Source of the DNA: a virus
Length of the DNA stretch: 23,577 bases
Direction: 5' to 3' (one strand)
Virus record (IMG/VR): IMGVR_UViG_3300018790_000009
Span: 1 to 23,577 of that record
Notes under the pieces: model-generated
The model's input: only the letters and a program-made list of their open reading frames with translations
Database searches by the model: none
What the model was told of the DNA's origin: nothing
Made by a program: the position numbers and the translations under genes
Shown: piece by piece, positions 1 to 23,577 of the stretch
Layout: the number at the start of each line of letters is the position of its first letter
Numbering within the stretch: position 1 is the first letter of the stretch

Positions 1-363
1 GTAGCCCGTGGTGGCGGCGTTCGCCCCTTCGCCCGTGGTGGCGGCGTTCGCCCGGTAGCCCGTGGTGGCGGCTTCTGCGCCTGAGGCAACCTGCGCCGCA
101 ATCGCCACCGCATCAGCGCCAGCAATGATGGCCGTTTGCTTTACGCGGGTGGTAGTGTCCAGCTCGTCAAACAACTTGCCCACCAGCCAATCAGCGTCAT
201 CACCGCGTTTTTCAGCGATCAGCGCGCGGTACACCGGCACGAATTCAGCGCCCTCGGGGAACTTGCCCAGAAACCAGCGGTAGCCATCGCTGCATGCGGC
301 CCACGACTTCACGCGGTCTTTGGTGATCTGGAGGTTGTTGGTGGTCGCGGTCGAATCAGCCAT
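1..363 (-). CDS. Repeat protein of unknown function, C-terminus beyond window
   Basis: The leftward gene starts at ATG 363 behind a good AAGGAG ribosome site and runs off the window edge, so only 121 codons are seen. The first ~95 residues are an unremarkable globular part (begins MADSTATTNN, contains DRVKSWAACSDGYRWF). From about residue 100 it enters nine-residue repeats of the type GYRANAATT, GEGANAATT. Such A-N-A-A-T-T-G repeats resemble the short-period left-handed beta-roll of YadA-type heads, but no signal peptide is present, so the protein is probably cytoplasmic. Similar repeat proteins are common in the left arms of phages of Burkholderiales and have no assigned role. An alternative in-frame ATG lies nine codons upstream, without a ribosome site. 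Confidence 0.75.
   Translation of the reverse strand, partial: MADSTATTNNLQITKDRVKSWAACSDGYRWFLGKFPEGAEFVPVYRALIAEKRGDDADWLVGKLFDELDTTTRVKQTAIIAGADAVAIAAQVASGAEAATTGYRANAATTGEGANAATTGY
4..75 (-). repeat. 27-bp coding tandem repeat
   Basis: Copies begin at 4, 31 and 58 with an exact 27-base period and a conserved GCCCGTGGTGGCGGC core. The third copy degrades after the core. They encode the nine-residue repeats of the gene at 1-363, and the array continues beyond the window edge. Confidence 0.9.
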
Positions 364-377
364 ACTGGCTCCTTGGG

Positions 378-536
378 TTATGTTTTGCATTGCGCCTCCT
401 GGGCGTAAAAAAGCCCGCGTGGTGCGGGTTGTTGGGTTAGGTGGTTGTTGCTGGCTGCTTCGCCTTGTCGTAGGCCTTGATGCCCCACGCGATCCAGCAA
501 CTCGCGCAGCCGTGCTGCAACTACTGTTGCGGTCAT
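378..536 (-). CDS. Small phage protein, possibly frameshifted
   Basis: ATG 536 has an excellent AGGAGATAT ribosome site and opens a 52-codon frame starting MTATVVAARLRELLDRVG. This frame runs through the terminator hairpin at 407-428, which is unusual. The +1 frame, entered near codon 15, reads WIAWGIKAYDKAKQ and stops at 437-439, directly ahead of the terminator. The second reading looks more protein-like and ends where a gene should. Either the sequence carries a one-base frameshift, or the true product is a ~39-residue protein made of both halves. Function unknown. Confidence 0.45.
   Translation of the reverse strand: MTATVVAARLRELLDRVGHQGLRQGEAASNNHLTQQPAPRGLFYAQEAQCKT
407..428 (-). terminator. 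Rho-independent terminator, leftward
   Basis: On the minus strand a CCCGC/GCGGG stem with a five-base loop is followed by six T (plus strand A 407-412). It closes the transcript that carries the small gene at 378-536 and sits just upstream of the repeat-protein gene. Confidence 0.75.
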
Positions 537-543
537 ATATCTC

Positions 544-753
544 CTATCTGCGCTGAATAAAAAGCGCCCCGGCTTGCGGGGCGAACCCCTGCGCAAGGCA
601 GGAGGGGAGGGATTGAAGATGGCCCCGGACTTCTACCGGCGCGGTAATGCATTCACCATCTGGCAAGCAAGCGACACGGCTTACTCCCTTGCGGGCTGTC
701 GTGAGGACTCTTTCGAGCTGCCTTGCACTTGCTTGCCTGAAAGTCCTGGGCAT
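544..753 (-). CDS. Small basic protein, unknown function
   Basis: The 69-codon leftward frame begins MPRTFRQASARQLERVL and continues TTARKGVSRVACLPDGECIT. The pattern of an N-terminal helix followed by a short beta hairpin with a D-G turn resembles the common small phage proteins of the type RTFRQADVTRA…AGxxVARVEIDxDGKIVI. This likeness is from memory and unproven. The ribosome site is weak (GGGCGGG). The last twelve codons overlap the terminator at 559-583, so the annotated C-terminus may be wrong, for example through a frameshift near codon 45. The plus-strand frame 574-945 across the same bases looks like a shadow. Confidence 0.45.
   Translation of the reverse strand: MPRTFRQASARQLERVLTTARKGVSRVACLPDGECITAPVEVRGHLQSLPSCLAQGFAPQAGALFIQRR
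559..583 (-). terminator. Rho-independent terminator, leftward
   Basis: A perfect seven-base stem CGCCCCG/CGGGGCG with a five-base loop is followed on the minus strand by C and five T. It lies between the gene at 544-753 (overlapping its last codons) and the ribosome site of the gene at 378-536. Confidence 0.8.
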
Positions 754-774
754 CCCGCCCAGGTGGTTTGGTGG

Positions 775-1056
775 CTAGACAAACATCGCCAAGCTATCTT
801 CGCTGCTGCTGTATCGGATGCCGCAACGTGCAAGAACTTCGATGTCTTCTGGCGTGGCAACTTTTGCCAACTCGTCACAATCAATGTCGAGCCAGATTTC
901 GTCATGTCCCGCCGACGAAACTATGTCTCGTTTGCTTCCGGGTAGCAGCTTGTCAAGCAAGTTGAAAGCGTGCAAATCAGGACGACCCGGGATGTCTTTG
1001 TTTTTCAGAAAGACACCATCGTTCTTCTCAAACTCTGCGTGTAAGTCTTCGACCAT
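775..1056 (-). CDS. Acidic protein of unknown function
   Basis: This 93-residue leftward protein starts at ATG 1056 behind GGAGATGAGAG. It is acidic and of even composition (begins MVEDLHAEFEKNDGVF; later HDEIWLDIDCDELAKVATPEDIEVL), with no membrane segment or recognisable motif. Its 5' leader is nearly identical to that of the next gene upstream (1124-1336), suggesting shared expression signals or duplication of the leader. I do not recognise a family. Confidence 0.75.
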   Translation of the reverse strand: MVEDLHAEFEKNDGVFLKNKDIPGRPDLHAFNLLDKLLPGSKRDIVSSAGHDEIWLDIDCDELAKVATPEDIEVLARCGIRYSSSEDSLAMFV

Positions 1057-1092
1057 CTCTCATCTCCTTCAAGTTCATTGATCCGAGGGGGC
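1054..1092 (-). repeat. Duplicated gene leader, copy A
   Basis: The 5' leader and start of the gene at 775-1056 matches copy B at 1334-1380. On the plus strand both begin CATCTCTCATCTCCTTCA and share AGTTCATTGATCCGA followed by GGGG. Copy A lacks an eight-base TATTTCAT insert present in B. The shared part includes the ribosome site. Confidence 0.85.
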
Positions 1093-1123
1093 TGGGTTGG
1101 AGGCAGCCTGTAAGCTGCGCTTA

Positions 1124-1336
1124 CTAGTTGCTATGCGGTTCTGCTAGCCATTTGTCGCCTTCGGCCTTGATTTCATCCATGATTTCTTCGCGGCTTTTCG
1201 GGAGGCCCTCGGCGTTCGTGTTGAATGGATTGATGGTCTGGAAGAACTTGCGCGTTTCCTGCCTATTTTTCCCAGACTCAGGGTCCTTCCAGCGGCGAGT
1301 CCGTTTGATCGCCACTTCGTAAAAGACGTGCCGCAT
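1124..1336 (-). CDS. Small basic protein of unknown function
   Basis: This 70-residue leftward protein starts at ATG 1336 with the same GGAGATGAGAG leader as its neighbour at 775-1056. It opens MRHVFYEVAIKRTRRWKDPE, then a charged stretch with FFQTINPFNTN, and a C-terminal helix rich in Glu and Lys (EEIMDEIKAEGDKWL). The Arg/Lys-rich beta-like N-terminus followed by a conserved-looking NPFN and an acidic helix suggests a small nucleic-acid- or protein-binding protein, but I recognise no family. Confidence 0.75.
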   Translation of the reverse strand: MRHVFYEVAIKRTRRWKDPESGKNRQETRKFFQTINPFNTNAEGLPKSREEIMDEIKAEGDKWLAEPHSN

Positions 1337-1380
1337 CTCTCATCTCCTTCATATTTCATAGTTCATTGATCCGAAGGGGC
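1334..1380 (-). repeat. Duplicated gene leader, copy B
   Basis: Second copy of the leader described at 1054-1092, here in front of the gene at 1124-1336. It differs by an inserted TATTTCAT (after the shared TTCA) and one A/G change. Confidence 0.85.
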
Positions 1381-1436
1381 GTGTATGGACGGGCCGGGCT
1401 TGATTCCGGCTTAAGCGTGTTTTCGGGTCCGACCAT
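1356..1436 (-). CDS. Possible 26-residue peptide
   Basis: A short leftward frame from ATG 1436 reads MVGPENTLKPESS…TPLRINEL and stops at 1356-1358, twenty bases ahead of the next start codon. It is proline-rich and its end overlaps the repeated leader. A stop codon lies immediately before the ATG and no ribosome site is evident, so expression is doubtful. It may be a leader peptide or simply open frame in a spacer. Confidence 0.25.
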   Translation of the reverse strand: MVGPENTLKPESSPARPYTPLRINEL

Positions 1437-1458
1437 TACGTCATTCGACCGGAGGTAT

Positions 1459-1566
1459 TCATGCGGGCAGCCGAAGCTGAACCCCAAACGCTGGGCATTC
1501 CTCGTCGCGCGCTTCCTTCAGCGCCGCCGCCCATACAAGCCCCCTCAAAGCCTCATCCCACTCACT
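1459..1566 (-). CDS. Likely C-terminal part of a small gene, start unclear
   Basis: Directly after the stop of the gene at 1580-1924, one leftward frame reads SEWDEALRGLVWAAALKEAR and ends DEECPAFGVQLRLPA at 1459. The Trp-containing amphipathic helix looks like real protein. The frame stays open upstream into the preceding gene, but there is no credible ATG, GTG or ribosome site close to the junction. It may start inside the upstream gene or have lost its start. Coordinates cover only the part I believe to be coding. Confidence 0.35.
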   Translation of the reverse strand, partial: SEWDEALRGLVWAAALKEARDEECPAFGVQLRLPA

Positions 1567-1579
1567 GAATGGGGCGGGG

Positions 1580-1924
1580 CTACTCGCCTTCGAACTTCCC
1601 GGTCGAGGCTTGCAGATACAACCCGTCAGCTTCAAAGGACAAGGCAATTGCGTGCTCCTCAATCGGCATGCCTGCCTGTGCGGCATGGATCAGCACCTTC
1701 CGCGATGAATTCATCTGCAATTCGGCCGAGTGCCTAGCGACGACTGCGATGGCCAGCGTCAGGCCCGCAACGCCTGGGTGCTGTTCACGCATCTTTTCCA
1801 GCTCGCGTTGAGTCACCGCGAGCGCGGCATGCCCGCCTGTGTCCAGCAGCAGCCGGTTCGCGCGCTTCTGCGGCACTTTGCATTTCATTGGCCGTGCGCC
1901 GGGAATTTCAAGTTGTTCTTCCAT
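1580..1924 (-). CDS. Phage protein of unknown function, 114 residues
   Basis: I start this leftward gene at ATG 1924 (MEEQLEIPGARPMKCK) because AAGGAGAGAAGC precedes it; an upstream in-frame ATG has no such site. The protein is mixed alpha/beta: a basic N-terminus, a helix LAVTQRELEKMREQHPG, an Ala/Val-rich central strand-helix unit, and a C-terminal beta part reading SFEADGLYLQASTGKF. There is no membrane segment or catalytic motif that I recognise. It is the first gene downstream of the SGNH lipoprotein on the leftward strand, separated by a hairpin. Confidence 0.7.
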   Translation of the reverse strand: MEEQLEIPGARPMKCKVPQKRANRLLLDTGGHAALAVTQRELEKMREQHPGVAGLTLAIAVVARHSAELQMNSSRKVLIHAAQAGMPIEEHAIALSFEADGLYLQASTGKFEGE

Positions 1925-1943
1925 GCTTCTCTCCTTGGTTAAA

Positions 1944-1978
1944 TAGCCCAAGTACCTCTTTCACAGGCACTTGGGCTA
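1944..1978 (-). terminator. Strong hairpin, probable terminator
   Basis: TAGCCCAAGT and ACTTGGGCTA form a perfect ten-base inverted repeat around a fifteen-base loop. On the minus strand it is followed by TTTAACC, so the T-run is short. It lies between the lipoprotein gene and the next leftward gene and probably ends or attenuates the lipoprotein transcript. A weaker CCCCG/CGGGG hairpin occupies 1981-2000. Confidence 0.5.
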
Positions 1979-2004
1979 GCCCCGCGTGAGCAGGGCGGGG
2001 GTGG

Positions 2005-2700
2005 TTAGTTCGTCCCGCAAATCACACCCAGCACATAGCGGAGGTTTTCAGTAACTCCGTTGCTGGAGTCCTGGTCCAGATGAATGCCGTCAGTCCATGC
2101 CACTTCCACAGCATCGAAGCTGGCGTAATGGACGTTCCGCTCTATGGCCACGCCGCGCACTGCGGTCCTGATGGCGGCGACCCGGGCGTATATCTCTGGC
2201 TCAACCCGGTTCTGGTCGAGCTTGGTGATGCCGGTGATGACGGGGATCTTTCCCTGCATCCGGATGTAGTCCACCAGCACGCGGTAGTCGTGGGCGACCT
2301 GGGCAACGTGGAAGGGCTCTGTGCGGAAGTCGTTGATGCCGGTCTGGATGACGACGATGTTGCTCGGGTGGTCTTCCGCGCCGTAGGCCTGCTGAGGGCC
2401 GGATGGGAACAGATCAACCCAGGCTTCCGGGAAGGGTGTTGCATAGCCCCGCAGTAGGTCATAGGTCCGCAGCCCCCCGGCCGTCTTGTCGGTGACCGTG
2501 TAGCCAAACTTGCGCAGCCAGTCGGCCGGAGTGGTTTTCAGTCGCCATGTGGTCTTGTTGTTCACGAACCCGAACAGGACGCTGTCCCCGTTCAGCTCGA
2601 CCGTGCAGGCTTCCAGCCCTTTGGTGTGGTTGACTTCTTGAGCAGATGCGCCGCAGCCCACCAGGGCAATTGCAAGCGCGATGGCCAGTAAGTGACGCAT
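2005..2700 (-). CDS. SGNH/GDSL-hydrolase lipoprotein
   Basis: The start at ATG 2700 gives 231 residues beginning with a lipoprotein signal peptide (MRHLLAIALAIALVGC); the lipobox LVGC ends at Cys16, so the mature protein should be lipid-anchored in the periplasm or outer membrane. SGNH esterase hallmarks follow in order: block I GDS near residue 40, block III GIND near residue 140, and block V DGIH near residue 205 supplying Asp and His. The family hydrolyses esters such as acetyl groups on envelope polysaccharide, or lipids. In a leftward, repressor-side location this looks like a lysogenic-conversion gene altering the host surface. The substrate is inference. A longer in-frame start exists upstream but would bury the signal peptide. 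Confidence 0.85.
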   Translation of the reverse strand: MRHLLAIALAIALVGCGASAQEVNHTKGLEACTVELNGDSVLFGFVNNKTTWRLKTTPADWLRKFGYTVTDKTAGGLRTYDLLRGYATPFPEAWVDLFPSGPQQAYGAEDHPSNIVVIQTGINDFRTEPFHVAQVAHDYRVLVDYIRMQGKIPVITGITKLDQNRVEPEIYARVAAIRTAVRGVAIERNVHYASFDAVEVAWTDGIHLDQDSSNGVTENLRYVLGVICGTN

Positions 2701-2714
2701 GTGATTCCCCAATG

Positions 2715-2736
2715 AAAAAGCCACCCGGAGGTGGCT
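2715..2736 (-). terminator. Rho-independent terminator, leftward
   Basis: AGCCACC/GGTGGCT pairs around a four-base loop and is followed on the minus strand by five T. It ends fifteen bases before the lipoprotein start and closes whatever is transcribed leftward across 2737-3346. Confidence 0.85.
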
Positions 2737-3346
2737 GTTGAAAATCCAAAGCGGTCTTGGTGAAGGCGGCTTTGGGTTTGCCACTCTCTCGAATGGCGAT
2801 GCCGGTTACGCAATCCGGCGGTATTGCACCCGCGTTTAGGCCCGATGTATGCCGCTGGCGCCGCCCAAGCACTTCATGTCTTGAGTCGCTGAATCCAGCT
2901 TGGTAGCTCCGATCTGAGGCTGCATATACGTTGTGGCGGCGTCTCCTGGCTATCGCGGGGTGGGCGCTCCCGCAGCCATCAGCCAACTTGAATCCCATGC
3001 CGTCTGTCGCGCGGCTTTCGCGTGCTTTTGCTGAGTGGCCGGGTCGTCCGGCTCAGGTGGGTTGCATGTGTTTTCCTTCGCAGCGCTGGGCTGCCTGGTT
3101 GTTGAGGTGCTATCGCCCGCACCGGAAAGGGCGGCTCTTTTGTCTCACGCGGTGTGCCCTGCCGCGTCGTCAGCACCTCGCGGCGCCTTCGCTTACTCCG
3201 TTTACCCACTTTGGGGACTGGAGACGGTTTCCCGCGCTGCGCGCTGTTGATCACTGCACGCGGCTATTGCTCATCCTCAGTTTTTAATGAACTCATTCGT
3301 GGTGACCGCCGATCCGCTCACCCTGTCGCTGCGTTTTGCTGCGATG
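2737..3346 (-). other. Gene-poor region, candidate regulatory RNA or Icd/Ash-like locus
   Basis: About 600 bases lie between a near-consensus leftward promoter (3353-3380) and a terminator (2715-2736). No frame has both a credible start and convincing composition. Leftward candidates are a very Arg/Lys/Pro-rich 91-codon frame from GTG 3254 to 2979, a start-less frame 3144-2950 containing SGAGDSTSTTRQ, and a 29-codon frame beginning MQPQIGATKLDSATQD near 2897. Several short open frames overlap one another. Positions 3104-3179 can fold into a three-way junction. The layout recalls the P4 ash and P1 c4/icd immunity loci, where small RNAs and tiny overlapping genes coexist; that comparison is a hypothesis, not a recognised homology. 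Confidence 0.4.
3104..3179. other. Potential three-way-junction RNA fold
   Basis: GAGGTGCT (3104-3111) and AGCACCTC (3172-3179) are perfectly complementary. Inside them CGCCC/GGGCG (3114-3118, 3129-3133) and ACGCGG/CCGCGT (3147-3152, 3162-3167) form two further hairpins. The fold is possible on either strand; only the minus strand has an obvious promoter. Confidence 0.5.
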
Positions 3347-3352
3347 GGTTGA

Positions 3353-3380
3353 AGTATAGAGACTCTATACATGGTGTCAA
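3353..3380 (-). promoter_or_regulatory. Strong leftward sigma70 promoter
   Basis: On the minus strand a perfect -35 TTGACA (3375-3380) and -10 TATACT (3353-3358) are separated by 16 bases. Transcription would start near 3346 and run leftward toward the terminator at 2715-2736. Confidence 0.75.
3354..3370. promoter_or_regulatory. Palindromic operator overlapping the promoter
   Basis: GTATAGAG and CTCTATAC form a perfect palindrome with one central base. It covers the -10 box and most of the spacer of the promoter at 3353-3380, the classical position for a repressor operator. The phage repressor or the Cro-like protein is the natural candidate ligand. The half-site TCTATAC recurs at the -10 of the early rightward promoter (5388-5394). 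Confidence 0.65.
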
Positions 3381-3484
3381 GCGTTTCTGAACTAAAAGTG
3401 TGGAAATTCTGCACTTTCTGTAAACTCGCGCCAAGCGCCACCCCGGCGCGCAACAGGAGCCACACATGACAGAAGCGACAGGCG

Positions 3485-3507
3485 AAAAAAAACCCGCTCA
3501 TGGCGGG
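3485..3507 (-). terminator. Rho-independent terminator, leftward
   Basis: CCCGC/GCGGG with a five-base loop is followed on the minus strand by eight T. It lies 19 bases after the stop of the membrane protein gene 3526-3930. Confidence 0.85.
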
Positions 3508-3525
3508 CGCGCGGGGCGTTGTGTG

Positions 3526-3930
3526 TCAGCGGTGTTTCAGCAAGTCGATCAACCGTTCGCGTTCGGCAGTCATGGCCGCAGGGTCGGTAAAAACGGCCTG
3601 ATTGAGCGCATCAGGCGCAGAGCCGCTTTTCTCTGCTTCCTTGGTGCATTGCAGGGCCTTGCGCAAGCGGGCGGCCTGGATGCGCCCGGCGCGGCGGTAG
3701 AGCAAATCCCAATCGCTCTCGCTGATGTCGGCAATGCAAGAGCAGTGCGCGCCGCGCATGCGAATGAGGCGGCTGCGCACCTGGTCGGCGATGGCGTTGT
3801 ACTCGTTGCGCCGATCCCGTCCGATGGCCAGGCGGTGGCCAAGAATGAACCCGATCAAGCCAGTAACCAAAGGGGCGGCAAGCTGGACAACCGGACTACG
3901 CAGCAGCTCCTGGAAGCTCTCTTGCTCCAT
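3526..3930 (-). CDS. Small single-pass membrane protein, unknown function
   Basis: This 134-residue leftward gene starts at ATG 3930 after AAAAAGGAAATCACACA. Residues ~14-36 (VVQLAAPLVTGLIGFILG) are one transmembrane helix. The rest is a charged, helical cytoplasmic domain containing RRNEYNAIADQVRSRLIRMR, a CSCIADISESDWDLLYRRAG stretch, and a final helix ERERLIDLLKHR. A terminator follows it. It lies downstream of the repressor, nuclease and zinc-ribbon genes on the same strand, so it is probably expressed in the lysogen. A small membrane protein in this place is a common layout for superinfection exclusion or conversion genes; that is inference. Confidence 0.8.
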   Translation of the reverse strand: MEQESFQELLRSPVVQLAAPLVTGLIGFILGHRLAIGRDRRNEYNAIADQVRSRLIRMRGAHCSCIADISESDWDLLYRRAGRIQAARLRKALQCTKEAEKSGSAPDALNQAVFTDPAAMTAERERLIDLLKHR

Positions 3931-3992
3931 TGTGTGATTTCCTTTTTGGTGTCGCTACTGCTTGGCTATGCCTGGGCATATCGACCCTGGTT

Positions 3993-4022
3993 CTAGCCAT
4001 CCTCCCACTTGCCCAGCACTGT
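3993..4022 (-). pseudogene. Relic of a second CI-type repressor 3' end
   Basis: Leftward codons read TVLGKWEDG and then a TAG stop. The intact repressor at 4703-5320 ends with exactly the same nine residues. The codons differ at almost every third position (for example ACA/ACG, AAG/AAA, GAT/GAC, stop TAG/TAA), so this is the tail of a diverged homologous repressor rather than a fresh copy. It begins just at the stop codon of the HNH gene (4028-4030), marking a recombination junction. Confidence 0.75.
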
Positions 4023-4027
4023 GCGGG

Positions 4028-4342
4028 CTACCGTTCAACAAGGCGCCGCGACTTGCGGCACTCCTTCACATCCACCAGCGTCTTAAACCGGTGGTCCTCT
4101 TTGGTGATCCACTGCATGTTGCTGGGCCGATCCTCGCCGCCCGCGCATAGCGGCGTCACATGATCCACCTCCCAGCCCGGGCAGGCCCCGCGCTTGAGTC
4201 CGGTGACCGGGCAGGGGTTCTCATTGCGGAACGCCCGCACCTGGGCCTGGTCGCGCGGGATCTTTGCGAAGGTGGGCAGGGTCAGGAGTAGGGCGGCCAG
4301 TAGGGCAGCTACTTGCGCGCGTCCGATTCCATCTTTTCGCAT
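4028..4342 (-). CDS. Exported HNH endonuclease
   Basis: The start at ATG 4342 gives 104 residues. Residues 1-26 form a signal peptide (MRKDGIGRAQVAALLAALLL, then TLPTFA), so the mature protein should be periplasmic. The HNH core follows: CPVTGLKRGACPG, then EVDHVTPLCAGGEDRPSNMQW with the catalytic D-H, the central Asn, and a downstream DHRFK supplying the last His. Three further Cys could form disulphides or bind zinc. The start lies inside the preceding zinc-ribbon gene (34-base overlap) and has no ribosome site, so translation is probably coupled. The family of small secreted HNH proteins with the VDH-PLCAGG-NMQW signature is widespread in proteobacteria, but its role is unknown to me. Restriction of incoming DNA in the periplasm is a hypothesis. 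Confidence 0.8.
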   Translation of the reverse strand: MRKDGIGRAQVAALLAALLLTLPTFAKIPRDQAQVRAFRNENPCPVTGLKRGACPGWEVDHVTPLCAGGEDRPSNMQWITKEDHRFKTLVDVKECRKSRRLVER

Positions 4343-4692
4343 GTGCTGGCAATGAATCTCGCTGTGTCTGGGTCGTTGGATTTCTTCCCAAAATCCTTCC
4401 AACACAGCTCAATGGCCGACTGCTGCGCTGACTTGGCCTTGCCTTGTGGCGTGTTGCCAGAGCAAGACCCAATGAGCACCAGCAGCGCAAAGCCACCAGC
4501 GGGCACGCCCAGCGCCCACTTCCACCAGCTCGACCCACCACTCTTTGGCGGGTTCATCACTGGTGGCGGCATGTCCTGGTAGTAGCGCCCGACCTTCGGC
4601 GCTTCGCTTGCCACTGGCGCGCCGCAGTGTGGGCAGGCCGCCGCCTTGTCGCTAATCTCCTTGCCGCATTCGGCGCATGCAATCAGTGCCAT
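4309..4692 (-). CDS. Zinc-ribbon membrane protein
   Basis: ATG 4692 follows a GGAGGATTG ribosome site. The 127-residue protein starts with a zinc ribbon (Cys6, Cys9, Cys20, Cys23: CAECGKEIS…CPHCGAP), then a Pro-rich linker, one transmembrane helix at ~55-78 (WWKWALGVPAGGFALLVLIG), and a hydrophilic C-terminal domain with a Cys pair that ends STCEKMESDARK. With one membrane segment the zinc ribbon would face the cytoplasm and the C-terminal domain the periplasm, where the overlapping downstream gene's HNH nuclease also goes. It begins eleven bases after the repressor stop, so it should be made in lysogens with the repressor. Function unknown. Confidence 0.82.
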   Translation of the reverse strand: MALIACAECGKEISDKAAACPHCGAPVASEAPKVGRYYQDMPPPVMNPPKSGGSSWWKWALGVPAGGFALLVLIGSCSGNTPQGKAKSAQQSAIELCWKDFGKKSNDPDTARFIASTCEKMESDARK

Positions 4693-4702
4693 CAATCCTC
4701 CG

Positions 4703-5320
4703 TTATCCGTCTTCCCATTTCCCCAGCACCGTGCCCAGGATGTGAAACTTCTCCCGGATGGGCTCGTGGGATGGATTCAGCGGCTGCAGCCATTGGCGGC
4801 CGTCCTCGTTCTTGTAGACCTTGAACGTCACTTCGTCGGTGCCATCAAGGCAGGCCACCACCCGATCTCCGTTGCTGGGGTTCTTGCGCTCTGGGTCCAC
4901 GAAGATGTAGCAGCCCTCGGGGTAGGTCCTGCTGTTGCCGCTGGGCGCCGTCATGGAGTCGCCGCGCACGCGCAGAGCAAACGTGCTGCCGCTGTGGCTG
5001 ACGGGGCAATCCATCCAGCGGTCGGCCTGGCCTGGCAGGTGTGGATCTGCAGCGTTGCACCACTCACCGGCCTGCACCCAGGAAATCAACGGCACCTTGC
5101 CACGCAAGTCTGGGCCTGGCTCTGTATTGGCGACGCCCTCAAGCGGAAGCGGGTAGCCAGTCAGGGCTGAAACGCGCTTCATCTGCTCGAAGCTGGGCTT
5201 GTGTCGCCCATTTTCCCAGCCGGAGACATTGCCTTTCGACATCTCCAGTTTTTCGGCCAATCCGTCCTGCGTCAGCTGCGCGTGCTTGCGGGCCGCCCGG
5301 ACCCATTCATTCGTGCTCAT
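4703..5320 (-). CDS. cI: CI-type repressor, HTH plus S24 peptidase
   Basis: This 205-residue leftward repressor maintains lysogeny by binding the switch operators. Residues ~4-60 are an HTH_3 domain (LTQDGLAEKLEMSKGNVSGW, recognition helix near KGNVSGWENG). Residues ~75-205 are a LexA-like S24 domain: cleavage site Ala84-Gly85 (SWVQAGEW), catalytic Ser122 (RGDSM) and Lys167 (VTFKVYK). RecA-stimulated self-cleavage and SOS induction follow from the family. Start ATG 5320 fits the HTH length. The bases before it (TTTACATTTCCTCC) hold no ribosome site, so a leaderless message like lambda PRM is likely. Longer in-frame starts run through the divergent regulator and are rejected. The zinc-ribbon and HNH genes follow directly. 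Confidence 0.93.
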   Translation of the reverse strand: MSTNEWVRAARKHAQLTQDGLAEKLEMSKGNVSGWENGRHKPSFEQMKRVSALTGYPLPLEGVANTEPGPDLRGKVPLISWVQAGEWCNAADPHLPGQADRWMDCPVSHSGSTFALRVRGDSMTAPSGNSRTYPEGCYIFVDPERKNPSNGDRVVACLDGTDEVTFKVYKNEDGRQWLQPLNPSHEPIREKFHILGTVLGKWEDG

Positions 5321-5339
5321 GGAGGAAATGTAAAGAACA

Positions 5340-5414
5340 TCTGAACAAATTGGGTACTGAAATGCTTGACCTTGTGGGTGCAGAAGTTCTATACTGGTAT
5401 CGAAATTCTGAACA
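5340..5414. promoter_or_regulatory. Lysogeny switch operator region
   Basis: Between the divergent repressor and Cro-like genes, TCTGAACA occurs at 5340-5347 and 5407-5414 in the same orientation. ATACTGGTAT (5391-5400) is a short palindrome touching the -10 of the rightward promoter. These are the best operator candidates; the exact sites cannot be fixed by reading. Confidence 0.45.
5366..5395 (+). promoter_or_regulatory. Early rightward promoter (PR-like)
   Basis: TTGACC (5366-5371) and TATACT (5390-5395) are separated by 18 bases. It points into the Cro-like gene whose ATG is at 5424, giving a leader of about 20 bases. Confidence 0.7.
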
Positions 5415-5423
5415 GGACAACCG

Positions 5424-5684
5424 ATGCACCCGATCGACAAAGCCGCCGACATCATCGGCTCACAAACCGCACTGGCGGCAGTGCTGGGCGTCAGCAAGGG
5501 CGCCGTCAGCCAGTGGAAAGACGAAGACCGCCGTGTTCCTGCCGCCCATTGCGTGGCGATTGAGCAGCAAACCAAAGGCGCCGTCACCCGCCGCGACCTG
5601 CGCCCCGACGACTGGCACCTGATTTGGCCCGAGCTGGCCAAGCCCGCCCGCAAAGCCAAGCACTCGGAGGCCGCCCATGGATAA
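5424..5684 (+). CDS. Cro-like regulator, YdaS family HTH
   Basis: This 86-residue protein is the first gene of the rightward early operon, divergent from the repressor. Residues ~3-60 are a helix-turn-helix of the YdaS/Cro type: AADIIGSQTALAAVLGVSKG is followed by AVSQWKDEDRRVPAAHC, the usual YdaS pattern of recognition helix plus R-V-P-A. RRDLRPDDWHLIWPEL is the characteristic end. It should bind switch operators and oppose the repressor. The C-terminal tail is Lys/Ala-rich and probably disordered. The stop is followed without gap by an opposing gene. Confidence 0.88.
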   Translation: MHPIDKAADIIGSQTALAAVLGVSKGAVSQWKDEDRRVPAAHCVAIEQQTKGAVTRRDLRPDDWHLIWPELAKPARKAKHSEAAHG

Positions 5685-5710
5685 GGCGACCTCCCGCATT
5701 GTTCTGGGTA

Positions 5711-5947
5711 TCAGCCGTTCTTTGCAGCGGCTGAAAAAAGCGCAACGTAGTTCTCCAGAACTGCATTCCGCGCTCGCGCTTCCGCAGGTGGCGTTTCCTC
5801 GTCGTCCTGAAGCGCTTCTTCCTGAGCAATCTTCAGGTGCAGAGCTGCCTGAGCGCAAGCAAGCGCCGGGAGCGTCTGAATGATCGCGTTCAACGTCATT
5901 GACAACGCCAAGGTGTGCCCATTGAGCACGTCTATTTCTTCGTTCAT
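5711..5947 (-). CDS. Antisense-oriented small helical protein
   Basis: This 78-residue leftward gene lies within an otherwise rightward operon. Its product is well composed and helical: MNEEIDVLNGHTLALSMTLN, a hydrophobic helix IIQTLPALACAQAALHL, an acidic linker EEALQDDEETPPAEA, and a helix ARNAVLENYVALFSA. I place it in a class of short phage proteins beginning (N)xEIxxLNGHTLAL, of unknown function. It is preferred over the overlapping rightward frame 5677-5883, which is Ser/Pro/Arg-rich and looks like its shadow, although that frame has the better ribosome site. An eight-base inverted repeat abuts its start codon (5948-6002). Its transcript would be antisense to the early operon. Confidence 0.7.
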   Translation of the reverse strand: MNEEIDVLNGHTLALSMTLNAIIQTLPALACAQAALHLKIAQEEALQDDEETPPAEARARNAVLENYVALFSAAAKNG

Positions 5948-6002
5948 GGCCGGGGCCTCTCTTTTGAAGTTGGGGAACCTCAATCGTAGAGCAACCCCGG
6001 CC
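5948..6002 (-). promoter_or_regulatory. Inverted repeat abutting a start codon
   Basis: GGCCGGGG (5948-5955) and CCCCGGCC (5995-6002) are perfectly complementary with 39 bases between. On the leftward transcript the 3' arm ends immediately before the ATG at 5947 and the likely AGAGAGG ribosome site lies at the base of the loop. It could block initiation at the gene 5711-5947. Confidence 0.45.
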
Positions 6003-6041
6003 ACCAATCTTCCAGAGCCAAAGCAGCAGGAGGCCGCGTAA

Positions 6042-6317
6042 ATGACAAAACCTTTGATCGTAGTTCGCCCGCGCCACACCATCGCCGTTGAAGCCCTCGA
6101 CAACCTGCGCGAGTACATGCACTCGCAGGTCAATGAAGAGTACGCCGTGCTGGTAATCCCAAGCCATGTCGATGTTTACCGCACTGCTGAGGGCCAGGCA
6201 GTCGAGTTGTCTGAGCCGCAGCCTCAGTTCATTGAGTTCCCGCACAAAAAAGGCTTCTGGGAGCTGGTCTTTGAGTGGTTCGACCGCAAAGCCAAGCCCA
6301 CCACAGAGGCCGCGTAA
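6042..6317 (+). CDS. Early protein of unknown function, 91 residues
   Basis: ATG 6042 follows a strong AGGAGG site. The protein starts with beta strands (MTKPLIVVRPRHTIAVEALD), then a helix NLREYMHSQVNEEYA, a strand AVLVIPSHVDVYR, and an aromatic C-terminal helix KGFWELVFEWFDRK. There is no transmembrane segment or catalytic motif. The next gene starts three bases after the stop, so the two are likely translated together. No family recognised. Confidence 0.75.
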   Translation: MTKPLIVVRPRHTIAVEALDNLREYMHSQVNEEYAVLVIPSHVDVYRTAEGQAVELSEPQPQFIEFPHKKGFWELVFEWFDRKAKPTTEAA

Positions 6318-6320
6318 CCC

Positions 6321-6536
6321 ATGGCCGCAGACAAGTCCGAGCTGCGCCAGCTCGCCCCCAACCACCTGCTCCAAGCCCTTGACGCCATCGCCATGGCAAA
6401 GGGCTTGGAGCGCCACGCATACATCGAAGCTGTGCTGACGGCAGAGGTAGTGAAAGTGGGCCATGAAGCAATGGTCGTCGCTCGCTGCCTGCAGGGCAAT
6501 CCGCTGCTGTCGGATGACGCGGGAGTGACCCCATGA
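6321..6536 (+). CDS. Early protein of unknown function, 71 residues
   Basis: The product is a small alpha-helical protein: MAADKSELRQLAPNHLLQAL, DAIAMAKGLERHAYIEAVLT, and a C-terminal VVKVGHEAMVVARCLQGNPL. The spacing of helices resembles ribbon-helix-helix-like or other small DNA-binding proteins (a region such as LDAIAMAKGLERHAYIEAVL is typical), but the N-terminal strand of that fold is not evident. The stop overlaps the start of the next gene (ATGA). Confidence 0.72.
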   Translation: MAADKSELRQLAPNHLLQALDAIAMAKGLERHAYIEAVLTAEVVKVGHEAMVVARCLQGNPLLSDDAGVTP

Positions 6537-6775
6537 ATGCTTTCCAGATGGCCCGCCCACGCGGGCAAGACACCGCGCCCTCCAAGGCACCGCGCAAGAC
6601 CAACCTCAGCCGCGCGCCCATTGAGGGCAATGTGCAGCAGGCCTTGGATCGCAACGGCCGACGCACGGTGAGCCTGTCGCCACGCACTGCTGGCGCTATC
6701 ACCATCGAATCGCGCGAGCAGAGCGCCGCCAGCGTGGCGAAGCGCCGCAAGATCAGCAAAGGGGGCACCAAGTGA
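6533..6775 (+). CDS. Basic disordered early protein, 80 residues
   Basis: The gene starts at ATG 6533, overlapping the previous stop. The product is strongly basic and low in hydrophobic residues: MNAFQMARPRGQDTAPSKAP, a central EGNVQQALDRNGRRTVSLSP, and a C-terminus ending KRRKISKGGTK. It is probably an unfolded nucleic-acid-binding protein, which is inference from composition. Its stop overlaps the following ATG (TGATG). Confidence 0.65.
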   Translation: MNAFQMARPRGQDTAPSKAPRKTNLSRAPIEGNVQQALDRNGRRTVSLSPRTAGAITIESREQSAASVAKRRKISKGGTK

Positions 6776-7056
6776 TGCAAGCCCAGCACCTGGTTCGCGC
6801 CAGCGACCCTCTCTCCAGCGTTCTCGCAGCCGAGCGCGCTATCAAGTTCGCAGGCAACCACTGCGACCGAATCCTGGCCGCTCTGGCCAACGGCCGCCAA
6901 GCCACCGCCCACGAACTGCAGAGCATCACCGGATTGACCGTGGTGCAGATCGACCGCCGCCTCCCAGAATTGCTCAGGGCTGGCCGTGTCCAGGTCGTGC
7001 AGCGTGGCGGCATGGATCTGATCCGTGGTGGTGCGCGGGTGTGGGAGGCGGTATGA
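6775..7056 (+). CDS. Winged-helix-like DNA-binding protein
   Basis: The ATG at 6775 overlaps the previous stop; a GTG three bases earlier is an alternative. Residues ~30-85 read like a winged helix: CDRILAALANGRQATAHELQ, the recognition segment SITGLTVVQIDRRLPELLRA, then a short wing GRVQVVQRGG. This matches the phage proteins that place a DNA-binding wHTH early in the replication operon, but I cannot name the family. The stop overlaps the next start (ATGA). Confidence 0.72.
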   Translation: MQAQHLVRASDPLSSVLAAERAIKFAGNHCDRILAALANGRQATAHELQSITGLTVVQIDRRLPELLRAGRVQVVQRGGMDLIRGGARVWEAV

Positions 7057-7169
7057 GCTATCAAGCCTACGAAGCCGCAAAACGCGCATGGATCGCCGCG
7101 CACCCTGGCGCAACACCTGAGCAATACGACGCAGCAATGCGGGCGATTGCAGAGCGGCTGGGGGTCTGA
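7053..7169 (+). CDS. 38-residue early peptide
   Basis: A short gene with an ideal GGAGG site starts at ATG 7053, overlapping the previous stop, and ends in a TGATG overlap with the next gene. It reads MSYQAYEAAKRAWIAAHPGA, then TPEQYDAAMRAIAERLGV: two amphipathic helices with the H-P-G-A-T-P-E-Q-Y-D linker seen in other small phage proteins, where a helical pair binds a larger partner. Function unknown. Confidence 0.75.
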   Translation: MSYQAYEAAKRAWIAAHPGATPEQYDAAMRAIAERLGV

Positions 7170-7540
7170 TGCGCTATGGTTTCATCTACTGCCTGGGGAA
7201 CGAGTCTTTCCCAGGCCTGTACAAGGTCGGCTTTACCGAGCGTTCCCCAACGCAGCGAGCAGAGGAAATCTCGCGCGGCACCGGCGTGCCTTCGCCCTAT
7301 TGGGTCATCTGCTACTTCGAATGCGAGCAGCCCGAGCGCGTGGAACGCGAGATCCACAACATGCTCGCTCGATACAGGCCAAACCATTGCCGTGAGTTTT
7401 TCAGCGCTCCGCTTGAGCTGATTGCGGCCTTGTTTTTCCATCACCGTGACAACTTGGCATGGGTAGACCGCACCCTCTACGAGGCGACCGGCGAGCACCC
7501 ATGGCATGCCAGCAACCCATATGAAAAGGCGGTGTGCTGA
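7169..7540 (+). CDS. T5orf172/GIY-YIG-like protein
   Basis: The gene starts at ATG 7169 in a TGATG overlap. The 123-residue protein matches the T5orf172 (Mug113-like) branch of the GIY-YIG nuclease fold: strand GFIYCLGN, then LYKVGFTERSPTQRAEEISR, strand YWVICYFECEQPERVEREIH and helix NMLARYRPNHCREFF with the conserved terminal E-F-F. The Tyr, Arg and Glu positions expected for catalysis are present (Y of IYCLG, R of SPTQR, E of REFF). A role in cleaving or binding DNA during early replication or recombination follows from the fold. Substrate unknown. Confidence 0.85.
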   Translation: MRYGFIYCLGNESFPGLYKVGFTERSPTQRAEEISRGTGVPSPYWVICYFECEQPERVEREIHNMLARYRPNHCREFFSAPLELIAALFFHHRDNLAWVDRTLYEATGEHPWHASNPYEKAVC

Positions 7541-8256
7541 TGGCCCGTATCCGCACTATCAAGCCCGAGTTTCCCCAGTCCGAGAGTATGGGACGCGTCT
7601 CACGCGAGTCCCGCCTGTGCTTCGTTCTGCTATGGACCCTTGCTGATGACGCCGGAAGGCTTCGCGGCAATTCGCGAATGCTCGCGAGCCTTCTGTACCC
7701 CTACGACGACGACGCCAAGAACCTGATTGACGGGTGGCTTGCCGAACTTTCCAGCGAGGGCTGCATCGCCCGCTACGAGGTTGATGGCACAAGCTACGTT
7801 CAGATCAGCGCCTGGCTCGAACACCAGAAGATCGACAAGCCCAGCGCCTCGAAACTGCCCGAACCACCCACGAAATCGCGAAAGCTCGCGAAGCTTCGCG
7901 AGGATTCAGCTGCGGAAGGGAGAGGAAGGGAAGGGAAAGGAGAGGATGGCGATGAGCCCTCGCGCCGCGACGACTCCCCGCCGACATCCCCGCCCGTCGT
8001 TTCCATCCCCCTGGTGGAAAGCTCCGAGTACCCGGTGACGGCCGAGATGATCGCCGAGTGGCAGCAGGCCTACCCCGCTGTCGATGTTGAGCAGCAGCTG
8101 CGCGAGATGCGGGCTTGGAGCCTGGCCAACCTGCCAAACCGCAAGACCGCCCGGGGCGTGAACGCATTCATCGTCCGCTGGCTGGGCAAGGAGCAGGACA
8201 GCGGCAAGGGCGGCGCACGCAGGGCGCATCAGCAGGACCTTGGAGCGTTCGTATGA
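7540..8256 (+). CDS. Phage replication initiator / helicase loader
   Basis: The start at ATG 7540 overlaps the previous stop and gives 238 residues. The N-terminal ~110 residues are the winged-helix domain of phage replisome organisers: MARIRTIKPEFPQSESMGRV, ARLCFVLLWTLADDAGR-type helices, SASKLPEPPTK linker. A charged, low-complexity linker (~120-160, Gly/Arg/Glu/Ser/Pro) follows. The C-terminal ~60 residues (AEWQQAYPAVDVEQQLREMR…KTARGVNAFIVRWL) match the conserved tail that in DnaT- or O-like proteins contacts helicase. A DnaB-like helicase is two genes downstream. The linker DNA carries phased TCGCGA repeats and a purine tract, a possible origin. Confidence 0.85.
   Translation: MARIRTIKPEFPQSESMGRVSRESRLCFVLLWTLADDAGRLRGNSRMLASLLYPYDDDAKNLIDGWLAELSSEGCIARYEVDGTSYVQISAWLEHQKIDKPSASKLPEPPTKSRKLAKLREDSAAEGRGREGKGEDGDEPSRRDDSPPTSPPVVSIPLVESSEYPVTAEMIAEWQQAYPAVDVEQQLREMRAWSLANLPNRKTARGVNAFIVRWLGKEQDSGKGGARRAHQQDLGAFV
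7672..7687 (+). repeat. TCGCGA pair, 10-bp spacing
   Basis: TCGCGA occurs at 7672-7677 and 7682-7687, one helical turn apart, as parts of the palindromes TTCGCGAA and CTCGCGAG. This is a satellite of the three-copy cluster at 7876-7901. Confidence 0.7.
7876..7946 (+). other. Candidate replication origin inside the initiator gene
   Basis: TCGCGA is repeated at 7876, 7886 and 7896, exactly 10 bases apart. The last two lie in an 18-base perfect palindrome (7885-7902, arms CTCGCGAAG). Twelve bases later a 33-base all-purine run (7914-7946) contains several GGG blocks. Lambdoid origins sit in the initiator gene and combine iterons with a strand-biased unwinding tract, so the position fits. Activity is inferred. 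Confidence 0.5.
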
Positions 8257-8606
8257 CTGGCCAGGACGCAATCCTCAACATGCGCCGCAACGGGAAATCC
8301 CCGGGCTACGTGTGGGTGGATGACTGCGCTGCCACCTGTCTCAACGATGGGGCGCACGTCACCCTGGCCGCCCGCGACGTGCCCGAGCAGCAGGACTGGC
8401 GTTTCCTGGTCGGCCTGCAGGTGATGGTGTCCGGGGAAGACGCGGGGCGCGTGGAGCGCATCGCCGCCGCCTGCGCCGAATACGCCAAGCGCGTCATCGC
8501 ATCCACCCACCTGATCAACCGCGAAAAGATGGACTGGCTGGGCCGCCCGTCATCGACGGTTGTTCGCATCACCGACACGCAAGGAGTTTTGACATGGCCC
8601 AGGTGA
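8253..8606 (+). CDS. Early protein of unknown function, 117 residues
   Basis: The gene starts at ATG 8253, overlapping the stop of the initiator, and overlaps the helicase start. The product has an N-terminal helix MTGQDAILNMRRNGKSP, a strand GYVWVDDC, a beta region AHVTLAARDVPEQQDWRFLV, an acidic helix DAGRVERIAAACAEYAKRVI and a beta end SSTVVRITDTQGVLTW. The position between loader and helicase suggests a replication accessory role. I do not recognise the family. Confidence 0.75.
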   Translation: MTGQDAILNMRRNGKSPGYVWVDDCAATCLNDGAHVTLAARDVPEQQDWRFLVGLQVMVSGEDAGRVERIAAACAEYAKRVIASTHLINREKMDWLGRPSSTVVRITDTQGVLTWPR

Positions 8607-9559
8607 TCTACGAGGACGAAATCGACTTCGCGAAGTACGAGCGCGAGACGGATGCAAAGCAGAAGGTCAAGCCCGCATCGCAGTGGGTGCAAGAGCTGAT
8701 CGACCGCATCAACAACCCGATCAAGGAGCGCCGCGCGCTGATGCCTTGGCGCAAGACCCACAACATGGTGGCCTTCCGCAAGGGAGAGGTGACCGTGTGG
8801 GGTGGTGCCAACGGCAACGGCAAGAGCCTGGTTACCGGCCAGATCGCCCTGAGCCTGATCGCGCAGGACGAGAAGGTGTGCATTGCCAGCTTCGAGATGA
8901 AGCCTGCCAAGACCTTGGAGCGCATGGGCCGCCAGTATTCCGGATTCAACGCCGACGATCCGGCATTCGCTGGCAGCACCGCAGCGAAGCTGGAATTGGT
9001 CAAGGTCTACGAGGAATTCAAGGAGTGGACCAATGGCCGCCTGTGGCTGTACGACCAGCAGGGCACCGTCACAGCAACCCAGGTGGCCGCCGTGGTGCGC
9101 TACTGCGCGAAGGAGAAGGGCATCACCCATTTCTTCGTGGACAGCCTCATGAAGTGCGTGGCCAGCGAGGACGACTACAACGGCCAGAAGATGTTCGTGG
9201 ACGAGTTGACCGCCATTGCGCGGGACCACGGCATCCACATCCACCTGGTGCACCACATCCGCAAGCCAGCCGACGAGAACCACAAGCCCAGCAAGTACGA
9301 CTACAAGGGCACTGGCGCCATCACCGATCAGGTGGACAACGTGATCAGCGTGTGGCGCAACAAGGCCAAGGAAAAGAAGCGCGACGAAGGCAAGCCCGTC
9401 GAGGACAAGGAGCCTGACGCCCTGCTTATCTGCGACAAGCAGCGCAACGGCGAGTGGGAGGGCTCCATTGGTCTGTGGTTTGACCGTCAGTCGATGCAGT
9501 ACGTGGGCGGGCCCGGCGACGAGCCTTTGATCATGTACCGCCACCCGGAGGACTGCTGA
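8594..9559 (+). CDS. DnaB-like replicative helicase
   Basis: ATG 8594 follows AAGGAG. The 321-residue protein is a RecA-fold ring helicase of the DnaB/T7-gp4 type. It has Walker A at ~70-78 (GGANGNGKS), the sensor-like ASFEM-K at ~98-103, Walker B at ~178-183 (THFFVDS) and the H-L-V-H-H-I-R-K motif at ~216. A P-S-K-Y-D-Y-K-G-T-G-A-I-TDQVDNV stretch near 235-252 carries the arginine-finger region. The N-terminal DnaB domain is absent, and no primase or toprim segment is seen, so it presumably unwinds the fork with the host primase after loading by the protein at 7540-8256. Confidence 0.9.
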   Translation: MAQVIYEDEIDFAKYERETDAKQKVKPASQWVQELIDRINNPIKERRALMPWRKTHNMVAFRKGEVTVWGGANGNGKSLVTGQIALSLIAQDEKVCIASFEMKPAKTLERMGRQYSGFNADDPAFAGSTAAKLELVKVYEEFKEWTNGRLWLYDQQGTVTATQVAAVVRYCAKEKGITHFFVDSLMKCVASEDDYNGQKMFVDELTAIARDHGIHIHLVHHIRKPADENHKPSKYDYKGTGAITDQVDNVISVWRNKAKEKKRDEGKPVEDKEPDALLICDKQRNGEWEGSIGLWFDRQSMQYVGGPGDEPLIMYRHPEDC

Positions 9560-9560
9560 C

Positions 9561-9704
9561 ATGCCGCAGAAGCTCCACTGCGCCCGCTGTGGCCGCGTCA
9601 CACTGCACCCCGCCGTAGTCATCGGTGCCCAGCCCTTTGGCCGCGTGGCCGCGCGCGTGGCCTGGGTGGGGAAGTTGTCGGCCTCACGGCCAAGGAGTGG
9701 TTGA
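9561..9704 (+). CDS. Short protein with one CxxC
   Basis: The gene begins at ATG 9561, two bases after the helicase stop, and encodes 47 residues: MPQKLHCARCGRVTLHPAVV, then IGAQPFGRVAARVAWVGKLS. It resembles the short phage zinc-ribbon proteins (LHCARCGR…P-F-G-P-x-C) but only the first C-x-x-C is present; the second pair is missing, so metal binding is doubtful. The next start is one base after its stop and shares its AAGGAG site. Confidence 0.65.
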   Translation: MPQKLHCARCGRVTLHPAVVIGAQPFGRVAARVAWVGKLSASRPRSG

Positions 9705-9705
9705 A

Positions 9706-9978
9706 ATGAATTGCAAACCTGGAGATTTGGCGGTGGTTGTCCGAGGGCAAAACGCCGGAGTACTGGTTGATGTTGTAGAGCCTCACGCTCTATTCCGTGG
9801 GGCATGGCGCGTTCGCGTGCATAGCTATGCCATTGGGGACTTTGGCCCGGTTGAGAAGGGCGAATTCACTGGGTGTATGGATAGCAAACTTCGCCCCATC
9901 CGCGACCCAGGCGAAGACGCCCGGGATGAAACCCTGTCCTGGCTGCCGGTGCCCAGCTGTGAGGTTGTGGAGGCATGA
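9706..9978 (+). CDS. Early protein of unknown function, 90 residues
   Basis: The start at ATG 9706, behind AAGGAGTGGTTGAA, is preferred to the longer frame from 9625. The protein opens with an SH3-like beta barrel pattern: MNCKPGDLAVVVRGQNAGVL, VDVVEPHALFRGAWRVRV. It ends with the common phage signature DSKLRPIRDPGEDARDETL. That C-terminal L-R-P-I-R-D-P-G-E-D motif is frequent in small proteins next to RusA in Burkholderiales phages; the role is unknown. Confidence 0.75.
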   Translation: MNCKPGDLAVVVRGQNAGVLVDVVEPHALFRGAWRVRVHSYAIGDFGPVEKGEFTGCMDSKLRPIRDPGEDARDETLSWLPVPSCEVVEA

Positions 9979-10322
9979 CCACGCTGCACCTCACGCTCCC
10001 ATGGCCGCCCACGGCCCTGAGCCCAAACACCCGCCAGCACTGGTCCTCGCTCTCGCGCGCCAAGAAGGCCTACCGCCACGCCTGCGCCCTCACCGCCCGC
10101 CAGCAGGGCGCGTCCCGCTCCTATGCGAAGAAGCTGCACGTCTCCCTGGTGTTCGTGCCGCCGACGCGCCGGGCCTACGACCTGGACAACCTGCTGGCCC
10201 GGATGAAGTCTGGCCTGGATGGGCTCGCCGACGTGCTGGGGGTGGATGACCGCCATTGGAAGCTGGAGATCGACCGGTCCGACGAGATCGGCGGATTCGT
10301 GCGCGTGGAGGTCACAGCGTGA
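9975..10322 (+). CDS. rusA: RusA-type Holliday junction resolvase
   Basis: This 115-residue protein, overlapping the previous stop, belongs to the RusA family that resolves four-way junctions during phage recombination and replication. It starts with the strand LHLTLPWPPTALSPNTRQHW and carries the metal-binding acidic cluster YDLDNLLARMKSGLDGLADV, then LGVDD, with the conserved Asp residues in D-L-D-N, L-D-G-L and V-D-D. Length and order match the family. The stop overlaps the next gene (GTGA). Confidence 0.9.
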   Translation: MTTLHLTLPWPPTALSPNTRQHWSSLSRAKKAYRHACALTARQQGASRSYAKKLHVSLVFVPPTRRAYDLDNLLARMKSGLDGLADVLGVDDRHWKLEIDRSDEIGGFVRVEVTA

Positions 10323-10771
10323 AAGCCATGCTCATCAAGTCCCCCAAGGGCCTGGTCGGCAGCACGCCCGCTGATCAGGACGCATGGGCCAAGTTCAAAC
10401 GCCGCCTGGAAACCATGAAGCCCGGCACCTGGCTGCGGATGGAGTGGAGCCGGCCGCGTAACGGAGCCCACCACCGCAAGATGTTCGCGCTGCTGCAGCT
10501 GGTGGCCGAGAACAGCGAAACCTACAACACGCCCGAAAAGGCGCTGGTGGCGGTGAAGCTGGCCGCAGGCTACTTCGACCCGGTTCCCGACCCGCGCACG
10601 GGCGAAATCGTGCCGGTGCTGCACAGCGTCAGCTACGACGCCATGGACCAGGACGCTTTCGAGGCTTTCTACAGCGCCGCCCTGGACGGAGTGCTGCAGG
10701 TCATCTTGCCGACGATGCCGCGCGAGATGGCCGACCACCTGATGGAGATGATCGTGGAGGGCTGGGCATGA
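10319..10771 (+). CDS. DUF1367 family protein
   Basis: I choose GTG 10319 because GGAGG lies seven bases ahead; ATG 10328 is too far. The 150-residue product begins MKAMLIKSPKGLVG and contains the family's conserved block WLRMEWSRPRNGAHHRKMFA followed by LLQLVAENSE. DUF1367 proteins occur in phage replication-recombination clusters, next to nin-region genes, and have no proven activity. The position between RusA and a DUF968-like protein fits. Confidence 0.82.
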   Translation: MKAMLIKSPKGLVGSTPADQDAWAKFKRRLETMKPGTWLRMEWSRPRNGAHHRKMFALLQLVAENSETYNTPEKALVAVKLAAGYFDPVPDPRTGEIVPVLHSVSYDAMDQDAFEAFYSAALDGVLQVILPTMPREMADHLMEMIVEGWA

Positions 10772-11223
10772 AAAGAACCGGCTTCCGCCCCCGCGCGCCC
10801 CGCCGCGAGCAGCGCGACCCAGACCGCGTGCGCAGCATGCCCGCCGTGACGCCCGGCGCATTCCGCGCGCCGCAGCCGGTGGCCACCGCCCCAGCCCCGG
10901 TGCCGAAGGTGGAGCCCATCCGCTGCAAGGCCTACCTGCGCCTGGTGGCCCAGCTGCCGTGCAAGGCCTGCGGCATCTGGGGCTACAGCCAGGCCGCGCA
11001 CGCCAACGCTGGGAAAGGCATGGGCACCAAGGCCTGCGACCTGCAGACCTTCCCCTTGTGCTCCGACCGCCCGGGCCAGCGCGGATGCCACAGCCTTTTC
11101 GACCAGGGCGCGCTGTTCAGCAAGGAGGCCCGCCGCCTGATCGAGCCCGCGTGGGTGGCCGACACCCAGCGCCGGATTCAGGCCAAGGGTGTTTGGCCCA
11201 AGACTGCAGGAGCACCAACGTGA
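10768..11223 (+). CDS. DUF968-like HNH-fold nuclease
   Basis: The 151-residue protein overlaps the previous stop. Residues 1-50 are a basic, Pro-rich unfolded tail. From ~50 it reads RCKAYLRLVAQLPCKACG, SQAAHANAGKGMGTKACDLQ, TFPLCSDRPGQRGCH: a C-x-x-C, an H-A-N, and a final C..C-H like the treble-clef HNH fold. The G-M-G-T-K-A-x-D-L and P-L-C blocks match DUF968 proteins and recall the P1 Ref nuclease. It probably nicks DNA in recombination. Active-site assignment is tentative. Confidence 0.78.
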   Translation: MKRTGFRPRAPRREQRDPDRVRSMPAVTPGAFRAPQPVATAPAPVPKVEPIRCKAYLRLVAQLPCKACGIWGYSQAAHANAGKGMGTKACDLQTFPLCSDRPGQRGCHSLFDQGALFSKEARRLIEPAWVADTQRRIQAKGVWPKTAGAPT

Positions 11224-11474
11224 CTTACCAGCCGCCACCCTGCCCAGTCTGCGGCGCATGGACCGAAGTCCTGGAAACCCGCCGCCGCCAGACCGGGGCC
11301 GTTGCCCGGCGCGTCGAGTGCGCCAACCTTCACCGGTTCACGGACTACGACCGGCAGCCAGTCCAGGCCGAGCAACCACCACCTGCAAAGCCTGAGCAAG
11401 CCGCGCCCGTTGAAACCACCGTGGCCCGGGCGATCCGCCTGCGGCCAGCGCTGCACACGATTTGGATGAACTGA
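11220..11474 (+). CDS. Zinc-ribbon protein, 84 residues
   Basis: GTG 11220, eight bases after AGGAG and overlapping the previous stop, is the only start that fits. The N-terminus carries CPVCGAWTEVLETRRRQTGA, then RRVECANLHRFTDY: C-x-x-C plus a later Cys and His, as in rubredoxin-like zinc ribbons and the R-x-R-x-C-x-N-x-H-R-F-x-T signature of NrdR-type fingers. The C-terminal half is Pro/Glu/Ala-rich. A DNA-binding regulator is likely; target unknown. Confidence 0.72.
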   Translation: MTYQPPPCPVCGAWTEVLETRRRQTGAVARRVECANLHRFTDYDRQPVQAEQPPPAKPEQAAPVETTVARAIRLRPALHTIWMN

Positions 11475-11484
11475 AAGGGAGAAC

Positions 11485-12156
11485 ATGTACCAAGACGACC
11501 GCCGCACCATTGAGGAAAGCTACGCATCGGCAACGGCCAGCTCTGACCTGCGCTGTGACACCCGCGAGGGCGCGCCGCGCTCAGACACGGACCTGCTGAT
11601 CGCCGCAGGCTGGTCGCCCAGCCGCATCGGGGCCGCACTGCTGCGCCTGCACACCGAGTGGGACGGCGCCGAGCACCTGCGGCCAGCAGCCGGGGCGGAC
11701 TTCAGCCGTGCCGCCCAACAGCGGCCCGCCGACACCCAGAAGCCGCCGCAGACCCCGGCAGCCGCCCGGGCCAAGGCCGAGAAGCTGGCCGCCGAGCACA
11801 ACCAGCAGCAGGCCAAACTGCTGATGTCGCACTTGAAGACCATGCCAGTCGTCCGCGAGCAGCTGACCCTGCAGCTCCTGAAGTGGAAGGTGGAAGACGC
11901 CGAGCAGGTGGCCGGGGCCCTGCTGCGCTGGTGGCTGGCCCCCAACTGCCACGCCTGCCACGGCCGCAAGTTCGAAGTGATACCTGACACCGGCCGCCTT
12001 TCGAGCAAGCAGTGCAAGCCCTGCGGAGCCACGGGAAAGTTACGGATTCCGCACGGGGATGCGGGGCGCAGGCTGGCGAACTTCATGGATGACTGTGTGC
12101 ACCGCGCACGCCAATCGATCAAGAAACGCTTGCACCCAGCCGCTGGCCGTGTATGA
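11485..12156 (+). CDS. Late antiterminator Q-like zinc-finger protein
   Basis: This 223-residue protein starts at ATG 11485 (AAAGGGAGAAC). The N-terminal ~80 residues contain SDTDLLIAAGWSPSRIGAAL and a helix; a basic-acidic linker rich in Ala and Gln follows. Residues ~120-150 are helical, and ~155-195 form a DnaJ-like four-Cys finger (NCHACHGRKFEVI…QCKPCGATGK), then a helix MDDCVHRARQSIKKRL. As the last early gene, upstream of a terminator, it occupies the position of lambda Q. Betaproteobacterial phages often carry this type there. An antitermination role is inferred from position and finger. Confidence 0.7.
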   Translation: MYQDDRRTIEESYASATASSDLRCDTREGAPRSDTDLLIAAGWSPSRIGAALLRLHTEWDGAEHLRPAAGADFSRAAQQRPADTQKPPQTPAAARAKAEKLAAEHNQQQAKLLMSHLKTMPVVREQLTLQLLKWKVEDAEQVAGALLRWWLAPNCHACHGRKFEVIPDTGRLSSKQCKPCGATGKLRIPHGDAGRRLANFMDDCVHRARQSIKKRLHPAAGRV

Positions 12157-12157
12157 T

Positions 12158-12290
12158 TGCGGTAGAGGGCCGCAGAGAATGCTGATTCTCTCGCGCCTCG
12201 AAGTTCTGCCGGATGCCCGCAGCCACAGCCTGGCCATCGCCTGTAGCGACTGCGGTAGATGCTGATGGCACAACTCGCCCTGAATTTTTA
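12158..12290 (+). promoter_or_regulatory. Candidate late regulatory region
   Basis: Between the Q-like gene and its terminator, TGCGGTAGA occurs at 12158-12166 and 12251-12259, each followed by ATGCTGAT (12179-12186 and 12259-12266). Lambda places the late promoter and Q-binding site here. I see no clear sigma70 promoter, so this is a positional inference supported by the repeat. Confidence 0.35.
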
Positions 12291-12320
12291 AAGCCCGCTG
12301 GTTCGCCCCGCGGGCTTTTT
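12291..12320 (+). terminator. Rho-independent terminator after the early operon
   Basis: AAGCCCGC/GCGGGCTT forms an eight-base stem with an eleven-base loop and ends in five T. An upstream run TTTTTAAA makes it work in both directions. It is the equivalent of the late terminator (tR') that the Q-like protein would override. Confidence 0.85.
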
Positions 12321-12326
12321 CGTTTC

Positions 12327-12430
12327 TGCCGTGTGCCCGAGAGGCCTAAGGGTGACTAGAGCAAAAGGTCTGCGCGGCGCCTAGAGCCAATGCGCTTGAC
12401 TTCCTGGGTTCGAATCCCAGCGCGGCACCA
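12327..12430 (+). tRNA. Class II tRNA-like element, probably atypical or degenerate
   Basis: A T arm CTGGG-TTCGAAT-CCCAG (12404-12420) is perfect. TGCCGTG (12327-12333) pairs with CGCGGCA (12421-12427) as a seven-base acceptor with one G-U. A D arm CCCGAGAGGCCTAAGGG (12336-12352) matches class II consensus and T8-G9 precede it. An anticodon-like stem GACTA/AGGTC at 12354-12370 has one mismatch; its loop GAGCAAA gives GCA with an A instead of U33. The variable region is 33 bases, longer than usual. ACCA is encoded at the end but the stem is one base short for it. It may be a decayed tRNA-Ser/Tyr-type gene or an unusual suppressor. CTAGAGC repeats at 12356 and 12381. Confidence 0.5.
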
Positions 12431-12652
12431 CGTTCGCGGGCCTGCTGAAAAATCTTGTCGGACCCCGTTCCCAAAAGCAGCAGCGCCCGCAACACATTCC
12501 GCTCCCCGTTCATCCTGGAAACTGACCGGGAGCGCCAGGGGTAAATGGCGCTTGAACTCCGCCTGTGCCCACAGGTCATCAGCCAAGGTGCGACGGCAAG
12601 CCCTGCGGCCCATGTGGGTCGTTGTCCGAAGGGCTCTTAACTGGGGAAGTGC
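12431..12652. other. No convincing gene
   Basis: I see no supported rightward gene here. A hairpin AGCGCCA/TGGCGCT lies at 12531-12552. A leftward frame beginning MNGERNVLRALLLLG (ATG 12513) looks protein-like but continues antisense through the tRNA-like element and has no ribosome site, so it is not called. Confidence 0.4.
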
Positions 12653-12799
12653 ATGGCATCCATGACCATCAAAGTTCGCATTGCATGGTGGGTGCGTTGG
12701 TATATCTCCGGCGTGGCGCTGTGCTCCCTGCTAACTGGGTTGGAGCCCGACATGGAGAAGGTCAAGGCCAGGGTGATCAAGGGCGTGCGCTTGTCATGA
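12653..12799 (+). CDS. Small membrane-associated phage protein, 48 residues
   Basis: ATG 12653 follows GGGGAAGTGC; the second ATG at 12662 is a possible start. The sequence MTIKVRIAWWVRWYISGVAL is followed by CSLLTGLEPDMEKV and a basic tail. This is a well-known type of short phage protein (M-T-I-K-V-R-x-A-W-W…Y…G-x-E-P-D) with one hydrophobic helix, usually in front of an HNH gene and terS. Function unknown. The stop overlaps the next ATG (ATGA). Confidence 0.75.
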   Translation: MASMTIKVRIAWWVRWYISGVALCSLLTGLEPDMEKVKARVIKGVRLS

Positions 12800-12909
12800 A
12801 GCTCCAGCGCATCCCCAACAGGCTGGCATCCATCGCAACCAACCGCCTGCCAGCGCTCCAAGCCAAGGCAGGCACAGATACTGATTGCAGACAGGAAGTG
12901 GAAGCCTGA
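12796..12909 (+). CDS. 37-residue ORF, possible N-terminal relic of an HNH gene
   Basis: ATG 12796 overlaps the previous stop. The product MKLQRIPNRLASIATNRLPA, LQAKAGT, then DTDCRQEVEA resembles the first ~30 residues of phage HNH proteins of the type M-K-L…R-L…LQAKAGTxxRLRGR. The matching RLRGRKLQATRLRIW continues only in the gene at 13995. The simplest reading is a split gene: N-terminus here, C-terminus beyond an inserted nuclease. It could also be a real peptide. Confidence 0.5.
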   Translation: MKLQRIPNRLASIATNRLPALQAKAGTDTDCRQEVEA

Positions 12910-12917
12910 AAATAGGC

Positions 12918-12952
12918 GAGCCCCCAAGGTACTGGACATACCAAGGAGGCTC
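12918..12952 (+). promoter_or_regulatory. Hairpin holding an embedded ribosome-site sequence
   Basis: GAGCC/GGCTC, CC/GG and GGTA/TACC pair around symmetrical internal loops to give a 35-base hairpin. The 3' arm contains AAGGAGG, a perfect ribosome site with no ATG at the right distance. It lies between the 37-residue ORF and the inserted HNH gene. Confidence 0.45.
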
Positions 12953-12963
12953 TAACCATCAAC

Positions 12964-12972
12964 GAAGGGTGA
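12964..12972 (+). repeat. 9-bp direct repeat, left copy
   Basis: GAAGGGTGA at this site recurs at 13985-13993 on the other side of the HNH gene 12979-13986. Each copy is the ribosome site of the gene that follows it. Confidence 0.6.
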
Positions 12973-12978
12973 GTTCGT

Positions 12979-13986
12979 ATGACAGCTGTCGAAGATTCTA
13001 CGTCTACAAAGACCTGCCCGAAGTGCGGCGAAAGCAAGCCGGCCACTTTGGAGTTTTATTACGCCAGGAAATCTCGGCTGCAGTCGCACTGCAAGACGTG
13101 CACGGCAGCGGCCAAAGCGGCCAAGGGGATTGCAGACAATCCAGAGTATCACCAGGCCAAGCAAGATCTATTGCATGGCTTGAAGCATTGCGTCGGCTGC
13201 TCATGCACGAAGCCGCTTGCGGAGTTCTACAAGAAGGCGAAATCTGTCACCACGCTATGTAGGCCATGCCAGCTTGAGGCGCAGTCAAAGAAGCGGCTGG
13301 ATAAAAGCCCGGCTCTGGCGCAGAGGCGGAAGCTGGAGATGCGCGGGGAGAAGCAGTGCTCTTGTTGCCTAGCAATCAAGGCCGCGACTGCAGAGCACTT
13401 CTACATTGACCGCGGACGATGCACATCTAGATGCATCGCATGCTGCCTTGCCTATCGAAAGAGCTACAGAGAAACAAACCCTGAGTTGGTGAAAGAACAA
13501 CTCAAGGAGTGGGCGAAGAAGCACAAGAAATACGTGGCCGACAAGCGGAGTGAGTGGGCCAAAAAGAACGCTGCTACACGCAAAGCCTACAACGATGCGT
13601 ACTACGTACGAAACAAGCAGACCTTCATCAATGGCAATAGTCGGCGGTCCAAAGCCAGGAGAAAGACCGATCCTGTGTTCGCCATGACGTGTCGCATCAG
13701 ATCCGCCGTAGGTGACGCATTTAGGCGAATGGGCTACACGAAGCGTTCAAAGACGCAAGCGATATTGGGCTGTAGCTGGATGGAGTTCAAGACTCACATC
13801 GAGCGGCAGTTTGTGAAAGGCATGCATTGGGGTAACAGGTCGGCGTGGCACATTGACCACATCATCCCGATTGCAACCGCCATCACAGAAGACGATGTGG
13901 TGCGGCTTAACCACTTCACTAATTTGCGCCCCATGTGGGCACTTGACAATATACGCAAGGGCGCAGAGATCACATCCTTGCTCTGA
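12979..13986 (+). CDS. Zinc-ribbon HNH nuclease, homing type
   Basis: This 335-residue protein starts with three similar zinc modules: CPKCGESKP…CKTC (~13-42), CVGCSCTKPLAEFYKK…CRPC (~73-98) and CSCCLAIKAATAEHFYIDR…CIACC (~129-158). A long charged helix rich in Lys follows (~165-225). The C-terminal ~100 residues are an HNH domain: AWHIDHIIPIATAITEDD, then LNHFTNLRPMWALDN with the central Asn and R-P-M-W-A. That domain is typical of phage free-standing nucleases. Base composition is visibly more AT-rich than its neighbours and a 9-bp repeat flanks it, so it was probably acquired. It may cut near its own insertion site or at cos. Confidence 0.85.
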   Translation: MTAVEDSTSTKTCPKCGESKPATLEFYYARKSRLQSHCKTCTAAAKAAKGIADNPEYHQAKQDLLHGLKHCVGCSCTKPLAEFYKKAKSVTTLCRPCQLEAQSKKRLDKSPALAQRRKLEMRGEKQCSCCLAIKAATAEHFYIDRGRCTSRCIACCLAYRKSYRETNPELVKEQLKEWAKKHKKYVADKRSEWAKKNAATRKAYNDAYYVRNKQTFINGNSRRSKARRKTDPVFAMTCRIRSAVGDAFRRMGYTKRSKTQAILGCSWMEFKTHIERQFVKGMHWGNRSAWHIDHIIPIATAITEDDVVRLNHFTNLRPMWALDNIRKGAEITSLL

Positions 13987-13993
13987 AGGGTGA
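13985..13993 (+). repeat. 9-bp direct repeat, right copy
   Basis: Second GAAGGGTGA, overlapping the stop of the inserted HNH gene and serving the ATG at 13995. Confidence 0.6.
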
Positions 13994-13994
13994 C

Positions 13995-14276
13995 ATGGCC
14001 TACGACAACAGTGATGGTCGTCTGCGGGGTAGGAAGCTCCAAGCGACCAGGCTGCGCATTTGGTCGAGCGACCCGCACTGCGCCATGTGCCGCAAGCTGC
14101 TGGCCTATCCCCATGGGTTCGAGCTGGACCACAAGCAAGCGCTGCACAAGGATGGCAGCAACGATGACGAGAACATGCAGGTGCTTTGCCCTCCTTGCCA
14201 CCAGGTGAAGACGGCGCAGGACATGGGGTTCAAGGAGCGGGCCAAGTTCGATGCCGATGGGCGCGTGCTCTGGTAG
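13995..14276 (+). CDS. HNH endonuclease, packaging-associated type
   Basis: A 93-residue HNH protein: RLRGRKLQATRLRIWSSDPH, CAMC, FELDHKQALHKDGSNDDENM, LCPPCHQVKTAQDMG and the conserved end FDADGRVLW. The two C-x-x-C pairs hold zinc; D-H, the Asn of D-D-E-N and the last His are catalytic. HNH proteins next to terminase genes help cos cleavage in HK97-type phages, and this gene has that position. The expected N-terminal ~30 residues may be the separate ORF at 12796-12909. Confidence 0.88.
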   Translation: MAYDNSDGRLRGRKLQATRLRIWSSDPHCAMCRKLLAYPHGFELDHKQALHKDGSNDDENMQVLCPPCHQVKTAQDMGFKERAKFDADGRVLW

Positions 14277-14295
14277 TTCGATTTCAGGAGTACAC

Positions 14296-14538
14296 ATGGA
14301 CCGCACGCAGCACCCAACGAACAACGCCGTACTGGGCGCACCACAAGGGTGGGACCAGAAGGATGTGCCATGCGGCGCGCTGGCCATCACGCGCACGGAG
14401 ATGGGCGGCATGCCCGCTGTTGTGTCGTTCTGGAAGCCAACAGCCGATGAGCTGGCGGCCCTGAACGCTGGGCAGTCGGTCGCGCTGTGGGTATGTGGCT
14501 CGACCATGCCGCCTGTTGCGCTGTCGGTCGAGGCATAG
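14296..14538 (+). CDS. Phage protein of unknown function, 80 residues
   Basis: ATG 14296 follows CAGGAG; longer frames upstream are not used. The product begins MDRTQHPTNNAVLGAPQGWD and has PCGALAITRTEMGGMPAVVS, FWKPTADELAALNAGQSVAL, WVCGSTMPPVALSVEA. This type of mostly beta protein with a V-L-G-A-P-x-G-W-D start and a P-P-V end recurs just before terS in many phages of Gram-negative bacteria. Role unknown. Confidence 0.78.
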   Translation: MDRTQHPTNNAVLGAPQGWDQKDVPCGALAITRTEMGGMPAVVSFWKPTADELAALNAGQSVALWVCGSTMPPVALSVEA

Positions 14539-14636
14539 CCGGGGGCTTCGGTCTTTGGGTCTTTCAGGCTGGAAACCGACCTGTTCCCTCTTCGCGCACA
14601 CCCGCGTAATGAGAACCTTTTTTAGGAGTGGCCACG

Positions 14637-15149
14637 ATGGCAGGCAGACGCCCGAAACCCACTGCGTTGCGGCTGGTTGAAGGCAATCCTGGCAAGCGCG
14701 CGGTCAACAAGAAGGAGCCGAAGCCCAAGCGGGTGATCCCGGCATGCCCTGCGTACCTTTCGGACGCGGGGAAGGTGGCCTGGGGGCGCCTGTGCGTGCT
14801 GCTGGACCGCATGGGCGTCCTCACAGAGGCTGATTCGCTCGCGCTTGAACGCCTGTGCGACTGCTACACCGAGATTTTGGAGTGCCGCGAGCTGATCGCG
14901 CGTGACGGGCGCACCTACAGCAGCGTCACGACGCGCACAACGAGCGAAGAGGGCGAGGAAACGACCGTCGAAGAGGTCAAGTCCTTGCTGAAAGCAAACC
15001 CGGCGGTGGCAATGATGGCCGACGCCGACCGCCGATTCAAGAGCTACCTGGTGGAGTTCGGGCTGACGCCTGCCGCCAGGTCGAAGGTCCATGCAACCCC
15101 CGATGACGACAACAAAAAAGACCCGCTCGCCGAGTTCTTCGGGAGCTGA
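14637..15149 (+). CDS. terS: Terminase small subunit, P27 family
   Basis: ATG 14637 lies eight bases after AGGAG; the GTG nine bases earlier overlaps that site. The 170-residue protein begins with the P27-type signature MAGRRPKPTALRLVEGNPGK and KRAVNKKEPKP, followed by CPAYLSDAGKVAWGRLCVLL, helix-forming EADSLALERLCDCYTEILEC, and a C-terminal LVEFGLTPAARSKVHATP. It recognises the packaging site and recruits the large subunit, whose gene starts 59 bases before this one ends. The region 14539-14636 or the HNH genes may contain cos. Confidence 0.92.
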   Translation: MAGRRPKPTALRLVEGNPGKRAVNKKEPKPKRVIPACPAYLSDAGKVAWGRLCVLLDRMGVLTEADSLALERLCDCYTEILECRELIARDGRTYSSVTTRTTSEEGEETTVEEVKSLLKANPAVAMMADADRRFKSYLVEFGLTPAARSKVHATPDDDNKKDPLAEFFGS

Positions 15150-16824
15150 TCCGGTCACGGAGTACGCGCAATCGGTGGTGGATGGTGCTCGAGTGGCGGG
15201 GCCGCATGTGCGCGGCCAGTGCGCGCGGCACCTGCGGGACCTGAAAGAGGGCAAAAAGCGCGGCCTGGTGTGGAACGTGGACGAGGCCAACAAGGCGCTA
15301 CGGTTCTACAGCAACGTGTTGAAGCTCAACGGCGGCGACTTCGAGGGCAAGCCGTTCAACCTGCTGCCCTGGCAGAAATTCGTGGTCGGCTCGCTGTTCG
15401 GCTGGCAGGGCACGGATGGATACCGCCGGTTTCGGGTGGCCTACGTCGAAACCGCCAAGGGTTCGGGCAAGAGCCCACTGGCGGCCGGGGTGGGGATGAA
15501 GGGCTTGGTGGCCGACAACGAGCCACGCGCGGAAATCTACAGCGCTGCCACGAAAAAGGATCAGGCAATGATCCTGTTCCGTGACGCTGTTGCCATGGTG
15601 GACCAGTCCCCAGAGCTCGCCAAGCGCCTGACCAAGAGCGGCACAGGGGAACGGGCCTGGAACCTGGCCTACACCGCCCAGGGCGCCTTCTTCCGGCCCA
15701 TCAGCAGCGATGACGGGCAGTCTGGTCCCCGGCCGCACATCGGATTGATCGATGAGCTGCACGAGCACAAGACGAACACGGTGGTGGAAATGATGCGGGC
15801 CGGCACCAAGAGCCGGCGCCAGGCGCTTATCTTCATGATCACCAACGCCGGGCACAACCGCATGGGACCCTGCTGGGGGTATCACGAGTACGGCGCGAAG
15901 GTTGCCTCGGGCGAGGTGGAAGACGACGCATTCTTCCCCTACGTGTGCAGCCTGGACGAAAAGGACGACCCGTTCGCCGATGAATCCTGCTGGTCGAAGG
16001 CCAACCCAAGCCTGCAGGACGCCGATTTGCCGGGGATGAAGTACATCCGCGAGCAGGTGGTCGAGGCAAAGGGCATGCCCTCCAAGGAGGCCATCGTCCG
16101 GCGCCTGAACTTCTGCCAGTGGACCGACGCGGAATCGCCTTGGATCTCGGGCGAGGTGTGGCGCGCGGCGCAGCGAGACTTCGATTGGCAAGAGATGCGC
16201 GGCCGGCGGGCGGTCGCGGGGCTGGATCTGTCCAGCACCACCGACTTGACGGGCCTGGTGTTCCTGGTGGAGCCGCTGAAAGAGGGCGAGCCGTGGCTAT
16301 TGGTGCCGTTCTGCTGGCTGCCTGACGTGGAGCTGCAGCGCAAGGCCGACACCGACCGCGTGCCCTACATCCAGTGGCGCACCGAGGGGTATCTGGACAC
16401 CACGCCAGGCCGGGCCATCAGCAAGCGGGTGATCCTGCAGAAGCTGTCGGCCATGTGCGACTTCTTCGAGATCGTGGCGTGTGGGTATGACCGCTGGCGC
16501 ATCGAGGATCTGATGGCCATGGCTGCGGATGACGGGATTTCGCTGCCGGAAATGAAGCCAGTAGGGCAGGGCTACAAGGACTTCAGCCCAGCGCTGGAGA
16601 CGTTCGAGCGGATGCTGCTCAACGGCGAGATTGCCCACTCGGGCCACAAGGTGCTCGACTGGTGCATGAGCAATTCAGTGATCGAGCAGGACGGCGCGGA
16701 GAACCGCAAGCTGTCGAAGGAAAAAGCGACCGGCCGGATTGACTTGGCTGTCGCTGCCGTCATGGCCGCTGGCCTGATCAACACAACTCTCTCTACGGAG
16801 AAGTCCTTTTGGGAAACCGCATGA
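15091..16824 (+). CDS. terL: Terminase large subunit, Terminase_1 family
   Basis: The 577-residue motor packages DNA into proheads. The ATPase half holds Walker A at ~120-128 (ETAKGSGKS), a coupling region near YTAQGAFFRPISS, and Walker B at ~217-223 (IGLIDEL followed by HEHK). The nuclease half has AGLDLSSTTDLTG, a D-R-W-R-I-E-D-L block and a last catalytic Asp in RIDLAVAAVM. Start ATG 15091 has AAGG close ahead; the second ATG at 15103 is an alternative. The overlap with terS is 59 bases. The stop overlaps the next start (ATGA). Confidence 0.95.
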   Translation: MQPPMTTTKKTRSPSSSGADPVTEYAQSVVDGARVAGPHVRGQCARHLRDLKEGKKRGLVWNVDEANKALRFYSNVLKLNGGDFEGKPFNLLPWQKFVVGSLFGWQGTDGYRRFRVAYVETAKGSGKSPLAAGVGMKGLVADNEPRAEIYSAATKKDQAMILFRDAVAMVDQSPELAKRLTKSGTGERAWNLAYTAQGAFFRPISSDDGQSGPRPHIGLIDELHEHKTNTVVEMMRAGTKSRRQALIFMITNAGHNRMGPCWGYHEYGAKVASGEVEDDAFFPYVCSLDEKDDPFADESCWSKANPSLQDADLPGMKYIREQVVEAKGMPSKEAIVRRLNFCQWTDAESPWISGEVWRAAQRDFDWQEMRGRRAVAGLDLSSTTDLTGLVFLVEPLKEGEPWLLVPFCWLPDVELQRKADTDRVPYIQWRTEGYLDTTPGRAISKRVILQKLSAMCDFFEIVACGYDRWRIEDLMAMAADDGISLPEMKPVGQGYKDFSPALETFERMLLNGEIAHSGHKVLDWCMSNSVIEQDGAENRKLSKEKATGRIDLAVAAVMAAGLINTTLSTEKSFWETA

Positions 16825-17009
16825 CCATCAAAGACAAACTGCACACCGCGGCGGTAGCGGCGGCAGGCTTTTTGCCTGATGTGCTCATGATCGGCGGGGC
16901 CTATGGGGTGTCCTATGGTGCCTGGCTGGTGTACGGCCCGGCTGGCTACGTGGCGGGCGGTGTTTTCGCCCTAGTGGCCGGCATTGTGCTGGCGCGAGGT
17001 AGCAAGTAA
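16821..17009 (+). CDS. Small two-helix membrane protein
   Basis: The ATG at 16821 overlaps the terminase stop and the gene's TAATG overlaps the portal start. The 62 residues contain two hydrophobic helices: TAAVAAAGFLPDVLMIGGAY (~9-28) and PAGYVAGGVFALVAGIVLAR (~40-59). Such short membrane proteins between terminase and portal are frequent in HK97-like phages of Burkholderiales. They are neither holins by position nor of known role. Confidence 0.78.
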   Translation: MTIKDKLHTAAVAAAGFLPDVLMIGGAYGVSYGAWLVYGPAGYVAGGVFALVAGIVLARGSK

Positions 17010-18247
17010 TGGGGTTCCTGGCCCGGGCGGTGTCCGAGCGCAAGTCCTACGACTCGCTGGAGCTGTTCCGCGAGATCTATGGCGGCAAGACCTCGAAATC
17101 GGGCGTCACGATCACCCTGGAGAACGCTTTCAAGGTGTCCGTGGCCTTCGCCTGCCTCAAAGTGCTGTCGCAGGGCGGCGCGCAGGTGCCTTTCAAGCTG
17201 TTCCAAGAGACTGAAATCGACGGCCTGAGCAACATTTCGCCAGCGAAAAAGCACCCGCTGTACGACCTTCTGGCCACCGCGCCGAACGACTGGACCACGT
17301 CCTTCGAGTTCCGCGAGACGCTGATCCTGCACGCGGCCCTGGGCGATGCCTACGCATTCATCAACCGGGCCGGATCGAGCGGGAAAATCCTCGAATTGAT
17401 CCTGCTGGACCCCGCCAAGGTGCAGAAAGAGCAGAAGCCGGACTGGTCCATCGTCTACAAGGTGACCGGCCGCAGTGGTGCTGTGCAGGAATTCCCCGCG
17501 CAGGCCATCTGGCACGTCAAGGGGCCATCTTGGACAGGCCTGCAGGGCATGGACACCCTGAACCTCGCCCGCGAGGCCCTGGGCCTGGCAATTTCGACCG
17601 AGGAATCGCATTCCAAGCTGCACGAGAAGGGCGTCCGGCCTTCGGGCATGTACACCGTTGATGCCACGCTGAACGTGGAGCAATACGGCAAGCTCAAGGC
17701 CTGGATTGACAAGGAATTCGCGGGCGCCGAGAACGCCGGCACCGCCATGATCCTGGACCGGGGCGCCAAGTGGCTGCCCATGGCCATGACCGGCTTGGAC
17801 GCCCAGCACCTGGAGACTCGCAAGTTCCAGATCGAGGAAATTTGCCGTTTTTTTGGTGTGATGCCAATCATGGTCGGGTACTCCGACAAGGCGGCCACCT
17901 ACGCCAGCGCCGAGCAGATGTTCCTGTCGCACGTGGTGCACACGCTGTCGCCCTGGTATGCCCGGATCGAGAACAGCGCCGATGTCCACCTGCTGACGAA
18001 GAAAGAGCGGGCCGATGGCCACTACTTCAAGTTCGTGGCCGCCGGCCTGCTGCGCGGCGCCGCGAAAGACCGGGCCGAATACTACGCAAAAGCCCTGGGC
18101 GCGGGCGGTAGCCCGGCCTGGATGACTCAAGACGAGGTGCGCGCGCTCGAAGAACTGAACCCCAAGGGCGGCGACGCAGGCGAACTGCCTGTCGCCACGA
18201 ACGTCCCACCAAAACCATCGTCCGACCCGAGCGCGGCGACCCCTTGA
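17009..18247 (+). CDS. HK97-family portal protein
   Basis: This 412-residue protein forms the dodecameric DNA channel at the capsid vertex. The start ATG shares bases with the preceding stop. Family blocks are visible in order: FKVSVAFACLKVLSQGGAQV, HPLYDLLATAPNDWTTSFEF, GDAYAFINR, WHVKGPSWTGLQGMD, EKGVRPSGMY, the stem-like region LDRGAKWLPMAMTGLDAQHL, RKFQIEEICRFFGVMP and the terminal DRAEYYAKALGAGGSPAWMT. Length and order match the HK97 portal. The C-terminal Pro/Ser tail is disordered. Confidence 0.95.
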   Translation: MGFLARAVSERKSYDSLELFREIYGGKTSKSGVTITLENAFKVSVAFACLKVLSQGGAQVPFKLFQETEIDGLSNISPAKKHPLYDLLATAPNDWTTSFEFRETLILHAALGDAYAFINRAGSSGKILELILLDPAKVQKEQKPDWSIVYKVTGRSGAVQEFPAQAIWHVKGPSWTGLQGMDTLNLAREALGLAISTEESHSKLHEKGVRPSGMYTVDATLNVEQYGKLKAWIDKEFAGAENAGTAMILDRGAKWLPMAMTGLDAQHLETRKFQIEEICRFFGVMPIMVGYSDKAATYASAEQMFLSHVVHTLSPWYARIENSADVHLLTKKERADGHYFKFVAAGLLRGAAKDRAEYYAKALGAGGSPAWMTQDEVRALEELNPKGGDAGELPVATNVPPKPSSDPSAATP

Positions 18248-18257
18248 AAGGGCAGAC

Positions 18258-18908
18258 ATGACCACCAAGAACCTGGATTTCGCCTTCGAGCTGAAGGCCG
18301 CAGATGACGGCACCTTTGAGGGCTACGGGTCGGTGTTCAACATCACCGACCGAGGCGGCGACATCGTCATCCCTGGCGCCTTCGCCAACACCCTGGCCGA
18401 AGCGAAAAAGGCCGGCCGGATGCCTGCGATGCTGTGGCAGCACAACCAGCGCGAGCCCATCGGCGTCTATTCCGAGATGTCGGAGGACGCGGTAGGCCTG
18501 CGCGTGAAGGGCCGCCTGGCGCTCAAGACGCAACGCGGCTCCGAGGCCTACGAACTCATGAAGATGGGCGCCCTGACCGGCCTGTCCATCGGCTACCGCG
18601 TGCGCGATGACAGCTGGGACCGCGTCACCGGCGTGCGCACCATCAAACAGGCCGACCTGGTGGAGATTTCCCCGGTCACCTTCCCTATGAACGACGCTTC
18701 GCGCGTCTCGGCTGTCAAGACCATCGAGGATCTTGACAGCCTGTCCGAATTCGAGCGCCACCTTCGTGATGTCGGTGGATTCTCGAAGAGCGAGGCCACC
18801 GCACTGGTGTCCCGCATGAAGAGCATTGTCAGCCGGGGTGATCCCGGGGATGGCTCTGGATCGTTGGCCGATCTCGTCGGCTCCCTGAAAGCGCGTGCCG
18901 TCTTCTGA
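18258..18908 (+). CDS. Prohead protease, HK97 family (U35)
   Basis: This 216-residue serine protease cleaves the capsid protein delta domain during maturation. It has the N-terminal strand FEGYGSVFNITDRGGDIVIP, the catalytic His in MLWQHN-REPIG, and the catalytic Ser in GALTGLSIGYRVRDD, with the expected strand VEISPVTFPMNDASRV behind. The start ATG 18258 follows AAAGGGCAGAC. The hairpin at 18932 separates it from the capsid gene. Confidence 0.93.
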   Translation: MTTKNLDFAFELKAADDGTFEGYGSVFNITDRGGDIVIPGAFANTLAEAKKAGRMPAMLWQHNQREPIGVYSEMSEDAVGLRVKGRLALKTQRGSEAYELMKMGALTGLSIGYRVRDDSWDRVTGVRTIKQADLVEISPVTFPMNDASRVSAVKTIEDLDSLSEFERHLRDVGGFSKSEATALVSRMKSIVSRGDPGDGSGSLADLVGSLKARAVF

Positions 18909-18931
18909 CCAACGCAATCCCCGTAGCACTG

Positions 18932-18953
18932 GCCGCCCTTGAGGCGGCTTTTT
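18932..18953 (+). terminator. Terminator-like hairpin before the capsid gene
   Basis: GCCGCC/GGCGGC with a five-base loop is followed by five T. Readthrough must be efficient because essential genes follow; the hairpin may set relative capsid output or stabilise the downstream message 5' end. Confidence 0.75.
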
Positions 18954-18974
18954 CATTCCCGAAAGGCAAACATC

Positions 18975-20453
18975 GTGAAAATCACCCGTCAAAATCTCGC
19001 CCTGGCGTTCTGCGCTGTGATGGCGCTCGTCGCGGTGGCCGCATTCGCCGGCTATCCCATCATCAACTACCTGCCGCCTGAAGTTCTGGCCGGCCTGGCG
19101 GCTGCGGGCTCTATGCCCTTCGTCGCATCGGGCGAAACCACGCTGCTGGAGATCAAAAACGTCCTGGAGGGCCAAGGCAAGGCCTTCGAAGAGTTCAAGA
19201 AGGCCAATGACGACCTGATCAAGGCTAAGGCCGATGGCAAGGCTGTCGGCGACCTGGAAGCGAAGGTAGCGGAACTCGGCAAGGCGCTCGACAAGTTCGA
19301 TGAACTCAAGACCGCCATCGAAGAGATCCAGAAGAAGGCCGCCCGTCCGCAGAACGACACCGAAGCCAAGGCCGCCAACGATCTGGCCGCCGAAGTCAAG
19401 GGCTTCAACATCTCTCTGCGCGCCGAGTTCCAGGCCAAGGGCAAGCCATTCCCTGGCGAGCTGAATGCTGATGCGTACACGCAGTACAAGTCGGGCTTCT
19501 TCAAGGTCGTTTCTGGCGTTTCCGTGGACGACCTGACCCCCGACGAACGCAAAGCCATGTCGGCCGGCTCGGACCCCGATGGCGGCTACCTGCTGCCCCA
19601 CGCCACCCAAGGCGCCATGCTGGGCAAGATCTACGAGCAGTCGATCATGCGTCAGCTGGCCACCGTGCAGACCATCAGCACCAACGACATCGAAGGTCTG
19701 CTGGACAACGACGAAGCCAGCGCCGGCTGGGTGTCGGAACTGGGCACCCGCTCGGATACGTCCACCCCGCAGGTCGGCAAGTGGCGCATCGAGGCGCACG
19801 AGATGTACGCCATGCCAAAGGTGTCGCAGCGCATCCTGGACGACGCTGCAACCAACGTCGAAGCCTGGCTGTCCGGCAAGATCGCCGACAAGTTCGCCCG
19901 CGTTGAAGGCGCCGCGTTCTGGACCGGCACCGGCGTCGGCCAGCCCAAGGGCCTGACGTCCTACGACACGGCGGCAACCGGCGATGCAAGCCGCGCCTGG
20001 GGCACGTTCGAGCATGTGGTGACGGGCGCCAACGGTGCCTTCCACACGACGCAGTTTGACCCCGTGGTCAACCTGATCGGCGCGCTGAAAGACCAGTACC
20101 TGGCCAACGCATCCTTCACGATGCGCCGCAGCGTCCGCACCGCGGCCCGCCTGCTGAAGGAATCGACCACCAACCGCTACCTGTGGGAACCCGGCATGCA
20201 AGTCGGTTCGCCAGAGCGCCTGATGGGCTACCCCGTGCGCGTGGACGAGTACATGCCCGCCCTGGGCACCGGCTCGCTGTCGCTGGCATTCGGTGACTTC
20301 CGCCAGGCGTACCTGATCGTGGACCGCATGGGCGTGCGCACGCTGCGCGACCCCTTCACCGCCAAGCCCTATGTCGTGTTCTACACGACCAAGCGCACCG
20401 GCGGCGGCGCGCAGAACACCGAGGCGCTGAAGTTCCTCAAGTTCTCGACCTGA
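18975..20453 (+). CDS. Major capsid protein, HK97 fold, hydrophobic N-terminus
   Basis: GTG 18975, seven bases after AAAGGC, gives 492 residues. Residues 1-30 look like a signal or membrane segment (MKITRQNLALAFCAVMALVA then VAAFAG), which is odd for a capsid. Residues ~55-130 are the coiled-coil delta domain (LEGQGKAFEEFKKANDDLIK…DKFDELKTAIEEIQKKA). The mature HK97 fold begins near 190 (SAGSDPDGGYLLPHA) and shows IMRQLATVQTI, AHEMYAMPKVSQRILDDA, FWTGTGVGQPKGLTSY, RSVRTAARLLKESTTNRYLW and the conserved LMGYPVRVDEYMP. No start between the hydrophobic part and the delta domain has a ribosome site, so the N-terminus seems real. Protease cleavage would remove it with the delta domain. Confidence 0.92.
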   Translation: MKITRQNLALAFCAVMALVAVAAFAGYPIINYLPPEVLAGLAAAGSMPFVASGETTLLEIKNVLEGQGKAFEEFKKANDDLIKAKADGKAVGDLEAKVAELGKALDKFDELKTAIEEIQKKAARPQNDTEAKAANDLAAEVKGFNISLRAEFQAKGKPFPGELNADAYTQYKSGFFKVVSGVSVDDLTPDERKAMSAGSDPDGGYLLPHATQGAMLGKIYEQSIMRQLATVQTISTNDIEGLLDNDEASAGWVSELGTRSDTSTPQVGKWRIEAHEMYAMPKVSQRILDDAATNVEAWLSGKIADKFARVEGAAFWTGTGVGQPKGLTSYDTAATGDASRAWGTFEHVVTGANGAFHTTQFDPVVNLIGALKDQYLANASFTMRRSVRTAARLLKESTTNRYLWEPGMQVGSPERLMGYPVRVDEYMPALGTGSLSLAFGDFRQAYLIVDRMGVRTLRDPFTAKPYVVFYTTKRTGGGAQNTEALKFLKFST

Positions 20454-20510
20454 TCGGCCAGGGGCCCGCCATCCGGTGGGCTCCAACCCCAACCACTTGA
20501 AAGAATACCC

Positions 20511-20954
20511 ATGACATCCATGCTCAAAAACGTGAAGGTCACGCCCGTTGCCGCATCTGCTGCAGCCGCGACGACCGAAGTTCTGACCAGCGTGCTGGAC
20601 ATGTCCGGCTACGACGGCGTGATGTTCATTGCCCTGCTGGGCGATGTGACCACCACGTCTGTGCTGACACTGACCGCCAAGGGCAACACCGCCAGCTCCA
20701 CCAGCTCGCCCACCCCGGTGACGCAGGTGGCAACCGCCGCCTTCACCGCTGACGCCACGAGCGGCGACGACAAGGCCTTGGTGGTGGACGTGTACGACCC
20801 GCAGCTGCGCTACGTGTTCGCCAGCCTGACCCGCACCGTGGCCAACGCCGTGGTGAATGGGGTCATCGCCATCCAATACAAGGCTGAATTCCGGCCCACC
20901 ACCCAAGCCGCGACGGTCATCGCCTCGGCAATGGGCCCAGGCGTCGCCGCCTGA
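20511..20954 (+). CDS. Virion protein of unknown function, beta-rich
   Basis: The start ATG 20511 follows GAAAGAATACCC; ATG 20520 is also possible. The 147 residues are Ala/Thr/Val-rich and almost entirely beta: VLTSVLDMSGYDGVMFIALL, TTTSVLTLTAKGNTASSTSS, VVDVYDPQLRYVFASLTRTV. The position between capsid and connector is where head decoration or stabilisation proteins are coded, and the S-G-Y-D-G-V-M-F start strand is typical of a phage beta-sandwich family. Decoration is inference. Confidence 0.75.
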   Translation: MTSMLKNVKVTPVAASAAAATTEVLTSVLDMSGYDGVMFIALLGDVTTTSVLTLTAKGNTASSTSSPTPVTQVATAAFTADATSGDDKALVVDVYDPQLRYVFASLTRTVANAVVNGVIAIQYKAEFRPTTQAATVIASAMGPGVAA

Positions 20955-20960
20955 TGCGTG

Positions 20961-20985
20961 AAGCGCCTGCCCACGCGGGCGCTTT
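20961..20985 (+). terminator. Hairpin between virion genes
   Basis: AAGCGCC/GGCGCTT pairs in seven bases with a ten-base loop, followed by only a short T-run. It may be an attenuator or a message-stabilising hairpin. A weaker hairpin (GCCCGCC with GGTGGGC) lies at 20465-20482, before the preceding gene. Confidence 0.45.
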
Positions 20986-21009
20986 GCAGATCACGAACAG
21001 GACGCACCA

Positions 21010-21480
21010 ATGATCATCACCCTGCCAGAAGCAAAGCTGCATCTGCGCGTTGACCACGACGACGAAGACGCGCTGATCACCTCCAAGATCATCGCGGCCG
21101 AGTCCCTGGTGTGCCGGTACATCAACCGTGGGGTGTATGCAGACCAGAACACGCTGAACACCGCCAAGACCGCCGCGCCCACCGCGCTGTCGGCCGCCAC
21201 GGTGGTCTATGACGCGGCCATTGAGGCCGCTGCCCTGGTCGAAAGCGTGGTCGAAAAGGCTGCCGCCATCGAAGCCGCCGAACAGGAGTACCTGGACGCC
21301 CAGACCCTGGCCCGCATGGCGCGCGCTGGCATCGTGACCAATGATTCGTTCAAGGCTGCGGTGATGCTGGTGCTGGGTCACCTGTACGAGCACCGCGAGG
21401 ACGTGGTTGTCGGTGTGACCGTGGCGACCCTGCCCAACGGCGCCGAGTACCTGGTCGAGCACCTGAAGGTGTACCGCTGA
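21010..21480 (+). CDS. Head-tail connector, gp6-like
   Basis: This 156-residue adaptor sits under the portal. It begins with the family pattern MIITLPEAKLHLRVDHDDED, ALITSKIIAAESLVCRYINR, and ends FKAAVMLVLGHLYEHREDVV, then LPNGAEYLVEHLKVYR. A ~60-residue Ala-rich insert (TAKTAAPTALSAATVVYDAA and EAAALVESVVEKAAAIEAAE) between the first helices makes it longer than the usual ~100 residues and probably forms a helical hairpin. The stop overlaps the next ATG (TGATG). Confidence 0.88.
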   Translation: MIITLPEAKLHLRVDHDDEDALITSKIIAAESLVCRYINRGVYADQNTLNTAKTAAPTALSAATVVYDAAIEAAALVESVVEKAAAIEAAEQEYLDAQTLARMARAGIVTNDSFKAAVMLVLGHLYEHREDVVVGVTVATLPNGAEYLVEHLKVYR

Positions 21481-21797
21481 TGCAAGCCGGACGCCTCAAC
21501 CGCCGCTGCGTCATTCAGGCCCCGGGCACCGCCCAGGACGAGCTGGGCCAGCCTACCCCCGGCTGGACGGACTTCGCCACTGTGTGGGCCGACATCCGCA
21601 TGAAGTCGGGCCTGGAGTCGATCAAGGCGGGCGCCCCGGTGTCGGTCGTTGCTGCATCGATCCGCATCCGCTACCGGGCTGGCGTGAACGCAGGCATGCG
21701 CGTGGTGCACAACCTGGTGGCCTACGAGATCAAGGCGGTGATGCCGGATGTGTCGGGGCGTGTGTTCCTGGATCTGGCCTGCGAAGTGGTGAACTGA
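21480..21797 (+). CDS. Head-tail joining protein (stopper)
   Basis: A 105-residue beta-barrel protein of the Phage_H_T_join family: MQAGRLNRRCVIQAPGTAQD, ELGQPTPGWTDFATVWADIR, LESIKAGAPVSVVAASIRIR, YRAGVNAGMRVVHNLVAYEI. It joins the connector to the tail and acts as a gate. The order, directly after the gp6-like gene, is that of HK97 and SPP1. Confidence 0.9.
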   Translation: MQAGRLNRRCVIQAPGTAQDELGQPTPGWTDFATVWADIRMKSGLESIKAGAPVSVVAASIRIRYRAGVNAGMRVVHNLVAYEIKAVMPDVSGRVFLDLACEVVN

Positions 21798-21798
21798 C

Positions 21799-22230
21799 AT
21801 GGGCATGGGTGTGCGCATGAACGTGGCTGGCTTCAAGGAGCAGCTGCGCGCCGAGGTGGACAAGCTGCACGCGGCCACCCGCCCGGCGGCCCAGGCGGGC
21901 GCCCAGATCATCTACGAGCGCGCACGCATCGAGGCCCCTGTATCGGCTGACAGCCACTTCTTCTACATCCGGGGCCGCAAGTACGGCCCCTACGCACCCG
22001 GCACGCTGCGGGACGCGATCTATCAGGTGTTCAGCAAGGACAACAGCTTCAAGGACGTGAGCACGTACCACATCAGCTTCAACAAGAGCGAGGCGCCGTA
22101 TGGGTTCATCGTCCACAACGGCACCAGCCGCACGGCGGCCCATCCGTTCATCAGCAAGGCAGTTGTCGAAACCCGCACACAAGTTCGGGCGGCCATCAAG
22201 GCGCGCTACATCGAAGAGGTCAACAAATGA
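21799..22230 (+). CDS. HK97 gp10-like tail completion protein
   Basis: The start ATG 21799 is followed by further ATGs at 21805 and 21817 (MNVAGFKEQLRAEVDKLHAA); no strong ribosome site decides. The 143 residues match gp10-like proteins: an N-terminal helix, ARIEAPVSADSHFFYIRGRK with the conserved A-P, GTLRDAIYQVFSKD, and YGFIVHNGTSRTAAHPFISK with the typical E/H-x-G-T-x-x-x-x-A-x-P-F end. It sits between head and tail tube. The next gene overlaps its stop (ATGA). Confidence 0.9.
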   Translation: MGMGVRMNVAGFKEQLRAEVDKLHAATRPAAQAGAQIIYERARIEAPVSADSHFFYIRGRKYGPYAPGTLRDAIYQVFSKDNSFKDVSTYHISFNKSEAPYGFIVHNGTSRTAAHPFISKAVVETRTQVRAAIKARYIEEVNK

Positions 22231-22580
22231 GCATGGAAGCCGACCTCTCGACGCTGCTCAAGACCGTGTGCCCGCGCACGTTCCCGGACGTGGCCGACAT
22301 CGGCACCGCGCCGCCGTTCATTGCCTGGCAGCTGCTGGGGGGTGAATCCCTGCGGGCGCTGGACAACACCGCGCTCGACAAGCGAAACAGCTATGTGCAG
22401 GTGTCGGTCTACAGCACGACCCGTCTGGAGTCGCTGACCAAGATCCGTGCGGCAGAAGAGGCGATGTGCGCCAGCCCTGCGTTCACCTGTACCCCAATGG
22501 GTGAGCCGCTGGCCACCTATGAGCCCGACACCAAGCTCTACGGCGCCATCCAGCGCTTTTCGATCTGGGCCGCGCGATAG
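22227..22580 (+). CDS. Tail completion protein, DUF3168
   Basis: This 117-residue protein belongs to the gp17-like tail terminator group: DLSTLLKTVCPRTFPDVADI, GTAPPFIAWQLLGGESLRAL, YVQVSVYSTTRLESLTKIRA, and the end LYGAIQRFSIWA. It caps the tail tube. Terminators at 22611 and 22670 follow, separating this unit from the major tail protein. Confidence 0.9.
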   Translation: MSMEADLSTLLKTVCPRTFPDVADIGTAPPFIAWQLLGGESLRALDNTALDKRNSYVQVSVYSTTRLESLTKIRAAEEAMCASPAFTCTPMGEPLATYEPDTKLYGAIQRFSIWAAR

Positions 22581-22610
22581 CCCACTGAATTAGGCGAAAG
22601 CCGACAAAGC

Positions 22611-22644
22611 AAGCCCCTCTCGGGAAACCGGGCGGGGCTTTTTT
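22611..22644 (+). terminator. Terminator, first of a tandem pair
   Basis: AAGCCCC/GGGGCTT, with an inner CGG/CCG extension around GAAA, is followed by six T. It lies 31 bases after the DUF3168 stop. Confidence 0.85.
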
Positions 22645-22669
22645 CATGCCCGCTGAGGGCAGCAACCCG

Positions 22670-22691
22670 ACCGCCCCAGAGGCGGTTTTTT
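22670..22691 (+). terminator. Terminator, second of a tandem pair
   Basis: ACCGCC/GGCGGT with a five-base loop is followed by six T (including the last stem base), just ahead of the major tail gene. Confidence 0.8.
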
Positions 22692-22712
22692 CACTTCTGA
22701 AAGGCCCTCACC

Positions 22713-23366
22713 ATGGCACAAGTCCCAACCGGCACCACGATTTTCGTTGCATCCGTTTTCGCATCCGCGCTGACCTTTAGCGCAGCCAGCAACGCCACTG
22801 AATGCGTTCTCACCATGGCCAGCACCACTGGCTTGGCAAATGGCGACTTCGTGGAAGTCTCCAGCGGCTGGGGGCGCCTGAATCTGCGCGCCGCACGCAT
22901 CAAGAGCGTGGTTCTCAACACCTCGATCACGCTGGAAGGCATGGACACCACGTCCACCACGTTCTTCCCAGCTGGTGCTGGTGCTGGCAGCGTGCGCAAG
23001 GTTTCGACCTGGCAGCAGATCACCATGATCACGGCCGTGTCCAGCAATGGCGGCGATCCCGTGACCGTGGACTACAAGTACCTGGAATCGGACGTTCGCT
23101 ACAAGATGAACGACGGTTTCAACGGCACCGACTACACGCTGACCATGGACGCTGACGCCATCAGCACCGCTGGCTACACGGCCCTGAAGAACCTGACCGA
23201 CGTTCAGACCAGCACCATCCTGCGTGTTGTGACCCGCTCGGGCCAGATCCAGCTGATCCCCGGCACCGTGGCGCTGAACGAGTCCGTGCAGATGAATGAC
23301 GGCCAGATCAACACCGTGACGGCCTCCATCTCGGGCAACAACCGCACCACGCGCTACGCCTCCTGA
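22713..23366 (+). CDS. Major tail (tube) protein
   Basis: The 217-residue product starts at ATG 22713 after TGAAAGGCCCTCACC. It is beta-rich: AQVPTGTTIFVASVFASALT, then GLANGDFVEVSSGWGRLNLR, ITLEGMDTTSTTFFPAGAGA, GSVRKVSTWQQITMITAVSS, YLESDVRYKMNDGF, and ASISGNNRTTRYAS at the end. The W-x-x-I-x-x-I-T strand and the final N-N-R-T-T-R match siphophage tail tube proteins. No C-terminal Ig-like domain is present. It is followed by the tail assembly chaperone gene, as usual. Confidence 0.88.
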   Translation: MAQVPTGTTIFVASVFASALTFSAASNATECVLTMASTTGLANGDFVEVSSGWGRLNLRAARIKSVVLNTSITLEGMDTTSTTFFPAGAGAGSVRKVSTWQQITMITAVSSNGGDPVTVDYKYLESDVRYKMNDGFNGTDYTLTMDADAISTAGYTALKNLTDVQTSTILRVVTRSGQIQLIPGTVALNESVQMNDGQINTVTASISGNNRTTRYAS

Positions 23367-23413
23367 TCCCCGGCGAAAGCCACCCCAGCACCGACGCAGG
23401 CTGCTGTCTTCCT

Positions 23414-23461
23414 TTCGCGGGGAAGCGGCAGCTTGCGCACGGGCATTTGTAACCCCGCGAA
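23414..23461 (+). promoter_or_regulatory. Long-stem hairpin before the tail chaperone
   Basis: TTCGCGGGG (23414-23422) and CCCCGCGAA (23453-23461) form a perfect nine-base stem around a 30-base loop. The 3' arm runs into GAAGAAAG, the only ribosome-site candidate for the ATG at 23473. It could limit translation of the chaperone relative to the tube protein. Confidence 0.55.
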
Positions 23462-23472
23462 GAAAGACTCAT

Positions 23473-23577
23473 ATGGCAACCATCAAGCTCGGCAACAAGC
23501 CAAAAAACTTCAAGCGCATCGTCAAGTTCCCATTGCTGGAAGGCGGCGAGGGCTCCATCGAATGCAACTACAAATAC
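23473..23577 (+). CDS. Tail assembly chaperone, N-terminal part
   Basis: The ATG at 23473 opens a frame that continues past the window edge; 35 codons are seen: MATIKLGNKPKNFKRIVKFP then LLEGGEGSIECNYKY. This start matches phage tail assembly chaperones (M-A-T-I-K-L-G-x-x-P-K-N-F-K-R), which wrap the tape measure during tail assembly and usually yield a longer product by ribosomal slippage near their 3' end. That part is outside the window. Confidence 0.75.
   Translation, partial: MATIKLGNKPKNFKRIVKFPLLEGGEGSIECNYKY

Follow-up and report, generated by a model that had tools for sequence, protein, structure and literature searches.

Features of the leftward early region

The DNA analysed here, called the window throughout, is a 23.6-kb virus record (IMG/VR IMGVR_UViG_3300018790_000009, 23,577 nucleotides); a 44-kb IMG/VR contig (IMGVR_UViG_3300018815_000428) is identical to it over the 1,000 bases compared. 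The start of the window (positions 1-120) carries tandem-like GTGGTGGCGGCGTTCGCC repeats. The unit under study lies on the repressor side and is read on the minus strand. It runs for about 630 bases after a promoter overlapped by operator-like sites, carries a BoxA and several predicted hairpins, and ends in an intrinsic terminator; some 18 bases separate the end of its stem from the start codon (ATG) of a GDSL-like hydrolase gene. The coordinates of all features are collected in Table 1, and L numbers in the text designate the loci used for comparison.

Table 1. Positions of genes, regulatory sites and predicted RNA elements in the window
Feature	Position	Strand	Basis or remark
First leftward gene, GDSL-like hydrolase	2005..2700	minus	Pfam PF13472, E 3.7e-10
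Predicted untranslated leader RNA, whole unit	2712..3347	minus	start inferred from pL; promoter-to-terminator span, kept in relatives
Intrinsic terminator, AGCCACC-TCCG-GGTGGCT-TTTTT	2712..2736	minus	hairpin and U-run at 2736..2719
Weaker terminator-like hairpin, CCAAAGC..GCTTTGG-ATTTT	2741..2775	minus	counterpart of the attenuator of relatives; has U-run
Hairpin H, GCCATTC-GAGA-GAGTGGC	2780..2797	minus	3/7 pairs with two-sided change
Hairpin F, GCCGG-ATTGCGTAA-CCGGC	2801..2819	minus	conserved 9-base loop
Module E, including GGCTGCGGGAGCGCCCACCCCGCGATAGCC	2935..3103	minus	most conserved stretch; alignments of relatives
Tiny frame, ATG CAA CCC ACC TGA, with Shine-Dalgarno	3053..3067	minus	directly 5' of GCCGG hairpin
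Module D1, GAGCAATAGCCGC ... CTCCAGTCCCC-AAAG-TGGGTAAACGGAG ...	3106..3272	minus	conserved in L008, L044, L045, L047, L077
BoxA, GTTCATTAAAAAC	3280..3292	minus	13-nt identity to rrn BoxA of L136
5' hairpin, CCCATCGC..GCGACAGGG	3320..3348	minus	at transcript start; conserved family anchor; forms in predicted folds
Candidate leftward early promoter pL, TTGACA-16-TATACT	3353..3380	minus	11/12 consensus bases
oL1 operator-like site, perfect 17-bp palindrome GTATAGAG-A-CTCTATAC	3354..3370		overlaps pL -10
oL2 operator-like site, GTCAAGCGTTTCTGAAC	3376..3392		overlaps pL -35; weakest of the three oL sites
oL3 operator-like site, GTGTGGAAATTCTGCAC	3398..3414		17 bp; resembles oR sites
CI-like repressor, HTH and S24 peptidase	4703..5320	minus	Pfam PF00717, E 4.5e-24; PF01381, E 1.8e-10
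Four operator-like sites, repressor-cro gap	5330-5346, 5354-5370, 5378-5394, 5397-5413		match oL sites
Cro/YdaS-like gene, divergent from repressor	5424..5684	plus	Pfam PF15943, E 2.9e-23; P22_Cro PF14549, E 8.3e-11

Promoter and operator-like sites

The promoter was the only sigma-70-like match in positions 1500-5000 (shuffled sequence gave a mean of 0.8 at the weaker threshold of 9/12), and its equivalents in relatives stand at the same position, with a similar TTCACCCATCGCAGCA downstream. An earlier note on this DNA had described a leftward TTGACA/TATACT promoter with a perfect palindrome, and both are present. The palindrome has no second place in the window within 3 mismatches and appeared in 0 of 100 shuffles. 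It is the first of three oL sites whose starts follow one another at 22-bp steps (3354, 3376 and 3398). An operator matrix derived from six of the sites put its seven highest-scoring positions in the window all within the oL and repressor-cro clusters, with oL3 in fourth place; this matrix ranks its own input, oL3 included, and only the seventh site, at 5354, had not been entered beforehand.

The arms of oL1 are identical in L007, L033 and L038, whose repressor HTH nearly matches that of the window, and in L008 and L010 the N-terminal part of the repressor differs and other sequences stand at the equivalent promoter. Together, the operator-like sites at the promoter and between repressor and cro appear to form the oL/oR layout of lambdoid phages. 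Because of this layout, and because the operators track the repressor HTH in relatives, we take the leftward promoter to be pL.

Coding potential of the unit

Minus-strand open reading frames of 91, 74 and 179 codons (2979-3254, 3277-3501 and 2459-2998) are present in the unit, and a translated search of the leftward frames, including for families of the Ash/Icd kind, gave no match in Pfam (E ≤ 0.1) or in PHROGs (E ≤ 0.01). Substitutions in the D1-E block between the window and each of four relatives (L045, L044, L047 and L077) had no codon-position bias, with counts by position of 12/9/11, 6/7/10, 8/6/9 and 7/9/12. In four of five rows, including that of the window, the long frame of this block stays open over 94-116 codons; a 1-base deletion disrupts it in L045. 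The strongest argument for coding is this shared open frame, which carries little weight in GC-rich DNA. A search for inverted or direct repeats of at least 12 bases in positions 2500-3700 found none, a length that leaves shorter antisense complementarity possible.

A much smaller frame, consisting of an ATG, three codons and a stop behind a Shine-Dalgarno sequence, precedes the invariant GCCGG hairpin in module E, with peptides that vary between copies (MQPT, MTPN, MNTA, MTTQ and MRHH). It is not strictly conserved, since the ATG is absent in L046 and the stop is moved in L043.

The earlier note had likened the locus to the P4 ash or P1 icd-c4 immunity loci with tiny overlapping frames; the missing Pfam or PHROGs family, the even codon positions and the broken frame of L045 speak against this, and the SGAGDSTSTTRQ frame that it had taken as a family hint sits inside a conserved RNA hairpin (CCGGTGCGGGCGATAGCACC, predicted). 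As far as sequence tells, the leader is apparently an RNA rather than a protein locus. What held of that note is the stretch of about 600 bases with a good terminator and no convincing gene, together with the picture of an operator-controlled, folded, apparently non-coding and terminated RNA on the repressor side. Its isolation did not hold: the leftward GDSL gene stands right behind the terminator, and the unit would therefore be an operon leader and not necessarily an isolated gene-less unit.

A family of leaders with exchanged modules

In relatives the -10 is directly followed by TTCACCCATCGCAGCA, a sequence present in 75 viral contig stretches; some of these are chance occurrences that lack a promoter, and others have short leaders. 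Related phages have the same promoter and the CCCATCGC start, followed by a gene-less leader; such a gene-less stretch after the start is present in most promoter-bearing relatives, each phage having its own operator. The leader set used for counting comprised 45 leaders (46 minus one duplicate), after seven anchors had been dropped beforehand as false or short. A first gene could be called mechanically in 40 of the 45, and the median length of these 40 leaders is 556.5 nt; the calls are surely mistaken in some rows (L076, L089, L046 and L047). In 22 of these 40, a terminator-like hairpin lies at most 75 nt from the first start. The leader of Acidovorax phage AP1, a deposited isolate, is about 830 nt long, with no annotated feature under the match.

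The order of elements in the window leader is 5' hairpin, BoxA, D1, E, hairpins F and H, and terminators. An additional domain stands between BoxA and D1 in L044 and L047, and L049 and L057 have a different module where D1 stands. Module E is found in AP1 at 81%, and its 3' half is near-invariant across ten leaders. In three leaders the Rfam motif Burkholderiales-2 (RF02917) scored above the gathering threshold (L033:7797-7870, L112:7259-7332 and L120:6744-6818), and it was recognised by eye in Bordetella phage IFTN9, a phage of Bordetella avium whose record gives induction by mitomycin C. The window leader itself matched no Rfam family, RF02917 included. At a permissive setting, sub-threshold Rfam matches to isrK, isrD, sR32 and Yar_3 appeared and were treated as chance. 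At the short end, L095, L098, L101, L116 and L131 have a CCCATCGCAGCA start but meet a gene after only about 40-70 nt and lack the RNA modules. From these comparisons, the window unit is a member of a mosaic family of pL leaders, predicted to be structured and untranslated, that occurs in Betaproteobacteria phages and in which modules are swapped and operators differ.

A recurrent module, CGAAACGACCGAAGGGGTAGCGATCCGGCCCCTGAACCGACTCGATGCAAGAGGAAGGTCTAGC (L062:3702-3800, L069:4424-4530, L107:12249-12350 and similar leaders), resembles a separate conserved structured RNA; L062, which carries it, had no Rfam match.

BLAST of the unit against phages returned AP1 and five short terminator matches in coliphages, and against plasmids no match; the leaders of L109 and L010 had no match against phages. 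Such leaders are rare in bacterial genomes: one stretch among bacterial genome contigs had the module-E pattern, and among 399 Comamonadaceae genomes the leader model R1 was found in one, the leader start motif in two and module E DNA in five (two with the 5' half only and two with matches of 27-28 nt only).

RNA folding and covariation

The folding energy of the window leader gave z = -1.52, with 1 of 20 shuffles equally good, so that single-sequence energy is not informative here and structural support comes from relatives. Eight leaders have a long-range helix of 17-23 bp directly 3' of BoxA, spanning about 110-206 nt, in which 144 of 150 cells are paired and 12 of 19 positions have two-sided change; when the arms were swapped between phages, pairing was 70%. 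This domain is absent from the window leader.

Hairpins F and H, present in the window, have 98.1% of cells paired with 8 two-sided cells, a level that 0 of 500 shuffles reached. Within F, two-sided change is confined to 1 of 5 pairs, the other 4 never vary, and the loop is nearly invariant. In the five leaders closest to that of the window, two-sided change was seen at 15 of 147 predicted pairs, and the covariation term summed to a slightly unfavourable +1.32. The covariance analysis of homologous regions that the earlier note had proposed thus supports hairpins F and H, which co-vary, and not the whole predicted fold of the window leader.

BoxA in phage leaders and in rrn leaders

The rrn reference was assembled from 30 genomes, 9 of which had a 16S match (13 matches, 12 loci fetched); L140 stopped short of BoxA, leaving 11 rrn leaders. 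In these leaders, all from Acidovorax relatives, BoxA reads GTTCATTAAAAA, GATCCTTAAAAA, GGTCTTTAAAAA or GATCTTTAACAA and stands directly 5' of ACAGCCGATAAGCGTGGGCG. The window BoxA agrees in 13 of 13 nt with that of L136, an Acidovorax relative that may not be the host of the window phage, and GTTCATTAAAAAC has no other match in the window within 2 mismatches. Phage BoxA sequences have A, C or T at the fifth base and A or C at the tenth, and host rrn operons vary at the same positions. One study gives the gamma-proteobacterial BoxA consensus as GYTCTTTAANA, its authors stating that noncoding RNAs were not considered (PMC5725501).

Within the first 170 nt, 16 of the 45 leaders contain TC[ACT]TTAA[AC]AA, a broad pattern written after the phage leaders had been seen; the strictly host-derived form is present in 11 of 45. 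The broad pattern occurs 0 times on the reverse strand and 0 times in the next 170 nt. Shuffles gave a mean of 0.006 and a maximum of 1 (500 rounds) against the 16 observed, counts that overstate independence because the leaders are related. By density, the 16 occurrences in 7,650 nt of leaders compare with 5 in the remaining 868,254 nt of these loci, a difference of about 360-fold. About nine of the 29 leaders without an exact BoxA carry, at the equivalent position, a form with one mismatch, and the remainder have none. Bordetella phage IFTN9, an independent case read after the idea had formed, carries GCTCTTTAACAAC, an exact BoxA, some 50 nt from the start of its leader, and two further prophage leaders from the 399 Comamonadaceae genomes have near matches, none exact.

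The rrn leaders of Acidovorax relatives (L134-L145, upstream of 16S) begin ..GCTGATCGCAGC.., and phage leaders begin CCCATCGCAGC; the ATCGCAGC near the transcript start that is common to both may be meaningful.

Proposed role of the leader

We consider it probable that the unit serves as untranslated leader to the leftward early (pL) operon, equipped with an rrn-type BoxA at which a Nus/BoxA complex prevents Rho termination, and with an attenuator ahead of the first gene. The S24 repressor would occupy the three operators over pL in the lysogen. Once repression is lifted, RNA polymerase would make a leader that opens with the small hairpin and BoxA, where NusB, NusE (S10) and partners would load and protect the polymerase against Rho, a factor that could be expected to end transcription within 600 untranslated bases. 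Next would come the folded chain of modules (D1, E, F and H in the window phage, others in relatives), and the intrinsic terminators directly before the first gene would split the output into free leader RNA and read-through mRNA.

In a study in E. coli, a 567-bp noncoding 5'-UTR insert led to Rho termination, which an upstream rrn boxA prevented (PMC4807359). The parts of the window stand in the same order as in that construct (promoter, BoxA, about 570 nt of noncoding RNA, gene). For this reason, and because untranslated RNA as long as this is a natural Rho target, we take BoxA as the element that would let polymerase finish the leader.

The promoter with its operators, the family, the exchange of modules, the lack of coding signal, the folding of several elements and the presence of BoxA are supported by the comparisons above. 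The antitermination itself (Nus loading, Rho protection, the ratio of termination to read-through and the roles of the modules) we infer. Against the proposal stand the leaders that lack a BoxA, the absence from the window of the long helix that follows BoxA in relatives, and the terminators, which by their place ahead of the first gene would lower its expression; antitermination of the rrn type, moreover, works mainly against Rho-dependent and not against intrinsic termination.

Alternative explanations

The product could instead be the leader RNA, acting in trans; BoxA would then do no more than ensure that this phage RNA is made in full length, and the downstream genes would be incidental. 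The near-invariant loops and module E, the terminators in front of the first gene and the swapping of modules as whole units all fit such an RNA, yet the leader precedes a leftward gene in the 40 of 45 cases where a first gene could be called, and the short-leader relatives keep promoter and start without RNA modules, so that a phage can do without them; we hold this possible but rather unlikely. It becomes more doubtful in a further form, in which large mosaic phage noncoding RNAs are made rRNA-like early in infection through the host rrn BoxA and it is this RNA, rather than the proteins encoded downstream, that works on the host in trans. In detail, the long helix of the relatives would be leader-trailer-like and the RNA might, for example, draw Nus factors from rRNA synthesis. 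A derivation of the leader modules from rRNA was also considered and rejected: when the leaders (minus the seven anchors) were compared with four rRNA loci, all matches were short, at 13-29 nt, and the best had E 0.036.

The chief known systems of antitermination in phages are N/nut, Q and put. As in lambda nutL (BoxA and boxB), the window BoxA stands directly behind pL, and a phage N-like protein acting with it would carry polymerase through intrinsic terminators too. The first leftward gene, however, encodes a GDSL hydrolase and not a small basic protein of the N kind, the BoxA is of rrn type, and the window has no second BoxA for the rightward transcript. The single BoxA therefore favours a role tied to the pL leader over an N-like system on both early transcripts, and we judge the lambda-type explanation improbable. 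The put sites of HK022, which act without protein and comprise two put-type hairpins, invite a comparison because here too a conserved, predicted folded RNA lies directly behind pL, and the RNA itself might bind polymerase and suppress termination. The window leader differs from them in sequence, is much longer than a put site (about 70 nt) and contains a BoxA, and we think a put-like mode of action very improbable. For a translated locus, in which the 91-codon frame or the tiny frames would encode regulatory peptides in the style of ash or icd, one can point to the open D1-E frame and to the tiny frame with its Shine-Dalgarno sequence in most module E copies; against the even substitutions, the deletion in L045, the absence of a family match and the lost ATG in L046, we find this extremely improbable.

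Relation to known RNAs

The proposed leader most resembles the rrn antitermination leader (NusB/NusE/SuhB) in having the BoxA sequence of the rrn operons of Acidovorax relatives before a long untranslated RNA and, in some phage relatives, a long-range helix after BoxA. It differs from it in that pL is under predicted repressor control, the RNA is not rRNA, and intrinsic terminators stand before the gene. GOLLD and ROOL are ornate large noncoding RNAs, some of them from phages, and the likeness extends to size and predicted folding; unlike GOLLD, ROOL and OLE, the window leader has no match to an Rfam covariance model, is a mosaic of swappable modules and would serve as a repressor-controlled operon leader.

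A literature search for phage BoxA with noncoding leaders and for AP1, covering titles and abstract starts with partial coverage, found no description of such leaders. BoxA-type antitermination and folded leaders are already known; the literature searched yielded no description of the two combined in a mosaic pL leader of a phage. A host rrn-type BoxA before several hundred bases of folded untranslated RNA would differ from the N/nut, Q and put solutions. The leaders allow a direct test of whether BoxA outside rRNA operons lets phages make long noncoding RNA, and the exchange of modules provides a natural series for learning the role of each.

Burkholderiales-2, a published candidate RNA, is one exchangeable module of the related leaders, and the window has D1 in its place. 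No paper naming it was found (partial literature coverage). The leaders give this orphan Rfam motif a defined setting of strand, promoter and operon. In L033, L112 and L120 the strand of the Rfam model is opposite to that of promoter, BoxA and terminator, and the Rfam strand may have been assigned wrongly.

Follow-up and report, generated by a model that had tools for sequence, protein, structure and literature searches.

What two small overlapping genes placed directly behind a phage repressor do for the phage or for its host is the question raised by this locus. The window, the whole stretch of DNA that was analysed, is a virus record of 23,577 bases; its first 10.7 kb were checked and are identical to part of a 44,113-base IMG/VR contig (L017/G001). 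Leftwards from a divergent regulator, the minus-strand features run in the order cI, zinc-ribbon gene, HNH gene, third gene and hairpin. In the entries below, L026 is a related locus in an Acidovorax assembly.

5424-5684, plus strand: Cro/YdaS-type regulator, divergent from cI across the switch region (PF15943, E 2.9e-23; PF14549, E 8.3e-11).
4703-5320, minus strand: cI-type repressor of 205 aa with HTH_3 and S24 peptidase domains (PF01381; PF00717, E 4.4e-24; phrog_4, E 4e-38).
4309-4692, minus strand: zinc-ribbon, single-helix membrane protein of 127 aa (PF13240, 29.1 bits; phrog_32667 for the C-terminal domain), with a Shine-Dalgarno sequence, GGAGG.
4309-4342, minus strand: 34-nt overlap of the two genes, the second start being without a Shine-Dalgarno sequence; an overlap of the same length occurs in L026 despite replaced DNA.
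4028-4342, minus strand: putative exported HNH nuclease of 104 aa, with a signal peptide at about residues 1-26 and a mature HNH domain at residues 30-104 (Pfam, PHROGs, structural model and homologues).
3526-3930, minus strand: third operon gene; its 134-aa product has a membrane helix near the N-terminus and no PHROGs match better than phrog_13469 (E 0.031); an unrelated gene takes its place in L026.
3492-3508, minus strand: intrinsic-terminator-like hairpin with a T run, closing the apparent cI operon (consensus match only).

The initial annotation described two overlapping same-strand genes directly behind cI, the first encoding a zinc ribbon with one membrane helix and the second an HNH nuclease with a signal peptide and no ribosome site, and this description stands. 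The coordinates and reading frames that it gave for both genes were correct on recheck, as was the overlap; the zinc ribbon scores above its cut-off and is followed by a predicted helix, and the second protein joins a PHROGs match and a confident HNH model to a signal-peptide-like N-terminus. A strong ribosome site, GGAGG, precedes the ATG of the zinc-ribbon gene, and no Shine-Dalgarno-like run lies upstream of the HNH start, a layout from which we infer that the two genes are probably translationally coupled. A terminator scan between cI and 3616 found no other minus-strand terminator-like site, and the site at 3616-3596 falls within the third gene; a single transcript running from cI as far as about 3490 is thus the simplest reading of the layout. 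A simple promoter scan found no minus-strand promoter upstream of cI. The next minus-strand gene past the operon, at 2005-2700, encodes a GDSL/SGNH hydrolase (PF13472) whose start resembles a lipobox (ALVGCG); a promoter-like site with an 11/12 match (TTGACA-16-TATACT) lies on the same strand at 3380-3353, and the gene is possibly a second lysogenic-conversion gene. Elsewhere in the window, the major capsid gene (PF05065; 18975-20453, plus strand) encodes a very hydrophobic stretch, residues 8-26, ahead of a scaffold-like region, its start being uncertain.

HNH genes are frequent in phages, and the protein encoded at 4028-4342 clearly matches phrog_333 (E 3.5e-8). Its membership of the HNH group rests on fold and motif, because its score against PF01844 (19.3 bits) falls under the curated cut-off of 21.4. 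The protein shares the HNH fold and motif with phrog_333 and PF01844, which are both broad families tied neither to export nor to a repressor. An AlphaFold model made with 61 aligned relatives reached a mean pLDDT of 91, with about 97 in the mature domain (blocks of 95-98), and shows the beta-beta-alpha order (strands at 57-61 and 76-80, helix at 81-103). Its closest solved fold is the Cas8-HNH nuclease domain (Z 6.8 over 61 residues, 1.2 A), followed by ZRANB3, the GVE2 phage HNH protein, McrA and the Gme nicking enzymes; extracellular teneurins are also among the matches, with Z of about 3.5. An HNH (beta-beta-alpha metal) fold carrying the catalytic DH...N motif is confirmed at the level of this predicted structure.

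Thirteen residues are invariant in the 61 aligned members: R30, F38, C44, P45, C54, D60, H61, L65, G68, G69, N75, W78 and K87. The third H of the HNH motif, at position 84, is histidine in 36 members and alanine, serine or glycine in 25; position 88 is aspartate in exactly the 25 that lack H84 and threonine in the 36 that have it, with zero exceptions. Lying one helical turn apart, the two positions read as exchanging a metal ligand, and so perfect a swap between H84/T88 and (A,S,G)84/D88 suggests that the active site is kept under selection. Four cysteines are also retained in the family (44, 54, 66 or 67, and 95); they are not spaced as the CxxC pairs of zinc-binding HNH proteins are, and would fit disulfides formed in an oxidising compartment. 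Judged from the alignment, the predicted exported HNH proteins are a coherent family. In two relatives (L033, 728-1084; L034, 5836-6228) an additional segment, GCH...YHCH, separates the signal peptide from the nuclease domain. The window holds another HNH-type gene in the usual packaging position beside the terminase small subunit (13995-14276, plus strand) and, at 12979-13986 on the plus strand, a gene with an endonuclease VII match and a Lar-like restriction-alleviation match. A packaging or homing role was considered for the gene at 4028-4342 as well and was rejected in view of its signal-peptide-like start and its position behind cI, the HNH gene on the terminase side being a separate one.

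The N-terminus of the HNH protein is built like a signal peptide, with a positively charged start (MRKDGIGR), a hydrophobic core (AALLAALLLTL) and an end (PTFA) that includes an AXA-like site, TFA, after which about 78 residues remain. A hydrophobic N-terminal core was found in 59-61 of the 61 homologues as against 8-12% of the other genes in the same loci, a contrast that is somewhat inflated since start codons of the HNH genes were chosen partly for hydrophobicity. The hydrophobic stretch is in frame with, and adjoins, the HNH domain in all of the relatives. These comparisons support an export signal that is probably conserved across the family, and the location of the HNH protein would be periplasmic.

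Relatives of the HNH protein were drawn from viral contigs and from bacterial genomes. An S24-type repressor lies directly upstream of the HNH gene and on the same strand in 24 of the 25 viral records that contain any S24 repressor, at a distance of 3-1042 nt (measured from the end of the repressor to the HNH match, the last four values being calculated by hand from contig ranges). By chance, a position picked at random in a 40-kb record would show this layout about 1% of the time. The exported HNH is sporadic in bacterial genomes, with 13 occurrences among 201 genomes of one family, as expected of mobile cargo, and there again it usually lies behind a repressor-like gene. The order cI-HNH is, on comparison of gene neighbourhoods, a general habit of temperate phages, recurring in dozens of unrelated viruses, and not one case. 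Expression together with the repressor, which had been proposed for the pair, gains support from this retained linkage, with cotranscription read from the layout. Matches to the exported HNH in three bacterial genomes (L155, L158 and L161) cross in-frame stops, and at least that in L161 looks decayed.

The zinc-ribbon protein is less uniform a companion. PF13240 matches its residues 6-27 (gathering cut-off 25 bits) as an N-terminal CxxC...CxxC ribbon, one helix is predicted at residues 60-78, and the C-terminal domain described by phrog_32667 carries two conserved cysteines (CW...TCE) and is probably outside the cytoplasm. The model of this protein is poor (mean pLDDT 61) and confident only for the ribbon and the C-terminal helices. 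That the two genes form a repressor-linked pair had been suggested, and a search of homologue neighbourhoods upheld this in part: the HNH is the constant member, but the partner varies and pairing is not obligate. Zinc-ribbon membrane partners occur at about 10 of 68 HNH loci (about 15%), and also in L164; they also lie behind cI in three loci without any HNH (L112, L138 and L142), and their excess beside HNH over HNH-less cI genes is not significant (Fisher p 0.14). Two of the zinc-ribbon partners, those immediately ahead of HNH in L054 and L079, have a PF14373 Imm_superinfect domain (E 2.6e-17 and 2.1e-14) as their membrane part, and in two more loci the partner has a Rap1a domain (L005, E 6.2e-9; L123, E 5.4e-14). 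Many other HNH loci have a small lipoprotein or membrane protein between cI and HNH, or nothing, the HNH gene following straight after cI, and overlapping or abutting gene starts are found at many HNH loci. Because the partners vary and the zinc-ribbon excess is not significant, the slot behind cI is a shared position with recurring themes and not a fixed pair, and an obligate two-gene system is rejected.

The same slot was also sampled by cI instead of by HNH. Its cargo in other phages includes a staphylococcal-nuclease homologue, SNase (L101/L102, 5015-5506), a DarT ADP-ribosyltransferase (L129, 4678-5340), Rap1a with HNH (L123), zinc-ribbon membrane proteins and unknowns, and in Aeromonas phage LPM4 an Excalibur protein with a zinc-ribbon protein. 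Some repressor-linked cargo is unrelated to DNA entry, and position in the slot alone is no proof of exclusion. A second position bears on the partner. Its outer domain occurs as a stand-alone protein with one helix directly before the tape-measure gene in L018 (5947-6180), and as a shorter call in L019; Imm_superinfect-like proteins occupy the same pre-tape-measure position in L133, L134 and L135 (2953-3306), and this is the place of the HK97 exclusion gene gp15. Both gp15 and the partner are small one-helix membrane proteins, but gp15 has neither zinc ribbon nor nuclease, and homology between them was rejected, local alignment showing no sequence match with E up to 100.

T4 Imm, a small protein of the inner membrane, impedes the entry of phage DNA. 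In T4-infected E. coli the host endonuclease I degrades superinfecting DNA held outside the cytoplasm, which would be a close functional parallel to an Imm protein acting with a nuclease. The likeness to the present loci lies in the PF14373 domain of the L054 and L079 partners, which stand beside an exported HNH; the window's own partner differs in giving no match to PF14373 up to E 1. T4 Imm itself is not known to carry a zinc ribbon or to have a nuclease gene attached.

Comparison of the window with L026 reveals what amounts to a natural domain swap. The two are 96.7% identical over 5661-4610, a stretch that takes in cI and the first 27 codons of the zinc-ribbon gene. Beyond it L026 has other sequence for the rest of the partner, helix and outer domain alike, and for the HNH signal peptide; similarity returns with the mature HNH domain, at 4256-3997 (89%, with identity throughout the last 120 nt). 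The third gene is replaced too, and identity returns at 3507, that is at the terminator-like hairpin, continuing to 3289 at 96.8%. The overlap is 34 nt in both although the DNA there differs. Such a pattern, zinc ribbon and nuclease constant but membrane and outer parts exchangeable, would be expected if what the outer part recognises varies; plain mosaicism may also account for the exchange.

The reading that we prefer, and to which we give about an even chance of being right, is that the locus specifies a lysogenically expressed periplasmic DNase that cuts entering DNA and is assisted at the point of entry by the membrane partner. Produced from the cI transcript and then exported, the HNH protein would act in the lysogen's periplasm, cutting double-stranded DNA as it crosses the envelope. 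Superinfecting phage genomes would be the likeliest targets, at injection, transforming and other incoming DNA would be hit as well, and the chromosome of the lysogen would be spared by its compartment. The partner would span the inner membrane, its zinc ribbon facing the cytoplasm and its small Cys-paired domain the periplasm, and might slow or mark the entry site or keep the nuclease there. Gene order, the conserved coupling of HNH to cI, the conserved signal-peptide-like start, the HNH fold and the conserved catalytic residues are observed; cotranscription, periplasmic location, nuclease activity, the target DNA and every step assigned to the partner are putative. An envelope-exclusion role for HNH and partner fits the sequence comparisons because Imm-type partners are present at two loci, nuclease and defence cargo occurs in the same slot, and the partner's outer domain and Imm domains are found at the gp15 position.

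In where it would act, such an enzyme resembles SNIPE, a membrane-bound anti-phage nuclease that cuts phage DNA during injection and is an effective defence (PMC13190303). Both would be envelope nucleases distinguishing self from non-self by place and not by sequence, a property that is presumptive for the HNH of the window. SNIPE differs in that DUF4041 and a cytoplasmic GIY-YIG nuclease domain are united in a single membrane-anchored protein, whereas the window has a separate 104-aa exported HNH behind a prophage cI; Pfam matches of the two window proteins include neither DUF4041 nor GIY-YIG. The arrangement had been described as one that matches no named exclusion system, and this is still so after searches of PADLOC and of the literature, which turned up no named system of the same composition. 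A known anti-phage defence system was rejected on PADLOC matches that are weak and at domain level only (mREase_IV, E 0.0015; REase_II, E 0.007). The overlapping exclusion genes of Pseudomonas phage Fc02 were also set aside, as they lie upstream of the repressor, are described with no mention of HNH, and include Olg1, which is compared with DEDDh exonucleases. Among open-licence papers, no described system has an exported HNH linked to a repressor or to exclusion. Of what is already described, two kinds come closest, the periplasmic DNases of prophages and entry-exclusion membrane proteins.

The first of these kinds supports the alternative that survives best, namely that the exported DNase was selected mainly to block natural transformation or plasmid and conjugative DNA, protecting the lineage from other mobile elements, phage exclusion being incidental and the partner independent cargo. 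In Campylobacter, the prophages or integrated elements CJIE1, CJIE2 and CJIE4 encode periplasmic or extracellular DNases that strongly lower natural transformation (PMC3995785). There, as proposed here, an exported DNase given to the host by a prophage or integrated element reduces uptake of foreign DNA; the passages that describe these enzymes call them Dns or DNase, not HNH, report no repressor linkage and mention no membrane partner, and the comparison is one of described role only (PMC3995785). That HNH often occurs without a zinc-ribbon partner, and that the unrelated SNase occupies the slot in L101/L102, would suit this account, whereas the Imm-domain partners of L054 and L079, together with the nature of the slot as a place for entry proteins, speak for phage entry, and we regard it as doubtful.

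The variability of the partner bears also on the view that the genes are two unrelated morons, the membrane protein alone excluding in the manner of Imm or gp15 and the HNH being a scavenging or housekeeping exported nuclease. Each gene does occur without the other, and their association is statistically not significant; yet the 34-nt overlap survives sequence exchange in L026, starts overlap or abut in many loci, and the linkage of HNH to cI is tighter than a scavenging enzyme would predict, which makes this account unlikely. A toxin-immunity arrangement, in which non-lysogens are attacked by HNH set free as a bacteriocin-like toxin while the producer is shielded by the partner, could draw on the Rap1a immunity-domain partners of L005 and L123 and on the HNH fold common to colicin and pyocin DNases. 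It is very unlikely, however, for a mature protein of 78 aa without a receptor-binding or translocation domain; moreover, a periplasmic DNase is no threat to the producer's chromosome, and most partners are not immunity-like. Least probable of all is that the HNH is not exported, being either an ordinary packaging or homing enzyme with a signal-peptide look-alike or a decayed, non-functional copy: other such genes in the window (12979-13986 and 13995-14276) and decayed copies in bacterial genomes lend it something, but the nearly universal hydrophobic N-terminus (59-61 of 61), the conserved active site with its paired substitutions and the position behind cI speak against it.

The periplasmic DNase acting on entering DNA may also belong to something broader. 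It is possible, and we offer it tentatively, that the cI operons of proteobacterial prophages hold an unnamed and widespread class of systems for excluding DNA during its entry through the periplasm. The exported HNH would be their constant part, and the membrane component (zinc-ribbon, Imm-type, Rap1a-type or lipoprotein) would be exchangeable, serving to recognise or stall particular entry machineries, so that recombination at domain borders would retune which phages are excluded.

What is new here is the exported HNH family, its conserved linkage to cI and the residue swap between positions 84 and 88. If the preferred reading is true, many prophages equip their hosts with a periplasmic nuclease that is made whenever the repressor is and attacks any incoming DNA, and do so at the stage of entry, when only location sets self DNA apart from non-self, as SNIPE has recently shown for a membrane nuclease. 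It would explain the regular companionship of small exported HNH genes with cI and would tie superinfection exclusion to blocked transformation, in a compact two-gene module that could be tested in laboratory strains.
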